This document shows, one piece after another, positions 1 to 64,000 of a DNA stretch of 64,000 nt. This stretch comes from Thalassomonas actiniarum (GTDB taxonomy: Bacteria; Pseudomonadota; Gammaproteobacteria; Enterobacterales; Alteromonadaceae): assembly GCF_000948975.2 (NCBI RefSeq), contig NZ_CP059735.1, forward strand, positions 4,896,603 through 4,960,602, read 5' to 3'. The notes under the pieces were generated by a model, which worked only from the letters and a program-made list of their open reading frames with translations, made no database searches and was not told where the DNA came from. The number at the start of each line of letters is the position of its first letter. Position 1 is the stretch's first letter. The position numbers and the translations under genes are program-made.

Positions 1-625
1 GCAGTTTATTATCAAGAATGGCAAAGTCGGCGGCGGTTTCCGGCGGCAGAAAGTCTTCGCCTTTCTTGCCTATGATATCTTCCGGCTCAACGCCGAATAA
101 CTTGGCGGTGCTGGCATTGATATACCTGAAACGACACTCCCTGTCTTTCATATAGATATAGGCATCGACATTATTGAGTACGGTATCGAGCAGTTTCTCG
201 TTTTCCTTGAGCTTGATATCGAGCAGTTTGCGCTCGGTAATATCGGTGGAGATGCCGTACATGCCGCTCACCCGCCCCTGCTCATCAAACAGGGGCTTTT
301 TCACCGTCCAGTAATAACGTATCTCGCCGGTACTGTGGATAACGTTTTTTTCTTCCGCCTCCACCGTCTGGCTGTGCTCCATCACCAAACGGTCGTTGCT
401 CATAAGTTCATCCGACTGCTCGATGGAAAAAAACTTGCTGTCGTTTTGACCGATGATTTCTTCCAGCGGACAGGCAAATAAATCCCTGACCATTTTGTTG
501 ACATAGGTATAACAGCCTTGCAAATCTTTGATATAAACATAAGCGCCGATATTATCCAGCGTCAGGTGAAGCGCGGCAATATCCCCGGATAAGCTTGCTA
601 TTTGTTTTTCAAGATCAAGACTCAT
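1..625 (-). CDS. PAS-domain sensor protein, C-terminus cut by window edge
   Basis: The frame is open for 208 codons from ATG at 625 to the left edge, so the C-terminal output domain is missing. Two PAS domains are visible. The first (about residues 20-130) has the YVYIKDLQG and YVNKMVRDLF motifs and ends in the PAC-type stretch GISTDITERK. The second starts near residue 145 with AYIYMKDREC and FRYINAS. A GGAGTG ribosome-binding site lies 6 nt before the ATG. No signal peptide or membrane segment is seen, so it is probably a cytoplasmic sensor. Proteins of this layout usually end in a GGDEF/EAL or histidine-kinase domain, but which one cannot be seen here. Confidence 0.85.
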   Translation of the reverse strand, partial: MSLDLEKQIASLSGDIAALHLTLDNIGAYVYIKDLQGCYTYVNKMVRDLFACPLEEIIGQNDSKFFSIEQSDELMSNDRLVMEHSQTVEAEEKNVIHSTGEIRYYWTVKKPLFDEQGRVSGMYGISTDITERKLLDIKLKENEKLLDTVLNNVDAYIYMKDRECRFRYINASTAKLFGVEPEDIIGKKGEDFLPPETAADFAILDNKL

Positions 626-735
626 AACACTCACTCCGGCAAAACGCCTTCACTAAATACCGCTTGTCAGCACTAAGCCGCAAACAACCCGGCTGCAATT
701 GATATTTTATAAAACAAGATCTAAACGGTAACATA

Positions 736-1629
736 TCAGGCGCTTTTTATCAGGTGTACATCTCTTTGCGGATAAGGGATCTTAATCTGCGCCTGCTCCA
801 GTGCCGCATAAATCATTTCATTGGCCTTATATTTAGTCGCATAAAGGTTGACGGTCGGCGCCCATAACCTGATGGCGATAGTGATGGCACTGTCGGCAAA
901 TTCGTCAATGCCGATCAAAGGCGCCCTGTGGCTGCTGGCGCCGTCAAGCCCGGCCAAGGTCTTCTCCAGCAAGGCGATCACTTCCACCGGGTTATGGCGA
1001 TAATCTATACCCACAGATAATTCCACCAGGGAGTCATGGCTGGAATTGTGCAGCACTTCCCCGACAATATGTTTATTGGGGATCATAATTTGCACATCGT
1101 CTTCATCCCTTAAGATGGTATAGGCAAGCAAGACTTCTTCCACCAGGCCTTTCACTCCCTGTACCTCTATGGTATCCCCGACGACAAAAGGCCGGATCAG
1201 AATAATATTAAAACCTGCGGCATAGTTTGCCAGCAAGCCCTGCAACGCCAGGCCGGCGCCCAGGGAAATCGCCCCGATTGCGGCAATAAAGGGGGTCACG
1301 CTGATCCCGAGCTTGCCCAGGGCAATGATAGTGATCATCACCACAATCAGCATTTTCGAGGTATTGGCCAGGAAACGGCTTAAGGTGACATCCAGCTTAT
1401 GCCTTTCACATAACTTCAGCACCCAAGCAGCAATTTTTCCCGCCACCAGGTAGCCGATCACAAAAATGATCAGGGCGCCAACCAATTGGAAACTATAATT
1501 GGCAAAAAAATCAAGGATCAACTCATAATACTTATTCACCTGTTCGATTTCATCTTTGAGTAAGTTGGTTGGGGTCAGGGTATTATCTGCCTCCTGGGCG
1601 CTGGCAGTAAGGGGTTTGTTATCGAACAC
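736..1629 (-). CDS. MscS-family small-conductance mechanosensitive channel
   Basis: Inner-membrane channel of the MscS type, which opens on membrane tension to release solutes. The protein (297 aa) has a hydrophobic N-terminal half with helices near residues 50-70 and 90-120. The pore-lining glycine/alanine helix reads IGAISLGAGLALQG and continues into LANYAAGFNIILIRPF, the hallmark of MscS TM3 and beta domain. A soluble alpha/beta C-terminal domain follows. I chose GTG at 1629 because AGGAG sits 5 nt upstream. The longer frame starts at a TTG (1653) with no ribosome-binding site. The length matches E. coli MscS (286 aa). The family call is firm; ion preference cannot be told. Confidence 0.9.
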   Translation of the reverse strand: MFDNKPLTASAQEADNTLTPTNLLKDEIEQVNKYYELILDFFANYSFQLVGALIIFVIGYLVAGKIAAWVLKLCERHKLDVTLSRFLANTSKMLIVVMITIIALGKLGISVTPFIAAIGAISLGAGLALQGLLANYAAGFNIILIRPFVVGDTIEVQGVKGLVEEVLLAYTILRDEDDVQIMIPNKHIVGEVLHNSSHDSLVELSVGIDYRHNPVEVIALLEKTLAGLDGASSHRAPLIGIDEFADSAITIAIRLWAPTVNLYATKYKANEMIYAALEQAQIKIPYPQRDVHLIKSA

Positions 1630-1997
1630 TGTGTCTCCTAAAGGGTTAAGCAACTGATCTTTCTGTATTATTGCCTAACTATAGATAGAATTCGAGCGAG
1701 AAACAAACCCTAAAGATGAACCCCGAGGAGGGACAGCGGCATCACCTGAACTGATATCAACTCCCTCATCGAAAGAGCATAACGACAGCTGCTCCAGGCT
1801 CTCGCCTTTAACCAAGAAACTCAGGCAGCAAGCATTGATAACAATTTAGCCCTCTGGGTAACAGCAGGGCCGCGCAAGCGCGTGACCGGCGGAGCTGCAA
1901 TAAAGCAATAACATAGCCGTTGCCAGGCTTTTATTTAATCGCCCTAAGGTGTATAACTGGAGATCTGAATTAATAAAGCCCGGTTTTTCCCAAGGTA
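1630..1997. other. Intergenic region between divergent genes
   Basis: 368 bp separate the MscS gene (leftward) from the aspartic-protease gene (rightward), so promoters for both should lie here. I found no convincing coding frame; a 12-codon frame near 1716 has no supporting features. A short GC-rich dyad (CGCGCAAGCGCG, near 1873) is the only structure noticed. Confidence 0.4.
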
Positions 1998-3227
1998 ATG
2001 CGATATTTTTTACTTTTACTGCTAAGCATGTCGCTTGCCCTTAACGGCTATTTTTATCTAAAACTACAAGCACTGACATCCGGTGACAGCAGCTTTTTCT
2101 CTTTAGCCAAAACTGCCGGTAAAAAACCAGCATTTTCAGGTAATAGCCAGATCGCAAAGCTATCGCCTAATCCGATAGAAAAACAACACCAAAGGGAAAA
2201 CGCTTCAGATAACGGGGAACTCATTGCCGGTGAGACAATAACCGCACTGCTGGCACAAATAAAAACCCTGGTGCAAAGTCAAGCCTATTATGATGCCCTG
2301 GCCCTGTTCGTCGACCTCAACCAGGAATATCCCGCCCAGGCTCTGCCGGTCAGGGAGAGCTGGTTAACTTATATCGACAACCTGCTCAAGGCAAAACGTT
2401 TCAACGCCGCAGAGTTATTCCTGCAGGCTTATTTACATGCTTACCCCGATGATGTCGCGTTTTTATCCTTGCGGGTGGACTTTTTCCAGGCCAAGCGGCA
2501 AACGGAGCAGGCGATCGAACACGCCTATGATCTGCTTTACCATGTCCTGGATTACCAGCAAAAGATTGATTATTTAAATGCCGCCCGCGAGCGGGTGAAA
2601 CAAGAGAGTAAAATATTGCTGCAACGCCAGGCCTGGCAGGCACTGGCGCAGCTCTGTCAGCAGGTATTGGCCTTAGATCCTGAGTTTTACGATATCCAGC
2701 TGCTGCTGGCACGTGCCGAATATGAGCAGGATCTCCTGGTGGCCGCAGAAAGCAATGCCCGTCCCCTGCTCGACCTGCCGCAACTGGCATCGCAGGCACA
2801 ATCCCTGCTGGATAAAATCGACGCCGCTTATACCGAGCCCAGCCGGATCCCGTTAAAACAGGAAGGACAACATTATATCGTTCGGGGTCTGATCAACCAG
2901 GATCACCCTGTATCCCTGATGTTAGACACAGGTGCCAGCATCTCCCTGCTTTCACAAGAGACATTTGAGCAACTGGGACTTGAAGCACAGGCCAGCTTTA
3001 TCGAAACCATTCGCCTCAATACCGCAGGCGGCGTGGTCAATTCCAGCCTATATCAGGTCTCCAGCTTTGAAATCAGCGGTTATATCCTCAACGATATGCA
3101 CTTTGCCGTCAGTCCCTATTTTTCATCGGAGCACGACGGTTTATTAGGCATGAACTACCTGGGCCGTTTTAATTTTTATATCGACCAAGCTGACAAGTCC
3201 TTAAAACTGGAGCAAAAAAGTCCTTAG
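1998..3227 (+). CDS. Membrane-anchored TPR-like protein with retropepsin-like aspartic protease domain
   Basis: A 409-residue protein with an N-terminal signal/anchor (residues 1-23, Leu-rich). A helical TPR-like region covers about residues 75-275 (repeats around AQIKTLVQSQAYYDALALF and LAQLCQQVLALDPEF). The C-terminal domain, about 285-405, carries the single-domain aspartic protease motif LMLDTGASISLLS and, 60-70 residues later, the second hydrophobic-Gly element GLLGMNYLGRF. These are features of the retropepsin-like (clan AA) bacterial proteases, which act as dimers. The catalytic Asp is in DTGA. It is probably periplasmic and tethered to the inner membrane. The substrate is unknown. The TPR-like region probably presents partners to the protease. 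Confidence 0.85.
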   Translation: MRYFLLLLLSMSLALNGYFYLKLQALTSGDSSFFSLAKTAGKKPAFSGNSQIAKLSPNPIEKQHQRENASDNGELIAGETITALLAQIKTLVQSQAYYDALALFVDLNQEYPAQALPVRESWLTYIDNLLKAKRFNAAELFLQAYLHAYPDDVAFLSLRVDFFQAKRQTEQAIEHAYDLLYHVLDYQQKIDYLNAARERVKQESKILLQRQAWQALAQLCQQVLALDPEFYDIQLLLARAEYEQDLLVAAESNARPLLDLPQLASQAQSLLDKIDAAYTEPSRIPLKQEGQHYIVRGLINQDHPVSLMLDTGASISLLSQETFEQLGLEAQASFIETIRLNTAGGVVNSSLYQVSSFEISGYILNDMHFAVSPYFSSEHDGLLGMNYLGRFNFYIDQADKSLKLEQKSP

Positions 3228-3307
3228 CTAAAGCCAGTTATGACAAAATAGTCCCGGGCAGGTACAATCACGGCTTTGTTTCTTCACCGACAAGCTTGTT
3301 TAGTTTT

Positions 3308-3814
3308 ATGACCGAACCGTTAAAATATCTTGCTGCCTACGCACCAGACTTAAAAAGACAGGCGCAACAAATGCTTGCCCAAAAGACCCTGGCGGATTAT
3401 CTGCGCACTAAATACCCCGATTGTCATCAGTTTACCCGGGACCATGAACTACGGGATTATGTACAAGCCCTAAAATCACGCCATATGAAGAAATCAGCGC
3501 CGCTCAGTAAAGTGATTTACGACAATAAAATACACGTGGTTAATAATGCCCTGGGACTGCACACCTATGTCTCCCGGGTCCAGGGAGGAAAATTAAAAAG
3601 TAAAAACGAAATCCGCATCAGCGCTGTCTTTAAAAAGTCGCCGGAAGCTTTTTTAAAGATGATAGTGGTGCATGAACTTGCCCACCTGAAAGAAAAAGCC
3701 CATAACAAGGCCTTTTACCAGTTATGCCAGCATATGCTCAGCAATTACCATCAGCTGGAGCTGGATATGCGTTTGTACCTGACGGAGCTGGAAATAAACG
3801 GTGAAGTATATTAG
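3308..3814 (+). CDS. YgjP-type M48-like metallopeptidase
   Basis: A 168-residue protein with the zinc motif HELAH near residue 122 followed by KEKAHNKAFYQLCQHM. This is the pattern of the YgjP/WLM (DUF45) metallopeptidase group, in which a third His lies shortly after HExxH. No signal peptide is present, so it is cytoplasmic. The start is ATG 3308; the frame also contains a TTG at 3296 with no better ribosome-binding site. It ends 9 bp before the convergent HDOD gene. The family is known, but the physiological substrate is not. Confidence 0.85.
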   Translation: MTEPLKYLAAYAPDLKRQAQQMLAQKTLADYLRTKYPDCHQFTRDHELRDYVQALKSRHMKKSAPLSKVIYDNKIHVVNNALGLHTYVSRVQGGKLKSKNEIRISAVFKKSPEAFLKMIVVHELAHLKEKAHNKAFYQLCQHMLSNYHQLELDMRLYLTELEINGEVY

Positions 3815-3822
3815 CCGGGGCT

Positions 3823-4668
3823 TTACTCAGTTTTTTTTAACTTTAATGCCGCCAGGATACTTAAACCTTCAAGGTTACAAAAATTAACCGCTTCATCAAG
3901 CTCCGCCATACTGATATCCAAATCTTGTAAGATATGTACGCCGACAAAATGTTTTTTTGAATACATCCCGGGATGGGAGTTAAGCAAGGCCAGACGCGAG
4001 GCCACATATAACAAAGAAGCCGCCGGAGATCTTTCTTCGCCATAGGCCAGGTGAAAATCCCGGATCGGGGCAATAAGGGATTCAGGCAACTGCCATAAGG
4101 TCAGGAGCTCAACACTGCAATCGGCATAGCTAAAGCCAAAAGCATCTTGCTGACGTTGCCAGGGGGTTTCGTTTTTATCATACTGCTGGCAATACTTAAC
4201 CTTTTCGACATCGCTTTGCAAAATTGCCAGTTCACCTATGTTATGCAGCAAGCCGGAAACAAATAAACCTTTCCCTCCTTTAATACGTTTTTTCTCTGCC
4301 AGGTATTTGCAAATAAGCGCACAGTCAACACTGATCTCCCAAAACCTGTCCAAATCTATCACACTGGAGTCGACACAGGAAAAAGCCGCCGTTGCCCCGT
4401 AGGTATTCACCAGGTTATGGACTTCTTCCGTGCCCAGTATACTGATGGCTTTAGAAATACTGTCCACTTCCCGGGGGAAGTTAAATAAGGCACTGTTGGC
4501 AATTTTCAGCAAGGTAGCACTCAGGGCGGGATCTAAAGCCAGGACATCGGCTATGGCCGACAAGGAAGATTGCTCATCCTCGATAATTTCTTTAAGCCGT
4601 AAATAAACATCGGGCAATACGCATAAGGCCTCGGCTTTTTGTGCATACTCCAGTGCAGATATCGACAT
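3823..4668 (-). CDS. HDOD-domain protein
   Basis: A 281-residue protein made largely of an HDOD domain, a catalytically dead relative of HD phosphohydrolases found in bacterial signalling. The segment LPDVYLRLKEII opens the domain, DPALSATLLKIANSALF is the signature helix pair, and SGLLHNIGELAI replaces the HD motif with HN. I placed the start at ATG 4668 because AAGGAG lies 8 nt upstream; the frame stays open for 56 further codons without a ribosome-binding site. It is a single-domain cytoplasmic protein. It probably belongs to the c-di-GMP or chemotaxis signalling set that is dense in this window, but no partner is shown. Confidence 0.88.
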   Translation of the reverse strand: MSISALEYAQKAEALCVLPDVYLRLKEIIEDEQSSLSAIADVLALDPALSATLLKIANSALFNFPREVDSISKAISILGTEEVHNLVNTYGATAAFSCVDSSVIDLDRFWEISVDCALICKYLAEKKRIKGGKGLFVSGLLHNIGELAILQSDVEKVKYCQQYDKNETPWQRQQDAFGFSYADCSVELLTLWQLPESLIAPIRDFHLAYGEERSPAASLLYVASRLALLNSHPGMYSKKHFVGVHILQDLDISMAELDEAVNFCNLEGLSILAALKLKKTE

Positions 4669-4865
4669 ATTATTTTTCTCCTTCAAGCTTCTAAAAAGTG
4701 TTGCATAAAAAGGAATAAATTCAACTATGTCCCTGAACTTGTGGGGCCAGGCAAATATAACACCATAAAATTTTTCCCTGCCGCGGTTAATCCTTATCCC
4801 TATCCCGGGTATAATGGCCGGCTTTTTATGCGCCACCTTTTAATAACAGACCGGAAGCCGATTTT

Positions 4866-5420
4866 ATGCGCCCGTTAAGAACCACCATACATCCCGATTT
4901 AAACCCCGAGCAAACCGGCAAGGAACGCATTTTCTTTCGCCGGGCCGCACGCGGTATCATCTTGGACAATGACAATATCTTATTGCTTTACACCGAAAAA
5001 TATCAGGATTATACCTTACCCGGCGGCGGCATAGACGAAGGCGAAAGCCTGCACCAAGGTTTGATCCGTGAGCTACAGGAAGAAACCGGCGCCACCAATA
5101 TCCGTAATATCAGGGACTTTGGCTTATACCGGGAATACCGCCCCTGGTATAAAGACGAATACGATGCCTTGCATATGGAGTCTTATTGTTACCTGTGCGA
5201 TATAGATAAAGAGCTTGGGGAAGCCCGACTGGAAGATTACGAGCAAAGCAACGGCATGAGCGCAGTATGGGTAAATATTTACCAGGCCATCGCCCATAAT
5301 GAAAAAATCCTGGCCAGGAACAATAAAAAGGCAATGTCGGTGGAGCGGGAAACCTATTTATTAAAACGGATCGCCCGTGAATTGCTCGAAGCAGAAGCCA
5401 AAACCGTAAACCTGGGATGA
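4866..5420 (+). CDS. NUDIX hydrolase
   Basis: A 184-residue protein with the Nudix box GGGIDEGESLHQGLIREL followed directly by QEETGA, matching GX5EX7REUXEEXGU and so carrying all the metal-binding glutamates. The fold begins at RRAARGIILDNDNILLLY. Nudix enzymes cleave nucleoside diphosphates linked to another moiety; the substrate cannot be read from sequence. It starts with ATG 4866 after a GGAAG element. A convergent HDOD gene lies to the left and a 426-bp gap to the right. Confidence 0.88.
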   Translation: MRPLRTTIHPDLNPEQTGKERIFFRRAARGIILDNDNILLLYTEKYQDYTLPGGGIDEGESLHQGLIRELQEETGATNIRNIRDFGLYREYRPWYKDEYDALHMESYCYLCDIDKELGEARLEDYEQSNGMSAVWVNIYQAIAHNEKILARNNKKAMSVERETYLLKRIARELLEAEAKTVNLG

Positions 5421-5846
5421 CCACCGGCATATACACTTATAAACAATGCCAGGGGCAGCTAAACGGTCCCTGCTGTTCATCATCCCCCGGTTAAATTGAC
5501 TTTGAAGAGAAAACTTAGCCAAACCTCATAAGATAACTTACATTAAACAGCAAAGCCCGGCTGCCTCCTCTATATTTCTCTCCTGGCACGGCTCATAAAA
5601 TGAACGAGATTATCACCGTTTAATTCTCACTCTCCTTTTTCAATAGCGCCCTTAAAAGTTAAATTTTAGATAAGAAACAATAATAAAAATTTTATTTTTG
5701 ATTAAATAAGATATTTCAATTAAGTTAAACAAAAGAAACAAAATTCTGCATTTTCACGCAAATTATTGATTATTACGGGTAGAATTAACGAAATTAAGCT
5801 TTTATGATGAGAAAGTGTTATTTCGTAGTAATCGCAGGAGAGCTTA
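5421..5846. other. AT-rich intergenic region upstream of a chemoreceptor gene
   Basis: A gap of 426 bp with very AT-rich sequence from about 5650. It should hold the promoter of the chemoreceptor gene at 5847. I looked for a sigma-28 type promoter but found no clear match. No coding frame is supported. Confidence 0.4.
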
Positions 5847-7817
5847 ATGCTAACGATTCGCAGAAAATTGATATCCGCCTTTTTAATCATAGCGCTATTG
5901 CCGGTGTTAATAGTGGCGACTATCACCTCACATAATGTTATCGGTCAGGCCGAATCCGATTTTATCCAAACCAGCAGCGCAGATATTGCCATTGTCGACC
6001 AGTCGTTCACTAACTTTTTTGATATTGTCAGTTATAACGTTTCTTTCCTCGCCGATACCGCTATCGTTCGCGCCACAGAAAAAGGGGACATCAGCACTTA
6101 CTTCGATGAAGCACGCAAACCTTCGCAGGTAGCCATGGCCAATGGCGGACGGGAGCAGGAAATTTTCGAATTATTCAGCGCCGTCGGCAATAACAACCCG
6201 ACCTTAGGTTATGTTTATATGGGGGCTAAGAACGGTCAATACCTGGAATGGCCCGGTACCGCCGATTATGAAAACTGGGATCCCCGCACCGAACCCTGGT
6301 TTGATCTTGGCAAAGCAGGAAATTTCCAAGTCCAGCGTATTGACGGTTATTACTGGGAGCCGGATGATGCCGTCTATGTCTCGGTATTAAAAGCCTTTAA
6401 AGATGAGCAGGAGCAATTTGCAGGGGTAGTGGCGATAGATGTTTCGGTCAAAGCCCTGACAGAGATGGTGCAAAAAATAAAATTCGGCGATACCGGCTTT
6501 ATCATGATAGTCGAAGGCCGCGGCAATATCTTAGTCGATGCCAGCAACCCGGAAAATACTTTTAAGAGCCTGAACGAACTTAACGCCCCTTATCTTAAAA
6601 CCATAGCCGCAACCGACTCCGGCGCCGTAGAAGTAAACATAGACGGCATAACTTATATGGCCAATATCGTCAAATCGGACACCCTGGGATGGAAATTTAT
6701 CGGCTTTAAACAAACGGATGAAATTTTCTCCTCCGCCTCGCAACTGATCTGGGTGACTGTTATTGTCAGTAGCTTGTTGATCGCCCTGTTTATCGTGCTT
6801 GGTATTTGGTTTGCCAAACATATTGTCGACCCCATCAATGAAGTAAAAGATGAATTAAAGACCCTGGCGGAAGGGGAAGGCAATCTTACCACCCGGTTGA
6901 ATATCAAGGGTAAAGATGAAACCAGCCAACTGGCGAGCTGGTTTAACCAATTTATCTCGACCACCCAGGCGATGATCAGTGAAATTAAGTACGATGCCGA
7001 AAAAATCAATAATATCTCCGGCAGCGCCAGCGAAAGCGCGGTTAAAGTCGCGGATTCATCCAACCAGCAGATGATCGCCATTGAACAGGTGGTCACCGCA
7101 GTCACGGAAATGGCATCAACCGCCAACGAAGTGGCCAAGAACTGCGCCGACACCGCAGACGTTTCCCAGCAAGGGCTGGAAGCTTCCCAGAATGGCAAGC
7201 AAGTCATGAACACCAGTATAAACAGCGTCAAACAGCTGGGAGAAAGTATCCGCACCTCCAACCAGGTGATCCAGGAACTTGAGCAGGAAACCGAGAATAT
7301 CAACAACATCCTGGTTACCATTCAGGGCATAGCCGAACAAACCAACTTGCTGGCCTTAAATGCCGCCATCGAAGCCGCCCGCGCCGGCGAGCAGGGGCGG
7401 GGTTTTGCCGTGGTTGCCGATGAAGTCAGGAACCTGGCCAAACGCACCCAGGACTCCACCGGCGAGATCAATAATATCTTAGGGCAATTGACCGAGCGCA
7501 CCAAAACGGTATCGACCAATATGGAAACCAGTTTGAGCCAGTCTCACGAGGCCATTGCCATATCGGAAGAAGTGCGCACCGTGTTTGACAATATCGAAAA
7601 CTCGGTTCAGGAAATCCGGGATATGACCACCCAGATCGCCAGCGCCGCCGAAGAGCAGCATCAGGTTACCGAAGACATTAACGTCAATGTCGTGGCCATC
7701 AATGATGCCGCCTCCGATATGTCGGCGCTATCAAGTGAAGTGGAAAACAATGCCAGAGAGCAGGCGGAATTGGGAGAAAATCTTTCAGCCCTGGTGTCAA
7801 ACTTCAAAACCAATTAA
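5847..7817 (+). CDS. Methyl-accepting chemotaxis protein with dCache sensor
   Basis: A 656-residue transmembrane chemoreceptor. TM1 is at about residues 8-30. The periplasmic part (30-300) looks like a double-Cache domain, with [17 protein letters not shown] and [12 protein letters not shown] typical of dCache_1 ligand pockets. TM2 is at about 305-327, followed by a HAMP domain ([15 protein letters not shown]). The cytoplasmic coiled coil has the highly conserved hairpin tip [19 protein letters not shown] and [12 protein letters not shown]. No C-terminal CheR-binding pentapeptide is present. GGAGAG lies 7 nt before the ATG. The signal is passed to CheA/CheW; the ligand is unknown, though amino acids are common for this sensor type. 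Confidence 0.93.
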
Positions 7818-7835
7818 TCCTGGCATCAACAATAC

Positions 7836-8036
7836 CGCCATGCCTTGATATCTATATGGGCATGGCGTGCAGTTCCCCCTGGTCGCCATGCTTTCATATC
7901 CATATGATCATGGCATACTGCTCGTCCTGCTCGTCCTGCTCGCCATGCTTTCATATCCATATGATCATGGCATACTGCTCGTCCTGCTCGCCATTCTTTC
8001 ATATCCATATGATCATGGCATACTGCTCGTCCTGAG
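7836..8036. repeat. Four-unit 48-bp tandem repeat containing a dyad
   Basis: Four head-to-tail units occupy 7836-7883, 7884-7940, 7941-7988 and 7989-8036. The period is 48 bp. The second unit carries a 9-bp internal duplication (CTCGTCCTG), making it 57 bp. The last three units are nearly identical; the first has diverged. Each unit holds a dyad: GCCATG / TCATAT-CC-ATATGA / CATGGC. In the diverged first unit the outer arm is different but still pairs (GCCATGCC with GGCATGGC), which hints at selection for the hairpin. The unit lengths are multiples of three and both strands stay open, but neither frame has a credible ribosome-binding site. Confidence 0.85.
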
Positions 8037-8045
8037 CATAAAAAA

Positions 8046-8072
8046 GCCGTAACACCTGCGGGATGTTACGGC
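8046..8072 (-). terminator. Rho-independent terminator
   Basis: A perfect 9-bp stem (GCCGTAACA / TGTTACGGC) with a 9-nt loop, followed on the minus strand by six T residues. It ends transcription of the small Cys-rich gene at 8107-8199 before the tandem repeat. Confidence 0.85.
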
Positions 8073-8106
8073 GGGGATCATTATCACTATTTACTTAATG
8101 ATATCC

Positions 8107-8199
8107 TTATTCTTCCTCTGATGATTCCGTTTTTTCTTCAGTTTCCTGTTTATTTTCCGGTTGGTGGCCTTCCCCACCACAACCGCCGCAACAACCCAT
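8107..8199 (-). CDS. Small Cys-rich acidic-tailed protein (30 aa)
   Basis: A 30-residue protein starting MGCCGGCGGEGH and ending in a Glu/Lys/Ser-rich tail. The start at ATG 8199 is set by a GGGGAG ribosome-binding site 5 nt upstream; the frame is open further but adds only an AT-rich stretch without features. A strong rho-independent terminator follows at 8046-8072, which supports a real monocistronic gene. It resembles the tiny CCGSCS-type Cys-motif proteins annotated in marine gammaproteobacteria, but the motif here is CCGGCGG, so this is only a resemblance. The Cys cluster could bind metal. Function unknown. Confidence 0.65.
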   Translation of the reverse strand: MGCCGGCGGEGHQPENKQETEEKTESSEEE

Positions 8200-8262
8200 A
8201 CGACTCCCCCTCTTATAAGGATTAAATAAAAATATGTTTACTGACTCAGTCATTGAATAATA

Positions 8263-8286
8263 CCCGAGTAATTTACTCGGGTTTTT
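8263..8286 (+). terminator. Rho-independent terminator-like hairpin
   Basis: CCCGAGT / ACTCGGG with a short AATTT loop, followed by TTTTT on the plus strand. No plus-strand gene ends nearby apart from the chemoreceptor, 450 bp upstream. It may stop read-through from the chemoreceptor and the repeat. Confidence 0.65.
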
Positions 8287-8477
8287 GATCATGATCAAAT
8301 GAATATATTTAATACAGATATTAGCCATTTTCCTTTCAATCCCGAACAGAAAAACACCTCAACCCAATAAAGACCATACATGAAGTGCGGGTAACTACTT
8401 ACTTCCTATACTCTTTTAATTAACTTTTTTCATCGTACAACAAGCCATGTCGTGCGCCTGAAAGTTGAATGCCGACA

Positions 8478-8505
8478 TAAAAAAAAGGCACCCGAAGGTG
8501 CCTTT
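8478..8505 (-). terminator. Rho-independent terminator of the 830-residue protein gene
   Basis: Read on the minus strand this is GGCACC-TTCG-GGTGCC followed by eight T residues, with AAA/TTT extending the stem. It lies 30 bp past the stop codon at 8534. Confidence 0.92.
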
Positions 8506-8533
8506 GCCTAACCTACCACTGCTTGTTGAGAGG

Positions 8534-11026
8534 TTATGGCAGGTTCGCTTGCTCCAGGACTTTGGTATCCCAGTCGTCCGGCAGTTCAATCATATACACC
8601 GAACGCTTATCGCCCACATTACCCCAATTTGACGACCAATAGATACGGTTGCCTTCGAGGTTAATCGCCGCCGGTGCTTCATCCCGGTATGCTCCGTCAT
8701 AAGCGTTATAAGCAGGAGAGATACGCCAGATCACCGGGTTCTCTTCTTCAGGTTTGGTTTGGATCATCATAAACTGGTTGGCTGCCCACAGACTGTCGTC
8801 TTTAGCGTAGGTATTCATAAACAACCAGCCGGGCTTGCTTTCTGGCATCTTGCCGTAATGGAAGCTCATGGCCCAATCAAAATCAACATGTCTGGCCACT
8901 TCGATACGGTTATCATAGCCGGCATTTTCACCATCAATATAGATGGCATCAAGGCGGTCGGTACGGTTATTCTGGCTGATAAACATCTCCCTGCCGTTTT
9001 CGTCAAAAGACCAGCCAGAATGGGTTTCACTGATTGAGATTTTAACCGGCGCCTGGGCATTGTAATCAAAATCTACCGGCCACAGGTGGGCACCGTCAAA
9101 CCAGGTACCGATATAATTGACAGCGCTTCCGCCATAGGCGGCATCATCCCACTTATAACCCGTGTGGATAACGATGCCTGTGCCTAAAGGAGACATTTCC
9201 ACCATATTCGGACGGTAAGTAAAAATCGGGGTCTCAGCGCCCTCAGCCTTAGTGGCTTCTATATCTAAGTTGGTACCCGCCAAATCACTGGGGGTCAGGG
9301 TATGTACGGTATCGGTTGAGACTTGATAGTGTATAAAGGCATCCACTAAGTAGGTATATGAACCAAACTCGTTCTGGCCGTAATGTACCGCCATCCAGGC
9401 CCAGTGATCACTGTCATTTGAGCTGTCCCCTTCCACATCATTGTAAATCTTAAGGGAATTAGGGAATAACTCACTAAAGTCTCTGATCATCACCCGGGTA
9501 TTTTCCTGATCCCGGACATCGTCAATTTTCCAGAACTGCATGCCCTTGATGTAATAGATACGGTAAGGGTGATTACCTGAGGTATCCCAACGTATTTCGT
9601 GGTTTTCACCTATGCTAGTGCCGTCTTGATGGTTAAGATTGGCAATCACTTCACCGGTGATGCGGTTGAGCACTTTACTTGAGGTTGAATTGCTGCCAAA
9701 TACCAGCAGTAAGTCACCGGCAGAGTTTTCCGGAGAATAACGGGAATAAACGATTAAGGCATCTTCAACACCGTCACCGGCTAAACGGGTGATCTTGGCG
9801 CCTGTGGTCGGGTCGATAATAGACTCGCCGATAGCCGGCGCTTCAGTGCCAAAGTCAGGGGTGATCACCTCTTTGCCCAGGACAAAGCTACCATCGCTGC
9901 CGCCGTCAGTACCGCCATCTGTGCCGCCGTCAGTACCACCATCTGTGCCGCCGTCAGTACCGCCGTCAGTACCGCCATCTGTGCCGCCGCTATCTTGTAC
10001 CGAGAAAATAAAGGTGTGCAGGTTATCGCTGATATTATCGGAACTATCGCTGCATTTTACATACAATTGGCTCGGCTGCTCATCGGCATTCAGCGCATAA
10101 GTATGCATAAGGTCACCGCCGGATGCCTGCATGCTGATATCCATCGCGGCAAAAGCATCACCACTGTCGATGTCGGCTTTACAGTCCGCCGCTTCATCGG
10201 TTTCTATAGTCAAGGTGATAACACGGCTGTCATCTGCTAATAAAGTCGTTTGTTGAATAGCCTGTCTGCTTCTGGGAGCACTCAAATCAGCAAGACCATA
10301 GGTCACCACCAGCATGGGACGATACTCAGCTGCTTCATAATTGGAGTTGGCGGTAATATTTTGAACATTGGCATTGGGGTTGCTGTGAAATAGCGCCCAG
10401 CCCTGGTTAACACAACTGCCTTGCTGTATACATTGCAAATCTGCGGTCACGTCAACTTCGTAGCGGGTACCGACAAGATCCGTCACTTGAGGGGTAAAAT
10501 GAGGGGATTGCGCCAGATCTTTCAAGACCCCCTGAAAATAATCGGCATTAAGATCTTCCGGAGAATCGGGGTCTGACAGGCGCCACTTGACATCGGTACC
10601 GGCAGAATCATCCCGGGACTCACTATTGGCGCCGGCGCGAAAGCCATAGCCAACTTTCCAGCCGGTGGCATAGGCCTGACCTAAATTATCGGGATCCAGG
10701 ATTTGTCTGACATATATCTCGGAGGCAACATAAACACCTCCTCCAACACGGGTAAAAATTAATTTGGCAGAAGAAATATCACTTTTCTGGCTGATATCGC
10801 CTAAGTCGAAATGCTCCAGGTTATAATAGCGGTTAGCGCCGTCATACCTGAAATAATGAGATTCTCTGATAGAATTCTGTGCTCTGGAACCACTAAAAAT
10901 CGTAGATGTAGCCCCGTTAAAACCGTTAGCTCCCTGCTGATATGTAACTATTTCTACAGCAGCAACATTGAAACTAAGAAACAACGTAATACATAGCGAC
11001 AACGCTGAAGAAATTTTCCTAAACAT
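8534..11026 (-). CDS. Secreted multidomain protein: DNRLRE-like N-domain, TDGG linker, beta-propeller-like C-domain
   Basis: An 830-residue exported protein. The signal peptide is residues 1-23, ending FNVAA. Residues 25-245 resemble DNRLRE/CBM-like beta-sandwich domains of secreted enzymes (LEHFDLGDI, AKLIFTRVGGG, YRPMLVVTYG). A short Cys-containing domain follows at about 250-345. A low-complexity linker of seven TDGG repeats comes next at about 348-378. The C-terminal 450 residues have regularly spaced strands such as GAKITRLAGDG, HEIRWDTSGNHPYRIYYI and NLEGNRIYWSSNWG, as in oligosaccharide-lyase-like beta-propellers. A polysaccharide-degrading role is inferred, not shown. GAGAGG precedes ATG 11026. 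A strong terminator follows. The gene is framed by a 12-bp inverted repeat. Confidence 0.8.
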   Translation of the reverse strand: MFRKISSALSLCITLFLSFNVAAVEIVTYQQGANGFNGATSTIFSGSRAQNSIRESHYFRYDGANRYYNLEHFDLGDISQKSDISSAKLIFTRVGGGVYVASEIYVRQILDPDNLGQAYATGWKVGYGFRAGANSESRDDSAGTDVKWRLSDPDSPEDLNADYFQGVLKDLAQSPHFTPQVTDLVGTRYEVDVTADLQCIQQGSCVNQGWALFHSNPNANVQNITANSNYEAAEYRPMLVVTYGLADLSAPRSRQAIQQTTLLADDSRVITLTIETDEAADCKADIDSGDAFAAMDISMQASGGDLMHTYALNADEQPSQLYVKCSDSSDNISDNLHTFIFSVQDSGGTDGGTDGGTDGGTDGGTDGGTDGGTDGGSDGSFVLGKEVITPDFGTEAPAIGESIIDPTTGAKITRLAGDGVEDALIVYSRYSPENSAGDLLLVFGSNSTSSKVLNRITGEVIANLNHQDGTSIGENHEIRWDTSGNHPYRIYYIKGMQFWKIDDVRDQENTRVMIRDFSELFPNSLKIYNDVEGDSSNDSDHWAWMAVHYGQNEFGSYTYLVDAFIHYQVSTDTVHTLTPSDLAGTNLDIEATKAEGAETPIFTYRPNMVEMSPLGTGIVIHTGYKWDDAAYGGSAVNYIGTWFDGAHLWPVDFDYNAQAPVKISISETHSGWSFDENGREMFISQNNRTDRLDAIYIDGENAGYDNRIEVARHVDFDWAMSFHYGKMPESKPGWLFMNTYAKDDSLWAANQFMMIQTKPEEENPVIWRISPAYNAYDGAYRDEAPAAINLEGNRIYWSSNWGNVGDKRSVYMIELPDDWDTKVLEQANLP
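9888..9992. repeat. 12-bp minisatellite encoding the TDGG linker
   Basis: Tandem 12-bp units, on the coding (minus) strand alternating between GGTACTGACGGC-like and GGCACAGATGGC-like versions. They encode seven Thr-Asp-Gly-Gly repeats between two domains of the secreted protein. A repeat of this kind is prone to slipped-strand length change in frame. Confidence 0.85.
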
Positions 11027-11594
11027 AATGACCTCTCAACAAACATTAATGTTTTTTATGTCAACCTAAGCACTAAGCACCTCAATGTAAAAAGTACAGG
11101 TTAACCTACATCCTTTTATTTACTGCCTAGATAAATCTTTACCATCGCACCTCTCTATTCTGTCGTGCCGGTTATCAGTGGGTTGCCATTCTAATGAAAG
11201 CAAAAACACAAAACCACACCTGTACAAAAAATAACCAACCCACTTGTAGTTGCATATTGCAAACAAATACGCCAAAACAGCTTTTACAAAGTAAAAAGAA
11301 TAAGTTAGCAATAGTGATAGAAATTAAAAAATCTTTTCCGGTATAAAAAACACCAAAAACCCGAGCCAGAGTAAGAGATTTCGCACAACAATAAGGGGCA
11401 ATCCACTGATCACACCATAACTAAGCAATAAAGAATATCATCCCTAAAAACATATCAGGGTGATATAAAAAGAATAAGCGGCAGGCGAGAAGAAAAACTA
11501 AACCGGTAAATTAAGCATCTAACCGATAAAATATGATTTATGTTATTACACTAGGGCAATACTGATTACAGGCCCTTATATTAAGCGTTAAGGT
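11027..11594. other. Intergenic region, AT-rich
   Basis: 568 bp between two leftward genes. It should contain the promoter for the secreted-protein gene at 11026. A 12-bp palindrome AACATTAATGTT lies at 11042-11053, directly upstream of that gene's ribosome-binding site, and could be an operator. A 63-codon minus frame at 11120-11311 lacks a ribosome-binding site and recognisable features. Nothing else is seen. Confidence 0.4.
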
Positions 11595-12539
11595 TTAACC
11601 ATAATGATGGCAAATTTTCTTACGACTTTGTACCTGAGCCACGGCAGACAGCGCAATAACTTGTCCGCCGCCATGTTCACAGGCTTGGCTAAGGGCCTTG
11701 TCGGCTCTTTGTACACAGGTGTCTAAGGACTCCCCGAGCTCTATTTGCACAGCTCCTAAACTCAAGGTTATCGCAATTGGCTTGCTCTGGTAGCAAAAGT
11801 CGGCGGCTAGAATCGCCTGGCAAATTTTTTTCCCGACGATTTCACCTCCCTCCAACCCGGTCTCAGGCAATAAAATAATGAATTCTTTGCCTGCCCAGCG
11901 GGCTAATATATCTCCGCAGCGCAGGCGCTGCTTTAATACGCGGGCAACTTCCGCCAGCACATAATCACCGCAGGCAAAGCCATAATCTTCATTAATACCG
12001 TGAAAGTTATCGATTTCAGCCCTGAGCACGGAAAAATGATGCTGACTGCGATAGAAACGTTCAAATTCCTTTTCCGCCTGCACGATAAACTGACGGCGAT
12101 TACAGGTGTTGGTCAAAGCATCGACACAGGCGAGTTTTTCCAGTTTCAGGTTTGCCTGTTTAAGGGCTTGTGTGCGTTCCTGTACTAAACGAGCCAATAA
12201 TTGGGCATGGCTATACAAGCTCTTGATACGCCAGCGATACCATAAAGCCAGCAATAAGGCGGTAATAAAAACCAGGGTTAAGATTGCAGCCTCCCCCGGC
12301 AGGCGGTTGAGCACTTTTTCACTGGCATTTTTATCGCTGTCAAAGCCCCCGGATTGATATTGCACTTGCTCAGCATTAACTATGTTTAGCGGCAAAGTTT
12401 TCCCGGCAAAGGAGTCAGCTGGAGAGGGCTGCGGTTGGTCAGAGGCAAACACTTGCCCAAAAGCCAATAAGGAGCACATGAAACTAAAAGATAAAATGAG
12501 CGAACGGGCAAGACGTGTTAACTGCTTTGCTTTTTTCAT
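11595..12539 (-). CDS. GGDEF-domain protein with degenerate active site (AGKEF) and intact I-site
   Basis: A 314-residue protein with a signal peptide (1-32, ending QVFAS), one membrane helix at about 82-100 (LTLVFITALLLALWYRW), a short coiled coil (QERTQALKQANLKLEKL) and a GGDEF domain (about 135-300). The domain start DALTNTCNRRQF is normal. The signature reads WAGKEF in place of GG[DE]EF, so a lysine sits where the metal-binding acid should be. The inhibitory RxxD motif is kept (RCGD, five residues before AGKEF). Cyclase activity is therefore unlikely, and a role as a c-di-GMP receptor is plausible. The gene stands alone, with no partner in an operon. Confidence 0.88.
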   Translation of the reverse strand: MKKAKQLTRLARSLILSFSFMCSLLAFGQVFASDQPQPSPADSFAGKTLPLNIVNAEQVQYQSGGFDSDKNASEKVLNRLPGEAAILTLVFITALLLALWYRWRIKSLYSHAQLLARLVQERTQALKQANLKLEKLACVDALTNTCNRRQFIVQAEKEFERFYRSQHHFSVLRAEIDNFHGINEDYGFACGDYVLAEVARVLKQRLRCGDILARWAGKEFIILLPETGLEGGEIVGKKICQAILAADFCYQSKPIAITLSLGAVQIELGESLDTCVQRADKALSQACEHGGGQVIALSAVAQVQSRKKICHHYG

Positions 12540-12787
12540 GGAATCCTCTGCACAGCCCTTTCCAAGAGCTACTATCTGGCTAAGTAATCCGTTAACAAAT
12601 TACACTATGCAATAAAAAGTAAATAACATAGGTGAACAAAAAGCAAACAAGCCGAAATGCCTTTACAGAAGATTATTTACAAATGCTCCCGGGTACCGGC
12701 GCTTATATAGCGACAACAGCCTTGTTTATAAAACAAAAACAAGATAGCCTGCGGCAATAAATAACAAATAATAATTTAAGGAAGATT

Positions 12788-14275
12788 TTGTCTGAAATAA
12801 TATTTGGTCCCTTGCTTGGCCTGGAAAACGACCAGCTATACAGTTTTTGTGTCCTAACCCGAAGCGGTTCGCCACTACAGCTTAAAATTGCAGACAAGTT
12901 ATATCCGGCAAAATGCCTGGCCCAGACCCCTTCGGGGTTTTTCTGGCGGGCAGAAGTCGACATTCCGCTCACGGAAACAAGCCAACAGCTAAGTTATAGC
13001 TGGCACAATGATGACGGACCGGCCCTGTGCACACAAGATACTGTGTCCAGCTGGGCTTTTACCGTCCCCGGCAGCAGTGAGTCAGTCAATATCGCATATG
13101 CCAGCTGCAACGGCTTTCACCACCCCAGGGATAAAGACAAAGAAAAATTCGATTATGCCTTATGGCATAAAATGCATCTTGAACAAAAGCAGCAGCCCTA
13201 TCATTTGCTGATCATGGGGGGGGACCAAATTTATGCCGATGAATTACCTATGTCTCCTTCGGCGCCCCATTTAAATCTCTGGTTTAAATCATCGGAAAAA
13301 CAAAAACGGCAAACCTTTGACAGCCCGCAAATCCATCAGGAGCTGGAACAGCTCTTTGAGCGCCAGTACTTTAATACCTGGGGACAAACGGATATTGCCG
13401 CCATGCTGGCATCGATACCCAGCATTATGATGTGGGATGATCATGATATCATCGACGGCTGGGGCTCATATCCGGAACAAAAGCAGCAATGCCCGGTTTT
13501 TCAGGCGATTTTTCACTGGGCGAATATTTATTTTCGCTTATTTCAGTTGCGGGGCATGCAAGAGCCGCTGCTAAACGACAAGCATCATGCCAGCTATTGC
13601 ATCCTCTTTCGCCGTCAGCTTATTGTCGCTATGGACAACCGCAGTGAACGGCAAATAAAACGCATTATGAATAAAGATCACTGGCAGCTTATTCATAACA
13701 AAGTCGATGAGCTCAAACCCGATGCCGATAATATTTTCTTGCTCAGCGCCGTGCCTGTGGTTTATCCCGACTTTGAGCGGATAGAGAAATTCATCGGTTT
13801 TATCCCTTATGCCAGACAATGGCAGGATGATATTCGCGATCATTGGCGTGCCAGCGGTCATAGAAAAGAAAGGGCGCAAATGATCCGCTGGTTATTATCT
13901 GAGCCGATGCAAAGCTTCAGGCAAAGATTTATTCTCTCGGGAGATGTCCATGTCGGCGGCTTCGGTCAGCTCTGCCGTAATAAAAAGCAGAAAAAAGCGG
14001 GAAGCCCCCCGCTGAACTGGTATCAGGCGATCAGCTCCGGCATCGTCAACTACCCGCCGAAAAGCTGGGCCTGGCCGATTTTACGCTTTTTTATGGACAG
14101 CGGCAGGGAGCATAAAAAAGGCCAAGGGGGCTGGTTCTGCCGGTTGTTCCGCCTCGGTAATAAAGACAAATTGTTAAGGGAGCGCAATTACCTGCAGTTG
14201 CGAATACAAGAAAACACCAGTTTGTTATCCTGGAAAACCGAAAAAGGGGATATCAAACGCGAGATCAAAGAATAA
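12788..14275 (+). CDS. PhoD-like metallophosphatase
   Basis: A 495-residue protein of the alkaline phosphatase D-like metallophosphoesterase group. Visible metal and active-site motifs are ASCNGFHHP, LIMGGDQIYADEL, MMWDDHDIIDGWGSYPE and LSGDVHVGG. No signal peptide or Tat motif is present, unlike classical secreted PhoD, so it is probably cytoplasmic. The start is a TTG at 12788, supported by AAGGAAG upstream; no ATG exists near the N-terminus. Such proteins act as phosphodiesterases or phosphatases, and the natural substrate is unknown. Confidence 0.88.
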   Translation: MSEIIFGPLLGLENDQLYSFCVLTRSGSPLQLKIADKLYPAKCLAQTPSGFFWRAEVDIPLTETSQQLSYSWHNDDGPALCTQDTVSSWAFTVPGSSESVNIAYASCNGFHHPRDKDKEKFDYALWHKMHLEQKQQPYHLLIMGGDQIYADELPMSPSAPHLNLWFKSSEKQKRQTFDSPQIHQELEQLFERQYFNTWGQTDIAAMLASIPSIMMWDDHDIIDGWGSYPEQKQQCPVFQAIFHWANIYFRLFQLRGMQEPLLNDKHHASYCILFRRQLIVAMDNRSERQIKRIMNKDHWQLIHNKVDELKPDADNIFLLSAVPVVYPDFERIEKFIGFIPYARQWQDDIRDHWRASGHRKERAQMIRWLLSEPMQSFRQRFILSGDVHVGGFGQLCRNKKQKKAGSPPLNWYQAISSGIVNYPPKSWAWPILRFFMDSGREHKKGQGGWFCRLFRLGNKDKLLRERNYLQLRIQENTSLLSWKTEKGDIKREIKE

Positions 14276-14451
14276 AACACCATAAACTCACCGCTAAAAA
14301 GCTGGCGCATAATTTTTTAAGCGCAATAAAAATAGTTGGAATGAAAAATGCTTGGTTATAGATGTTTTCTGGTGCAGCAATAAATTGACAGGGCTGAAAT
14401 AACACCGGACTCACTTAACACTATGACGACAAGATAAATCGAGGTGCTATT

Positions 14452-14745
14452 ATGCTTATTATCAGCGGTTCAGCCGAATACATGGCAGAGAATGAAAAGT
14501 TTACTAAAGGTGACAGACACATTATCACTTTGTTTTTACAAAACGGTGAACTTGAAGACAACCTGGATAACATTGAGAATTTTCTCGTGAATTTAGGTTG
14601 GGATGAAATCCTAATTGAACAAACAGAATGGGTCGCCGATAACTCGACCATAGAACACAGCATTCTTCAGCAGGCCTATGCCAAAGCTGAAACCCAGGGA
14701 ATATCCCTGGTGGCTTTTAATGAACCTATGGCCTGTGCAGCCTAA
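14452..14745 (+). CDS. Hypothetical protein, 97 aa
   Basis: A small acidic protein starting MLIISGSAEYMAENE with GAGGTG 6 nt upstream of the ATG. No signal peptide. The alternation of strands and helices (DRHIITLFLQNG, LGWDEILIEQTEW, AYAKAETQGISLVAF) suggests a compact alpha/beta fold. I do not recognise the family. It stands alone and is followed by a hairpin shared with the convergent DUF808 gene. The ribosome-binding site and its coding character support a real gene. Confidence 0.7.
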   Translation: MLIISGSAEYMAENEKFTKGDRHIITLFLQNGELEDNLDNIENFLVNLGWDEILIEQTEWVADNSTIEHSILQQAYAKAETQGISLVAFNEPMACAA

Positions 14746-14780
14746 CCCACGATTGGCGGCGACTTCAGCGGTTCACAGCA

Positions 14781-14829
14781 ATGCCCCTATCAGAAGATAA
14801 GCAAGCGTGTTATTTTCTGATAGAGGCAT
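14781..14829. terminator. Inverted repeat between convergent genes
   Basis: ATGCCCCTATCAGAA and TTCTGATAGAGGCAT form an imperfect stem of 14-15 bp with a 19-nt loop. It lies between the convergent genes ending at 14745 and 14862. No clear T-tract follows, so its use as a terminator is only probable. Confidence 0.5.
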
Positions 14830-14861
14830 CGGCTGCATAGCTGGCTATAGGGCCTACATTG

Positions 14862-15803
14862 CTAATTTTTAACCTTATTCCAGCCCTTACTGGCTATTGT
14901 CATCATCAGCAATACCAAACCACCGGCAATAAGCCCTACTATGCCCTCAAAAACGATTGGCAAGACTGCGCTTGAAAAACTCCCCAGGGTCACGGCCAGC
15001 TGCGCTACCAAAGCAGTAATTTGCTCGCTCAGGGCATGAAAACTATGCACTAATATGCCTCCCCCCACTAAAAACATGGCAATAGTACCGACTATGGTTA
15101 ACATCTTCATCATGTTAGGGGCAAAAATCAATAAACTGCGGCCCGCGAAACGTTGCAGGGAGTTAAAGGAGCCGGACACCGACTTTCTCAGCAGATACAG
15201 GCCCAAATCATCTATTTTGACAATCAGCGCCACCAGGCCATAAACACCGACGGTGATCGCTATAGCCAGTGCCGACAACACCATCAGCTGCATCTCAAAA
15301 GTTTGCTCCTGCAGCGTACCCAAAACAATAACAACAATTTCCGCCGATAACACAAAATCTGTCCTGATGGCGCCGCGGATTTTCTCCTGCTCCACCGCCA
15401 CCAGATCTGTGTCGCTCTCAGCCAGTAACTTGAGTTTTTCCTGATGGGCCTGCCCAGCGCTTTCCCGGTGAAACAACTTTTCAAAAACTTTTTCAAAGCC
15501 CTCAAAACACAGGAATAAACCGCCAAGCACCAGTAAAACCGTAATTAGCGGCGGATAAAAGGCGCTGATCAGCAAGGCTGCCGGCACCAAAATCAGTTTA
15601 TTGAGAAATGAACCTTTCGCCACCGCCCAGACAACCGGCAATTCACGATCGGCTTTTACGCCCGAGGCCTGCTCGGCATTTAATGCCAGATCATCCCCCA
15701 ACACACCCGCTGTTTTTTTCGCCGCCACTTTCGAAAGCGCCGCAATGTCATCTAATACCGTGGCAATATCATCAATTAATGCCAATAAACTCGAACCGGC
15801 CAA
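14862..15803 (-). CDS. yedI: DUF808 (YedI-like) inner-membrane protein
   Basis: A 313-residue polytopic membrane protein. Its N-terminus reads MAGSSLLALIDDIATVLDDI, then KKTAGVLGDDLALNAEQ, the conserved opening of the DUF808/YedI family. About six hydrophobic segments follow. The start is a TTG at 15803 with AAGGA upstream, and the position agrees with the E. coli family start. The function of the family is not established. The gene stands alone and faces the 97-aa gene across a hairpin. Confidence 0.88.
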   Translation of the reverse strand: MAGSSLLALIDDIATVLDDIAALSKVAAKKTAGVLGDDLALNAEQASGVKADRELPVVWAVAKGSFLNKLILVPAALLISAFYPPLITVLLVLGGLFLCFEGFEKVFEKLFHRESAGQAHQEKLKLLAESDTDLVAVEQEKIRGAIRTDFVLSAEIVVIVLGTLQEQTFEMQLMVLSALAIAITVGVYGLVALIVKIDDLGLYLLRKSVSGSFNSLQRFAGRSLLIFAPNMMKMLTIVGTIAMFLVGGGILVHSFHALSEQITALVAQLAVTLGSFSSAVLPIVFEGIVGLIAGGLVLLMMTIASKGWNKVKN

Positions 15804-16022
15804 GTTGTTTTCCTTATGTTTTTTTGCCCTTACGGGTCTGTAAATTTAGCTCAATAATACCTAATTTTCGTGATTTTTGTCGCTTTTTATTGAAAATCTG
15901 TCGCAAAGCTACGAGAAAAACCGCCATTTGCAACCAGACTTAAACAGTCGGTCAGGAGACTGATAAATAAAGGAATTATTAAAATAACCATAAGTTGTTA
16001 CCATAACAATAAGGACAAACCT

Positions 16023-17102
16023 ATGAAATATCTTTCAACCCTCGCACTATCGGGCCTTTCACTGTTTGCTTTGCAGGTAAATGCCGCCCAGCTCGATGCC
16101 GTCGTGGATGTTCAAAGCAGCACCGCCGGCAATGTCAGCGCCACCTTAACCATCACCAATAACGGCCAGGCGACAGAAAAAATCCTCAGCTGGTATACCG
16201 ACTTAGAAGAAGAAAAAATCTTTCACGTGCTAAGAGACGGGGTAGAAGTTGAATTTATGGGGCCCCACTATAAACGTCATGCCCCGACGGCAAAAGACTT
16301 TATCAAGTTAAAATCCGGCCAGTCCCTTAGCCGCAGTTTTGAACTGACCTCCCTGTATGACATGAGCGAAGCGGGCAACTATGAGATCAGTTACGATGTC
16401 AGCTCGCTGCACCTGTTTAGCAACGATCAACCGACAACTCAGGAGAGCGGCATCAACAAGGTGAAAAGTGCCAACGTTGAACGCCTGTCTTCCAATGCCT
16501 CATACCTGTGGCTGGACGGCGTGCAATCCAAAGGCTTGGCTAAGGTCAGTAAAAAACCAGGCGGCAGCACCGAATGTATCGACGGCACCTGTTTTAGCGG
16601 CCGCTGCAGCAACAGTGAAAAAAACAGCATTTTCAGCGCGCTCGATGCCGCCGATCAAATGGCTAACGACGCCGTTGCTTACCTGAACTCTCACTCCGCC
16701 AGTAATACTTCGGCCCGATATGAGACCTGGTTTGGCGAAGCCACCAACAGCCGCTACAATACCGCGGCAAGTAATTTTGACGCCATTAATGACGCCATAG
16801 ACAACGAGTCCATCACTTTTGACTGCAGTTGTAACCAGTCTTACTTTGCCTATGTCTATCCTAACCAGCCTTATAAAGTTTACCTGTGCCGGGCATTTTG
16901 GAGCGCCCGTGAAACAGGCACAGATTCACGTGCGGGCACTATCATCCATGAGCTGAGCCATTTTAATGTCGTTGCAGGCACAGATGATGTGGTTTACGGT
17001 CAGTCCGGTGCGAAAAGCCTGGCAATTTCCAACCCGAACCAGGCATTAAACAATGCCGACAGCCATGAATACTTTGCTGAAAATACCCCGTACCAGAATT
17101 AA
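16023..17102 (+). CDS. Secreted M35-type (aspzincin) metalloendopeptidase with N-terminal pro-domain
   Basis: A 359-residue exported protease. Signal peptide 1-21 (ending VNAAQ). Residues 22-150 form a beta-sandwich-like N-domain (LSWYTDLEEE, GPHYKRHAPT, SGQSLSRSFEL). The catalytic domain, from about 180 to 359, has the zinc motif HELSH followed by FNVVAGTDDVVYG. The GTxDxxYG pattern supplies the third zinc ligand (Asp), the defining mark of the deuterolysin / peptidyl-Lys endopeptidase family M35. The end matches the family too (NADSHEYFAEN). Several Cys pairs are present. AAGGA precedes the ATG. It is followed by a terminator-like hairpin and then by a free copy of its own N-domain. Confidence 0.92.
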   Translation: MKYLSTLALSGLSLFALQVNAAQLDAVVDVQSSTAGNVSATLTITNNGQATEKILSWYTDLEEEKIFHVLRDGVEVEFMGPHYKRHAPTAKDFIKLKSGQSLSRSFELTSLYDMSEAGNYEISYDVSSLHLFSNDQPTTQESGINKVKSANVERLSSNASYLWLDGVQSKGLAKVSKKPGGSTECIDGTCFSGRCSNSEKNSIFSALDAADQMANDAVAYLNSHSASNTSARYETWFGEATNSRYNTAASNFDAINDAIDNESITFDCSCNQSYFAYVYPNQPYKVYLCRAFWSARETGTDSRAGTIIHELSHFNVVAGTDDVVYGQSGAKSLAISNPNQALNNADSHEYFAENTPYQN

Positions 17103-17123
17103 TAGTTAATTGACTATAATATA

Positions 17124-17167
17124 AAGCTTATCGGCGGGGCAGAGCCTGCACTGCCGGTAAGCTTTTT
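17124..17167 (+). terminator. Terminator or attenuator between the M35 gene and its partner
   Basis: AAGCTTATCGGC / GCCGGTAAGCTT form a 12-bp stem with one T-G wobble and a 17-nt loop, followed by TTTTT. It lies inside the 86-bp gap between the peptidase and the N-domain homologue, so it probably limits expression of the second gene rather than ending a unit. Confidence 0.8.
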
Positions 17168-17188
17168 GACCTTGAGTTTAACAGCCTT

Positions 17189-17731
17189 ATGACAACAACA
17201 AGATTAAAGTGGCTGCTGATCTTCGGGATAACCCTGGTACTTGCCTATATTTTTTCTACCGGGCAGATATCAGTTAACCGGGTGATTGCAGAAACCATGG
17301 CCACTAACAATAAAGCACCTTTTCAGTGCCGGATCTCCCTTGCCGATAAGCAAGTGCTTGAAGCAGGAGTCTGGATAAACTTTACCATCAGCAATACCAG
17401 CGATCAGGATTTAGAACTCTTATCCTGGTATACCCCCTTTGAAGGTTTTATGGGCGAGCTCTTTGTAATTAAAGATGTCGAAGGAAAAACCTTGAGTTAC
17501 CAGGGACCTAAGGTAAAACGCCTGACCCCTCAACCATCAGACTTTATTTCCATATCAGCCCATAGCGAACTTGATACCGGGCTTGATTTAACCTTGGTAT
17601 ATCCCTTATCAAAAGGCAGTTATTCCATCAGCTTAAAGCCAAGACGACTGGAATATAAAACCCGGGTTAACGATGCCGGCTTACTCCCCTTTAATTGTCC
17701 TGCACAGGAGTTAACACTTGATATCCATTAA
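17189..17731 (+). CDS. Stand-alone homologue of the M35 N-terminal domain
   Basis: A 180-residue protein with one N-terminal membrane segment or signal sequence (residues 8-25). The rest matches the N-domain of the preceding peptidase position by position: ELLSWYTPFEGF against ILSWYTDLEEE, YQGPKVKRLTPQPSDFI against MGPHYKRHAPTAKDFI, and KGSYSISL against AGNYEISY. No catalytic domain is present. The gene is 86 bp downstream of the peptidase, same strand, separated by a terminator-like hairpin. It may be a periplasmic inhibitor or folding helper for the peptidase, keeping it silent before export; that role is inferred from homology and position alone. Confidence 0.82.
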   Translation: MTTTRLKWLLIFGITLVLAYIFSTGQISVNRVIAETMATNNKAPFQCRISLADKQVLEAGVWINFTISNTSDQDLELLSWYTPFEGFMGELFVIKDVEGKTLSYQGPKVKRLTPQPSDFISISAHSELDTGLDLTLVYPLSKGSYSISLKPRRLEYKTRVNDAGLLPFNCPAQELTLDIH

Positions 17732-17858
17732 ACCAGACAGACGATGATCCCTGCTAAACGCCATTCCAAGAGCAGCTAAGGGCATGTAAACACTGCCTTT
17801 AGCTGCCTGCTACATCGGCATCCCTCCTTGTCGATACAAGTATCCCCAGCCATTAAAT

Positions 17859-17937
17859 AAACCTTTTAATTTATTTACCTTTACTTTTGTATGCAAACAT
17901 TTTACTTTATATACATTAACAAATAAAAAGGTTTGCA
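17859..17937 (+). promoter_or_regulatory. Leader with two mutually exclusive hairpins covering a ribosome-binding site
   Basis: AAACCTTTT (17859-17867) can pair with AAAAGGTTT (17926-17934), hiding the AAGG ribosome-binding site of the gene at 17941. A second pairing, TGCAAAC (17892-17898) with GTTTGCA (17931-17937), uses the same bases, so only one can form. A temperature- or ligand-sensitive leader is possible. Confidence 0.35.
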
Positions 17938-17940
17938 AAA

Positions 17941-18597
17941 ATGAAATTACTTATCGTCAGCGGCAGCCAGAGAACTCCCTCCCAAAGTGCAAAAGTCGCC
18001 GGTTACCTCAGCCGGGTAGCCACGCAGTTCAGCGAAACACACCATATTGAATTATGCCGCTACCACTTACCTTTCTGGGATGGCGAGCAGGAAAGTAAAA
18101 CCGATGAAAGCAGCAGCTGGCCCCTGCTCAGTGCCAGGATCAGGGAAGCCGATGCGCTGATCCTGATCACCCCGGAATGGGGAGGCATGGCGACACCGAT
18201 ATTAAAAAACTTCTTATTGATGTGTGATATGCAGGAAGTTGCCCATAAACCTGTGTTGCTGGTTTCTGTGGTCAACGGCATCAGCGGCGCTTACCCGATA
18301 GCCGAATTAAGAATGAATGCCTTAAAAAATAATAAACTGGTGGCAGTGCCCGATCATTTGATCATTCGCAATGTCGAGGAAATGCTTAACGACAATAAAT
18401 CGCCGCAGAGCAAACTTAACCTAGCAGCCACATCCTTTGAAACCGAACAGACAGCAAGGCGGGATTCAGCCCTTAAAGCGCGGATCAACTACAGTTTGCA
18501 CATGTTATATCAGTACAGCCAGGCATTATCCGCCATACGGCACCAGCATCTGCACAAGCCCTATCCCAAACAACAGGAATACAGATACGGCATGTAA
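17941..18597 (+). CDS. NAD(P)H-dependent FMN reductase-like flavoprotein
   Basis: A 218-residue protein of the flavodoxin-like NADPH-dependent FMN reductase family. The phosphate-binding loop near the N-terminus reads IVSGSQRTPSQSAKVA, and the second flavin motif is LITPEWGGMATPILKNF. It is cytoplasmic. The start ATG follows AAGG by 9 nt, inside a foldable leader. A VOC gene begins 51 bp downstream on the same strand, so the two may be co-transcribed. Members of this family reduce FMN, quinones or azo compounds; the substrate is not predictable. Confidence 0.87.
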   Translation: MKLLIVSGSQRTPSQSAKVAGYLSRVATQFSETHHIELCRYHLPFWDGEQESKTDESSSWPLLSARIREADALILITPEWGGMATPILKNFLLMCDMQEVAHKPVLLVSVVNGISGAYPIAELRMNALKNNKLVAVPDHLIIRNVEEMLNDNKSPQSKLNLAATSFETEQTARRDSALKARINYSLHMLYQYSQALSAIRHQHLHKPYPKQQEYRYGM

Positions 18598-18648
18598 AGT
18601 ACTGCCGACATCTTACACCGAACTGAAACAAGACATAGAGGGTTCACC

Positions 18649-19065
18649 ATGTTACATCTTGAACATATAAATTTAGTGGTTACCGATATCCCCAAAGCCC
18701 TGCGCTTTTATCAGGCCGCCTTTCCCCATTGGCAAGTGCGCGGCGGCGGTGAAGGCAGCTGGTCCGGCAAACCCAGAAACTGGCTGCATTTTGGCGATGA
18801 CTACCAATATATCTGCTTCAATGACGACGGCACAGGGGAAAACCGTGATCTGAGCGGACATCAGGTTGGCCTGGCGCACTTTGCTTTTGTCACCCAAAAC
18901 CTTGATGCCATCATCCGGCGGTTACAGCAGGCCGGATTTGAAATAGATAAACCCGGCGCAGAAGATGCCTACCGCAAGAATGTCTATTTCAAAGACCCCG
19001 ATGGCTTTGAGGTCGAGTTTGTCGAATATCTCAGCGACCTGCCCGGAGAAAGAAACCGCTATTAA
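18649..19065 (+). CDS. VOC-family (glyoxalase/bleomycin-resistance fold) protein
   Basis: A 138-residue protein with the paired beta-alpha-beta modules of the vicinal oxygen chelate fold: LEHINLVVTDIPKALRFYQ at the start, GLAHFAFVT in the middle and YFKDPDGFEVEFVEY at the end. His in LEHINL, His in LAHFAF and Glu in EVEFVEY are positioned as possible metal ligands. The function within the superfamily cannot be chosen. Its stop codon overlaps the stop of the convergent glycosyltransferase gene (shared TTAA). Confidence 0.87.
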   Translation: MLHLEHINLVVTDIPKALRFYQAAFPHWQVRGGGEGSWSGKPRNWLHFGDDYQYICFNDDGTGENRDLSGHQVGLAHFAFVTQNLDAIIRRLQQAGFEIDKPGAEDAYRKNVYFKDPDGFEVEFVEYLSDLPGERNRY

Positions 19066-20150
19066 CGGCTCCCGGCAGCCGAGGTTAACAGCTGACGATA
19101 AGCACCTTGTTGCTCAGACCAGCAAAATTGTCCGACCGATGGCGCCCGCGGCAACGCTTGCTGTGCTTTAAGGCCTGCCAGCCCGGCCAGGTGCTCTGCC
19201 AGGTTAGCTGCTTCATTGCCTTGATCAGAGTAGCAAAATTCTCCTGAAAAAAGTTCCGGGTAAGCCAGCCGATCCGGCACCACAGGTACACAACCGGCGG
19301 CGACCCCTTCAAGCACAGCAATGCCCTGAAAATCATGCAGCGCCGTGGACAACACCACATCCGAATTTTGCAATAAATCATTATATTCCCGGCGGCTGTC
19401 AACATGACCCCAGGTGGCAATCAGCGCGCAGCAGTCTTTTTTCAGTTGCTCAAACACCGGCGGGATATCACGAAATTGCTGGCCGACCAGGTGAAAACGC
19501 ACCCGGACGTTTTGCTGTTTAAGGGCCAACATCACCCGGTATAACAACTCGGGCCCCTTATCGTACTCCCAGCGGTGATTCCAGATGACTTGCAAAGGGC
19601 CGCTTTGACTTTCACCTTTTGTTAGCGCCGTATCTAATACAGGCACAGGCAAAATCCTGGTTTTGCTCGCCAACAGCTCAATTAACCCCGGCGGCACCTG
19701 ATCCGGCAGCTTTTTCAATAAGGCATCGGCACCGTTAAAGAAAGTCTCTTTATTGTAGCGGGTATTAAAAACCACAAAATCCGCGGCCAATGCGCTATAC
19801 AGGCTTAATACCTTAGGTTCAACCGAAGAAAACTCTTTGCCGGAAAGCGGATAGGCAAACTGATTTTCATGAAAGTAAACAATCGACGGCACCCCGGCAA
19901 GGGAAGGCACCAGGCCTTTTAGGGCGGACAAATCCGTCATGGAAGTGGCAATCAATAAATCATAAGGCTGCTCGAGGCACTTTCGCTCACTAAAAGCCCA
20001 GCTCAGGCTATTGCCCCTTACCCGCCAGGAAAAAAAACGCCCCGGCAAGGTCAGTACCGTCCAGTCATATTCGGGAAACTGCTCTACCAGGCCTTTACGC
20101 CAATATTGATGACTTACCGCATCATAGGCTGACAATAACAAGATGCGCAT
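19062..20150 (-). CDS. DUF3524 glycosyltransferase, tRNA-queuosine alpha-mannosyltransferase-like
   Basis: A 362-residue protein. The N-terminal half is the DUF3524 domain, with LLLSAYDAVSHQYWRKGL, TLPGRFFSWRVRG, LIATSMTDLSALKGL and VYFHENQFAYPLS. The C-terminal half is a GT-B type glycosyltransferase (RWEYDKGPELLYRVM, HDFQGIAVLEGVAAGCVPV). The vertebrate member of this family mannosylates queuosine in tRNA-Asp; bacterial members are presumed to act on similar tRNA. The start is ATG 20150, with GGAAGG 3 nt upstream; a TTG 5 codons earlier is less likely. No queuosine gene lies in the window. Confidence 0.82.
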   Translation of the reverse strand: MRILLLSAYDAVSHQYWRKGLVEQFPEYDWTVLTLPGRFFSWRVRGNSLSWAFSERKCLEQPYDLLIATSMTDLSALKGLVPSLAGVPSIVYFHENQFAYPLSGKEFSSVEPKVLSLYSALAADFVVFNTRYNKETFFNGADALLKKLPDQVPPGLIELLASKTRILPVPVLDTALTKGESQSGPLQVIWNHRWEYDKGPELLYRVMLALKQQNVRVRFHLVGQQFRDIPPVFEQLKKDCCALIATWGHVDSRREYNDLLQNSDVVLSTALHDFQGIAVLEGVAAGCVPVVPDRLAYPELFSGEFCYSDQGNEAANLAEHLAGLAGLKAQQALPRAPSVGQFCWSEQQGAYRQLLTSAAGSR

Positions 20151-20205
20151 CGGGCCTTCCAACAAAGAATAAAACGCTTATGGTAATGCAATTAAGCCTT
20201 AAACT

Positions 20206-20840
20206 CTATGCGCGCAACTCGCTTAGCCGATAGTCCATACGCCTGCCCGTCTGCGCAAAACCGCGTAAATAGCGGTCGACGATTTTCCGGTACAGCCCGG
20301 TATCCCTTAAGCGCTGCAAAGCAAAGTTAAAATCATCCCGCGGGGTTTTATCTTTAAAAACCGTTTGCGTTGGGCTGTCAACGTTCAGGGCACTGATTGA
20401 CAACAGTTCATAAAAAATCCCCCTTCGCCGGTGTTGACATAATTAATGGTATTACGCCGATAATGAAAAAGACTCAAGTCAAGCACTCTCAGGTCAAGCC
20501 TCTGCTTAAATTGCAGCACTGGTTGGCCATCTCCCGATATAAGGGATTGGCTCCAGCTCCGGAAAGATTTTACCAATACCCGCTTATCTTTTAAATTCTG
20601 CATAGCCTCAATGGCAAAGTCCTGGTGTTTTAAAGAAATCAGTGAGGTGGTAAAGCGTGTGGTGATTGACGAATAAAAATAACCGCCAACCACCTTTCCC
20701 CTCTACCATAACCAGGGCATGGGCAACAATCTCCGGGCTGATGCCGCTGTCATCCCCCCGGGAGGAATGTACTCAGGGAAAGCCACCATTTCTTTACCGC
20801 CGGCAATCAGGCTAAAAAATAACAAAGAAAGACATAACAA
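20206..20840 (-). pseudogene. Decayed periplasmic solute-binding protein (SBP_bac_3 type)
   Basis: Pieces of one solute-binding protein are spread over different frames of the minus strand. A signal-like start (LCLSLLFFSLIAGG) leads into EMVAFPEYIPP. After a frame change comes DDSGISPEIVAHAL. After another comes YSSITTRFTTSLIS and MQNLKDKRVLVKSF. After a further one near 20400 comes SALNVDSPTQ and NFALQRLRDTGLYRKIVDRYL. The usual middle section seems shortened too. At least three frameshifts make a working product unlikely. It lies next to a TonB receptor and an intact solute-binding-like gene at 23462. A sequencing error cannot explain so many shifts. Confidence 0.82.
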
Positions 20841-21029
20841 TTAACAGAAACATTCAATGTCATAACGGGCAGGATATCACTGAAGAATAATGATCAGCAT
20901 AACGCTATTCCTGCATCAGATAACTGCACGCACCAACAAAGACGCTAGCGGCTTAGTTCGAGTATTAAGCAAAATACCACTAAACTGATATTAGCTGTGA
21001 GTTGCTCAAAACTGAGTCAGGCCAAAATA

Positions 21030-23420
21030 ATGAAGTTATTTAGGTTAACTTATCTTCATTTGATAATTAGCTTTATTGCTCTCCCTTGCCTATATGCCCC
21101 TTATGGCCATACCTCCTCCCGGCCCTCCTTCGAGAACCACCCGCCAAAGGCCGGCAAACATCATCAGAAAAATGAGGACTCAGGTTTAGAAACCATTACC
21201 GTCACGGCGCAAAAGCAGGAGCAAAACCTGCTGGAGGTACCGCTTGCCATTACCTTGCTTAACCGGGAGCAAATCGAGATGACTTATGCCGCCAATATCG
21301 AACAGCTGCAATCCCTGGTGCCAAGCCTGAGTTTCAGAAAAGGCAATACCACCCGCAATTCCGCTTTAACCTTAAGGGGCATAGGCACCATTTCTTTCAG
21401 TATTGCCGCCGAACCCAGCGTATCCACAGTTGTTGACGGGGTCGTGCTCGGCCGCTCGGGCCAGGCTTTTTCCGGCTTATATGATCTTGAGCGCATCGAA
21501 GTATTAAGGGGGCCGCAGGGCACCTTATTCGGAAAAAATGCTTCCGCCGGCGTGGTCAATATCGTTACCCGGGAGCCCGATGATGATTTTACCGCCTCGA
21601 TAACCACCAGCTATTTTCAGCAGGACGAATACCGGCTCAATGCCCGCATGTCCGGCCCGTTAAGCGACAGTATTTCCGGCAGTTTAAGCCTGTTGCGCGC
21701 CGGGTTTAACGGTCACCTGAGTAATGTTTATACCCGGGAGCGGGCCGACGGCTATAACCACCAGGGGGCCCGCGGCATTTTGCAATATAAAAATGACAAG
21801 CATAACCGGGAGCTGAAGTTTATCCTTGAGTACTTTGACGCCGACGATACTTGCTGCACCGATATCGAAGGCTTGCCAAGCGGTTTTAACAGCACCTCGG
21901 AGGCAGCTCCCGACAGCCGGGGAATTGTTGACGGTGTTGCCGACATCGACCTTGGACAGCGCAAGATAGATCATGACTTTACCACTAAAACTTTAGATAA
22001 AACCTCGGCGCTGTCATTTCATATCGAACAAGATTATGCAAAACATCACTTTCATGCCATTTCCGCCTACCGGCGCTGGGAAAACACCGAAATTCGCGAA
22101 GGAGATTTTTCCTCAACCGGGGGAAAAACAGCGCAGCCGGTGGACTTTTCTTCAGTGTTTTATCAAATGCACGATATCGGCCCGCAACTATGGCAACAAT
22201 TTTCACAGGAGTTCAGGCTAAGCTCAATCAATAACGATCCGGACAATAACGGTAATAGCTACCAGCTCGGTGCATTTTTCTGGTATCAGGATGTAGATCG
22301 CAACTTTACCCGTTTCGCCAGCTGCCAGAACGATAAAGGACAAAATCAGGATATTTTACAGCAAAACCCCGGCCTCACCTGCCTGGCCACAGAGATAGTC
22401 GATGCCAGGGCCGACATGTACAGTAAATTCATTAACTATGCCCTCTATGGCAGCGGTGAATATTTGTTTCGCGAAGACTTACACTTATTGTATGGCCTGC
22501 GTTTTGGCCATGACAAGCTTTCCTATCATCACAAACGGGTCAATAACGATCCCTGGGGCAGAGCCGGGGTCGGTGTTCAACGGCGCAGTCATGATACCCG
22601 GCTTAACGGCGAAACCCGTGATAACAAGCTGTCAATAAAACTCGGCGCCCGTTATCACTTATCCGGCTCCGGCCAAATTTATGGTCACTGGAGCCAGGGC
22701 TACAAAGGACCCGGCTTTAATGTTTATTACAACATGAAACCAACGGAAACCGGTGTTATCGATGCCGAACAGTCGGATGCTTTTGAACTCGGTCTTAAGT
22801 ACAACCAAAACAATTTGCTGTTAACATCGGCATTATTTTATAGCCGCTTTACCGGCTTCCAGGCCAATAATTTCGACTGCAGCACCGGGGTTTGCATCAC
22901 CCGGCTCACCAATGCAGGAGATGTGTCTACCCGGGGAATTGAAGCGGACTTTTTCTGGCAAGCCGGCGATAACTTAGAGTTTTATGGCGGAGTTTCCCTG
23001 GTACGCGCCCAAATCGATAAATTTAACTGCCCTTTGGAACAAGCATGCAGTGCCAGATCCGGTTTAGAAGTGCCCTTTTCTCCCGATCGCAAATACTCCA
23101 TCGCCGCCAATTATTATCTTGCAACCCAAAGGGTTCAGATCAAAATCAATGCCAGCTATAACTATACTGATGAGCAATACGCAGAATTACCGGACAATGA
23201 AGGTATATTTTCCCCTGCCGCCTTGCTAGCGTCCTATGGTCTTTGGAATGCTGCCATTGAATTTTCTTTTGCCGATGATCAATACCGGCTTTCCCTGATT
23301 GGCAAAAACTTAGCCGATAACAGCTACACTAACACTTATAGCGGCAGTGGTTTCAGATATAAAATTCCCCGTAATGCCGACCGTTATTTTGGACTTTCAT
23401 TACAAATCAACTTTGAATGA
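21030..23420 (+). CDS. TonB-dependent outer-membrane receptor
   Basis: A 796-residue receptor. The signal sequence follows ATG 21030 (hydrophobic LHLIISFIALPCLY); a GTG 11 codons earlier is possible but would place charged residues before it. The TonB box is ETITVTAQ. The plug domain has EVPLAITLLNREQIE and RIEVLRGPQGTLFGKNASAG. The C-terminal barrel ends in the usual aromatic signature, YFGLSLQINF. It takes up a bulky ligand such as a siderophore or oligosaccharide, which cannot be chosen from sequence. It is followed after 41 bp by a periplasmic binding-type protein, and then by a precursor peptide, so the three may form one cassette. Confidence 0.93.
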   Translation: MKLFRLTYLHLIISFIALPCLYAPYGHTSSRPSFENHPPKAGKHHQKNEDSGLETITVTAQKQEQNLLEVPLAITLLNREQIEMTYAANIEQLQSLVPSLSFRKGNTTRNSALTLRGIGTISFSIAAEPSVSTVVDGVVLGRSGQAFSGLYDLERIEVLRGPQGTLFGKNASAGVVNIVTREPDDDFTASITTSYFQQDEYRLNARMSGPLSDSISGSLSLLRAGFNGHLSNVYTRERADGYNHQGARGILQYKNDKHNRELKFILEYFDADDTCCTDIEGLPSGFNSTSEAAPDSRGIVDGVADIDLGQRKIDHDFTTKTLDKTSALSFHIEQDYAKHHFHAISAYRRWENTEIREGDFSSTGGKTAQPVDFSSVFYQMHDIGPQLWQQFSQEFRLSSINNDPDNNGNSYQLGAFFWYQDVDRNFTRFASCQNDKGQNQDILQQNPGLTCLATEIVDARADMYSKFINYALYGSGEYLFREDLHLLYGLRFGHDKLSYHHKRVNNDPWGRAGVGVQRRSHDTRLNGETRDNKLSIKLGARYHLSGSGQIYGHWSQGYKGPGFNVYYNMKPTETGVIDAEQSDAFELGLKYNQNNLLLTSALFYSRFTGFQANNFDCSTGVCITRLTNAGDVSTRGIEADFFWQAGDNLEFYGGVSLVRAQIDKFNCPLEQACSARSGLEVPFSPDRKYSIAANYYLATQRVQIKINASYNYTDEQYAELPDNEGIFSPAALLASYGLWNAAIEFSFADDQYRLSLIGKNLADNSYTNTYSGSGFRYKIPRNADRYFGLSLQINFE

Positions 23421-23461
23421 TAACGGCTTCTATTTTGTAAAAGAGTAAATAACGAGAAAAG

Positions 23462-24367
23462 ATGTCAGCTATCAATAAATGCTCCCCCACACCCAGGAAA
23501 CACCCCAGCTTTTTAGGGGTGATTTTCGCTTTGTCATACCTGACATTCCCTTGGTTTCAACCTGTATTTGCCAAAGAACCCCCGTCAGTCGTGACACATG
23601 CAGATACAAGCCCAAAAAACATCATCTTGACCATATCCAGCCGCAATGACTCAAACGTCGCATTTTATCGTGATTTATTACAGCAAGCCCTGGCCCTGAG
23701 CGGTTACCACACCAAAATAAATTTTATCGGTAACTTAAGTTATTTACGGCAGGTTAATTACCTCAAACATGGAAAAATAGACTTAATCTGGCGGCTGGGC
23801 ACTCATGAAAGAGATTTGGCCTTTAAGCGGGTTGATATCGGCCTGACCAACGGCATGATCGGCAAGCGTATCTTCCTGATCCCCAAAGGCGATCAGTGGA
23901 AATTTGACCGTATCAACAAGCTGACTGATTTTATCAAACATAAACTGACCGGGGGTTTTGGTGAAAAGTGGTTTGATATTGAGATCTGGAAATACAACCG
24001 GCTGCCTTATGTGGAAATTCCGGGGGATAACAATAAAATTTATCCCATGCTCGCCAGTAAAAGGCGTAATATCGACTATTTGTCACGGGGCATGAATGAA
24101 ATTATCGGTGATGCCAGACTATATCCTGACCTTGAAGTTGAGCAAAGATTATTATTTATTTATCAAAGGGATATATATTTTTACCTGGGGCCGTCAGCAA
24201 TACAATATCACTCGATACTGGAGCATAGCTTACGGCTGGCAGAAAAAGCGGGATTGATCAAAACCTTGATACATAAACACTGGGGTGATATCGGCAACCT
24301 TTTGCAACTGGATAAACGCCACAGAATACACCTGCAAATGCCTCCCGAGGAGGAGCTGACAAAGTAA
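23462..24367 (+). CDS. Periplasmic substrate-binding-like protein
   Basis: A 301-residue exported protein with a hydrophobic signal region at about residues 18-37 (ending VFAKEP). The fold signs of a type 2 periplasmic binding protein are seen: ILTISSRNDSNVAFYRDLL, GKIDLIWRLGTHERDLAF, and a closing helix EKAGLIKTLIHKHWGD. It lacks neighbouring permease or ATPase genes, so it is more likely a signal or uptake partner than part of an ABC transporter. It starts 41 bp after the TonB receptor, probably in the same transcript. The ligand is unknown. Confidence 0.8.
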   Translation: MSAINKCSPTPRKHPSFLGVIFALSYLTFPWFQPVFAKEPPSVVTHADTSPKNIILTISSRNDSNVAFYRDLLQQALALSGYHTKINFIGNLSYLRQVNYLKHGKIDLIWRLGTHERDLAFKRVDIGLTNGMIGKRIFLIPKGDQWKFDRINKLTDFIKHKLTGGFGEKWFDIEIWKYNRLPYVEIPGDNNKIYPMLASKRRNIDYLSRGMNEIIGDARLYPDLEVEQRLLFIYQRDIYFYLGPSAIQYHSILEHSLRLAEKAGLIKTLIHKHWGDIGNLLQLDKRHRIHLQMPPEEELTK

Positions 24368-24420
24368 ATATAACACCGGAGCAACGACTTCCCCTGCACA
24401 GCTGATGATTATTTAAACGA

Positions 24421-24449
24421 TTGACAATTGCAAATGTTAACGATATGTT
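24421..24449 (+). promoter_or_regulatory. Sigma-70 promoter of the precursor peptide gene
   Basis: A perfect -35 box TTGACA (24421-24426), a 17-bp spacer and -10 TATGTT (24444-24449), ahead of the 53-residue peptide gene at 24501. This separates the peptide from the upstream receptor operon. Confidence 0.75.
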
Positions 24450-24500
24450 ATATTTGCACCTAATTCAGGGCATTTATCACATTAATAAAAAGGACGTATT

Positions 24501-24662
24501 ATGAAAATTAAACTGAATAAGCAAAAAATCAAAAACCTGTCTAGAGATCAACAAGCTTTACCTCAAGAGATGACCCCGCAAGTTGCCGGCGGCGGTATCA
24601 CGGGTTATCCGAGACCCTGGCCTTCAGAAACAGGCAACCGCTATTATGCCTGCGAATGTTAA
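24501..24662 (+). CDS. RiPP-type precursor peptide with double-glycine leader (lanthipeptide-like)
   Basis: A 53-residue peptide. The leader begins MKIKLNKQKIKNLSRD, then passes through LPQEMTPQVAGGG. This pattern (Lys/Leu-rich start, LNK, N-L-S, TPQVAGG) resembles the leaders of class I lanthipeptide-type precursors of marine gammaproteobacteria. Cleavage after GG would leave a core of about 20 residues starting at GITGYP, with one Ser, two Thr and two Cys at the very end (ACEC), enough for up to two thioether rings. AAGGA lies before the ATG, a strong promoter upstream and a 12-bp hairpin downstream. No synthetase, peptidase or exporter gene is visible in the window, so any modifying enzyme must lie elsewhere. 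Confidence 0.75.
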   Translation: MKIKLNKQKIKNLSRDQQALPQEMTPQVAGGGITGYPRPWPSETGNRYYACEC

Positions 24663-24687
24663 ATCAACTTTAGGGTAAATTTGAATC

Positions 24688-24714
24688 TCAAGGGATTAAC
24701 AGTTAATCCCTTGA
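24688..24714. terminator. Terminator hairpin after the precursor peptide
   Basis: A perfect 12-bp stem TCAAGGGATTAA / TTAATCCCTTGA with a 3-nt loop, followed by TTAAAT. It lies between the convergent peptide and MiaE genes and may serve both. The T-tract is weak. Confidence 0.75.
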
Positions 24715-24734
24715 TTAAATCCGGCAGAAAAGTA

Positions 24735-25307
24735 TTAATGCAATGCCGCCCTAAAAGGCAGTTTTTCACAAATCCTGGCTTCTTCCACTAAAATTTCTTC
24801 CAGTCGAAGGTCAACTTCCGCCTTGTCAAAATATTCGTAGGCAAGTTCTACAAATAAGTTTTTATGCTTCTCTTCTGACTTGGCAATGGTGACATAAAAA
24901 TCTTTTTCTTTGCCTTCGGGCAGGGCTTCAGCCACCAAAGAAAAACGCTCATGTCCCCGGGCTTCGATCACCGCGGCCACCAATAAACGATCCATCAGGA
25001 AAACTTCGCGGCCATTGCGAAAAACCTTACGTATCTCTTTGACATAAGTGTCTTTTTTATCATCTGCCAAATCAACATCTCTTGCCAGCAGGATTTTCAC
25101 CACTTGTTTAAAATGGATCATTTCTTCTAATGCCAGATCTGTCATCGCCTTCACCAGGTTTCTTCTGTCGGGATAATGGGAAAGCATAGACATGGCCATA
25201 CCCGAAGCTTTTTTCTCGGCGGCGGCGTGATCCTGCAAGAAGGCATCAAAATCCGCCAATACGGCCTCGGTCCAGGAAAAAGGGGTATGATATTTTAATT
25301 CAAACAT
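24735..25307 (-). CDS. miaE: MiaE-type tRNA-(ms2io6A) hydroxylase
   Basis: A 190-residue ferritin-like diiron protein. The iron-binding motifs are visible in order: an early Glu region (ADFDAFLQDHAAAEKKASG), LEEMIHF, EARGHERF and SEEKHKNLF. This E-EMIH-E-ERF-EEKH order fits the MiaE family, which hydroxylates the isopentenyl side chain of 2-methylthio-N6-isopentenyladenosine at position 37 of tRNA. It is cytoplasmic. It starts with ATG 25307 and shares a short intergenic region with a sulfotransferase-like gene upstream on the same strand. Confidence 0.85.
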   Translation of the reverse strand: MFELKYHTPFSWTEAVLADFDAFLQDHAAAEKKASGMAMSMLSHYPDRRNLVKAMTDLALEEMIHFKQVVKILLARDVDLADDKKDTYVKEIRKVFRNGREVFLMDRLLVAAVIEARGHERFSLVAEALPEGKEKDFYVTIAKSEEKHKNLFVELAYEYFDKAEVDLRLEEILVEEARICEKLPFRAALH

Positions 25308-25360
25308 AGGACTACAAATACAGCAAAAGAAGCAATTTTACCCGCGATAAGCCCCATAAA

Positions 25361-25392
25361 GGAAGGGAAATTTTTCTTTAACTATCCCTTCC
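25361..25392 (-). terminator. Possible terminator of the sulfotransferase-like gene
   Basis: An 8-bp perfect stem GGAAGGGA / TCCCTTCC with a 16-nt loop, followed on the minus strand by TTTAT. It lies just past the stop at 25400. Confidence 0.5.
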
Positions 25393-25399
25393 CCATTGC

Positions 25400-26032
25400 T
25401 TAGGCTACTTTATCTATTTTCCCGCCCTGGGTGGCTTCTATCTTAAGGGGATGGCGGACCTTATTCCAGGCGGTCACCTTGCCGCCGATATTGATACGAT
25501 CAAACCCCTGCTCGAGACCTTCACCCGGAATAACATTTAAAAACGCCAATAACCGGGAAAAACTCTCTTGTTCACTGACATCCAGCATCAGTAAGTCTTG
25601 CTCCCTGCCCCGGAAATATTCGAGAATATCTTGCTGGTGGCGCTGGTAACACCCCAGCAAAAAGTCATCCCGGTCAAGGTTTTCCTGCGTTAACGGATGA
25701 AACACCCGGTTATAGCAACGCTTTAAAGTCGGATTAAAACCGCCGTCACTGCGCTGTAAATTGACATACATACGTTTGAGTAACTGGCGGATAGAAGGCA
25801 GCCATAACTCTGGCTCGCGTGTTAAGTAAATAAACTTAGCCCCGGGATAATCAAGATCCAGCTGCCGGTAATCGCAAAAAACCGGGGTATCGGCAATCAC
25901 CTGCGCCTGCGTCATCGCCGCACGGGTATAGGCGGTATGGGCGGTTTTAAACCCCAGGTTTAACATCGCCAGGCAAACACTGGTGGTGGCGGTTCTCGGC
26001 AAACCGATAATAAAAATTTTATCTTGCATCAC
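25400..26032 (-). CDS. Sulfotransferase family protein
   Basis: A 210-residue protein with the PAPS-binding loop near its start (IIGLPRTATTSVCLAM) and the 3'-phosphate motif region AKFIYLTREPELWLPSIRQL. These are the two marks of P-loop sulfotransferases. The end (WNKVRHP) is basic. Cytoplasmic, with no signal peptide. Such enzymes transfer sulfate from PAPS to carbohydrates, lipids or small molecules; the acceptor is unknown. It is placed upstream of MiaE on the same strand with a hairpin between, so co-transcription is doubtful. Confidence 0.8.
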   Translation of the reverse strand: MMQDKIFIIGLPRTATTSVCLAMLNLGFKTAHTAYTRAAMTQAQVIADTPVFCDYRQLDLDYPGAKFIYLTREPELWLPSIRQLLKRMYVNLQRSDGGFNPTLKRCYNRVFHPLTQENLDRDDFLLGCYQRHQQDILEYFRGREQDLLMLDVSEQESFSRLLAFLNVIPGEGLEQGFDRINIGGKVTAWNKVRHPLKIEATQGGKIDKVA

Positions 26033-26249
26033 GTCACAACATCTTTAACGGGAAAAGGCACAGTAAAGCGCTATAAAAACACGCTTTCACGGCAACAAAT
26101 GAATTTGGCAACCTGGGGTAGTCAGTACTACGGGGCGTAAATCATTTTCAAAACGAGGGGATTCTACCCCGGGAGGCAGATATTTACCAGCACCTGCTGC
26201 ATCCGGGGAATGTCGGTTTTACCGCAAAAACCGGGTAATATTAAACAGA

Positions 26250-26282
26250 CAAGGGCTTGACTAAATTTCAGTTAAGCCCTTG
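26250..26282 (-). terminator. Terminator-like hairpin after the DUF3545 gene
   Basis: CAAGGGCTTGACT / AGTTAAGCCCTTG form a 13-bp stem with one G-T wobble and a 7-nt loop, 10 bp past the stop at 26292. The following minus-strand sequence is only moderately T-rich. Confidence 0.7.
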
Positions 26283-26291
26283 CTCCGGCAA

Positions 26292-26462
26292 CTATAAAGC
26301 TTCGTGATAGAATTCCGCCAACTCCCTGCGCAAGCGCTGTTTTTCCTTTATCGCTTCAATCTCACGCCATTTCCTTTTGCGGGTTTTATTATTTTTCTTC
26401 TGCTCAGTTAACGATTCATCACCGTAAATATCGTCGAACTCTTCCCAGTTATTGAATTTCAT
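26292..26462 (-). CDS. DUF3545-type small basic protein (56 aa)
   Basis: A 56-residue protein beginning MKFNNWEEFDDIYG and ending in a highly charged helix (KRKWREIEAIKEKQRLRREL). The RKWREIEA-K-KQRL core is the mark of the DUF3545 family, restricted to marine gammaproteobacteria. AGGA lies 6 nt before ATG 26462, and a hairpin follows the stop. The protein is small, helical and probably cytoplasmic. Its function is unknown. Confidence 0.8.
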   Translation of the reverse strand: MKFNNWEEFDDIYGDESLTEQKKNNKTRKRKWREIEAIKEKQRLRRELAEFYHEAL

Positions 26463-26605
26463 TATCTTTCCTCACCTGTGCAAGATAAAGCCACTGTAAA
26501 TAGCCAATATGACAGTATTGTTATCTTAATATGACATTTACATGAACTGACACCGCTGTTAATCCTGGCCGCAAAAGGGTGAAAAAACACGGGCAAAACC
26601 AGGTA

Positions 26606-26619
26606 TTTACCCGGGTAAA
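26606..26619. promoter_or_regulatory. 14-bp perfect palindrome
   Basis: TTTACCCGGGTAAA, in the 270-bp region between the divergent DUF3545 and chemoreceptor genes. It is a candidate operator; no matching regulator is identified. Confidence 0.3.
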
Positions 26620-26732
26620 AAAACCATAAGCTTACAGGGGAAATGGCCTGAAGAAGCCAGATTCGCAGGATTTAACGACATCTTCTACAATTAGCCATTA
26701 CTACCGGCGGATGTTTGCCATAGGTATGGGTC

Positions 26733-28496
26733 ATGTCATCACCGAGCATCAAGCAAAAATTTCAATTGCTATCGGGTTTAGTCGTTATCACCATCTGCTC
26801 TCTTGGCTGGCTAAGCCAGTATACCGCCACCAGCATCCACCGGCTCGGAGAAATAAAAAACCAGGTAGCGCGCATCGAAAATAGCATGTTAATGTTGCGC
26901 CGCCATGAAAAAGACTTTCTCGCAAGAAAGGCATTGAAATACCACACCCGCTTTGCTGATAACCTGGGAACCCTCAATAATCAGCTGGGGCGACTTATTC
27001 CCGAATTAAGCGCCAATAACATGGAAACTGATCAAGCCAGGCAGATCAGCCGCTTTATTCAAGAATATAACAAGCACTTTAACGCTTTAGTCTCGGTCCA
27101 GCAAAAAATTGGTTTACACGCCAAAGATGCCTTGTACGGCAACCTGCGAGATGCCGTGCACCAGGCTGAAAACGCCATCAATACCTTAAAAGATCAGGCT
27201 TTACTCGCCGGTATGCTTACCTTGCGGCGCCATGAAAAAGACTTTCTGTTACGACTTGATGGCAAATATGCCGATAAACTGGCAGACGCCAGCCAGACCT
27301 TGCTTGCCCAAATAGCAAGCAGCCGGCATAAAAAGCAAAGCAAACAAGCATTAACACAATATATCAACAGCTATCAGCAAAACTTTAACGCCTTATTTAT
27401 CGCCAGCAAAAACAAAGGGCTCGACAGTAACTCCGGCATACTGGGTCAAATGCGCGAAACCGTGCATAAAACCGAAGGCCTGCTGCAGCGCCTGAGCCGG
27501 GACAGTGAACAGGCACTGTTAACGAAAGAGCAAGCCCTGTTCAGGCTCAACCTGTTACTTTCCCTGCTGTTATTTACCGCGATAATAACCATGATCTTTT
27601 TCATTGCCCGCTCTATTACCCGCCCGGTGGCACAAATGTTGACGGCGGTTGATGATTTACGTGATGGCGACGGCGATCTCACCTACCGCCTGCCGGACTT
27701 TGGCCGGGATGAAATAGGAAAAACCGCCCGCTCGATAAACGGTTTTATTGAGAAAATCCAGGGAGTATTGGCCGAAATTCTTGAAACCGCCCAGGCCATG
27801 AAAAACGCTTCCCAGGAAGTCAGTATCACCGCCCAGACCCTGAGCCAGAACTCTTCAAACTTAGCGATCAGCGTCGAACAAACCAGCTCATCACTGGAGC
27901 AGATGAATACCACCATCACGCAAAATGCCGGCAATGCCAGGCTGACCAACACCACGGCAACAGAAGCAGCCGAGCAGGCAAATAAAGGTGAAACCGCGAT
28001 GCAGGAAACCTTATCCGCCATGAAAAGCATTACCGATAAAATCGCCTTAATCGAAGATATCGCCTACAAAACCAATTTACTGGCATTAAATGCCGCCATA
28101 GAAGCCGCCCGGGCCGGCAGCCATGGCAGGGGATTTGCTGTCGTGGCCGAAGAAGTGCGGAAACTGGCGGAGCGCAGTCAAAGCTCGGCCCAGGAGATTA
28201 GTAAGTTGGCCGCTAGCAGTGCTGAAGTGGCGGAAAATGCCGGCAAGCTGATCAGCAACAGCATACCCAATATTCAAAAAACCGCCGATCTGGTGGTGGA
28301 AATCACCTCCGCCTCGGAAGAGCAAACCAGCGGCGCCCACCAAATCAGTTTAGCCATGGATCAGGTGAACAACAGCTCACAGCAAACCGCCTCGGCTTCG
28401 GAAGAACTTGCCAGTACCGCCGAAGAAATGTCGGCCCAGGTCAACAGCCTGGTGGCGTCCATTGCCTTTTTCAAGCTGGACCATAACCAGGACTGA
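26733..28496 (+). CDS. Methyl-accepting chemotaxis protein with helical bimodular (HBM) sensor
   Basis: A 587-residue chemoreceptor. TM1 lies at about residues 10-28. The all-helical periplasmic domain (30-265) holds two copies of the RRHEKDFL motif, the second in [18 protein letters not shown], as in HBM domains that bind dicarboxylates in known cases. TM2 is at about 268-290, then HAMP ([15 protein letters not shown]) and the signalling coiled coil with [17 protein letters not shown] and [12 protein letters not shown]. The coiled coil ends without a CheR pentapeptide. The spacing and motif order are normal. The ligand is unknown. Confidence 0.93.
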
Positions 28497-28576
28497 TCCT
28501 ATATAGCAGGCCTTAGCCTGACTTGGATAGACACGGCAGTGTTGCTGTGACAAGATAACTTCATCTGCCGACAGCC

Positions 28577-29191
28577 ATGCCGAAAAGAATGAAAACCGAA
28601 ATAAACAGTAAAAAGCTGGCATTAATCCAAACCGCCATGAAGCTTTTTTACCGCAAGGGCATACATGCCGTGGGCATCAATGAAGTCCTTAAAGTATCCG
28701 GTATCGCCAAAAAAACCCTTTATCATCACTTTTCATCAAAAGACGATTTAATTCTCGCCTGCCTGCATTACCGGGAGCAACTTTTTATTGATTGGTTCAA
28801 GCAGCAACTCGATGCTGTTCCCGCCGGAAAAGCGGCGATCCTCGCAATATTTGACGCCCTTGACAGCTGGTTTAACAACCGCAGCCCGGCCATGGGCGAG
28901 TTCAACGGCTGTTTTTTTATCAATGCCAGCGCCGAATACGGCCGGGAAGATTCATTGATTTATGCCGCCTGCCAGCAACATAAAAGCCATGTCCGCGCGA
29001 TAATCAAACCCCATGTCGATGCCTTTGAGGCCGATGAAAACAAAAGCAACCAGCTCACGGACAGCCTTTGCCTCCTCAAAGAAGGGGCGATCACTACCGC
29101 TAAGGTACAGGCCAAATTAAGCGCTGCCCGGGATATTAAACCCCTGGCCGCCTCATTAATTAACCACCCGCTCCGACAAGCTAACATTTAA
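28577..29191 (+). CDS. TetR/AcrR-family transcriptional regulator
   Basis: A 204-residue regulator. The N-terminal DNA-binding domain covers residues 12-60 (ALIQTAMKLFYRKGIHAVGI, VSGIAKKTLYHHFSSKDDL), the standard TetR helix-turn-helix. The C-terminal ligand domain is of the type seen in AcrR-like repressors (FFINASAEY, AALALL-type helices). It starts at ATG 28577; a second ATG lies 4 codons in. No divergent target gene is adjacent; the nearest gene is an exported protein downstream on the same strand, 148 bp away. Its effector is unknown. Confidence 0.9.
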   Translation: MPKRMKTEINSKKLALIQTAMKLFYRKGIHAVGINEVLKVSGIAKKTLYHHFSSKDDLILACLHYREQLFIDWFKQQLDAVPAGKAAILAIFDALDSWFNNRSPAMGEFNGCFFINASAEYGREDSLIYAACQQHKSHVRAIIKPHVDAFEADENKSNQLTDSLCLLKEGAITTAKVQAKLSAARDIKPLAASLINHPLRQANI

Positions 29192-29339
29192 CACGGGAAA
29201 CAAATCAACAAGAAAATCCCATTTAAAGCAGGCTGAAACTTGTTCTCCCGGCAAAGCAAGTCAATAATAGCTGAGCAAGCTCGAAGATATAATAACAGCC
29301 GGGAAACCGCCTTTTAGCTAAAATCAATTGGGGCCAACT

Positions 29340-30017
29340 ATGAGTTTACTTTGCAAACACTTCATCTTGGGATTACTGCTTCTGCTAACAGCACAGGTTT
29401 TTGCCGCCAAAGAGGCCAAAGAACTGCCGCCCTTAGATCCCAAGTTCATGGGGATTCATCCCATGGTCTTAGTCAATAACGGCTCAGACATTCTCGCTTC
29501 ATATTTGCCTTCCTACCAGGCCCCGAAAAATCATCAGTTAGTCTACAAACTTAAGGTAAAAGATGTTGCCCTGGTACAGCTGGTCAGGGATGGCGACTTC
29601 ATTACCATAGAACCCAAACCTTTTAATTTACAACGCCTAATGCGGGGAGAGTCAATTAGCATCAAGGCGGATGTTTACATAGGACATTATAAGCGCGGCG
29701 GCACGCTCACCTATAAAAGCAAAGAGCTTAGTTTCGACAGGAAACTCTATCACCGCACCTTAGTTGAACTCGCCCCTTCCGGCAAAATGCAGGAATATGA
29801 CGCGGTCAACCTGGGAAAAAATTATAAATTGCTTATCCATAAAATCCAGAAAGCCCCCAGTTTTGATCATTTGCTGGTTATAGATGCAGTCGCCGGCTGC
29901 CTGTTAAAATTTAATACCAGCTCGGCCACGCCAAAAGAGTCCGAATTGCATTATAAATTTTTCCATTGCGGCACCATCAAACCTTTATATTACGAAACCC
30001 AGGATTTCAGCGGTTGA
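29340..30017 (+). CDS. Exported hypothetical protein
   Basis: A 225-residue protein with a signal peptide (residues 1-22, ending QVFAA). The start is ATG 29340, which puts the charged residue and hydrophobic core in the right place; an in-frame TTG 12 nt earlier is less likely. The mature part is basic and strand-rich (KVKDVALVQLVRDGDFITIEP), with two Cys near the C-terminus (DAVAGCLLKF, KFFHCGTIK) that could form a disulfide. I do not recognise the family. It is probably periplasmic and monocistronic. Confidence 0.7.
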   Translation: MSLLCKHFILGLLLLLTAQVFAAKEAKELPPLDPKFMGIHPMVLVNNGSDILASYLPSYQAPKNHQLVYKLKVKDVALVQLVRDGDFITIEPKPFNLQRLMRGESISIKADVYIGHYKRGGTLTYKSKELSFDRKLYHRTLVELAPSGKMQEYDAVNLGKNYKLLIHKIQKAPSFDHLLVIDAVAGCLLKFNTSSATPKESELHYKFFHCGTIKPLYYETQDFSG

Positions 30018-30179
30018 TACTCCCGGGAGCGGCTTTTGCGGGCGGCGATAATAAAGCCGCTTTGCCGGTATTTGTAACGAAAGGTAAACAAGGTATTGAA
30101 ACTAAAAACAATAGCCATATTACAGCTTAAATAGAACAACAAGATAAATAACCAGAATAAGACATAGAGAGGAGCTGTC

Positions 30180-30974
30180 ATGTCATTTTTTAACAAAGTC
30201 CTTGGCGCCGTCGGCATAGGCGCGGCCAAAGTAGATACCCAGCTGGCAAACACTGAGATTGAACCGGGGGGAGAAGTTTGTGGCATAGTCAAAATCACCG
30301 GCGGTAAAACCGAGCAAAATATCAATAAAATCGATTTAGACCTGCTGTGTAACTACACGGTGGAAATCGAGCGGGAAGACTCAGAAGGCAACAGTGAAAC
30401 CATCACAGAAGTCAGACAGCACATCTTGGATCGCTTTAAAATAGAAGAGACCTTCACGATTACCCCGGGCGAAGTGAAAGAGATCCCTTTTGCTTTTACC
30501 TTATCTGAAGATGCCCCGCTGACGGTCGGCCATTCAAAGACCTGGATAGACACTAACCTGGATATAGAAATGGCCCTGGATAAATCCGATAAAGATTATC
30601 TGCAGGTTGTGCCAAGCCATTTGCAGCTGGCGGTGATCCATGCCCTGGAAGCCATTGGTTTTAAACTTTATGAGGCCGACTGTGAAGGTATCGAATCAGC
30701 CACTTTCTCCCGGTTACCTTTTGTACAAGAGCTGGAATTTAAAACCATTTCCGGGGATTTCCATAAAAAACTCGATGAAGTGGAAGTGGTCTTTTTCCCA
30801 CGGGGCGAGCAACTGGAAATTATTTTTGAAATTGACCGCAAAGCCAGGGGCTTTATGGGCTTTTTCAAAGAAGCCCTGGATCTGGATGAATCCAATGCCC
30901 GCATGGTGATAAGCGAGCAAGACCTGGACTCCCTCGCCGAAGATATCTACGATATCATCAATAGCAACTGCTGA
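30180..30974 (+). CDS. Spo0M-like (SpoOM) family protein
   Basis: A 264-residue cytoplasmic protein that starts MSFFNKVLGAVGIGAAKVDT and continues with EIEPGGEVCGIVKITGG, the arrestin-like opening of the Spo0M family. Further strands (ETFTITPGEVKEIPFAFTL, WIDTNLDIEMALDKSD) fit the same fold. In Bacillus Spo0M affects sporulation; in non-sporulating proteobacteria the role is not known. GAGGAG lies 6 nt before the ATG. A hairpin follows the stop. Confidence 0.85.
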   Translation: MSFFNKVLGAVGIGAAKVDTQLANTEIEPGGEVCGIVKITGGKTEQNINKIDLDLLCNYTVEIEREDSEGNSETITEVRQHILDRFKIEETFTITPGEVKEIPFAFTLSEDAPLTVGHSKTWIDTNLDIEMALDKSDKDYLQVVPSHLQLAVIHALEAIGFKLYEADCEGIESATFSRLPFVQELEFKTISGDFHKKLDEVEVVFFPRGEQLEIIFEIDRKARGFMGFFKEALDLDESNARMVISEQDLDSLAEDIYDIINSNC

Positions 30975-30987
30975 TCGGCAATCCCCC

Positions 30988-31018
30988 TTACCAGGAGCAG
31001 AAAAACGGCTCCTGGTAA
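30988..31018 (+). terminator. Hairpin after the Spo0M-like gene
   Basis: A perfect 11-bp stem TTACCAGGAGC / GCTCCTGGTAA with a 9-nt loop starting 13 bp after the stop. No T-tract follows, so the terminator call is moderate. Confidence 0.6.
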
Positions 31019-31143
31019 CAATATAAGCCAAGCTGACGGCACCACGCCTTCCGACATATTTTGTAAATAAAATTTCTATCCCAAGCGCCAACCCTTAGCT
31101 AAAGTAAAAATATCAACGGCTGACAGGGGGAAAAGCACTGCAA

Positions 31144-31986
31144 ATGAAAAAGCGGCTGTTTGTTTTTTTATTCGTCATTCCTTTAGCGCTGAGCGGCTGT
31201 TCAACCCAGTTTGTTTATAACAATATCGACTGGCTGATCCACTGGTACCTGGACGATTATGTCGACTTAACCAAAAGCCAGAAAAAACGCTTCGACGGCA
31301 AAATGCAGCTATGGCTCAGCTGGCATAAAAATACCGAATTAGCCAGTTATCAGGCCCAGTTAACAGAGCTAAAGCGTGCTATCAGCGAAGAAGTGCTGAC
31401 GCCCCGGCTATGGTTACATCACAGTCAGCTGGCAAGAGAGCACTGGTTCCGTTTTAGAAACACCTTAAGCCCGGACCTGCTGGAGCTGGCGATGGAGCTT
31501 AGCAATGAACAAATCGAGGAGCTTTTTGCTGCCCTGGAGCAGAAGACGCAAGCATGGCAGCAAGAAAGGGCCGGCAAGAGCCATGAAGCCTTAAGCAGAC
31601 TCAGGGCGAAAGAATTAACAGACAGAATCAAACCCTGGACCGGCAAACTCAACCAGGCGCAAAAACAACTCATTGCCGACTATAGCCGGCAACACATATC
31701 AAGTTTCCAGTCTTTTATCCAGTACCGTCGCAACTGGCAGGCCCGGGCCAAAGCCTTACTGCTTGACCGGGAAAGCCAGGATTTCAAACCGTTATTTTTA
31801 CAATTATTAACTGAACCTGAGCGCTTCAGGCCCCCGGAGCTTACCCGGACCTGGGCCGTCAACCGCCAACTCAGGGCACAGCTGATGTCAGACTTGCACG
31901 CGAGCTTAACCGTAAAACAAAAAAGGCGCCTCAACCATAAACTTACTGATCTGATTGAAGATCTGACAGAACTGCAGGAAGAATAA
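31144..31986 (+). CDS. DUF6279-type lipoprotein
   Basis: A 280-residue lipoprotein: the signal peptide ends in the lipobox LSGC (Cys near residue 19). The mature part is helical and rich in Gln, Leu and charged residues. Its opening, FVYNNIDWLIHWYLDDYVDL, is typical of DUF6279 lipoproteins of gammaproteobacteria. The residue after Cys is Ser, so outer-membrane sorting is likely. Function unknown. The gene lies 60 bp before another lipoprotein gene on the same strand, so the two may be co-transcribed. Confidence 0.83.
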   Translation: MKKRLFVFLFVIPLALSGCSTQFVYNNIDWLIHWYLDDYVDLTKSQKKRFDGKMQLWLSWHKNTELASYQAQLTELKRAISEEVLTPRLWLHHSQLAREHWFRFRNTLSPDLLELAMELSNEQIEELFAALEQKTQAWQQERAGKSHEALSRLRAKELTDRIKPWTGKLNQAQKQLIADYSRQHISSFQSFIQYRRNWQARAKALLLDRESQDFKPLFLQLLTEPERFRPPELTRTWAVNRQLRAQLMSDLHASLTVKQKRRLNHKLTDLIEDLTELQEE

Positions 31987-32045
31987 AATAAAAACAGCTA
32001 AAATGATCAGGTTACCACTTCTCCCTGAGTAATATTGACAAGCCT

Positions 32046-33002
32046 ATGCTAAAGCAACTCCTGTTCATCCTTATCCTTTGCCCTGCCCTTTACCTGTACG
32101 GCTGTAACGACGACGGCAAAGAAAGTACGGCAAATGAAACACTATGCCTGCAAGATCAGCTTGCCTTTGACCCGGCGATCTTCCAGCAAAACGGCTTTCA
32201 TCTTTTTGTCATCGGCGATACCGGCACCGGAGATGCCAACCAGCAAAGTGCTGCCGCACTTTTAGAGGGTTACCACCTGAACTATCCGCTGGACGGCATT
32301 ATCCATACCGGAGATATTTTCTACCCGAACGGCCTGGACAGCGCTGACGATGATAATGCTTATAGTAAATTTACTTCTGTTTATCAGGGGCTTTCCCCCC
32401 TTCCCTGGTATTTCGTGGCAGGCAACCATGACCATGACGGCAGTATCCAGGCGTTAATCTCCTTCGCCGCCGGGTTTGAATCCCTGCATTACCCCGAGCC
32501 CTATTATCTCAAATCCCTGTCCAAGCCCGATCTCAACTGGCAAGTTAACCTGCTGGCGACAGATACCACACCTTTCACCTTTGGCCTGGTACAGACAGGG
32601 CAGTTGGCCTGGCTGCAAAACCAGCTTAGCGCCCGGGAAAATCAGCTCAACCTGGTGATCGGCCATCATCCCATTTTTTCCCGCGGCAAGTATGACGGCA
32701 CCGAAGAGTTACAGGGCAGTTTTTACCAGTTGCTCAAGCAGTACCGGGTGCCTCTATATTTATCCGGTCATGACCACAACCTGCAACTGTTACCCCGCCG
32801 GGAGGGCACGGCTTTTTTAATCAGCGGCGGCGGCGGAGCGCCTGTGCACGGGATTTCCTGCGGTGAGAATCTTTATGGCGATAAAAGCCACGGCGGCTTT
32901 GGCTTGTTTATCAGTCAGGAGAGCATGTATGTGATCCCGGTAACCCCGGATGGACCCAGACACATGTTCTCCCTGCCACTAGAACAGGTAGCGGACAATT
33001 AA
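32046..33002 (+). CDS. Lipoprotein metallophosphoesterase, purple acid phosphatase-like
   Basis: A 318-residue calcineurin-like phosphoesterase with a lipobox (LYGC). Metal motifs in order: FVIGDTGTGD, IIHTGDIFYPNG, FVAGNHDHDG, IGHHPIFSRG and LSGHDHN. The order and the GDTGTGD start match tartrate-resistant acid phosphatase-type enzymes. It is probably anchored on the outside of a membrane and may release phosphate from organic esters. Its 3' end overlaps the convergent barrel-protein gene by 24 bp. Confidence 0.87.
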   Translation: MLKQLLFILILCPALYLYGCNDDGKESTANETLCLQDQLAFDPAIFQQNGFHLFVIGDTGTGDANQQSAAALLEGYHLNYPLDGIIHTGDIFYPNGLDSADDDNAYSKFTSVYQGLSPLPWYFVAGNHDHDGSIQALISFAAGFESLHYPEPYYLKSLSKPDLNWQVNLLATDTTPFTFGLVQTGQLAWLQNQLSARENQLNLVIGHHPIFSRGKYDGTEELQGSFYQLLKQYRVPLYLSGHDHNLQLLPRREGTAFLISGGGGAPVHGISCGENLYGDKSHGGFGLFISQESMYVIPVTPDGPRHMFSLPLEQVADN

Positions 33003-33590
33003 TCGGTATTCATTGAGATCATGATCAAATTTATGGTTATAACCTAAGGTCAGGTTGACACCGAACTGCCAGTGAACTGCCGGCCGGTAATAATAACCGG
33101 CCCTGAAACCGTAACGTTCATGGTCCTGCTGCTCCCGGTATTGCAAGGCAAATGACATCTCTTGCTGAAAATTAAATTGGTACTTGCCTTCTATGGCCGC
33201 CATCAAGCCGTATTCTGAGGTTTTACTATGAAAGCCGCGGGCATCATGTTTAACTTGCTGGCGCTGACCCCCGAGAGAGAGTAACCATAAAACATCGCCG
33301 TAGCCATATAAGCGGTATCCCAGCTGCAATTCTTGCTGCTGCAATTCAAAATCATTGTTCGCGATACTGTCTTGTAAAAAACGCCATTGGCCAAAGAGCA
33401 CCAGGGAGGTAAACAGGCTCTTGCGCGCCGCAATATAAACCCCGTTAAAAGTCGTCGCCTGACCCGGTGAAACCTGCTTTTCAAGGCCCGCGGCAATAAA
33501 GGCTTCCGGCGGCAACTCCCGGGCATTCACCATCACCGACAGGCACACCAGGCAACCGATAAAAGAATATTTCCAGGCCCCAGCCAACAT
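32979..33590 (-). CDS. Small outer-membrane beta-barrel-like protein
   Basis: A 203-residue exported protein. The start is ATG 33590, with AGGA upstream and a good signal peptide following (GAWKYSFIGCLVCLSVMVNA). The mature part alternates hydrophobic and polar residues in many strands (ELQLGYRLYGYGDVLWLLSL, MSFALQYREQQ, WQFGVNLTLGYNH) and ends in Phe (LIVRYLF), as outer-membrane barrels do. I do not recognise a specific family. It overlaps the 3' end of the convergent phosphatase gene by 24 bp. Confidence 0.72.
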   Translation of the reverse strand: MLAGAWKYSFIGCLVCLSVMVNARELPPEAFIAAGLEKQVSPGQATTFNGVYIAARKSLFTSLVLFGQWRFLQDSIANNDFELQQQELQLGYRLYGYGDVLWLLSLGGQRQQVKHDARGFHSKTSEYGLMAAIEGKYQFNFQQEMSFALQYREQQDHERYGFRAGYYYRPAVHWQFGVNLTLGYNHKFDHDLNEYRLIVRYLF

Positions 33591-33696
33591 ATCTGTTCCT
33601 GCCAAGTTAAAACCTAGGCTTAAGTATGGCCCTCCCCCCGGATTTATCAACGCCGGGACTGACCCCGGGAGAAGGTGGGCTCGCCACATGGCTAAG

Positions 33697-34284
33697 TTAT
33701 AAATTGCGCTTGAACTCGGTCATTTCTATTTCAATCACCGGCAACAGCTTACAGATATCGACGCTGGCATCCTGCTCTAAAATCGCAAACAGCTGCTGGT
33801 AGCCGCTGTCGATGGAAGATTTCACTTCATCTATGGTTCTTTGCGCCACTTCCAGCTCAACCGACGCCCGGATGATATTGATCAAAATGTTTTTAAATGC
33901 CGCCAGCTTCTTTTGATCGTCATAACCGTTACCGCCGTCCGGGGATTTACTCGCCCAGTAATCTTTTAAATGGCTGTCAATACGGTCCACATAATAGGAA
34001 GCCATTTGCAGCTCTTTGCCGTCATTTTTTGCTTCTGCCGGAATAAAACCAATCACTTTACTTAACACCGGGCCGATCACCGGAATATGGGAAAGCGCAA
34101 AAGCACTGCCCGAGCGCGCCGCTTTTTTCAGCCCCGCTTCCCTGAGTGTTTTTTTACTTTCCCTGAAGGTTTTATTCATCCACTGGCTGTCGGCTTTGAG
34201 TTCCCGGGTAATCTGCTCATTGATGCGGCTCCAGACAGGGATCGCATTGCTATTTCTAAAATCCGGGTTTTCGGGTACTGGCAT
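33697..34284 (-). CDS. Hypothetical protein, 195 aa
   Basis: A cytoplasmic-looking protein with no signal peptide. I chose ATG 34284 because AAGGA is 7 nt upstream; the frame stays open for 21 more codons without a ribosome-binding site. Residues around ALSHIPVIGPVLSKVIGFIP form a short hydrophobic amphipathic stretch, flanked by charged helices (NEQITRELKADSQWMNKTF, ASVELEVAQRTIDEVKSSI). This layout, one short hydrophobic segment inside a helical protein, occurs in membrane-inserting or membrane-binding proteins, but nothing proves it. I do not recognise the family. Confidence 0.65.
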   Translation of the reverse strand: MPVPENPDFRNSNAIPVWSRINEQITRELKADSQWMNKTFRESKKTLREAGLKKAARSGSAFALSHIPVIGPVLSKVIGFIPAEAKNDGKELQMASYYVDRIDSHLKDYWASKSPDGGNGYDDQKKLAAFKNILINIIRASVELEVAQRTIDEVKSSIDSGYQQLFAILEQDASVDICKLLPVIEIEMTEFKRNL

Positions 34285-34607
34285 GAAAATATCCTTAAAA
34301 TCAGTTTCAGGGGCTACTTTTCCTTGTGCATTAACAAAGAAAAGCACGCTTTTTTAAGCCGGAGATCTTGCCGGGCAATAAACTTAAGCCAATATAAGGA
34401 GATAAACCGTGAAAAACTTGGTCGAATATAGGGGGCAAGCGGCGCTTTCTCTCGAATAAAGTAAAAGCGGCACTTGGTCCGCAATTTATGCCTTTGCCGT
34501 TTATCTGCTGATCCCGTCACTTTGGCGCAAAATAGACCAAGTCTCTGCCAACTATCCGCCAACTAGCGTAAAATGAGGGATAAGGGAAACAGCGCAAAAG
34601 GGGTTAA
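34285..34607. other. Intergenic region between divergent genes
   Basis: 323 bp that should hold promoters for the leftward 195-aa gene and the rightward aldo/keto reductase gene. Short frames on both strands lack ribosome-binding sites. No strong structure is seen. Confidence 0.35.
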
Positions 34608-35555
34608 ATGATGATTAAGCAAAACCGGCGTGACTTTATCAAATTATCGGCCGCTTCCCTGGCAACAGGCATATGCCTGAGCCCGCTCTCCCTGCTATCG
34701 GCAAAACCCCTCCCGGCAGACAAATCCCGGCTTTTCACTAAGGTTATTCCCGCTACGGGAGAAAAACTCCCGGCCATAGGCATGGGGAGCTGGATGACCT
34801 TTAATGTCGGCCAGGATCAAGGGGCCAGGCAAAATTGCCAGCAGATCCTAAGGGCATTTTTTAACGGCGGCGGCACCCTGATAGACTCCTCCCCTATGTA
34901 CGGCTCTTCCGAGGAAGTGATTGGTTATTGCCTGGAACAACTAAACCGGCAAAACAAGCACTTTTCGGCGACTAAAGTCTGGACCCCTTTTCAATCCAGC
35001 GGGGTAAGACAAATACATGATTCACAGCAGTTGTGGGGGGTGGATAAAATAGACCTGATGCAAGTCCACAACCTGCTGTCCTGGGAAAAGCACCTGGAGA
35101 GTTTAGAACAATTAAAACAAGAGGGACAAATAAAATATATCGGCATCACCACCTCCCACGGCCGCCGCCACGAGCAGATGGAAAAAATCATGCAAACCAG
35201 GGAGCTGGATTTTATCCAGCTGACCTACAATGTCCTTGACCGGGAAGCCGAATCCCGGTTATTGCCGCTGGCACGGGAAAAAGGCATAGCAGTGATCGCC
35301 AACCGCCCTTTCCAGCGCAAAGCATTATTTCACCGCGTCCAGGGAAAAACTTTGCCCGCATCCGCCCAGGCAATAGATTGCCATCACTGGGCGCAATATT
35401 TCCTGAAGTTTATCATCTCCCACCCGGATATCAGCTGTGCCATCCCCGCCACCAGCCAGGTGGCGCATATGCAGGAAAATATGGCGGCGCTCAGGGGCGC
35501 CATGCCGGATGAAAAATTCAGGGCAAAAATGCTCAATGACATACAGGGCATCTGA
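34608..35555 (+). CDS. Tat-exported aldo/keto reductase
   Basis: A 315-residue aldo/keto reductase-fold protein. The N-terminus carries a twin-arginine signal (NRRDFIKLSAAS, then a hydrophobic region ending LSLLSAKP), so it is exported folded to the periplasm. The barrel begins IPATGEKLPAIGMGSW. The Asp-Tyr catalytic part is LIDSSPMYGSSEEVIGY, with Lys in FSATKVWTP and His in DLMQVHNLL. The stop overlaps the start of a membrane-protein gene by 1 nt (TGATG), so the two are translationally coupled. A periplasmic AKR lacks obvious NADPH supply, and what it reduces is unknown. Confidence 0.88.
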   Translation: MMIKQNRRDFIKLSAASLATGICLSPLSLLSAKPLPADKSRLFTKVIPATGEKLPAIGMGSWMTFNVGQDQGARQNCQQILRAFFNGGGTLIDSSPMYGSSEEVIGYCLEQLNRQNKHFSATKVWTPFQSSGVRQIHDSQQLWGVDKIDLMQVHNLLSWEKHLESLEQLKQEGQIKYIGITTSHGRRHEQMEKIMQTRELDFIQLTYNVLDREAESRLLPLAREKGIAVIANRPFQRKALFHRVQGKTLPASAQAIDCHHWAQYFLKFIISHPDISCAIPATSQVAHMQENMAALRGAMPDEKFRAKMLNDIQGI

Positions 35556-36247
35556 TGCTTGAACAGCTGTTTTTGTATTTATCTGACTTTTTGATGTTTA
35601 TGCCAGAAAGCTATTCACGCCTGATAACTCACTACAACCAGGCAGTCTGGCCGTTACCTCTGTTCACCTTATTGCTCGGCGCCGTCAACCTGGTACTGAT
35701 AAAATCACGCTACCTGCACCGAAATCGCCTGGTTAACCTCAGCCTGGCATGTCACTGGTTATGGGTGGGTTTAGTTTTTCACTACCACTACTTCAGCACG
35801 ATCAATTGGGCGGCGCCGGCTTTTGCCCTGCTTTTTAGCTTGCAGGCTGCCCTGCTGTTTTTTTGGGGCGTCATTAAGAATAAAATTCACTATCAAGCCC
35901 CGTTCACTCCTGTAGGTTATGCCGGGCTGTTTATTTACCTGTTTGTTTTATTGCTTTACCCCGCCCTCACCGCCTATTGGCATCAGGGCCGGCAAAGCGC
36001 CGACTATTACGGTGTCGGCGCCGATGCCACTTGCCTGGCAACCCTGGGGCTGTTGTTGATGACAAACAGCCGCAGCCGCTATTACCTGCTCTTACCCTTG
36101 CTCTGGTGTCTGCTCAGCGCCGCTATGGCCTGGATGATGGCATTCAAACAAAGCTTGCTGCTGGCAGGCATGCCTTTGCTGGTAGGCCTTCTCAAGGTTT
36201 TTCCCGCTATCGTTTACCGCGTAAAAAACGCCGCCAAACATAAATAA
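35555..36247 (+). CDS. Polytopic membrane protein, DUF6064-like
   Basis: A 230-residue integral membrane protein with about seven hydrophobic segments. The start DFLMFMPESYSRLITHYNQAVWP resembles the DUF6064 opening, in which a Phe/Pro-rich motif leads into helix 1; this is a family resemblance only. The ATG overlaps the stop of the Tat-exported aldo/keto reductase (TGATG), so the two are co-expressed and may work together in the membrane. Function unknown. Confidence 0.75.
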   Translation: MLEQLFLYLSDFLMFMPESYSRLITHYNQAVWPLPLFTLLLGAVNLVLIKSRYLHRNRLVNLSLACHWLWVGLVFHYHYFSTINWAAPAFALLFSLQAALLFFWGVIKNKIHYQAPFTPVGYAGLFIYLFVLLLYPALTAYWHQGRQSADYYGVGADATCLATLGLLLMTNSRSRYYLLLPLLWCLLSAAMAWMMAFKQSLLLAGMPLLVGLLKVFPAIVYRVKNAAKHK

Positions 36248-36397
36248 TTTTATACCGCTAAATATCACCACCAGCTAAAAGCCTAGCTTTCACCGAGTAT
36301 CTTATTTGTGCCTGCTTTAGGCTGCAAAGCTTGATGCAGGAAAGCCGGTGCTCCCTTTATCGAAACGCCCTTTAATCAGCCAGCAGTGAAACAAAAT

Positions 36398-38092
36398 ATG
36401 AGTATCATCAAGCCAAAAACCATTAACGGCCAGGTCATCGTCATCTTGATTTTAGCCGGTTTATGCTCCAGCCTGATCCTTGGCTACCTCAATATCCATA
36501 ACAGCAGGGTCATGGCAATAGAGGAAGTCTCCGGTAAAGCCAAAGAGTTGATCGACAGAGCCGCGCAAATGTTTATCGTTTCCACGGTGCGCTTTAATGA
36601 CGAATACCTGGCAGCCGCCGACGAAGCTGCCAGGCAAGCGATCAAAAGCGACTGGCAGCGCACCATCAGCGCGGTAGACCGGGCGGTTACCCATGACTTT
36701 GGCGACAAACACAGCCGGGTGCGCTTATTTACCGATGCCAAGCTGCTTAAGGTAGCGCCCCAGGGACAGGAAAATACCCAGGCGCGGGGAGAATTTGAAC
36801 ACAAAACCCTGCGGACATTTTATAGCGGCTCCCGCGATGCCGTTACCGATATATCCGACCGCTATTACCGCTTTGCCGTGCCCCTGACCAGCGATATGCA
36901 CCCGGGATGTGCCAATTGCCATGGCATCCCCACTGAAAAAAGCCTGCTTATCGGCGCCCTGGGGGTAAGCATTCCCCTAAAAGAGTATCTGGCAACGGCA
37001 TCAAAAAACGGTTATTTATCGACCTTTTACTTTATCCTGCTGCTGGTACTCTCTTTTACCATTACCTTTGTCTTACTCAAACTTAAGGTCTCGGCGCCGT
37101 TAAGCCAGCTGAACCTGGGTACCCGGGACATCATCGAAGGCTTAGCCCGCAACAAGGCAAACTTAGCCACCCGCTTTGATGATAAACAGGCGGGAGAAAT
37201 CGGCATTTTGGCGGCTAACTTTAATGATCTGATGCAGATATTAGCCAATATCATGCAGGAACTGTCACTAGGCTCACAAACCTTAATATCCGCTTCCGGG
37301 CAAACCGCAACCATAGCCGAACAGACCAAACAAAACACCCATGAAAGGCTGCTCAACCTTACCAGCGTGGTCACGGCACTGTCGCAACTACATCAAAGCA
37401 GTGAAGAGGTCGCCGCTGGCGCCTCCGATACCGCAACGGCCTCGGTCAGCGCCAACGATGCCGTATTGCAGGGACAGGTAAAAGTCGAAAATACCCTGAG
37501 TGCCATCAAGGCGCTTGAGCAAAATATCAGCCAAACCGGCCTTGCCATCACCCGGCTGCACCAGAGAACCGATACCATAGGCAATATTGTCACCACCATA
37601 GACGGCATCGCCGAGCAGACCAATTTATTGGCCCTTAATGCCGCCATAGAGGCCGCCCGCGCCGGTGACCAGGGTAAAGGGTTTGCCGTGGTGGCCGACG
37701 AGGTGCGCTCCCTGGCACAGCGCACCCAGGCGGCAACCAAAGAAATCAATCAGCTGGTAAACGACTTACAAAACGACTCCGGCCAGGCAGCGGCGGCGAT
37801 GAGCCAAAGCAGCAAACGGGCAAATGAGTCGGTCGATTACGCCGTCGAAGCCGAGCACTTCTTAACCACCATCACTGCCAGCATGGCCAATATCTGCGAT
37901 ATGAACAACCAAATTGCCGCAGCGGCTGAACAGCAAAATATGACCCTGGCAGATATAAAGTGCCACCTCGACGCCGTTGAAAAAGATGCCCGGAAAACCC
38001 TGAGCGGCACAGAGGCCACGGTGCAACAAAGCAATAAACTTATCGCCTTATCCGAGCATTTAACCGCTTTGGTCAACCATAGCGACAGTTAA
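36398..38092 (+). CDS. Methyl-accepting chemotaxis protein with Tll0287-like c-type haem sensor domain
   Basis: A 564-residue chemoreceptor. TM1 lies at about residues 10-30. The periplasmic domain (about 35-205) matches Tll0287-like sensor domains and contains the haem c attachment motif CANCHG, just after [17 protein letters not shown]2 (about 210-230) leads to HAMP and the coiled coil with [19 protein letters not shown] and [13 protein letters not shown] chose ATG 36398; a GTG 4 codons earlier has no better ribosome-binding site. A covalent haem suggests sensing of oxygen, NO or redox state. The 3' end overlaps the LysR gene by 4 bp. Confidence 0.88.
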
Positions 38093-38994
38093 GCACTGGC
38101 AAGGCGCTCACGTAAAAAAGCAATAAACACCCGCATCCGGTATGACAGGCTGTGCTCTTTGGCCCTTAGGGCATAGAGGTTTAACGCCGGGGTCGTATAT
38201 CCGGTTAAAACCTCTTTAACCTGATCCCGCCCCAGTGTATCCGCCACGATAAATTCCGGGATATGGGCCAGTCCCTGGTGGCTTAACAGCGCCGATTTGA
38301 TCAATAAGCTGTTATTGGCCACCAGCTTGGGCTCAAGGTAGATATCAAGCACTTTATCCCCCTGATAAAACTGCCACTTTTTTGCCATGCCCGGCAGATG
38401 ATACATCAGACAGGCATGGCGGGCCAAATCGGCCGGCTGCTCCGGGGTGCCATATTGCGCCAGGTATTCGGGGGTGGCACACACCACAAAACGGTAACCG
38501 GTAATTTTCTGGCATAACAGACTTGAGTCCGCCAGTTGCCCGGTCAGGCGCAGTACCAGATCATAATCCCCCGCCAGCACATTCACCTGCTGATCACTGA
38601 GCCGGGTATCAAACTCAATTTCGGGATATAACTGCATAAATTCGCTTAATAGCGGGGCAAACACTTCCAGGCCCCAGGTCATCGGGAGCCCGAGGCGAAT
38701 TTTCCCCGCCGGTTTTTGCTGCTTCTGAGCCAATTCCTGCTGCAGGTTTTGCCATTGTCCCAGCAGCAATAAGGCGCTTTGATAACAGCGCTCACCGCTG
38801 TCGGTCACCTGCATATGCCGGGTGCTGCGCTTGAACAAAACCGCATCCAGGGTAACTTCCAACTGCTCTATCGCCTTAGATACCCGGGCTGCGGAGATCT
38901 CCAGCCGTTTAGCCGCCCCGGTAAAACTGCCCTCTTCCACCACGGCTTTCATCACCTTCAGGCTTTCTAACTGGTTTATTTTCACCATCTTCAT
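38089..38994 (-). CDS. LysR-family transcriptional regulator
   Basis: A 301-residue LysR regulator. The N-terminal winged helix-turn-helix is at residues 5-65 ([26 protein letters not shown], then [13 protein letters not shown]). The effector domain begins about 90 ([20 protein letters not shown]). It is transcribed divergently from an Old Yellow Enzyme gene, 109 bp apart, the usual layout for a LysR regulator and its target. A dyad at 39003-39023 lies just upstream of its start. Its stop overlaps that of the convergent chemoreceptor gene. Confidence 0.92.
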
Positions 38995-39002
38995 GCCAAC
39001 AA

Positions 39003-39023
39003 TTATTAACTAAAAGTTATTAA
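39003..39023. promoter_or_regulatory. Candidate LysR operator
   Basis: TTATTAACT-AAA-AGTTATTAA: an interrupted dyad matching at 8 of 9 positions, 8 bp upstream of the LysR start and 80 bp upstream of the Old Yellow Enzyme gene. It fits autoregulation and divergent control. Confidence 0.4.
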
Positions 39024-39103
39024 TCTTTCAATTTAAAGCGATATTCTCAATCTTTTAGTCGAGTGTCAAAATTACTCCACTTTAAAGCAACCAGGCCGTT
39101 ACC

Positions 39104-40213
39104 ATGACACTTGAACATTCAGTCCTGTTTAGCCCGCAAAAAATCGGCGCTTACACCCTAAAAAACCGTTTAGCCATCGCCCCCATGACCCGGGTCAGTG
39201 CCGATAAGGCCGGTTTGATGACCACGGAAATGGCACGATATTACCAAAGCTTTGCCGAGAGCGGCTTTGGCCTTATCATCACCGAAGGCCTGTATACCGA
39301 TAAACGCTATAGCCAGGCATACCGCAACCAACCGGGCCTGTCGGATATCCAGCAGGCAAAGAGCTGGCAACCCTTACTCTCCTCCCTTAACGCCAGTGGT
39401 ACCTTGCTCATTGCCCAGCTGATGCACGGCGGCGCCCTGTCGCAGTACAATAAATACCAGGATCATACCCGCGGGCCTTCTGCTGTCAGGCCTTTGGGCC
39501 AGCAAATGCCTTTTTATTACGGCCAGGGGCAATATCCGCTGCCAGAGCAAATGACAATGCAGGATATCCGTGAGGTGATCAAGGGTTTTGTCTCAGCCGC
39601 CTTGTTTGCCCAATCCGCCGGTTTTCACGGCGTTGAAATACACGGCGCCAACGGTTACCTGTTGGATCAGTTCCTCACCCCCTACAGCAACCGGCGCAGC
39701 GATGTATACGGCGGCCTTTTGGCAAACCGCTTACGCCTTTACCGGGAAATATTACAGGCGGTAAGAGCTGCGGTAGGTGATAACTTTATCGTCGGGGTGC
39801 GTTTTTCCCAGAAAAAAGTCAACGACAACGAACACACCTGGCCGGAAGCTATCGAGGCGGCATGGCAAACCTTCACCTTGGCCAAAAACAGCCAGGTCGA
39901 CTATATCCATACCACAGAGCCGCAGGCATGGGCACCGGCTTTTGCCAACAGCCCTTCGCTGGCGGCACTGGCAAAGCATTACTCTGGTTTGCCGGTCATT
40001 GCCAATGGCGGCATCGTCGAAGGCGAGCAGGCGTTGGACGTTATTAAACACCAACAGGCTGATATTGTCGCCATCGGCCGCGCCGCCCTGGCAAACCCAA
40101 ACTGGGTCGATGCGATCAAATACGGCCAGGCGCTGCGTGCTTTTGATTACGACCTCTTTAAACCGATTGCCAATCTCGAAAATGCCAGCCGTTATTTAGA
40201 CAGCGTAAGTTGA
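39104..40213 (+). CDS. Old Yellow Enzyme-family NADH:flavin oxidoreductase (ene-reductase)
   Basis: A 369-residue FMN-dependent TIM-barrel enzyme. Visible marks are KNRLAIAPMTRVSA at the start, the substrate-binding pair in HGVEIHGANGYLLDQFL (His, Asn), RRSDVYGGLLANRLRL, and the FMN phosphate region VIANGGI and VAIGRAALANPNW. These are standard for the OYE family, which reduces activated C=C bonds. Cytoplasmic. It is divergently transcribed from a LysR gene that probably controls it. The true substrate is unknown. Confidence 0.92.
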   Translation: MTLEHSVLFSPQKIGAYTLKNRLAIAPMTRVSADKAGLMTTEMARYYQSFAESGFGLIITEGLYTDKRYSQAYRNQPGLSDIQQAKSWQPLLSSLNASGTLLIAQLMHGGALSQYNKYQDHTRGPSAVRPLGQQMPFYYGQGQYPLPEQMTMQDIREVIKGFVSAALFAQSAGFHGVEIHGANGYLLDQFLTPYSNRRSDVYGGLLANRLRLYREILQAVRAAVGDNFIVGVRFSQKKVNDNEHTWPEAIEAAWQTFTLAKNSQVDYIHTTEPQAWAPAFANSPSLAALAKHYSGLPVIANGGIVEGEQALDVIKHQQADIVAIGRAALANPNWVDAIKYGQALRAFDYDLFKPIANLENASRYLDSVS

Positions 40214-40221
40214 GGAGAGAC

Positions 40222-40250
40222 ACTGCCTGCTTATGGATGAAACAGGCAGT
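40222..40250. terminator. Hairpin between convergent genes
   Basis: ACTGCCTG / CAGGCAGT, an 8-bp perfect stem with a 13-nt loop, between the stops at 40213 and 40277. No T-tract, so moderate confidence. Confidence 0.55.
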
Positions 40251-40276
40251 CAAGCGCTTATATCACAGCGCCTTTA

Positions 40277-41566
40277 TTATTGCTCGGCCCGGGTGACCAG
40301 GTTGGCAGACGCCGCTTTTTTGCCGTCCTGAGCCAATATCGGCGCCAGGACCGCCAGGTCGCCGTCGATATTCTCGGGAATGGGTAAGCCCAAAATACTC
40401 GCCAGCACAGGGAAAACATGAATATTTTCAAAGCTGGGGATCTCCAGTCCCTGTTTGAAATCCGGCCCGTTGGCAATAAAAATGGCTGCCATTTCCTTCA
40501 CCCGGTAAGGGTTAAAGCCATGGGTGCCCCCCACCGCATCATCAAGCCATTTTGTATCGGAAAAGGTCGCGGGCGGCGCAACATCAAGCAGGATATCGGC
40601 AATACGGTGGCTGCCGCCATAATGTAAACGCTCAGGGATCGTTTCTTTGGCATAAACCCGGTAGCGGCCCATGCTTTTTGCATTCAGCCGCTTTACGTCT
40701 TCGGCAATCTTGCTTTGGCTGATAGCTTTATCCGCATACAACATCAACTGGGTTGAGCCGTTCACGACCTTGTAACCGCTAAAGTCATCCAGCGCTTGCC
40801 AGTCGATCTTACTTTGCTTATTGATTTTCACCATACCGTGATCCGACACCACCACCAGGTTCACCTCAAAAGGCAATTCATCTAGGCGCTGCTTAAGCTG
40901 GCCGATATAACCGTCAAGCATGGCCACGGCATCCTGTACCTGCTGCGATTCCGGACCAAAATCGTGTCCCATGTCATCCACCAGGGAAAAATAACCGGTA
41001 ATAAAACTTGGCCGCTGGCTTGGTGGTAACTTTAACCAGTCGATAATGCCGTCGATACGCTCCTGGTAGGGGGTCGATTTATTATAGCCATGATAATAAC
41101 TGGGCAGGATACCGCCAATTTCTGCATCGGATTCCGGCCAGAAGAAAGTGGCGCTGCGAACATTGTTTTGCTCGGCCAGGGTCCATAGCGGCGTGCCCCA
41201 GAGCCATAAAGGCTGCTCCTTTGCCTTGCCCATATCATAAACCTCGTCAAGCTCAACATCATAAAAGTCATTGTGCACCAGCCCGTGGTTGCTCGGGTAC
41301 ATACCGGTTACCAGAGTCAGATGGTTGGGAAAGGTTTTTGTCGGATAACTCGGCTGCATACTCGTCGCCCGTACCCCGCCCCGGGCCAGGGCCTTGAGGT
41401 TTTTCGCTTGGTATTTTTCAATATAGTCATAGCGAAAACCATCAAGCGAAATCAGCACCACGGGATTGACTGAGTGGACAGAGGTCACTTTTGATTGCGA
41501 ACAACCCGCCAACAGCACCAGGGAAACAGCTAAAAACCACTTTAGCCGGGACAAGATAAACGACAT
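40277..41566 (-). CDS. Lipoprotein nucleotide pyrophosphatase/phosphodiesterase (NPP, alkaline phosphatase superfamily)
   Basis: A 429-residue lipoprotein (lipobox LLAGC) of the NPP family. The metal and nucleophile motifs are clear: ISLDGFRYDYI, YPTKTFPNHLTL (catalytic Thr), YFSLVDDMGHDFGP, VVVSDHGM and GGTHGFNP. Metal ligands match those of ectonucleotide pyrophosphatases, which cleave phosphodiester and pyrophosphate bonds. It is probably anchored in the outer membrane or periplasm. The gene stands alone; a hairpin at 40222-40250 lies at its end. Confidence 0.9.
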   Translation of the reverse strand: MSFILSRLKWFLAVSLVLLAGCSQSKVTSVHSVNPVVLISLDGFRYDYIEKYQAKNLKALARGGVRATSMQPSYPTKTFPNHLTLVTGMYPSNHGLVHNDFYDVELDEVYDMGKAKEQPLWLWGTPLWTLAEQNNVRSATFFWPESDAEIGGILPSYYHGYNKSTPYQERIDGIIDWLKLPPSQRPSFITGYFSLVDDMGHDFGPESQQVQDAVAMLDGYIGQLKQRLDELPFEVNLVVVSDHGMVKINKQSKIDWQALDDFSGYKVVNGSTQLMLYADKAISQSKIAEDVKRLNAKSMGRYRVYAKETIPERLHYGGSHRIADILLDVAPPATFSDTKWLDDAVGGTHGFNPYRVKEMAAIFIANGPDFKQGLEIPSFENIHVFPVLASILGLPIPENIDGDLAVLAPILAQDGKKAASANLVTRAEQ

Positions 41567-41864
41567 TTATAACTACCTAAAATAAAGAATCTTCCCCTAC
41601 CTTACCCGAATATCCAAGGCAGGCCTATCACTGATTTATCCGGCAAGCGGAATTCAGGTACAGGCATTTGGAAAAACCCTCTTTGTCTTTAAATCCTTAA
41701 TAGCTAAAAAGCAATTATCACAAAGATTTACAATTAAAGATTACCATCAAAGCCTTGATCCCTTATCCTTTGTTATTAAAAGCCCTTTTTGCTGAAGAAG
41801 GCTCTGCGGTAACTTCTTTAAAAGGCAAGATATCACCACAAATTTACAAGGAATAATAATAGCG

Positions 41865-44762
41865 ATGAAACATTTCAAACCTGCCATTCTGGCCCTGGCA
41901 TTAACCGCTGCACTGGCGGGTTGTCAGCACCAGGCCGCCAATCAGGCAAACACAGGGCCCCAGCCGGACACCAATAGTCAGCAGATAATTAAAAGCCCGG
42001 CTGATCAAAGAGATTATCGCTATTTAACCCTAAAGAACGGCTTAAAAGTATTGCTGATTTCAGATCCGAGAGCGGATAAATCGGCCGCCGCCATGGATGT
42101 TTCCGTCGGTGCCTATCACGCCCCCAAAGACCGTGCCGGCCTGCTGCACTTTTTAGAGCATATGTTATTTTTGGGCACGGAAAAATATCCGGATGCCGGG
42201 GAGTATAACGAGTTTCTCAAGAAAAATGGCGGCGCTTCGAACGCTTACACTTCAACAGAAGATACCAACTATTTTTTTGATGTCAGCAATGACGCCTTCG
42301 ACCAGGCCTTAGATCGTTTTGCCCAGTTTTTTATCGCCCCCACCATGGATCCCGAGTTTGTCGAGCGGGAAAAAAATGCCGTGGACTCGGAGTACTCCCT
42401 GAAATTAAAGCAAGATGACCGCAGAAGCCGGGAAGCCAGCCGCCAGGCATTAAACCCTGCTCACCCGCGCAGCATGTTCAGTGTCGGCAACTTAGACACT
42501 TTAGCCGATCGCGGCGATGATAAAGTATACGACGACCTGATGGAAGTTTACCGCCGCCACTACTCGGCAAACCGCATGGCGCTGGTGGTATTATCCAACC
42601 AGCCTTTGGCGCAGATAGAAAAATCGGTCACCGAAAAATTCAGCGCCGTTAAAAATAACGGCCTGGCCGCCCCGAAACTGCCGACAGACTTTTTAGGTCA
42701 GGAGCAGCTGGCCACCCGGGTATTGATCGAACCGCTTCGGGAAATGCGCAGCCTGAAATTAACCTTTCCAATTGAAGATACCCAGCAATATGCCAATGAA
42801 AAACCCACCCGGCTGCTCAGCCACTTGCTGGGCCATGAAGGCGAAAACTCCCTTTACCAGCGCTTAAACCAACAGGGCCTGGTGGAGTCTTTGGGCACCT
42901 ATGTTGAAAATGACGATGCCGTTGATGCTTTTCAAATCTCGTTAAGCTTGACGGAAAAAGGTTTAACCCGGGTAGATGACATCACCCGGGAGATCTTCGC
43001 CTATATCGACCTGATCAAACAACAGGGGATCAAGGAAGAATATTACCGGGAAATCAAAAATATTGCCGCACTCGACTTTACCTTCCAGGAAAAAGTCAGC
43101 CCGATGCGCACCGTATACCGCTTATCCCCGGTATTGCAAAAAACACCGGCAAAACATTTGTTGGACATACATTACACCTACAGCGGCTTTAACGAAGCCT
43201 TAACCCGGCAATACCTGTCCCAGCTTAACCCGCACAATATGCAGCAAACCCTGGTGGCCCCGGGGGTGAGCACAGACAAAAACGAACCTTTATACGATGT
43301 GAACTATTCGGTCAATAAACTGCCGCAAGCCAAACTGGACCAATGGCACAATACCCGGGCCTATGCGGACATGAAACTGCCGCCGCTAAACCCCTTTATC
43401 GCCGAAGATATCCAGCTGAAAGAGCAACACAGCAACAGCCGTCCCGAACTTTTGGTGGATAAACAAGGCATCAAACTTTGGCACTATCAGGACACCAGCT
43501 TTGACATGCCTAAAGCCAGCGTCTTTATGCGTATCGAATCGCCGCTTGCCGCCAACAGCAGTGAAAACCGGGCCATGCTGACCCTGGCCAGCAAACTTAT
43601 CGAAGACAAGTTAAATACCTATGGCTTTAATGCCAAAGCCGCCGGCCTGGATTACCGCCTGTTCGCCTCGGATAAGGGCTTAGGTTATAGCGTAAACGGT
43701 TACCACGACAAACAGGCAGAGCTGATCAAAACCATTAACGACACCATCACCCGGTTTGACATCAGCGAAGAAAAATTTGCCCTGGTCAAAGACACCTTGC
43801 TCAGGAAGTGGAAAAATTCCGCCCTTGACCGTCCCATCCGCCAGGTTGCCGGCAAAATGAAACGGGCCTTTGGTGAAGATCCCTTCTCCAGCAAGGTCAA
43901 AGGCGAGGCACTGGCGGCTGTCACCCTGGAGCAGTTAACCCGCTATATGCAGGCAATGTTGTCTCAGGTCAGCTTAAAAGTCATGACCCACGGCAACACG
44001 GATAAAACCGAAGCCATCGCCTTAGGCCAGAGCTTTGCCGACAGCTTCTTAAGCTCGGCAAAAACCGCTCCGCAGCACCGGCTGAACCTGCGCCAGCTGG
44101 CCCCGGGTGAAGAAGCCGTCATCGAAATGGATATCAAACACCAGGACTCGGCCATCGCCATCGCCTATCCGGCGCCAACCTCGCTGACGGGATTAAAACA
44201 AACCCGGATGCTGGGACAGGTGCTCACCGCCGCGTTTTTCAATGATATCCGTACCCGGCAACAGCTCGGTTATGTGGTGCATGCCGGCGGCGGAGAAATT
44301 GAAAATATGCCGACGCTGAATTTTTATGTCCAGTCCTCCAAGGTGGGCCCGAAAGAGCTGCAAAAACGCATCGACCAGTTTATCCTGGAGCAGTTTGCCG
44401 TGGTCAAGGCCATGACGGAAGCAGAGTTTGCCGAGCACAAAACCGGACTGATCACCAACATCAAACGCCAGGATAAAAACCTGCTTGAGCGCACCCGCAG
44501 ATTATGGGCCGAGTTAGGTGACGGCTTTGACAACTTCGACAAGAGAGAGCAGTTAGCCGCTGCCATCTCAGCCATGAGCAAGCAGGAGCTGGTCGAAAGT
44601 TATGAAAGCCTGCTGATGGCGCCGATGAAAAAGCGCCTGATCAGCCGTAACTTCGGCAAGGCCCACAGGGATCAGGACTTTCAAAATGCCAGCAAGGACA
44701 ATTCGGTCTGCCGCAAAGAAACCTGCTGGACCCGGGTCGCCCCGGATAAAACCCGCGGTTAA
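41865..44762 (+). CDS. Lipoprotein M16-family protease (pitrilysin/insulinase type)
   Basis: A 965-residue zinc protease, close to the E. coli protease III length. A lipobox (LAGCQH) gives a lipoprotein anchor, unlike periplasmic pitrilysin. The inverted zinc motif is HFLEHMLFLGTEKYP, with the third ligand in EKNAVDSEYS. The inactive C-terminal half is present (TRQQLGYVVHAGG). The protease probably degrades peptides in the periplasm or at the outer membrane. The C-terminus has two Cys (SVCRKETCW). It starts with ATG 41865, AAGGA upstream. A hairpin follows the stop. Confidence 0.93.
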   Translation: MKHFKPAILALALTAALAGCQHQAANQANTGPQPDTNSQQIIKSPADQRDYRYLTLKNGLKVLLISDPRADKSAAAMDVSVGAYHAPKDRAGLLHFLEHMLFLGTEKYPDAGEYNEFLKKNGGASNAYTSTEDTNYFFDVSNDAFDQALDRFAQFFIAPTMDPEFVEREKNAVDSEYSLKLKQDDRRSREASRQALNPAHPRSMFSVGNLDTLADRGDDKVYDDLMEVYRRHYSANRMALVVLSNQPLAQIEKSVTEKFSAVKNNGLAAPKLPTDFLGQEQLATRVLIEPLREMRSLKLTFPIEDTQQYANEKPTRLLSHLLGHEGENSLYQRLNQQGLVESLGTYVENDDAVDAFQISLSLTEKGLTRVDDITREIFAYIDLIKQQGIKEEYYREIKNIAALDFTFQEKVSPMRTVYRLSPVLQKTPAKHLLDIHYTYSGFNEALTRQYLSQLNPHNMQQTLVAPGVSTDKNEPLYDVNYSVNKLPQAKLDQWHNTRAYADMKLPPLNPFIAEDIQLKEQHSNSRPELLVDKQGIKLWHYQDTSFDMPKASVFMRIESPLAANSSENRAMLTLASKLIEDKLNTYGFNAKAAGLDYRLFASDKGLGYSVNGYHDKQAELIKTINDTITRFDISEEKFALVKDTLLRKWKNSALDRPIRQVAGKMKRAFGEDPFSSKVKGEALAAVTLEQLTRYMQAMLSQVSLKVMTHGNTDKTEAIALGQSFADSFLSSAKTAPQHRLNLRQLAPGEEAVIEMDIKHQDSAIAIAYPAPTSLTGLKQTRMLGQVLTAAFFNDIRTRQQLGYVVHAGGGEIENMPTLNFYVQSSKVGPKELQKRIDQFILEQFAVVKAMTEAEFAEHKTGLITNIKRQDKNLLERTRRLWAELGDGFDNFDKREQLAAAISAMSKQELVESYESLLMAPMKKRLISRNFGKAHRDQDFQNASKDNSVCRKETCWTRVAPDKTRG

Positions 44763-44781
44763 TCCGCACTAGTGCCATAAC

Positions 44782-44805
44782 GCCCTGATGCTGCGGCATC
44801 AGGGC
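44782..44805 (+). terminator. Hairpin after the M16 protease gene
   Basis: A perfect 10-bp stem GCCCTGATGC / GCATCAGGGC with a tetraloop TGCG, 20 bp past the stop. The following sequence is C-rich, not T-rich, so its terminator role is likely but unproven. Confidence 0.65.
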
Positions 44806-45011
44806 TACCCCCTTAGCTTCCCCCCTGTGCTGCCATATACGTCTATACTAAAAAAGTTAACCTTCACGGGTGCTCTGCCGTTATTGTCCGGCCCTCTAAA
44901 ACAGATGCCATGAATGCAAAGGAGCTGTTTTCTTGAAGCATTACTTTAAGAGACAGCTAGTTAATTGCCGTACTCACCTGATATTTTAATACCAACCAGT
45001 GAGGTGTGATC

Positions 45012-45530
45012 ATGTCTATTCAAAAACTCATTACCGCCTTTGTTATCAGCTTATGCATAGTCACCAATGCCAACGGTGCCGCTTTTATGAAACTTGGCGA
45101 TATCAAAGGTGAAGCAACCGACAATGAACACAAGGACTGGATTATCATTGAATCCATGAATTCACCGCTGTTCAGGGCCCAGGCGAGTACCGACTCTGCG
45201 GGACAATGCCAGCTTGCTCTTGCTGACAGAGGCGATACCAGCTTAGGAGATGTGGTGATTGTCAGGGAGCTGGATAAGTCTTCGGTCAAGCTGCAGCAAG
45301 CCTCCTGTGCGGGTAGCAACAGCCATTTCGAGGAAGCAATAATCGATGTGGTCGCGTCAAAACGCCGCGGACGCGAACCCTACCTCAGGTATAAGCTCAC
45401 CAATGTGATAGTCACCAGCTACAGTATTGCCCCCGGCAGCAACAACGCAGGAGACACAGTGCCCATGGAGAGTTTCAGCCTGAATTTTGAGGCGGTAGAA
45501 TTTGAATACGTGCCGCAAAGGCAAAAATAG
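45012..45530 (+). CDS. Exported Hcp-like protein (type VI tube protein family)
   Basis: A 172-residue protein with a cleavable signal peptide (1-23, ending NANGAAF) ahead of an Hcp-like fold: FMKLGDIKGEATDNEHKDW at the start, IVRELDKSSVKL in the middle, and VTSYSIAPGSNNAGDTVPME towards the end. The start is ATG 45012, with GAGGTG 6 nt upstream; a GTG 6 nt earlier is less likely. Hcp normally forms the T6SS tube and has no signal peptide. No other T6SS gene is in the window, so this orphan is probably a periplasmic or secreted relative. Confidence 0.82.
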   Translation: MSIQKLITAFVISLCIVTNANGAAFMKLGDIKGEATDNEHKDWIIIESMNSPLFRAQASTDSAGQCQLALADRGDTSLGDVVIVRELDKSSVKLQQASCAGSNSHFEEAIIDVVASKRRGREPYLRYKLTNVIVTSYSIAPGSNNAGDTVPMESFSLNFEAVEFEYVPQRQK

Positions 45531-45610
45531 CCACCGGGCACAGTTCAACCAGACACATGTCACAGCGGCGAAACAGCCTCCATCCAGGGGGATGCCTTAG
45601 TAACCCCCTT

Positions 45611-46330
45611 TTATGGCAATGGGCCTTGCACGCCTGTTTGTTTAGCAATTTGTCGGTTTAGCCGGGATAAAAATCCCGGCGAGGACGCTAAAAAAGCTTT
45701 ACTGATATAAATGCCAAAAGGTTTTGAAAGGGCAATCGTTTGCCGGTAACGGGAGTTTTCCAGCCCGTGCTTTTTCGCCGCCGTTAAAAAGACCTTTTCG
45801 GCAACAAAAATAGCATCAAGCCATTGTTGTTCAAAAGTCAGCTTGAGCAGATTATCAATACCATCCACCTGATATTGATAATTATGTTTTTTCAACCAAT
45901 AGCCGGTATTGGTATGGGGTATAGTGCCTATGGTAACCCCCGCTGAAAAATCAGGTGCAGGCGTCGCTATCTCCTTAAGATCTGCCCGGTAAAACCAGCT
46001 CCAGTTATTGAGCATCACCGGCTGGCTAAAGCGAGCCACCTTGTTGCGCTGTGCATTTTCGGATGCGAGAAAAAATCCCACGGCCCGCCCCTGCTTGACT
46101 TCTTCAAGCGCCCGGCCGTAATTCGGCACTAGGGTAAGTTGGTAATCCAGCTCTAAAGCCTCTAACACAGGTACCACTTTATCGACGGCGATACCACGAA
46201 CTATGCCCTGGTCAAGGTAAGCAAAAGGAGGAAAATGCGGCAGAACAAACACCAAAGGGGCGGCAGTAAGCTTAGCGCCGAAAAACATAAAACTAAAAGC
46301 TATAAGCCGGATAAAGCCCCTGACCACCAT
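45611..46330 (-). CDS. Periplasmic amino-acid-type solute-binding protein
   Basis: A 239-residue SBP_bac_3-type protein with a signal peptide (ending KLTAAP). Features: FPPFAYLDQGIVRGIAVDKV, VKQGRAVGFFLASENAQRNKVARFS, and TIGTIPHTNTGYWLKKH. I placed the start at ATG 46330; a TTG lies 5 codons earlier. No permease gene adjoins, so it may feed a distant transporter or a sensor. It shares its family with the decayed gene at 20206-20840. Confidence 0.85.
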   Translation of the reverse strand: MVVRGFIRLIAFSFMFFGAKLTAAPLVFVLPHFPPFAYLDQGIVRGIAVDKVVPVLEALELDYQLTLVPNYGRALEEVKQGRAVGFFLASENAQRNKVARFSQPVMLNNWSWFYRADLKEIATPAPDFSAGVTIGTIPHTNTGYWLKKHNYQYQVDGIDNLLKLTFEQQWLDAIFVAEKVFLTAAKKHGLENSRYRQTIALSKPFGIYISKAFLASSPGFLSRLNRQIAKQTGVQGPLP

Positions 46331-46523
46331 ATAAAATCTCAACAACTTTCGCGCATCTGTTTTGCGGATAAATGAGAAAGAATAGGCTTATGTTAGCATG
46401 ATTAAAGCAAGCGGGAATAGCCGTTATAGGGCGAAAATAACATTAACCGCAGTAAAGATCAGGAACTGACAAGACCGGGAAAAACGGAAATAGCGCCCTG
46501 ACAGCTCCGCCGCCGCTTAAAAC

Positions 46524-46718
46524 TTAATCCTCTATGTTTTTTACCCGGCCAACATCACCGCTTTGCAACCGAACTTTAATGCCATGGGGATGGTTAGGGG
46601 ATTTGGTTAAGATATCTTTTACCACCCCTTGGGTCAGTTTGCCGCTGCGCTGGTCTTGCTTTAAAACAATTGAGACCCTGGCACCGACTTTTATCTCGCT
46701 CCTGTTGTTGCCGGACAT
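46524..46718 (-). CDS. ywbE: YwbE family protein
   Basis: A 64-residue protein, SGNNRSEIKVGARVSIVLKQ at its start, followed by DQRSGKLTQGVVKDILTKSP and a KVRL-GDVGRVK end, the hallmark of the short KOW-like YwbE family. AAGGAAA lies upstream of ATG 46718. Cytoplasmic, and probably nucleic-acid binding by fold, although no function is established. Confidence 0.88.
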   Translation of the reverse strand: MSGNNRSEIKVGARVSIVLKQDQRSGKLTQGVVKDILTKSPNHPHGIKVRLQSGDVGRVKNIED

Positions 46719-47106
46719 AATTTTCCTTACTCACAGCTAAAAATATAATAAACCATAGTAACACTTCTGCCTGTCCCGGGAGAAATGAATATAACCCACC
46801 TAAACTCAGTCCATATTGCAGGGCGCTGTAGCCATCACCAAGACCTGAATGCCTGCTCAACCTTATCCAGGCTGCCTTGGTAACCCCCTTATATATGGCT
46901 GTGCTGCACATCAGGAGCCCCCAATATAATCCCCCCTTCACCATAGACCAAGGCTCCCAACAAACATCCGCAGGATAATTTTTCACGATTATTTTCATTA
47001 ACTGTTTGCTTTGTCAAGATAAAGCCATTATCATGCGCCCGTTCATTCCCTAGTGTAAAAAACACTCACCTTATTCACCCGATTAACTGTAGAGGAGAAA
47101 AAAATC
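46719..47106. other. Intergenic region ahead of the rtcB-prfH operon
   Basis: 388 bp between the leftward ywbE and the rightward leader ORF. A promoter candidate lies at 47006-47034. A small dyad AGTGT-AAAAA-ACACT lies at about 47053-47067. A minus frame across this region has no ribosome-binding site. Confidence 0.4.
47006..47034 (+). promoter_or_regulatory. Candidate sigma-70 promoter for the rtcB-prfH operon
   Basis: -35 TTGCTT (47006-47011), 17-bp spacer, -10 TATCAT (47029-47034). It would give a leader of about 255 nt before rtcB, containing the 13-codon ORF. The -35 box is weak. Confidence 0.4.
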
Positions 47107-47148
47107 ATGACAATTACATTATTATCCTTTGCAGGTCTTAACCGCTAA
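47107..47148 (+). CDS. 13-residue leader ORF ahead of rtcB
   Basis: ATG, twelve codons and TAA encode MTITLLSFAGLNR. The ribosome-binding site is unusually strong (AGAGGAG, about 8 nt upstream), stronger than that of the rtcB gene itself. It ends 148 nt before the rtcB start. It has no run of one amino acid, so it is not a classic amino-acid attenuator. A weak stem with T-rich end (AAAAAAG...AGCC with GGCT...CTTTTT) can be drawn in the space between. It may couple ribosome performance to expression of the repair genes, but this is inference. Confidence 0.45.
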   Translation: MTITLLSFAGLNR

Positions 47149-47296
47149 GAAACGTATGCCCGGCCCGCTTTTAAAAAAGCTGTGAGCCAAATCATAACAA
47201 TCCGTTTCCCCTGCGCTTTAACGGCTTCTTTTTAGAACTGCCAGACCTGCTTTTTCATTACTTTTTTCAACATAAAAACAATGAAGGAATTGGTCT

Positions 47297-48445
47297 ATGG
47301 GCACAAACGTCCAAACAATTACTGAACAGGTATCTTTGATCGCATCCGAAACAACCTGGATCGAAGGTGCGGCAATACAACAACTTAAAAAAACAGCCGA
47401 ACTAAGCGGTATGGTCCGCGTTGCCGGTATGCCGGATTTGCATCCCGGCCGGGGTTATCCGATAGGGGCAGCCTTCTACACCCGGAATAAAATCTATCCG
47501 GCCCTGGTGGGCAATGACATCGGCTGCGGCATGTCCCTTTGGCAAAGCTCGCTGAAAGTCAGCAAAATCAACCTGGATAAATTCATGAAAAAATTTGACC
47601 GGGTAGAAGCGCCACTGGATGAGAGCTGGAGCGAGGTGGTCAAAAGACGCAAAGGTGAGAAAGACATCACCACCCAGGCATTTGACCTGTCGTTGGGCAC
47701 GATCGGCGGCGGCAACCACTTTGCCGAATTTCAGGCAATAGATCAGGTTTATGATGCCAAAGCGCTTAAGGCACTGGGCCTGGACAAAAAACAGCTGCAA
47801 CTTTTGGTGCACTCCGGCTCCAGGGGGCTGGGGCAGTCGATTTTAGTGGAGCATATTCGGCAGTTTAATCACCATGGCCTGATAGCCGGCAGCGAAGATT
47901 GTCAGCACTATATGCAACAACATGACGAAGCGGTGCGCTGGGCCGAGCTTAACCGGGAACTCATCGCCCGGCGCTTTCTCGAAGCAGCCAGGAGCGAAGG
48001 CCATCTGGTATTAGATGTTAACCATAACCTGGTCACGGCTAAAGCCCTGGATAACCAGTCAGGTTACCTGCATCGTAAAGGAGCAACCCCCAGCGATCTG
48101 GGTTATGTGGTCATTCCCGGCTCACGCGGCGATTACACTTATCTGGTGAAACCGCAGCCTTCGGAGCAAAGCTTATACTCCCTGGCCCACGGCGCGGGAC
48201 GAAAATGGAAGCGGGGCGACTGCCAGGGGCGGTTAAGCCATAAATACAAAAAGGACGATTTGGTTAAAACCGCTTTGGGCAGCCGGGTTATTTGCGGCAA
48301 TAAAGAGCTGCTTTATGATGAAGCGCCCCAGGCCTATAAAAAATGCGAATCTGTGGTTGCCGATATGGCAGATGCCGGTTTGCTGGAAGTCGTCGCCAGA
48401 CTGCGCCCGGTATTAACCTTTAAAACCCACGGAGACTGTAGCTGA
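47297..48445 (+). CDS. rtcB: RNA ligase RtcB homologue of the PrfH-linked type
   Basis: A 382-residue RtcB-family RNA ligase, which joins 2',3'-cyclic phosphate or 3'-phosphate ends to 5'-OH ends using GTP and manganese. Motifs in order: [24 protein letters not shown] (metal Asp and Cys), [33 protein letters not shown] and [12 protein letters not shown] with the guanylylated His. The next gene, prfH, starts at the same TGATG overlap. Linked RtcB/PrfH pairs are known to repair ribosomes cut in the decoding centre of 16S rRNA. A leader ORF and a promoter candidate lie upstream. Confidence 0.92.
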
Positions 48446-49062
48446 TGATCTTACTGCAATTATCCGCGGGCCAGGGACCGCAAGAGTGCTGCACCGCCGT
48501 GGCTTTGGCACTCAAAGCACTGGAGAAAGAGTGCCGGCAATACCAGATAAAACTGGCAGTACTAACGCGGGAAGCCGATAAGGAAGCCACCGGCTTTAAA
48601 TCTGTATTGCTGCAGCTTAACGGTCAGCAGGCCAAACAAGTCGCGGCTAACTGGCAGGGGGTTATGCTCTGGGTTTGCCAAAGCCCCTACCGGGCTAAAC
48701 ACAAGCGTAAAAACTGGTTTTTCAGCGGGCAAATGTTCGAGGTAAATGAAACAAGCCTGGATCAACAAATAAGCTTTAAAACCTGCCGGGCATCGGGAGC
48801 CGGCGGCCAGCATGTCAACACCACCGACTCTGCGGTACGGGCAACCCATAACGCCAGCGGCATTTCGGTGCGGGTGCAAAGCGAGCGCAGCCAGCATGCC
48901 AATAAACGCCTGGCTATCGCCCTGATAGGACAAAAGCTGGCATCACAAAAGCAGCAGCAAATGTCGCAGCAGGAGCAGGCACGTTGGCAACAACATCTGG
49001 AGCTGCAAAGGGGCAACCCGGTAAAAACCTTTAAAGGCGAGAAATTCGTCCCGGTAGGGTAA
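48445..49062 (+). CDS. prfH: Peptide chain release factor H (PrfH)
   Basis: A 205-residue release factor homologue. The GGQ catalytic loop is in [20 protein letters not shown], followed by the basic segment [16 protein letters not shown]. The N-terminal portion ([19 protein letters not shown]) is the PrfH-specific part; classical codon-recognition domains are absent, which fits the short length. PrfH frees nascent peptides from ribosomes with damaged decoding centres, so that RtcB can reseal the rRNA. Its ATG overlaps the rtcB stop by 1 nt. Confidence 0.92.
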
Positions 49063-49131
49063 AACGTATTCATCACCACCACAACAACAAGTACAGGACT
49101 TAACAGGAGCACATCATGTAATGCCGTCGCC

Positions 49132-49188
49132 GCGCAGTAAACATCAGCCCTTCCTGCTCAACCAGGAGCGGGGGCCGGGTTACTGCGC
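49132..49188 (+). terminator. Long hairpin after prfH
   Basis: Outer arms GCGCAGTAA / TTACTGCGC (9 bp), inner arms CCTGCTC / GAGCGGG. It lies between the convergent prfH and lipoprotein genes. No T-tract follows on either strand. It is preceded by AGGAGCACATC-ATG-TAA, an ATG followed at once by a stop. Confidence 0.6.
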
Positions 49189-49202
49189 CTCCGGTTTCAC
49201 TA

Positions 49203-49499
49203 TCAGTCACAGTTGCTGGCAAGAATACGCGCTAAAATAGCCCGTACTTGCTCATCCTTAACATTTGCTATCGCCTGGGATGCCGCTTCGCCAGTATGGT
49301 AATTGGCACTTTGCCCCTGCATAACCAGAGCCGTCATCAAAAAATCGTCCAGGTGGGGGCTGACCAGCATCTCGACCTTGCCCCAGTCATAGCACTGGCA
49401 AATGTCATGGTTAAGAGTCACTACTTCGGCTTTATTGTCCCTTGTGCTGCATGCACTTAAAGTTAAACTCAAAAAAACTATTATCAGGAAAGATCTCAT
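49203..49499 (-). CDS. Small lipoprotein, 98 aa
   Basis: ATG 49499 starts a lipoprotein signal (MRSFLIIVFLSLTLSACS; lipobox LSAC), with a G-rich ribosome-binding stretch just upstream. The longer open frame adds 26 residues with no ribosome-binding site and is unlikely. The mature part has two Cys close together (HDICQCYDW) and one at the end (ASNCD). I do not recognise the family. Function unknown. Confidence 0.72.
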   Translation of the reverse strand: MRSFLIIVFLSLTLSACSTRDNKAEVVTLNHDICQCYDWGKVEMLVSPHLDDFLMTALVMQGQSANYHTGEAASQAIANVKDEQVRAILARILASNCD

Positions 49500-49560
49500 C
49501 CCCCCCTCTATGGTTAAACCAAGCCAACATACCACAAGCCCGGCTATAATCTGCGGATAT

Positions 49561-49588
49561 AAAAAAGCCCTTATCATAAAGGGCTTTT
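49561..49588 (-). terminator. Rho-independent terminator of the 612-residue protein gene
   Basis: AAAAGCCCTT / AAGGGCTTTT with a 6-nt loop; on the minus strand it is followed by a run of six T. It lies 40 bp past the stop at 49628, and may also stop plus-strand transcription (TTTT). Confidence 0.88.
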
Positions 49589-49627
49589 AAGTGATCAACA
49601 CCAGAACCGGGTTTGCCTGCCTTAAGG

Positions 49628-51466
49628 CTAAAAAGTCTCGGAGATCTGCAGATTGATATCCATCATCGCCGGTGGATTAATGTCGTCAAACTCAAAAGTT
49701 AACGCCATATTGGTGCAGCTGCGATTAGTCACCATGGTTTTAGTGATCACATATTTATCCCCTGAATCTGTGGCATGAAAATCACCGCAGCTGGCGGTTA
49801 AGTTCATGACCTTGCCATCGGAGCGGCCGTTGATATCAAAAATCAGCTCCTGCCCGGTATCGCCCTGCACAGGCAGTGTCACTTGATAACCGCTCAGGAC
49901 ATTGGCCACACCACATTGTTCATCGACGATTCTTTGCCTGTAAATAGGGACAAAATCCGCTTTGGTTAACTGATAACGGACACCATTGATATAGACAGGT
50001 GTCTGGCTGGCCTGTAGCTGTGCCTGTTGCGACATTATTTGGCTATCTTGCGAAGGCATAAAGGCATCGCAGCGATAACCCAGCTGCATTTTAGGCAGGG
50101 TCGGCACATAATAATTAAAATATGCCCCCGAGGTTTCTGAGCCTATACCAAACAGGAAGTTACGTGGACTTCCCCCACGACCATGGTTGAAATAAGGGAA
50201 CCCCTGCACCGCAAATGTAAAATGCCAGTTGGTTTCGGCAGTATTTGAAAACCACAGGGCATTGCCAAAGCGGCCTTCGTCTCTTGGAATATCCCAGCTA
50301 ATAATCGTTTGCTTGTTAACAGGGTCGACATCAAAAACAAGATAATCAGAGAACGTTTTTTCCTGGTTATCCAATGTCTTATAGCTTTGGTTGAGGGCTC
50401 CGTTATAACTGCCTTGCTGCAGGTAAATGCCCGTTTGCTCGTCAATCCCGGAAGGCATTTGCCCGGGGGCTAAATCTGAGGCATAAATGCTCGTGATTTC
50501 ATGGGGAACGATCATTTGTCCCTTAAACGGAATATGAACATCGGCAAGATAACCGGGAGGCGAATCAGCGGCATAATCACAATCGGCATCCGCGCTGGTT
50601 AAACACACCTTGATCACATCATCGCCATTGCTGTCAACCGGCGCAAGACTGTTATATTGCTGAGTGAAATTGTAACTGCTGATAGCGCGATTATTTTGCT
50701 CAAACAGCTTTTCCGGTGCCTTTAGTTGCTTTTTGTTGCCGCCAATATCTGCATATTGCTCTTCGATATGTTGCCAGGAAAAAGGATATTGACCAAGTTT
50801 TAGCGCCGAAGTTACAGTACCGTCCCCGGCCTGAACAGCCGCCCAGGAACTGGCATAAACCATATCCAACTGCGGATGCCGAGACTTTAATTGTGTCAGC
50901 GAAACCTTCGCGATCAAGGCATTGTTTTCGCTTGGGTCAAACTGCAAACGGCTCTCAACCGGGGCAAGCAGTTTGCCGTCTTCATCGGTAAGCATTAAAT
51001 CAAAATAAATTTGTTCGCCTTTGCCGCCAGCCGGGTTTATCGCCTTTACCACCAGGTAAGCCTGATTGTCTGCCTTATCAACAGCGACATTCATCGCCCA
51101 AATAGCATGGCTTAAACCAGCAATATCCGACTGCCGTATTTGAGCTTGTTGCCCGGTCGAATCCGACTCAGGGGTATGTTGAACGCTTTGCTCATCCAAA
51201 GCCCTATGCAGCCAGGGATATTGTTCGGCGCCGATATTACCCCTGGATAAACGGGATTTCACCAGATTAAAATGTGCCTGCTTGGTTAAATCCAATAACC
51301 TTACCCCCGCAGCATTTCGCGGCACATCGCGCTCGCTTATCACGCCACTTTGTGCTTTTACCTCTACCGGAGCAACCACGGCACCTGCCTGCCCAGCCTG
51401 ACTAAAAACGCATGCTAACGCCATAGCGGCCGACAAACGGGCTTTTTGCATCAACTTATTTTTCAT
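49628..51466 (-). CDS. Large exported protein of unknown function (612 aa)
   Basis: A secreted or periplasmic protein with a signal peptide (1-29, ending QAGQAGA). AAGGAAG lies upstream of ATG 51466. The mature part is strand-rich: NQAYLVVKAINPAGGKGEQ, VVAPVEVKAQSG and a C-terminal domain with paired Cys residues (DEQCGVANVL, LTASCGDFH, TNRSCTNMAL), likely disulfides. No catalytic motif is seen. The C-terminus ends NLQISETF, without a sorting signal I know. It is monocistronic, with a strong terminator. Confidence 0.72.
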   Translation of the reverse strand: MKNKLMQKARLSAAMALACVFSQAGQAGAVVAPVEVKAQSGVISERDVPRNAAGVRLLDLTKQAHFNLVKSRLSRGNIGAEQYPWLHRALDEQSVQHTPESDSTGQQAQIRQSDIAGLSHAIWAMNVAVDKADNQAYLVVKAINPAGGKGEQIYFDLMLTDEDGKLLAPVESRLQFDPSENNALIAKVSLTQLKSRHPQLDMVYASSWAAVQAGDGTVTSALKLGQYPFSWQHIEEQYADIGGNKKQLKAPEKLFEQNNRAISSYNFTQQYNSLAPVDSNGDDVIKVCLTSADADCDYAADSPPGYLADVHIPFKGQMIVPHEITSIYASDLAPGQMPSGIDEQTGIYLQQGSYNGALNQSYKTLDNQEKTFSDYLVFDVDPVNKQTIISWDIPRDEGRFGNALWFSNTAETNWHFTFAVQGFPYFNHGRGGSPRNFLFGIGSETSGAYFNYYVPTLPKMQLGYRCDAFMPSQDSQIMSQQAQLQASQTPVYINGVRYQLTKADFVPIYRQRIVDEQCGVANVLSGYQVTLPVQGDTGQELIFDINGRSDGKVMNLTASCGDFHATDSGDKYVITKTMVTNRSCTNMALTFEFDDINPPAMMDINLQISETF

Positions 51467-51695
51467 TACTTGCTTCCTTGAACCTTTGAGTTAGTCATCC
51501 TGTTTTAGATAAGCCTTACGCGACAGCATGAGCTTTTTCGGCAATTAAAACGTCAGGCCCTAAACCCGGCGTGCTAAAGCTGCAACAGAAAGAGTTAACA
51601 TCCTGTTAATTTTTTGAAAAACAAATAGTCACATTAATATTTTTAGAGTTCAAGCTTTGCCCGGACTCAGGGAAAAGAAGTACTTGAAATTGATT

Positions 51696-52082
51696 TTATG
51701 GCTTATTTTCGCCGTTCATCACCATAAGGATCAACACCATTACCGGCAGGTTTTTCGTCAGCGGACCAAATGGGTGTAGCCAGAAACCGGCATCGATGAA
51801 ACTCAGTAATATCGAATAAACCAGGATCACCGCCAACTGCACCAGGCAGCACAGATAGGGCTTAATACCGGTTAACAGCCACAGGCCAATAACAATATCA
51901 AGCAAGGCACCGGCATAAACCGCGACATCCGCGCTAAGGCCGATAATGCCGCCTTGTGCCAAGACCTGATAGCCGGTTTGCGGCGAGAAAAACAAAGAGG
52001 TTAACCCGGTAAATATCCACAAGGCAGCCAGCGAAACTTTTGCCGCCAGCATTAACCGCTCCTGGCTGATAGCTTTTATCAT
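51696..52082 (-). CDS. DoxX-like membrane protein
   Basis: A 128-residue polytopic protein with four hydrophobic segments, the first in AAKVSLAALWIFTGLTSLFF and others in VYAGALLDIVIGLWLL and CCLVQLAVILVYSILL. These fit the DoxX-like group. It is the last gene of a leftward run: 1380-aa membrane protein, saccharopine-dehydrogenase-like, DUF2269, DoxX-like, with gaps of at most 23 bp. Its role there is unknown. Confidence 0.78.
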   Translation of the reverse strand: MIKAISQERLMLAAKVSLAALWIFTGLTSLFFSPQTGYQVLAQGGIIGLSADVAVYAGALLDIVIGLWLLTGIKPYLCCLVQLAVILVYSILLSFIDAGFWLHPFGPLTKNLPVMVLILMVMNGENKP

Positions 52083-52104
52083 CTCTACATTGCCTCTAAC
52101 AAAA

Positions 52105-52590
52105 TTAAACCAGCGGCAGGGGCTTAAACACCATAAGGTAAAAAATTACCAAGATGGCGGCAAAAGCAGGTATGCCGAGCAAAGTCCAAACCTTCATCAG
52201 GCTTGTAAATTTCGGCGATAGCTTATTCTCCCCGACAGCCTGCCTGGCCAACGCCCTAAGCCGGTACTGGATGCGCAATACCGGCAACCAGCAAAGTCCA
52301 ATCACCATAAACAAGGTGATAACCGTATAAAACCAGGGAGAGGAAAAAGAATAACCTTGCCTGGCCATCAGTAAAATGCCGCTGACAAGCTGGATAAGCA
52401 CGGCCGGCAAGGTAAACAACCAGTCGGCCAGCACCACATGCTGCGTGGTGACCGATATCGCCTGCACATTATTGCTGCGACTGGCCATAAACATAAAAAA
52501 AGCGATGCCCGCGCCGGTCCCCGTCACCACCACGGCCGCCAGAATATGAATAAGCTTCAGCAATAAATAACTATCGAGCACACTAGCCAA
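52105..52590 (-). CDS. DUF2269-like membrane protein
   Basis: A 161-residue membrane protein with about four hydrophobic segments: LLLKLIHILAAVVVTGTGAG, then LFTLPAVLIQLVSGILL, FYTVITLFMVIGLCWLP and GIPAFAAILVIFYLMVF. The KLIHILAAVVV-GTG-G start is typical of DUF2269. I chose the TTG at 52590, which has AAGGAAG 6 nt upstream; GTG 52581 is possible but too far from it. It overlaps the stop of the saccharopine-dehydrogenase-like gene by 8 bp, so the two are coupled. Confidence 0.75.
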   Translation of the reverse strand: MASVLDSYLLLKLIHILAAVVVTGTGAGIAFFMFMASRSNNVQAISVTTQHVVLADWLFTLPAVLIQLVSGILLMARQGYSFSSPWFYTVITLFMVIGLCWLPVLRIQYRLRALARQAVGENKLSPKFTSLMKVWTLLGIPAFAAILVIFYLMVFKPLPLV

Positions 52591-53713
52591 AAACGTCTTC
52601 CTTTTGATAGATACCGAGTTTATCAAAATACGGAGTAAAGTCGGCCAGGGAAAATAAACCGGTACAGGGGGTTGCGCCGAACACAGGATCTGCTGCGGTT
52701 TGCTCCAGCAATAATTTTCGCGCCAGGATAATAGCAGCAAGGGTCGGGATATAAGGACCTATACCGCCGGGAGCATATAAGGACCATTTAATGGTTTTAC
52801 GCTGCTTTTGCCGGTCTAAACCACTGATCAACACCTGCATCGCGCCGTTATCGCTGCCAAAAGGCATAAAGACATTGCTCGCTTTAACGATGGACTTAGA
52901 CAGCGGCGACCAGTTCTTTACCCAGCCTTTTTTAGCCAGATAAGCCATAACAACCATAGACAAATGCAAAAAAGGTAGTTCCAGTCCGGCCTGAAAACGG
53001 ACACTGTCTGTTACCCGGTAACGCGCCGGAAATAATTCCAAGTCCGGCACATCAACATTCGCGAGCCAGCGTTTACCGATAATATCGCCAAAGTCTTTTT
53101 TTCTCGGCTCCATCCAGCCAAAGGCATCTTGCCACAGCCCGCCTTTATACACAGAAAAGGCATGCCCGGTATACGATAATATCCCCTTAACCGTGGCTTC
53201 CCCCCGCTCAGCCTTATTGCCGGGGGCAATGGCGATATCCAGGTTATTGATCACAAAAAACTGCTGGCAGTAATGGTCAATTACCGCAGAAGATAAACCG
53301 GGCACCGAACTTGCGCCGCTCACCAGCAAAACTTGCTGCTGTTTAGCCAAAGCATCAAGGTCGGTGATATCACAGACAAAACGCCGGTCGTCTGCCAGGT
53401 CGATATAATGGGCGCCGACCCTGGCGCACATTTGCGGCACCAGATGTCCCTGCCCCTGAAACGGACCGCCGGTATGGATAACCACATCCACCTCCGCCAA
53501 TTTTAACCTGGCTTCAAAATCACCGGCATTAATATCAATCACATAGGGGTTTAACCTTGCCCCAACAGCAGGTTGCAATTTATCAGCTAAGCCTTGCGCC
53601 TTTGCCAGATTTCGTCCTGCCACTAAAATCGTGATATGTTCAATATCCGCCAGGTTTTCAACAATTCGCTTGCCAAAGTTACCGTAACCACCGAGCACCA
53701 ATACAGTTTTCAT
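52583..53713 (-). CDS. Saccharopine dehydrogenase-like NAD(P)-binding protein
   Basis: A 376-residue protein with an N-terminal Rossmann motif (VLVLGGYGNFGKRIVENLA) and the family pair VDVVIHTGGPFQGQG and LLVSGASSVPGLSSAVID, found in saccharopine dehydrogenase-like oxidoreductases of trans-acting enoyl-reductase type. A hydrophobic segment near residue 245 (FLHLSMVVMAYLA) suggests membrane contact. It sits 17 bp after the giant membrane protein and overlaps DUF2269, so it belongs to that operon. Substrate unknown. Confidence 0.83.
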   Translation of the reverse strand: MKTVLVLGGYGNFGKRIVENLADIEHITILVAGRNLAKAQGLADKLQPAVGARLNPYVIDINAGDFEARLKLAEVDVVIHTGGPFQGQGHLVPQMCARVGAHYIDLADDRRFVCDITDLDALAKQQQVLLVSGASSVPGLSSAVIDHYCQQFFVINNLDIAIAPGNKAERGEATVKGILSYTGHAFSVYKGGLWQDAFGWMEPRKKDFGDIIGKRWLANVDVPDLELFPARYRVTDSVRFQAGLELPFLHLSMVVMAYLAKKGWVKNWSPLSKSIVKASNVFMPFGSDNGAMQVLISGLDRQKQRKTIKWSLYAPGGIGPYIPTLAAIILARKLLLEQTAADPVFGATPCTGLFSLADFTPYFDKLGIYQKEDVFG

Positions 53714-53730
53714 TTAATAACTTCCTAAAA

Positions 53731-56700
53731 TCAATTACTGTTTTCTTGCGCTAATGCTTTATCAGGTTTACTTAACTTACTGCGCCAATACCCCTGGCTG
53801 CCCAGCATTTTCCAGGCCCATTTCACCCAGCCGACGATGGCGAAACTCAACCAGATCACCCAGCCGAGCATAATGCCCTTGTAGAACAAGGTGGAAATAC
53901 TCATCACCGACACTTCAGGTAATACCCCGTCACTTTTATCGGCAAACCAGGATAAATAATTGCCGTAAGAGTAGTTGCCGCTAATGCCCATATCCGGTGT
54001 GCCCAATAAACTCATAGGCACCACCGCCACCAGGGAGAGCAGCGCGATCACAGACAAGCCATATAAACCCAGTTGCGAGAAATTGAAAAATAACCGTCCC
54101 ATCGCCTTAGGGCGGTAGGTACTTGCCGTCAGGGAAGCAAACCAGAAGGCAATAAGCATCAGCATACCCCAGTTATTCAAACTTAAACCAAAGCCCAGCA
54201 CTAACCAGCTGATGGTGGTTAACGGGGAAAACTTCACCCGGGAAAGCAATAGCGCCAGCAGCAAAAATACCACCAGCTCCCCCCAATAAAGCACCGCAGG
54301 CCCGAGTAACGGACCTTTTGCCCACAGTACCCAACGCTCCGAAGTTAGGTTCATATTGGTCGAGACATTGCTCACCGGGGCATTGAGGTTAATGGCGGGC
54401 GAGGTCATCATGAAAGTTTCTTCACTTGCCGATCGCATCCGTATGTTCACCCTGTGCTTGCCGGGGAAAACCGGCAGGGTGAGCTTACCCCCTTCTCCCT
54501 GCAGATTCATGATTTTGCCGTCGCTACTGATTTCTTTTAGCCGGTAATTTTCCGGCAAGGTTAACACATGCTCACCGCCGCGGGTGCTGCGGTAATCAAA
54601 GGTCAAATTTAATGTTGCGGTGCGGCTGCCCTGATCAATACTGTACTCTACCCTGTCAATGGCCAGTACATCACCGGCGACTGCCTCCGGGCGTGTCGTG
54701 CTAAGGTTTAAGGTTTCACCGGCATAAGGGTAGAAGGCATAGCGGAAATAATCGTCATGATCCTGATCCTGCAAAATTACCGGTAAGCCGGAAAATTCCG
54801 TATGCCATGACGGGCTGACCATCACCTGCCACTGCTCTATCACCCGGTTATTGCTGCGGGCATTAAAGCTGATGTTTTCCTGCTGCTCTAAAATAGAATG
54901 CCAGCTAAAGTCCTGCTGTCCGGAAGCTATGCTCACCTGCACCCGGCTTTCACCGCTTTGGTTATCAAGCACGATATCATCGCTGCTGATACGCTCTCCC
55001 TGCAAGGTCGGCACCCAAACGGTAATCGAGCCCTGGCTCGGGGCAATACGCTCAACGCGGGTGCTGACACGCCAGACCTTATCCAGGGATACTTCCCGGA
55101 TAACTTTCACCAGCGGCTGCTTGCTATAACGCGACGAAGTTTGCTCCACGCCTGACGCTACCGGCGCCCTGGCAAGAAACTCCAAAGTATTCGCACTTAA
55201 GCGGCTGCCCTGAGTACCGACAATTTCCCAGTCGGATGAGGGTAACAGTTCAACCCTTTGTGCTTTCTCTTTAAATTCCAGCTGAAATACTTCTACCGGC
55301 GCCAGCTGGCCGCTCAAACGGATATTGGTGATGCCCTGTTGTACCGGCAGATAAATCCAGTCCTGACGCTTAATCAAGGCAGTAACCGCTTTTCCGTTAA
55401 CCTCAGCGGTTTGTGGCCGCCAGAACTCCGAGCGCGGTAAAGCCAATGCCGTGTTAGCACCGGCATCGACGGTCAGTTGCAGTGTCAGCGCCTTAGCCTG
55501 TGCATCTACCTGCAAGTGGCTGATCACGGCACAATTTGGGGCGCATAGCGGTGCTTCACTGAGGCGGGCTTTTAGCTGGGCCAGCAATACCTGATCAGGA
55601 AACGACTCGGCCGCCAGCTCGGGGGAATAGCCGGGAGTCAGCATAAAAAAGGCCAGCAAAGCGGCGGCGGCTTTTGGCTGCAAGCTCCCGGGTTTGATGC
55701 GGACAACATCTTTTAGCACCAGATATAACCACAGCAAACTCAGCACTACGCCAAAAACTTTCAGCAAGCGGTACTGGTTTTTCGATAACACTATCAGGTC
55801 AAAAACCTGCTCTTTCGCCACCGGACTGTTCCAGTTAATCTGATGGCGACGCCACTGCCAGTTGGGGATACCGGATCCCGCCTGCATCAGGGCATCCGAC
55901 TGGTACCTTTCCATCAACAAATCCGCTGATTTGACCTTGCTGGCGGTGACCGACATTCTCTCCACATCTGCCATATCCAGCATTTCCCCTTGCATCGGCT
56001 CCTGCGGGCGTCGCATTGCCTTATATTTTCTGCCGTCATCCGCTTGTTTTTGCTCCGCCAGCTCGTGTTCGAGTACTAAATTTTGCTCGACCTTCATTAT
56101 TCTGCCGGCAGTATTGCCCGGATCCAGCTGGGGGTGCAGCACAATACGTAACTGAACGGCACAGAAAAATAACAAGGTGCCGGCAATAAGGGCCACGCTC
56201 AAGGCCCAATAGGTTTTCACCAGGGACTGCAGGCGCTCAAACGGCTGATATTTTTTTATCGCCAGCGCCAGCAATAAATTGATAATGGCAATCACCGGCG
56301 CATGAGCCTCCTGGTATATAGCCAACAGCATCAAGGCAGTGGTAATACCGGCGCTGATGTTCACCAGCCGGGCAGCAAGGATCGCCGACAGCAGCAAGAT
56401 AAAACTCGCCCAGATAGACCAGTTGCTCCACCAGCTCGATGACACATAGTCGGCGCCAAAAACCGCAAACAGCAGGTTTGACGGCGGCAGGTTCAAGGTT
56501 AAATCAACCTGCTCAAAATCACTGTCCCAGCCGGTCACGGCTAGCTGGCCCCTGGCTTGGGTGCTGCCCCGCCCCTGAATATCTACCCGGGGATAACGGT
56601 TCTCCACACCCCGCTCTCCTGCCTGGCGGGTGGTGATCAATACCGGGCCGTCCTGATCTTCCGCCGACTCCAGCAGAAAAGGCCCCGGCATGCTCAAACG

Positions 56701-57873
56701 CCAGTCGGTGATCATGTAACCTGTGATCTGATCGCTGAAGTTATAACTGGCATTGTCAAAAGCCAGCCATAACTGGCGGGTTAAATTCAGGCGGCTTTCC
56801 AAATGTAGCGGTTTGCCGCGGTGCTGAACCTCGTAACTGAGGGCATCGCCGTTTTGCATCAGGTAACCGGGTAACTCATACCAGGACTGCGGCATAATGC
56901 CCTGGCGGGTATCAACCATTTGCGCCCCGGTAAGTTTGCCCAGCCGTAAATTCTCCTGCCCCTGAAACACCCAAATTTCATCTTTGGGCCAGTGATAGCT
57001 ATGCCCCGGGCTTAATTCAAAATTCTGAGCCGGCTTTTGCCAGGTTAACAGCTCAGGGCGGGCATAACCGTCAACCAAAATCTCCCAGCTGCCGGGCTGT
57101 AATTTGGCATGCAATATTCCCCGGGCATCTAAAAAAGCAGCAGCCTTGCTGCGAATGCCGGTAAGTTCAAAACCTTCCGGCAGTACCTTGCCTAATTTCA
57201 CCTCGCGCATTTTACCGGAAACCCGGATACTGATATAAGTCTCCAGCTTGAGATAGGCACCGTCGGTAATACGGCGCGCCACGGTGATATCCAAACTGTC
57301 TTGTTTTTCCTGGCGGATATCCAGTTGCCTCAGCCATAGCTCATTATTTTCCAGCCGGGGAAAAACCACCGCCTGAGCATTCACCGTTAATGCTACCTGG
57401 GCATATAATCCGGGAACGGCAAGACTTTCAGGCAGCTGCTGCCAGCTAAACTGTCCTTTGATCAAATAATTTCCCGGCTCCAGCTCAATCACCGGCCTGC
57501 CGTTATGTTTAATCACAGGTAATTTTCTATCGTTTACCCTCACCCGTAACGGCCAGTTTTCATCATCGCCGGGTAAAGGCACCAGGGTTTTGCTCAGTAC
57601 CTGCCAGCTTTGCTCGAAACCGGCCTCTTGCTCACCGGCATCCAGGGTTAAGGCGCCCGGCCAGGCACAAACATGGTTGCCTAAACCGGTAAAATCTGAA
57701 CGATTGATAAAAGGACATTTAAGGGCTTCACTGCCTTTTAATACCCAGGGCCCCCAGGGAGATAAAGACTCGGGAATGGTGTCATTGGCCGAAAGTGAAG
57801 ATATGCCGGTAAACAGCATAAAACATAAGAAAAATAATGAAAAAATACCGCGAGAATGAAAAGCTCTGCTCAC
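53731..57873 (-). CDS. Giant membrane protein of unknown function (1380 aa)
   Basis: A 1380-residue protein with a signal sequence (hydrophobic FSLFFLCFMLFTGISSL), a long strand-rich periplasmic part, a central cluster of hydrophobic helices (FILLLSAILAARLV, ITTALMLLAIYQEAHAPVI, ALIAGTLLFFCAVQLRIVL, FGVVLSLLWLYLVLKDVV), a second strand-rich part and a C-terminal cluster (VVFLLLALLLSRV, GLSVIALLSLVAVVPMSLLG, MLGWVIWLSFAIVGWVKWAW). I do not recognise a family. It is the first gene of a four-gene leftward operon and starts 17 bp before the saccharopine-dehydrogenase-like gene. It may be a scaffold or transport protein. Confidence 0.8.
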   Translation of the reverse strand: MSRAFHSRGIFSLFFLCFMLFTGISSLSANDTIPESLSPWGPWVLKGSEALKCPFINRSDFTGLGNHVCAWPGALTLDAGEQEAGFEQSWQVLSKTLVPLPGDDENWPLRVRVNDRKLPVIKHNGRPVIELEPGNYLIKGQFSWQQLPESLAVPGLYAQVALTVNAQAVVFPRLENNELWLRQLDIRQEKQDSLDITVARRITDGAYLKLETYISIRVSGKMREVKLGKVLPEGFELTGIRSKAAAFLDARGILHAKLQPGSWEILVDGYARPELLTWQKPAQNFELSPGHSYHWPKDEIWVFQGQENLRLGKLTGAQMVDTRQGIMPQSWYELPGYLMQNGDALSYEVQHRGKPLHLESRLNLTRQLWLAFDNASYNFSDQITGYMITDWRLSMPGPFLLESAEDQDGPVLITTRQAGERGVENRYPRVDIQGRGSTQARGQLAVTGWDSDFEQVDLTLNLPPSNLLFAVFGADYVSSSWWSNWSIWASFILLLSAILAARLVNISAGITTALMLLAIYQEAHAPVIAIINLLLALAIKKYQPFERLQSLVKTYWALSVALIAGTLLFFCAVQLRIVLHPQLDPGNTAGRIMKVEQNLVLEHELAEQKQADDGRKYKAMRRPQEPMQGEMLDMADVERMSVTASKVKSADLLMERYQSDALMQAGSGIPNWQWRRHQINWNSPVAKEQVFDLIVLSKNQYRLLKVFGVVLSLLWLYLVLKDVVRIKPGSLQPKAAAALLAFFMLTPGYSPELAAESFPDQVLLAQLKARLSEAPLCAPNCAVISHLQVDAQAKALTLQLTVDAGANTALALPRSEFWRPQTAEVNGKAVTALIKRQDWIYLPVQQGITNIRLSGQLAPVEVFQLEFKEKAQRVELLPSSDWEIVGTQGSRLSANTLEFLARAPVASGVEQTSSRYSKQPLVKVIREVSLDKVWRVSTRVERIAPSQGSITVWVPTLQGERISSDDIVLDNQSGESRVQVSIASGQQDFSWHSILEQQENISFNARSNNRVIEQWQVMVSPSWHTEFSGLPVILQDQDHDDYFRYAFYPYAGETLNLSTTRPEAVAGDVLAIDRVEYSIDQGSRTATLNLTFDYRSTRGGEHVLTLPENYRLKEISSDGKIMNLQGEGGKLTLPVFPGKHRVNIRMRSASEETFMMTSPAINLNAPVSNVSTNMNLTSERWVLWAKGPLLGPAVLYWGELVVFLLLALLLSRVKFSPLTTISWLVLGFGLSLNNWGMLMLIAFWFASLTASTYRPKAMGRLFFNFSQLGLYGLSVIALLSLVAVVPMSLLGTPDMGISGNYSYGNYLSWFADKSDGVLPEVSVMSISTLFYKGIMLGWVIWLSFAIVGWVKWAWKMLGSQGYWRSKLSKPDKALAQENSN

Positions 57874-58003
57874 TTGGCTACCCCTGTTATTTTTTTCCTA
57901 AGCTTAACCTAGTTCTCACTGTTTTTCCTTTGATATTTCTTATAAATCAATTACTTTATATCAAAGCCACTTATGCCTGGTTTGCTTTTACTTTGCACCG
58001 GGC

Positions 58004-58031
58004 TTGGTATTGATAAAATCCCCCGTATAAT
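58004..58031 (+). promoter_or_regulatory. Promoter of the CYTH gene
   Basis: -35 TTGGTA (58004-58009), 16-bp spacer, perfect -10 TATAAT (58026-58031), ending 32 bp before the ATG at 58064. Confidence 0.65.
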
Positions 58032-58063
58032 GTCTGTTTTCTCCTTTCCAGGCGACCCAAATA

Positions 58064-58537
58064 ATGGCAATAGAAATCGAAAGAAAGTTTTTAGTCAAAA
58101 ATGAGCAATATAAAAACGATGCCAGCGAACAAGTCCGTATCACCCAGGGATATTTAAACTCAGCGCCGGAGCGTACGGTAAGGGTGCGCACTAAAGGAAA
58201 TAAGGGCTATTTAACCGTCAAGGGCATAAGCAGCGAGTCCGGCGCCAGCCGTTATGAATGGGAAAAAGAAATCCCCCTTGATGAGGCCAGGGCTTTACTC
58301 GCCTTGTGTGAACCCGGGATGATCGACAAAACCCGCTACCTGGTTCCCCAAGGGAAACACACCTTTGAAGTGGATGAATTTTACGGTGAAAACCAGGGGC
58401 TGGTGGTCGCCGAAGTTGAATTAACAAATGAAAACGAAAGCTTCGACAAACCCCTTTGGCTGGCACAAGAAGTCACCGGCCAGACCCGATATTATAACTC
58501 GGTATTGATGCGCCGCCCCTATGCCAGCTGGGAATAG
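58064..58537 (+). CDS. CYTH-domain triphosphate tunnel protein
   Basis: A 157-residue protein starting MAIEIERKFLV, the ExExK signature of the CYTH superfamily. The barrel strands alternate charged residues: RTVRVRTKGNKGYLTVKG, YEWEKEIPLDEA, TFEVDEFYGENQGLVVAEVEL. In bacteria such small CYTH proteins hydrolyse inorganic triphosphate; adenylate cyclase activity occurs in others, so the reaction is uncertain. It is cytoplasmic and monocistronic, with a good promoter upstream and a hairpin downstream. Confidence 0.9.
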   Translation: MAIEIERKFLVKNEQYKNDASEQVRITQGYLNSAPERTVRVRTKGNKGYLTVKGISSESGASRYEWEKEIPLDEARALLALCEPGMIDKTRYLVPQGKHTFEVDEFYGENQGLVVAEVELTNENESFDKPLWLAQEVTGQTRYYNSVLMRRPYASWE

Positions 58538-58603
58538 CGAATACTTTAAACAAGTTACACCCAATTGACCCGAAATAACAAAGCCATTTCCCCACAACAG
58601 GCT

Positions 58604-58627
58604 TTTGCGGGTATAATAACCCGCAAA
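58604..58627 (+). terminator. Terminator-like hairpin after the CYTH gene
   Basis: A perfect 9-bp stem TTTGCGGGT / ACCCGCAAA with a 6-nt loop, followed by TTAG. The T-tract is weak. Confidence 0.6.
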
Positions 58628-58738
58628 TTAGTCATGGTATAAACACAGAAACAGATAAAAAATCTCACCCGCTGATCTGCGGTTTTCATATTGCTACACA
58701 GTTCCTGTGAGTGATCCGGTAAGCTATTAGAGGTGCTG

Positions 58739-59845
58739 ATGCCGATAAAATCTATACGCAATTATCTCCAAATATTGGGAACCATAGGAAATGTTCCAGA
58801 AAACACTGAAAGGGAAAAAGTTGGGCATGGATTTTTAATTTACACCGGGGCACTGATGGGATTGGGGGGGTTGCTGTGGGGCACCCTGTCATTTTTTTCA
58901 GGGTTAGTTTGGCAGTCATTGATCCCCTACGGCTACACCCTGATCACTATCGTTAATTTTACCTACCTCTATTTTTCAAAAAAGTTTGAAGTGGTCCGTA
59001 TTATTCAAATGGCCATCAGCGTCTTACTGCCGTTTTTGTTTCAAATATCCCTGGGGGGGTTTATTCCCAGCGGTGCGGTGATCATCTGGTCGATACTATC
59101 GATTCTGGTCGGCTTTACTTTTCAAAACCGCTTCACTACCTTGCGCTGGTTTATCTTTTACCTGGCCTTGATTATTGCCGGCGGCATCATAGATTCCAAT
59201 ATTTTCCTGGCAGGCAGTGTCGACACCTACGGGCTTAGCATCTTATTCTTCACCCTGAATTTATGCGTGACCTCCACCATTATTTTCATCATGTTCTTCT
59301 ATTTTGCCACCAATGTCGACAACTTAAAGACCCAGCTGGAAACCCTGGCCCATACCGACTCCCTTACCAATATTCCCAACCGCCGTCATATCTTTGAGAT
59401 TATGGAAACCGAATTTAACCGGGTTAAGCGCAGCGGCGGCACTTTTGCCGTGATGATGCTGGACATAGATCATTTCAAAAAGATTAACGACAACTTTGGC
59501 CATGCCACCGGCGATGAAGTCATCAAATGTTTTTCCCGCTGCCTGACCGGCAATATCCGCAATATTGACAGTGTCGGCCGTTACGGCGGCGAAGAATTCA
59601 TTCTCTTTTTACCCGACAGTACCCTGGAGCAGGCACGAATATCGGCGCAGCGCATCAACAGCCATTGCCGCGACCTGCAAGTGGGTACGATGAACAGCCC
59701 ATGTGAATTTACCGTCAGCATAGGCATCAGCGTATTTACCAGAACCGATAACTGCATTGATGAAATTATTGCCCGGGCAGATACTGCCCTTTATCAGGCC
59801 AAAGAAAATGGCCGGGATCAGGTCAGGACAAACCCGGCAGTTTGA
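58739..59845 (+). CDS. Membrane diguanylate cyclase with intact GGEEF
   Basis: A 368-residue protein with about six hydrophobic segments (residues 30-200) and a C-terminal GGDEF domain. The domain start is DSLTNIPNRRHIF. The catalytic signature is VGRYGGEEFILF, complete. The inhibitory I-site RNID stands 5 residues before GGEEF. It should make c-di-GMP from GTP with product inhibition. The start is ATG 58739, with AGAGG upstream; a GTG 2 codons earlier is possible. The membrane part resembles no named sensor domain that I can pinpoint. It contrasts with the degenerate GGDEF protein at 11595. Confidence 0.92.
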   Translation: MPIKSIRNYLQILGTIGNVPENTEREKVGHGFLIYTGALMGLGGLLWGTLSFFSGLVWQSLIPYGYTLITIVNFTYLYFSKKFEVVRIIQMAISVLLPFLFQISLGGFIPSGAVIIWSILSILVGFTFQNRFTTLRWFIFYLALIIAGGIIDSNIFLAGSVDTYGLSILFFTLNLCVTSTIIFIMFFYFATNVDNLKTQLETLAHTDSLTNIPNRRHIFEIMETEFNRVKRSGGTFAVMMLDIDHFKKINDNFGHATGDEVIKCFSRCLTGNIRNIDSVGRYGGEEFILFLPDSTLEQARISAQRINSHCRDLQVGTMNSPCEFTVSIGISVFTRTDNCIDEIIARADTALYQAKENGRDQVRTNPAV

Positions 59846-59970
59846 ATTGACGGCAATAATTACCTATGCCGGAAAAATAATTCAGAGGTGAAGCGCTAAA
59901 CCTTGCGACATGTGAGAGCGAAAGCGCCGAAAATAAAGCGCCGAAAATAAAACATAAATGCCATAGCCGC

Positions 59971-60405
59971 TTAGGTAACGGCTTGCTGTAAGAGATAAAA
60001 TGACTCTTCCCTTTCAAGCAGTTCATAACCCTGGTCAAGATAAAACTTCAATGCTTGCTGATTGCTTTCAAATACCCTTAAGCGAATATAAGGCTTTCGA
60101 CAATCAGAGCGTAATTTTCTTAATACTTTTTTGCCAACCCCTTTATTGCGGTATTCGGGCATGAGAATAAACATCATAATGTACCGGCTATCAGACAGAT
60201 CTTGGCTTTGAATATAACCAACGGGTGTATCCTCTAAAACAAGCAGTTGATTGGTACAGGATGACCATCTGTCATCGAAATCATTCTGCTGCCACTGTAA
60301 ATCCCATCCCCATATTTTCTCTATATGAGGCTGCATGGCAGCAACATAGTGCTCCCAGAAAAAACATTTATTCTCCGCAGTTGCGGCTTCAAATCTCAGA
60401 TTCAT
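59971..60405 (-). CDS. GNAT-family N-acetyltransferase
   Basis: A 144-residue protein starting at ATG 60405, which has AAGG upstream; an ATG 10 codons earlier is less likely. The GNAT core is visible: MFILMPEYRNKGVGKKVLRKL, with the acetyl-CoA pyrophosphate loop in YRNKGVGKK, then IRLRVFESNQQALKFYLDQGY. The acceptor is unknown. It is followed leftwards by a short gap holding a 14-bp duplication. Confidence 0.85.
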   Translation of the reverse strand: MNLRFEAATAENKCFFWEHYVAAMQPHIEKIWGWDLQWQQNDFDDRWSSCTNQLLVLEDTPVGYIQSQDLSDSRYIMMFILMPEYRNKGVGKKVLRKLRSDCRKPYIRLRVFESNQQALKFYLDQGYELLEREESFYLLQQAVT

Positions 60406-60503
60406 GTTGGCCTTAAAACAGGGTAAATCAGGCATTTTATTGCCGCTTTCGAAAAGTTGTCAAACCTGAAAAATTACGGTTTATGCGTTTGTCTGATCTC
60501 AAA

Positions 60504-61007
60504 TCACACACTTATTTGATAAATATTCACATTTAAATTTTTAAACATGGTTTGTTTGATCAATTTAAAGCCTAACCGCTCGATAACCTTAATAGAATTG
60601 ATATTGGAAGGTTCGATGATTGCTGACAAATCGTTAATGTTCAATGACGTTGCACAATAATCCATAACCCCATTTACCGCTTCCGTCGCCAAACCCTTTC
60701 CCAGATATTGGCTGCCTAAACGATAATTCACATGAACATATTCTTCTGCATCGATTTGATGCCGGTTCAGGCCGCAAAGCCCAACCAATTCATTTGTTGC
60801 TGTAAGAAAAATAGCCCAATGACCAAAACCATTCTCACGGTATTGGCGAGCACAATTTTGAACAAACGCTATCATTTGTTCATGAGTCTGTGCCCCGGTT
60901 GCGGTGTATTTCATCGTGGTTTCGTCAGATAATATCGGTGATAATTTATCAAGATCGCTGCTTGATACTGCTCTGATGGTCAGTCTGCCAGTCTTGAATA
61001 TATCCAA
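60504..61007 (-). CDS. RimJ/RimL-type GNAT N-acetyltransferase
   Basis: A 167-residue GNAT acetyltransferase. It starts MDIFKTGRLTIRAVSSSDLD, as RimJ/RimL-like enzymes do, with the CoA-binding loop QYLGKGLATEAVNGVMDY and the end region PSNINSIKVIERLGF. The start is a TTG at 61007 with a strong GGAGG ribosome-binding site 6 nt upstream. Such enzymes acetylate ribosomal proteins, antibiotics or small amines. The target here is unknown. Confidence 0.88.
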   Translation of the reverse strand: MDIFKTGRLTIRAVSSSDLDKLSPILSDETTMKYTATGAQTHEQMIAFVQNCARQYRENGFGHWAIFLTATNELVGLCGLNRHQIDAEEYVHVNYRLGSQYLGKGLATEAVNGVMDYCATSLNINDLSAIIEPSNINSIKVIERLGFKLIKQTMFKNLNVNIYQISV

Positions 61008-61103
61008 TGCTCCCTCCAGGAGACCTGTTCTTCTTTAAAATATGACGATTCATGTTAATTAATCAGATAAAGAAAAGAAATACCAATGATCGACGGCACT
61101 AAT

Positions 61104-61133
61104 AAAAAAGCCGATCTACAGGTAAACCGACTT
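61104..61133 (-). terminator. Rho-independent terminator of the 263-residue protein gene
   Basis: On the minus strand AAGTCGGT / ATCGGCTT pair with two G-T wobbles and a loop of 10 nt, followed by TTTTTTATT. It lies 41 bp past the stop at 61174. Confidence 0.7.
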
Positions 61134-61173
61134 AGTCTTTCAGGTATGATAAAGCATCACCTTGAGCTGGCTA

Positions 61174-61965
61174 TCAGTAATTTCTCCAGAAACAACTGAG
61201 TCCTTTATCAACAACTTCAGTGTGGCTGACCTCAGTAACCGGGTGCTCGCAACAGCACTTAACGGTGATAGTCTTGATATACTGGGCGTGTCTCCATTCA
61301 AGCACCCAAACTTCCTTATTAATAATGCGTTGACGGCTGGTCCATGGCTCAATGACCCGGGTGATAATTTTCTTCACCCGATACAGTTTAAGACCGCGAA
61401 ACTCCTTGATCACCACGGCACATCCGCCGCACTCCACCGCATTGCTAAAGGAATGCTCATGGTGGTGGCCAACCGGTGGAAAATGGACAAAGGGAGCGCG
61501 AATGGCCCCTTGTTCGACACCCACGGTATTATCAGGCTCCAGGATATCCCGTGCCAGCTCGCCTGCGGTTTCTGCAAATACGTCGAGAAAGTTTTTAACC
61601 CTGAGGGCCTCCACCTTGGCTTCATCGTTTAGCGGGTTTTTTCCGACATCGCGCTGGATATATTCCCCCAGCTGCCGGCCCCAGCCGATCAACCGCTCCA
61701 TGGCGTCATTAAACAACTGGTGGGTTTCTTCTTCTACGGCGGGATCTTCATGCGGTGTCGGCAAGATCATGATCTGGCTGAGAAAAAACTTATCCATAAG
61801 TGAGGAAACCGCCTCCAGCTGCAAAGCAGCGGTAGAGTATTTGTCCAGTGCAAGTTGCAGGTCAAATTCCCCGGCATCCATGCCGATATTCGCGGCAGGA
61901 TTGGTAAATTTTTCGGGATTGCGTTTAGCTCCCTTAGGAGCTGGTTTCTTAGGTTGATTTGGCAT
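61174..61965 (-). CDS. Hypothetical protein with Cys/His-rich C-terminal region
   Basis: A 263-residue protein. AGGAG lies before ATG 61965. The N-terminal tail is basic and Lys/Pro-rich (PNQPKKPAPKGAKRNPEK); the middle is helical. The C-terminal part is rich in Cys and His: GHHHEHSFSNAVECGGC and TVKCCCEHPV. This could bind metal or form a small disulfide or zinc fold. No signal peptide. I do not recognise the family. A T-rich terminator follows. Frames on the opposite strand of this gene are long but have no ribosome-binding site. Confidence 0.68.
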   Translation of the reverse strand: MPNQPKKPAPKGAKRNPEKFTNPAANIGMDAGEFDLQLALDKYSTAALQLEAVSSLMDKFFLSQIMILPTPHEDPAVEEETHQLFNDAMERLIGWGRQLGEYIQRDVGKNPLNDEAKVEALRVKNFLDVFAETAGELARDILEPDNTVGVEQGAIRAPFVHFPPVGHHHEHSFSNAVECGGCAVVIKEFRGLKLYRVKKIITRVIEPWTSRQRIINKEVWVLEWRHAQYIKTITVKCCCEHPVTEVSHTEVVDKGLSCFWRNY

Positions 61966-62398
61966 AGTCGTTCTCCTGATGGTACTAAGCGTATTAGGGC
62001 ATCCATACAGTTTTTTTTATCGTCTCCTATCTCAATGTTTATTAATAATGGTGCAGCCGGCACGGCTTTTATCTCACCAGGCTTTCATGACTTAGCTGTT
62101 TTATGCGGGAAGCATTCATGCAAAGAAATAGCGGACATCCGGCAAAGAGCAACCGGTTCAATTTTTTAACGCAGGTGTTTACGGTTTATAACCCAATTAA
62201 CCCAATCGACAGGGGAGCATTACCAAGGTAAAAGCTCAGTAATATCAAGTGACAAGCGTGAAGTTGTTTTTTATAGTTGGCGGTACGCCGCCGGGCTGAA
62301 CATATATCTAATTTTAAGTAAAAGTACTATTGGCACAGCCTCAGAGCACTTTAAGGATTGCAGCCACCATTTAGCGTCGAAGCGGCCGCAGTCACTTA
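61966..62398. other. Intergenic region, no gene seen
   Basis: 433 bp between two leftward genes. It should contain the promoter of the 263-aa gene. A compact dyad GGCGG-TACG-CCGCC lies at about 62280-62293. No coding frame has a ribosome-binding site. Confidence 0.35.
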
Positions 62399-62866
62399 TC
62401 AGCTGCCCTTGGCCGGTTCCCCTTCAAACCAAATACCGTACTTATCCCCCTGCCATTTTAGCAAGTGAAACAAATAGCCGGTCGTGAGCATCATTAAGCC
62501 ACCAACAAGCGCAGCTTCACTGACAAGACCCAAACAGCAAAAAATAAAGCCGCTAACATGCGATACAAGTTCAATTCGAACCGCCGTTTCCCTCCTGGAG
62601 CGAAACTGGAGAAAGTTGAAAGCAAACCAGACTTTCAACCAAAGGGGTAAGTTTTTCCAATGCTCTGAATTTTTATTTATCACAAATTTCTCCTGACTCA
62701 GGGTTGATACATCAACATTAAGTGCAGAAGCAAGACATTTAAGAGACTCTAAACTGGCATTTTTCCCGCTTTCAATGCGCTGAATGGTTCTAACATTCAA
62801 GCCGGACATTTGCGCCAGTTGTTCTTGCGAAAGATGACGGCTGATACGTAATTCTTTAAGAATCAT
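62399..62866 (-). CDS. XRE-family regulator with membrane-anchored tail
   Basis: A 155-residue protein. The N-terminal helix-turn-helix covers residues 5-58 (LRISRHLSQEQLAQMSGLNVRTIQRIESG), the Cro/C1 type. The C-terminal half has two hydrophobic helices (LVSHVSGFIFCCLGLVSEAALV, LMMLTTGYLFHLL), so the regulator is probably tied to the inner membrane. GAGGAAAA lies before ATG 62866. Such membrane-bound XRE proteins are found near envelope genes; its target here is unknown. Confidence 0.85.
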   Translation of the reverse strand: MILKELRISRHLSQEQLAQMSGLNVRTIQRIESGKNASLESLKCLASALNVDVSTLSQEKFVINKNSEHWKNLPLWLKVWFAFNFLQFRSRRETAVRIELVSHVSGFIFCCLGLVSEAALVGGLMMLTTGYLFHLLKWQGDKYGIWFEGEPAKGS

Positions 62867-63031
62867 TAAATTTTCCTCTGCACTTAAGAATCACAAGTAT
62901 TCATTAATTTCTTTGGTGTCGGGTACGAATTTAGCACGACATTTACCCGACAGTCAGGGGTTTATAGCTTTATTTGACCATTGAGGACTAATCCAGCCAT
63001 TTTAAACCTAAGTGTAAACAAGAAGACTTAA

Positions 63032-63769
63032 CTATTCGCTCAATAGCTTTCCGCTATGCCGATAATCAGAATAGGTAGTCGTTGACACTTCATCTATTTC
63101 GGTAAAATAGGCAAAGCTGCCCTTCATACGCATTTCAATCTGCTGCGGCAATACCGCCTCATTAAGCTTAATAAAATGAAGAGAAAGCATTAACTCTGAA
63201 ATAGTGGCACTGAACATAGGCGAAAATTCAGCGTTATTGACTATGGTTATTGTTTCAATATATTGGTGCTGTTTGCTATACGACAAGCTGCCTGCCAACT
63301 TTCCTTCAGCGTCGTCTCCCAGCTTTTCCATATGAACCTGAAAACCTAGCCGGGCATGGCTGCTGTTCTCATTCAACAGTTGAAGGCTTTCTTGCTTAAT
63401 TAACGTTTTAAGGTTAATGCTGTAACTTTGACCTTTCGCTTTATTATCAGCATCTTGCTGTTTCTTCCTGGCAAATTTTTTAAGTTGTTTCTTGCTCGGT
63501 ATCTGGTCGTTAATACGTAATAAGGTCCATTGCTTACTTCTATCTTCATTGGGAGTGTAAGCCTCTATGCTACTGGTGATATCGCCCTCTTCATTCTCAA
63601 AGTGCGATATTTGCACCGCCCATTCTTTACGGGGTGCATCGGCTATATCCTTGATAGCTTGAATAACCTTTTGTTCGATTACTGTTGGCGCTGTTATTGG
63701 CTTTTCAGCTGCGTGTACATTAATAACACAACCAATACAGGCTGAGATCCAGCCATATTTTTGAGACAT
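63032..63769 (-). CDS. Exported hypothetical protein (245 aa)
   Basis: A protein with a short signal region (ACIGCVINVHAAE). The mature part has a helical start (IEQKVIQAIKDIADAPRKEWAV), a Lys-rich middle and a strand-rich end. The residues IEAYTPNEDRSKQWTLLRIND suggest a periplasmic beta-rich fold. GGGAAG lies before ATG 63769. I do not recognise the family. It lies upstream of the XRE regulator on the same strand, 165 bp apart, with a dyad (GTCGGGTA / TACCCGAC, 62918-62951) between them. Confidence 0.72.
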   Translation of the reverse strand: MSQKYGWISACIGCVINVHAAEKPITAPTVIEQKVIQAIKDIADAPRKEWAVQISHFENEEGDITSSIEAYTPNEDRSKQWTLLRINDQIPSKKQLKKFARKKQQDADNKAKGQSYSINLKTLIKQESLQLLNENSSHARLGFQVHMEKLGDDAEGKLAGSLSYSKQHQYIETITIVNNAEFSPMFSATISELMLSLHFIKLNEAVLPQQIEMRMKGSFAYFTEIDEVSTTTYSDYRHSGKLLSE

Positions 63770-63923
63770 AGCACTTCCCTTAACTTCACTTTAAAAGAGG
63801 GTTAAGGGTAGTGCCAATGATGTGAAATCGATGTGAAATAAAGCAATTATTTCACCAGCGTTAGTATAAAACCTAAACGGTAAGCAGCTTGATGACAATC
63901 CTGCCCAGCTCTCATATCGCCGG

Positions 63924-64000
63924 TTAAGGGCAAGCTTCAAACGCTATGTTTTTCACCTGATTACTCGTAAGCGGGTCGGCATAAATTCTGACATCGTCAA
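63924..64000 (-). CDS. C-terminus of a LamG-like protein, cut by window edge
   Basis: Only the last 24 codons are inside the window. They read DDVRIYADPLTSNQ then VKNIAFEACP and stop at 63924. The DDVRIY-x2-PLT-xxQV pattern matches the closing strand of LamG / concanavalin A-like domains, in which a line such as DDVRIYNRALS is typical. The rest of the gene lies beyond 64000. Such domains are found in secreted, carbohydrate-binding proteins. The gap to its left (63770-63923) holds the promoter of the neighbouring gene. Confidence 0.6.
   Translation of the reverse strand, partial: DDVRIYADPLTSNQVKNIAFEACP

Follow-up and report, generated by a model that had tools for sequence, protein, structure and literature searches.

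Putative class I lanthipeptide precursors scattered across the Thalassomonas actiniarum genome, probably served by one remote LanB

A small gene in the window (the whole 64,000-nucleotide stretch of T. actiniarum DNA analyzed here) is, judging from sequence comparison, quite likely one unit of a scattered library of class I lanthipeptide precursors that LanB modifies in trans. One remote enzyme set probably turns most of the ~29 precursors of this genome into different cyclic peptides, an arrangement for which ocean cyanobacteria are known to use enzymes of another class. The leader they share (LxLxKx5L ... TPQV-GG) would deliver the peptides to LanB, of which we found a single copy in this genome and which would use glutamyl-tRNA to dehydrate Ser and Thr residues of the core. 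The neighboring LanC, perhaps also the second LanC, would then add Cys thiols to give lanthionine rings, and the first HlyD/C39 exporter pair of Table 1 (perhaps also the second pair) would cut after the GG and secrete the product. We infer that each gene is transcribed on its own and that the window peptide is recognized, dehydrated, cyclized and exported in this way; an antibacterial and a signaling role are both possible for the product. The first-pass annotation had suggested a RiPP precursor whose leader resembles those of class I lanthipeptides and which may be served in trans, and this suggestion gains support from the LanB and LanC genes of the genome and from the leader family. The novel class that it offered as an alternative is unneeded.

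The window gene and its scattered relatives

The 53-residue gene is real, and its promoter, start, stop and hairpin are retained beside miaE in two congeneric genomes. The open reading frame, the promoter hexamers with 17-bp spacing, the AAGGA, the GG site and the 12-bp hairpin claimed by the first-pass annotation are all in place (Table 1); the leader it quoted, LNKQKIKNLS...TPQVAGGG, is present as well, although the quotation omits the first four residues, MKIK. As a sequence match alone, the promoter is at chance level (11 promoter-like sites per 5 kb versus 10.0 ± 3.3 in shuffles), and the -10 hexamer, which ends at 24449 after a 17-base spacer from the TTGACA at 24421, matches TATAAT at 4/6 positions; however, both hexamers and their spacing are kept at the equal place 5' of both orthologues found, with a different spacer sequence.

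Both arms of the hairpin stem (24688-24699 and 24703-24714) are perfect, and the fold reaches -17 kcal/mol versus -9.4 ± 2.3 in shuffles (z -3.3; 2/200 shuffles equally good). The hairpin is retained in G002 and in G001, where both partners of one stem pair are altered (C-G to A-T). No T-run follows the stem, and the hairpin is absent from the list of the terminator scan. Comparison of the downstream sequence placed miaE next to the orthologous gene in both congeneric genomes too. In G003, no orthologue with a similar core could be paired to the window gene. Directly upstream of the precursor gene, window positions 20997-24367 hold a TonB-dependent receptor (Pfam) and then a protein of 301 aa that matched no family of Pfam or NCBIfam.

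Table 1. Coordinates of the window gene, its signals and the enzymes and exporters found elsewhere in the genome (C1 and C2, contigs; other positions are those of the window)
Feature	Position	Strand	Details
Precursor open reading frame	24501-24662	+	53 aa, MKIKLNKQKIKNLSRDQQALPQEMTPQVAGGGITGYPRPWPSETGNRYYACEC
Promoter TTGACA-N17-TATGTT	24421..24449	+	sequence; also before orthologues in L131, L111
Ribosome-binding site AAGGA	24490..24494	+	6 bases 5' of ATG
Leader MKIKLNKQKIKNLSRDQQALPQEMTPQVAGG, 31 codons, presumed GG cleavage site	24501..24593	+	alignment of 29 leaders
Core GITGYPRPWPSETGNRYYACEC, 22 aa (T3, S11, T13, C20, C22), and stop codon	24594..24662	+	
12-bp hairpin with 3-base loop, between the gene and convergent miaE	24688..24714	+	presumed transcript end
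LanB	C1:5278339-5281461		1040 aa; only LanB found in genome
Second LanC	C1:2734928-2736148		
LanM, class II	C2:773089-776439		TIGR03897, 997 bits
HlyD/C39 exporter pair	C1:6392912-6396370		
Second HlyD/C39 pair	C1:88848-92308		
SagD-like YcaO	C1:3179615-3180556 (L208 6539-8671, C1 3.18 Mb)		TIGR03604, 199 bits, cut-off 219

The leader of the window peptide is typical of its family. Its I3-x-L5-x-K7-x5-L13 and terminal AGGG reproduce the LxLxKx5L/GG motif with I for the first L, and K7, L13, T25 and G30 are invariant in the alignment of the 29 own-genome leaders. By profile score it is sixth of 133 distinct peptides (71.1 bits, from a profile that includes it). Curated leader models fit the family poorly: at E up to 1, NF038153 (lant_leader_L1a of NCBIfam) matched 2/29 members and NF038158 6/29, with best E values of 0.53 and 0.043. 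The window peptide scored 10.5 bits with NF038153, below the cut-off of 22, and gave no match to NF038158; no Pfam family matched it at E up to 0.1, and it was not recognized as carrying a Nif11-family leader.

Homologues with a conserved leader and a variable core, whose absence would by the first-pass annotation have refuted its reading, were found in number: 29 in the genome itself (7.49 Mb; 23 on contig 1 and six on contig 2) and 119 members collected from 10 genomes. Among the 29, leader identity to the window peptide ranges from 42 to 76%, and the cores are mostly unrelated. The genes are dispersed, and for 24/29 the nearest lanthipeptide enzyme or C39 exporter that we found is over 10 kb away; the five within 10 kb are two beside LanB, one near each of the two HlyD/C39 pairs (2.7 and 0.2 kb) and one at a distance of 9.7 kb from the second LanC. 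The window gene is not among the 2/29 that adjoin LanB/LanC and lies 357 kb from it. Those two precursors have leaders that are each 42% identical to the window leader, among the least similar, and it is therefore only by inference that we propose a shared recognition.

Upstream of the 29 genes, the ribosome-binding region alone was enriched: AATAAGGA occurs at -25 to -1 in 10/29 paralogues (shuffle maximum 3), and from -150 to -26 no k-mer rose above shuffles that could mark a regulator site. The mean best sigma-70 match was 8.6 versus 8.4 in shuffles, and we therefore claim no family-wide promoter.

When named genomes were scanned by pattern, 18 loci came up, spread over Pseudoalteromonas, Thalassomonas sp. 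RHCl1, Rheinheimera and a single Gammaproteobacterium assembled from a metagenome; plasmid records gave no match to one family member used as the query. Of 23 search hits in G001, 22 were kept among the collected members; the one dropped is probably a hit with an internal stop. L147 and L158 were kept though a start codon is missing where expected, the start of L159 is irregular, and all three may be broken; L030 (E 1.1, internal stop) was left out as a chance match. While going through the lists of open reading frames, we also spotted by eye a repeated small protein family (ECAF..DAF..EPECI..TSEG) at L048 5796-6083, L049 12970-13266 and L124 11946-12287.

Composition and evolution of the cores

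Cys accounts for 10.2% of core residues versus 1/3686 leader residues across the 119 members, and 114/119 cores contain both Cys and Ser/Thr. We observed that each Cys can be given its own upstream Ser/Thr in 61/64 non-redundant cores, compared with 49.5 ± 2.8 when cores were shuffled with Cys fixed; 11 control residue classes in the same test gave z from -1.8 to 1.4. Ser/Thr frequency is 0.32, 0.24 and 0.29 at -3, -4 and -5 of Cys versus 0.17 overall; it is also raised, though less so, at +2 (0.255). Some Ser/Thr lies upstream of every Cys, 176/176, in 63 non-redundant cores (this set holds 63 or 64 cores, by analysis, because of tie order in clustering). Lanthionine rings closed from N to C would select such an order of Ser/Thr before Cys, and disulfides are not expected to.

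Family cores evolve under purifying selection. Measured against three congeners, core dN/dS was 0.067 for G002 (22 pairs), 0.144 for G001 (11 pairs) and 0.187 for G003 (10 pairs), values that are lowered by the choice of pairs with similar cores; the leaders gave 0.088, 0.062 and 0.122, respectively. Cys was conserved at 32/33 positions between G000 and G001 and at 27/27 between G000 and G003. Ser/Thr was kept more often than other residues in G001 (48/56 versus 131/211, significant); the comparison in G003 (44/53 versus 156/209) was not significant (p 0.28), and the close G002 showed no difference between residue classes.

The window core is identical in G002, and its G001 orthologue, which has AGSG in place of AGGG, keeps all five Ser, Thr and Cys residues with 6/17 other residues changed. 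This retention of three Ser/Thr and both Cys, together with the high profile score of the leader, speaks against a reading that we regard as unlikely, in which the window peptide has drifted out of the lanthipeptide family and is a GG peptide cut and exported by C39 while remaining undehydrated, its two Cys free or joined in a disulfide. What lends this reading some weight is the unusual spacing in the window core, the sole one among 27 Cys-bearing own-genome cores without Ser/Thr at -2 to -5 of any Cys; Ser/Thr does precede Cys in it, and any rings would span at least seven residues, e.g., from T13 to C20. The 5/119 family cores without Cys also show that the leader is no guarantee of rings. 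These five comprise L029, L024 and the three orthologues of L024, and the own-genome ones both lie near HlyD/C39 pairs. The Cys-less members (in the own genome, L045 10469-10666 and L044 6125-6310; orthologues of the L045 one in L118, L144 and L154) perhaps give linear or signaling products.

Partner enzymes and their co-occurrence with the leader

Lanthionine synthetases and C39 peptidases, which the first-pass annotation had proposed to search for, are both encoded in the genome: we found one LanB, two LanC (one adjoining LanB), one LanM and five C39 domains, and two YcaO genes besides. Two of the five C39 domains are part of HlyD/C39 pairs, and these pairs match exporters encoded in relatives' clusters. 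Most of the LanB sequence can be aligned to NisB and to PDB 9g04, and LanB retains the Arg residues matching NisB R784, R786 and R826 and an HxHxNR stretch; LanC retains WCYG and CHG. We take these conserved motifs of the two enzymes to be catalytic or zinc-binding.

The leader occurs in 8/59 genomes, own included, and LanB occurs in exactly the same eight, one in each. With four of the eight leader-bearing genomes from one genus, the Fisher p value is 4.5e-10, or 2.6e-7 when counted by genus. The leader-bearing genomes hold 29, 23, 29 and 15 members in the own genus and 14, 3, 2 and 2 in the others. Across 394 genomes of the order, a sample that overlaps the 59 and in which the best 20 candidates per genome were scored (hence at least 20 for the own genome), the leader was present in five, all with a LanB at E below 1e-50; three of the other 389 had LanB-like matches (E 1.7e-20, 1.0e-18 and 9.5e-4). 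LanC domains were found in the eight leader-bearing genomes and two more of the 59.

Because the leader tracks LanB (8/8) and not LanM-sized proteins (at most 4/8), we do not see a ProcM-type LanM as the partner of the family, an argument that is indirect. The class II LanM could in principle take the scattered precursors in place of LanB, given that it is encoded in the own genome, that a G001 precursor lies ~1 kb from a LanM (L219 6788-6991, 7873-11208) and that prochlorosins, the scattered system already known, use LanM. We reasoned that this is very unlikely, since LanM-sized LanC-domain frames occur in no more than four of the eight leader-bearing genomes (G000, G001, G002 and, with a 934-aa frame, G019), G014 and G049 have such frames (995 and 870 aa) and no leader, and G020 combines 14 precursors with one LanC-domain match and one LanB. 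A crude scan beside the own-genome LanM for a small precursor yielded one unconvincing frame.

Modification of the window peptide by a YcaO or a radical SAM enzyme, to give azolines or another thioether, is most improbable: the SagD-like YcaO, at 199 bits for a cut-off of 219, may be an azoline-type cyclodehydratase, and 2/29 members weakly match the rSAM-RiPP family TIGR04149 (best E 0.035), but the SagD-like gene and the family member closest to it are ~99 kb apart, azolines would not be expected to produce the Ser/Thr-before-Cys order, and SPASM domains, in 5/8 leader-bearing and 18/51 other genomes, do not track the leader, for which reason an rSAM maturase was rejected as partner. The second YcaO, 2 kb from member L010, is of the OsmC/YcaO type (TIGR03549, 1509 bits) and was taken as a chance neighbor. 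The SagD-like gene perhaps marks a separate azoline RiPP locus.

The locus layouts of relatives also speak for modification by LanB. Precursor, LanC, LanB, HlyD and C39 occur together in G019, G361, G027 and G126 (the G027 precursor is divergent; G126 has a different gene order and a LanB interrupted by the contig end), and all five lie within 10 kb in G031. In G020, LanB, LanC, C39 and HlyD are together (L161 5067-12922) with no leader match in the 14 kb covered, and its 14 precursors are elsewhere. G003 has a precursor directly 5' of LanC (L216 5743-5970, 6082-7269) and no LanB in the 14 kb covered. Two own-genome genes that best resemble those of relatives' clusters sit apart from LanB, namely the C39 exporter (78.6% to its G020 counterpart) and the LanC closest to that of five of six such clusters, a dispersal that would fit a compact ancestral cluster having become scattered. 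We consider likely, if a little less so than the placing of the window gene in the library, a hub-and-spoke arrangement in Thalassomonas and some relatives, in which one LanB and at least one LanC would act on up to 29 precursors dispersed over the genome to give a separate conserved product from each, and which would have arisen as an older precursor-LanC-LanB-HlyD-C39 cluster, now partly split, became scattered.

Comparison with known lanthipeptide systems

Thalassomonasins from T. actiniarum and viridisins from T. viridans are class I LanB/LanC products, as proposed here. According to a review (PMC11433236), the thalassomonasin leader has 29 residues, versus 31 here, and the cores of thalassomonasins A and B have 25 aa with three Cys and 26 aa with two Cys. 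The precursors beside LanB in the own genome, with cores of 25 aa and three Cys and of 26 aa and two Cys, agree with these published peptides. Three precursors at the G001 LanB locus have cores of 26, 25 and 28 aa with four, two and two Cys, to which the viridisins VdsA1-3 are close, with VdsA1 given 25 aa in the same text versus 26 here. The review names two clustered precursors for thalassomonasins and three for viridisins, whereas in the own genome 27 members, the window gene among them, are located away from LanB.

Prochlorosins and synechococsins, as two papers describe them (PMC10783134, PMC11251773), combine a conserved GG leader and diverse cores with one synthetase and precursor genes scattered over the genome. 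The family here is alike in its conserved GG leader, diverse cores, scattered genes and single LanB per genome, a LanB whose promiscuity we presume. It differs in that prochlorosins have a class II LanM, a Nif11-family leader and a CCC cyclase, whereas here there are a class I LanB, a separate LanC with WCYG and CHG, another leader and a gammaproteobacterial host. The arrangement is best read as a class I counterpart of the prochlorosins and, given its other leader and other synthetase class, not as a member of them. If this is right, the combinatorial strategy that ProcM exemplifies in nature could also be sustained by class I enzymes with an ordinary cyclase. A single LanB deletion would then reveal what a large scattered lanthipeptide library does; a 2024 paper describes prochlorosins as being without any assigned function (PMC11251773).

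Class I precursors of Bacteroidetes have an LxLxKx5L leader with a GG end, often with a C39 peptidase in the cluster, according to Walker et al. (PMC7268733); the window peptide shares this motif, with I for the first L, and the GG end. Mining in that study was limited to seven genes either side of LanC, a restriction that may be why genes of this kind have escaped notice, and would probably have missed most of the 29 own-genome precursors. If the proposed library is real, mining near LanC alone misses most lanthipeptides of these bacteria (29 genes versus two beside LanB here). A literature search by title and abstract, with the primary Thalassomonas papers outside its range, gave no account of a scattered class I library or of remote class I precursors. 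PciA of Pseudoalteromonas citrea (PMC9993889) is a further class I lanthipeptide from a marine gammaproteobacterium; it was produced in E. coli and is presented as a single cluster. Among the collected family members are 100 distinct Cys-bearing cores, which are candidates for natural substrates of class I enzymes.
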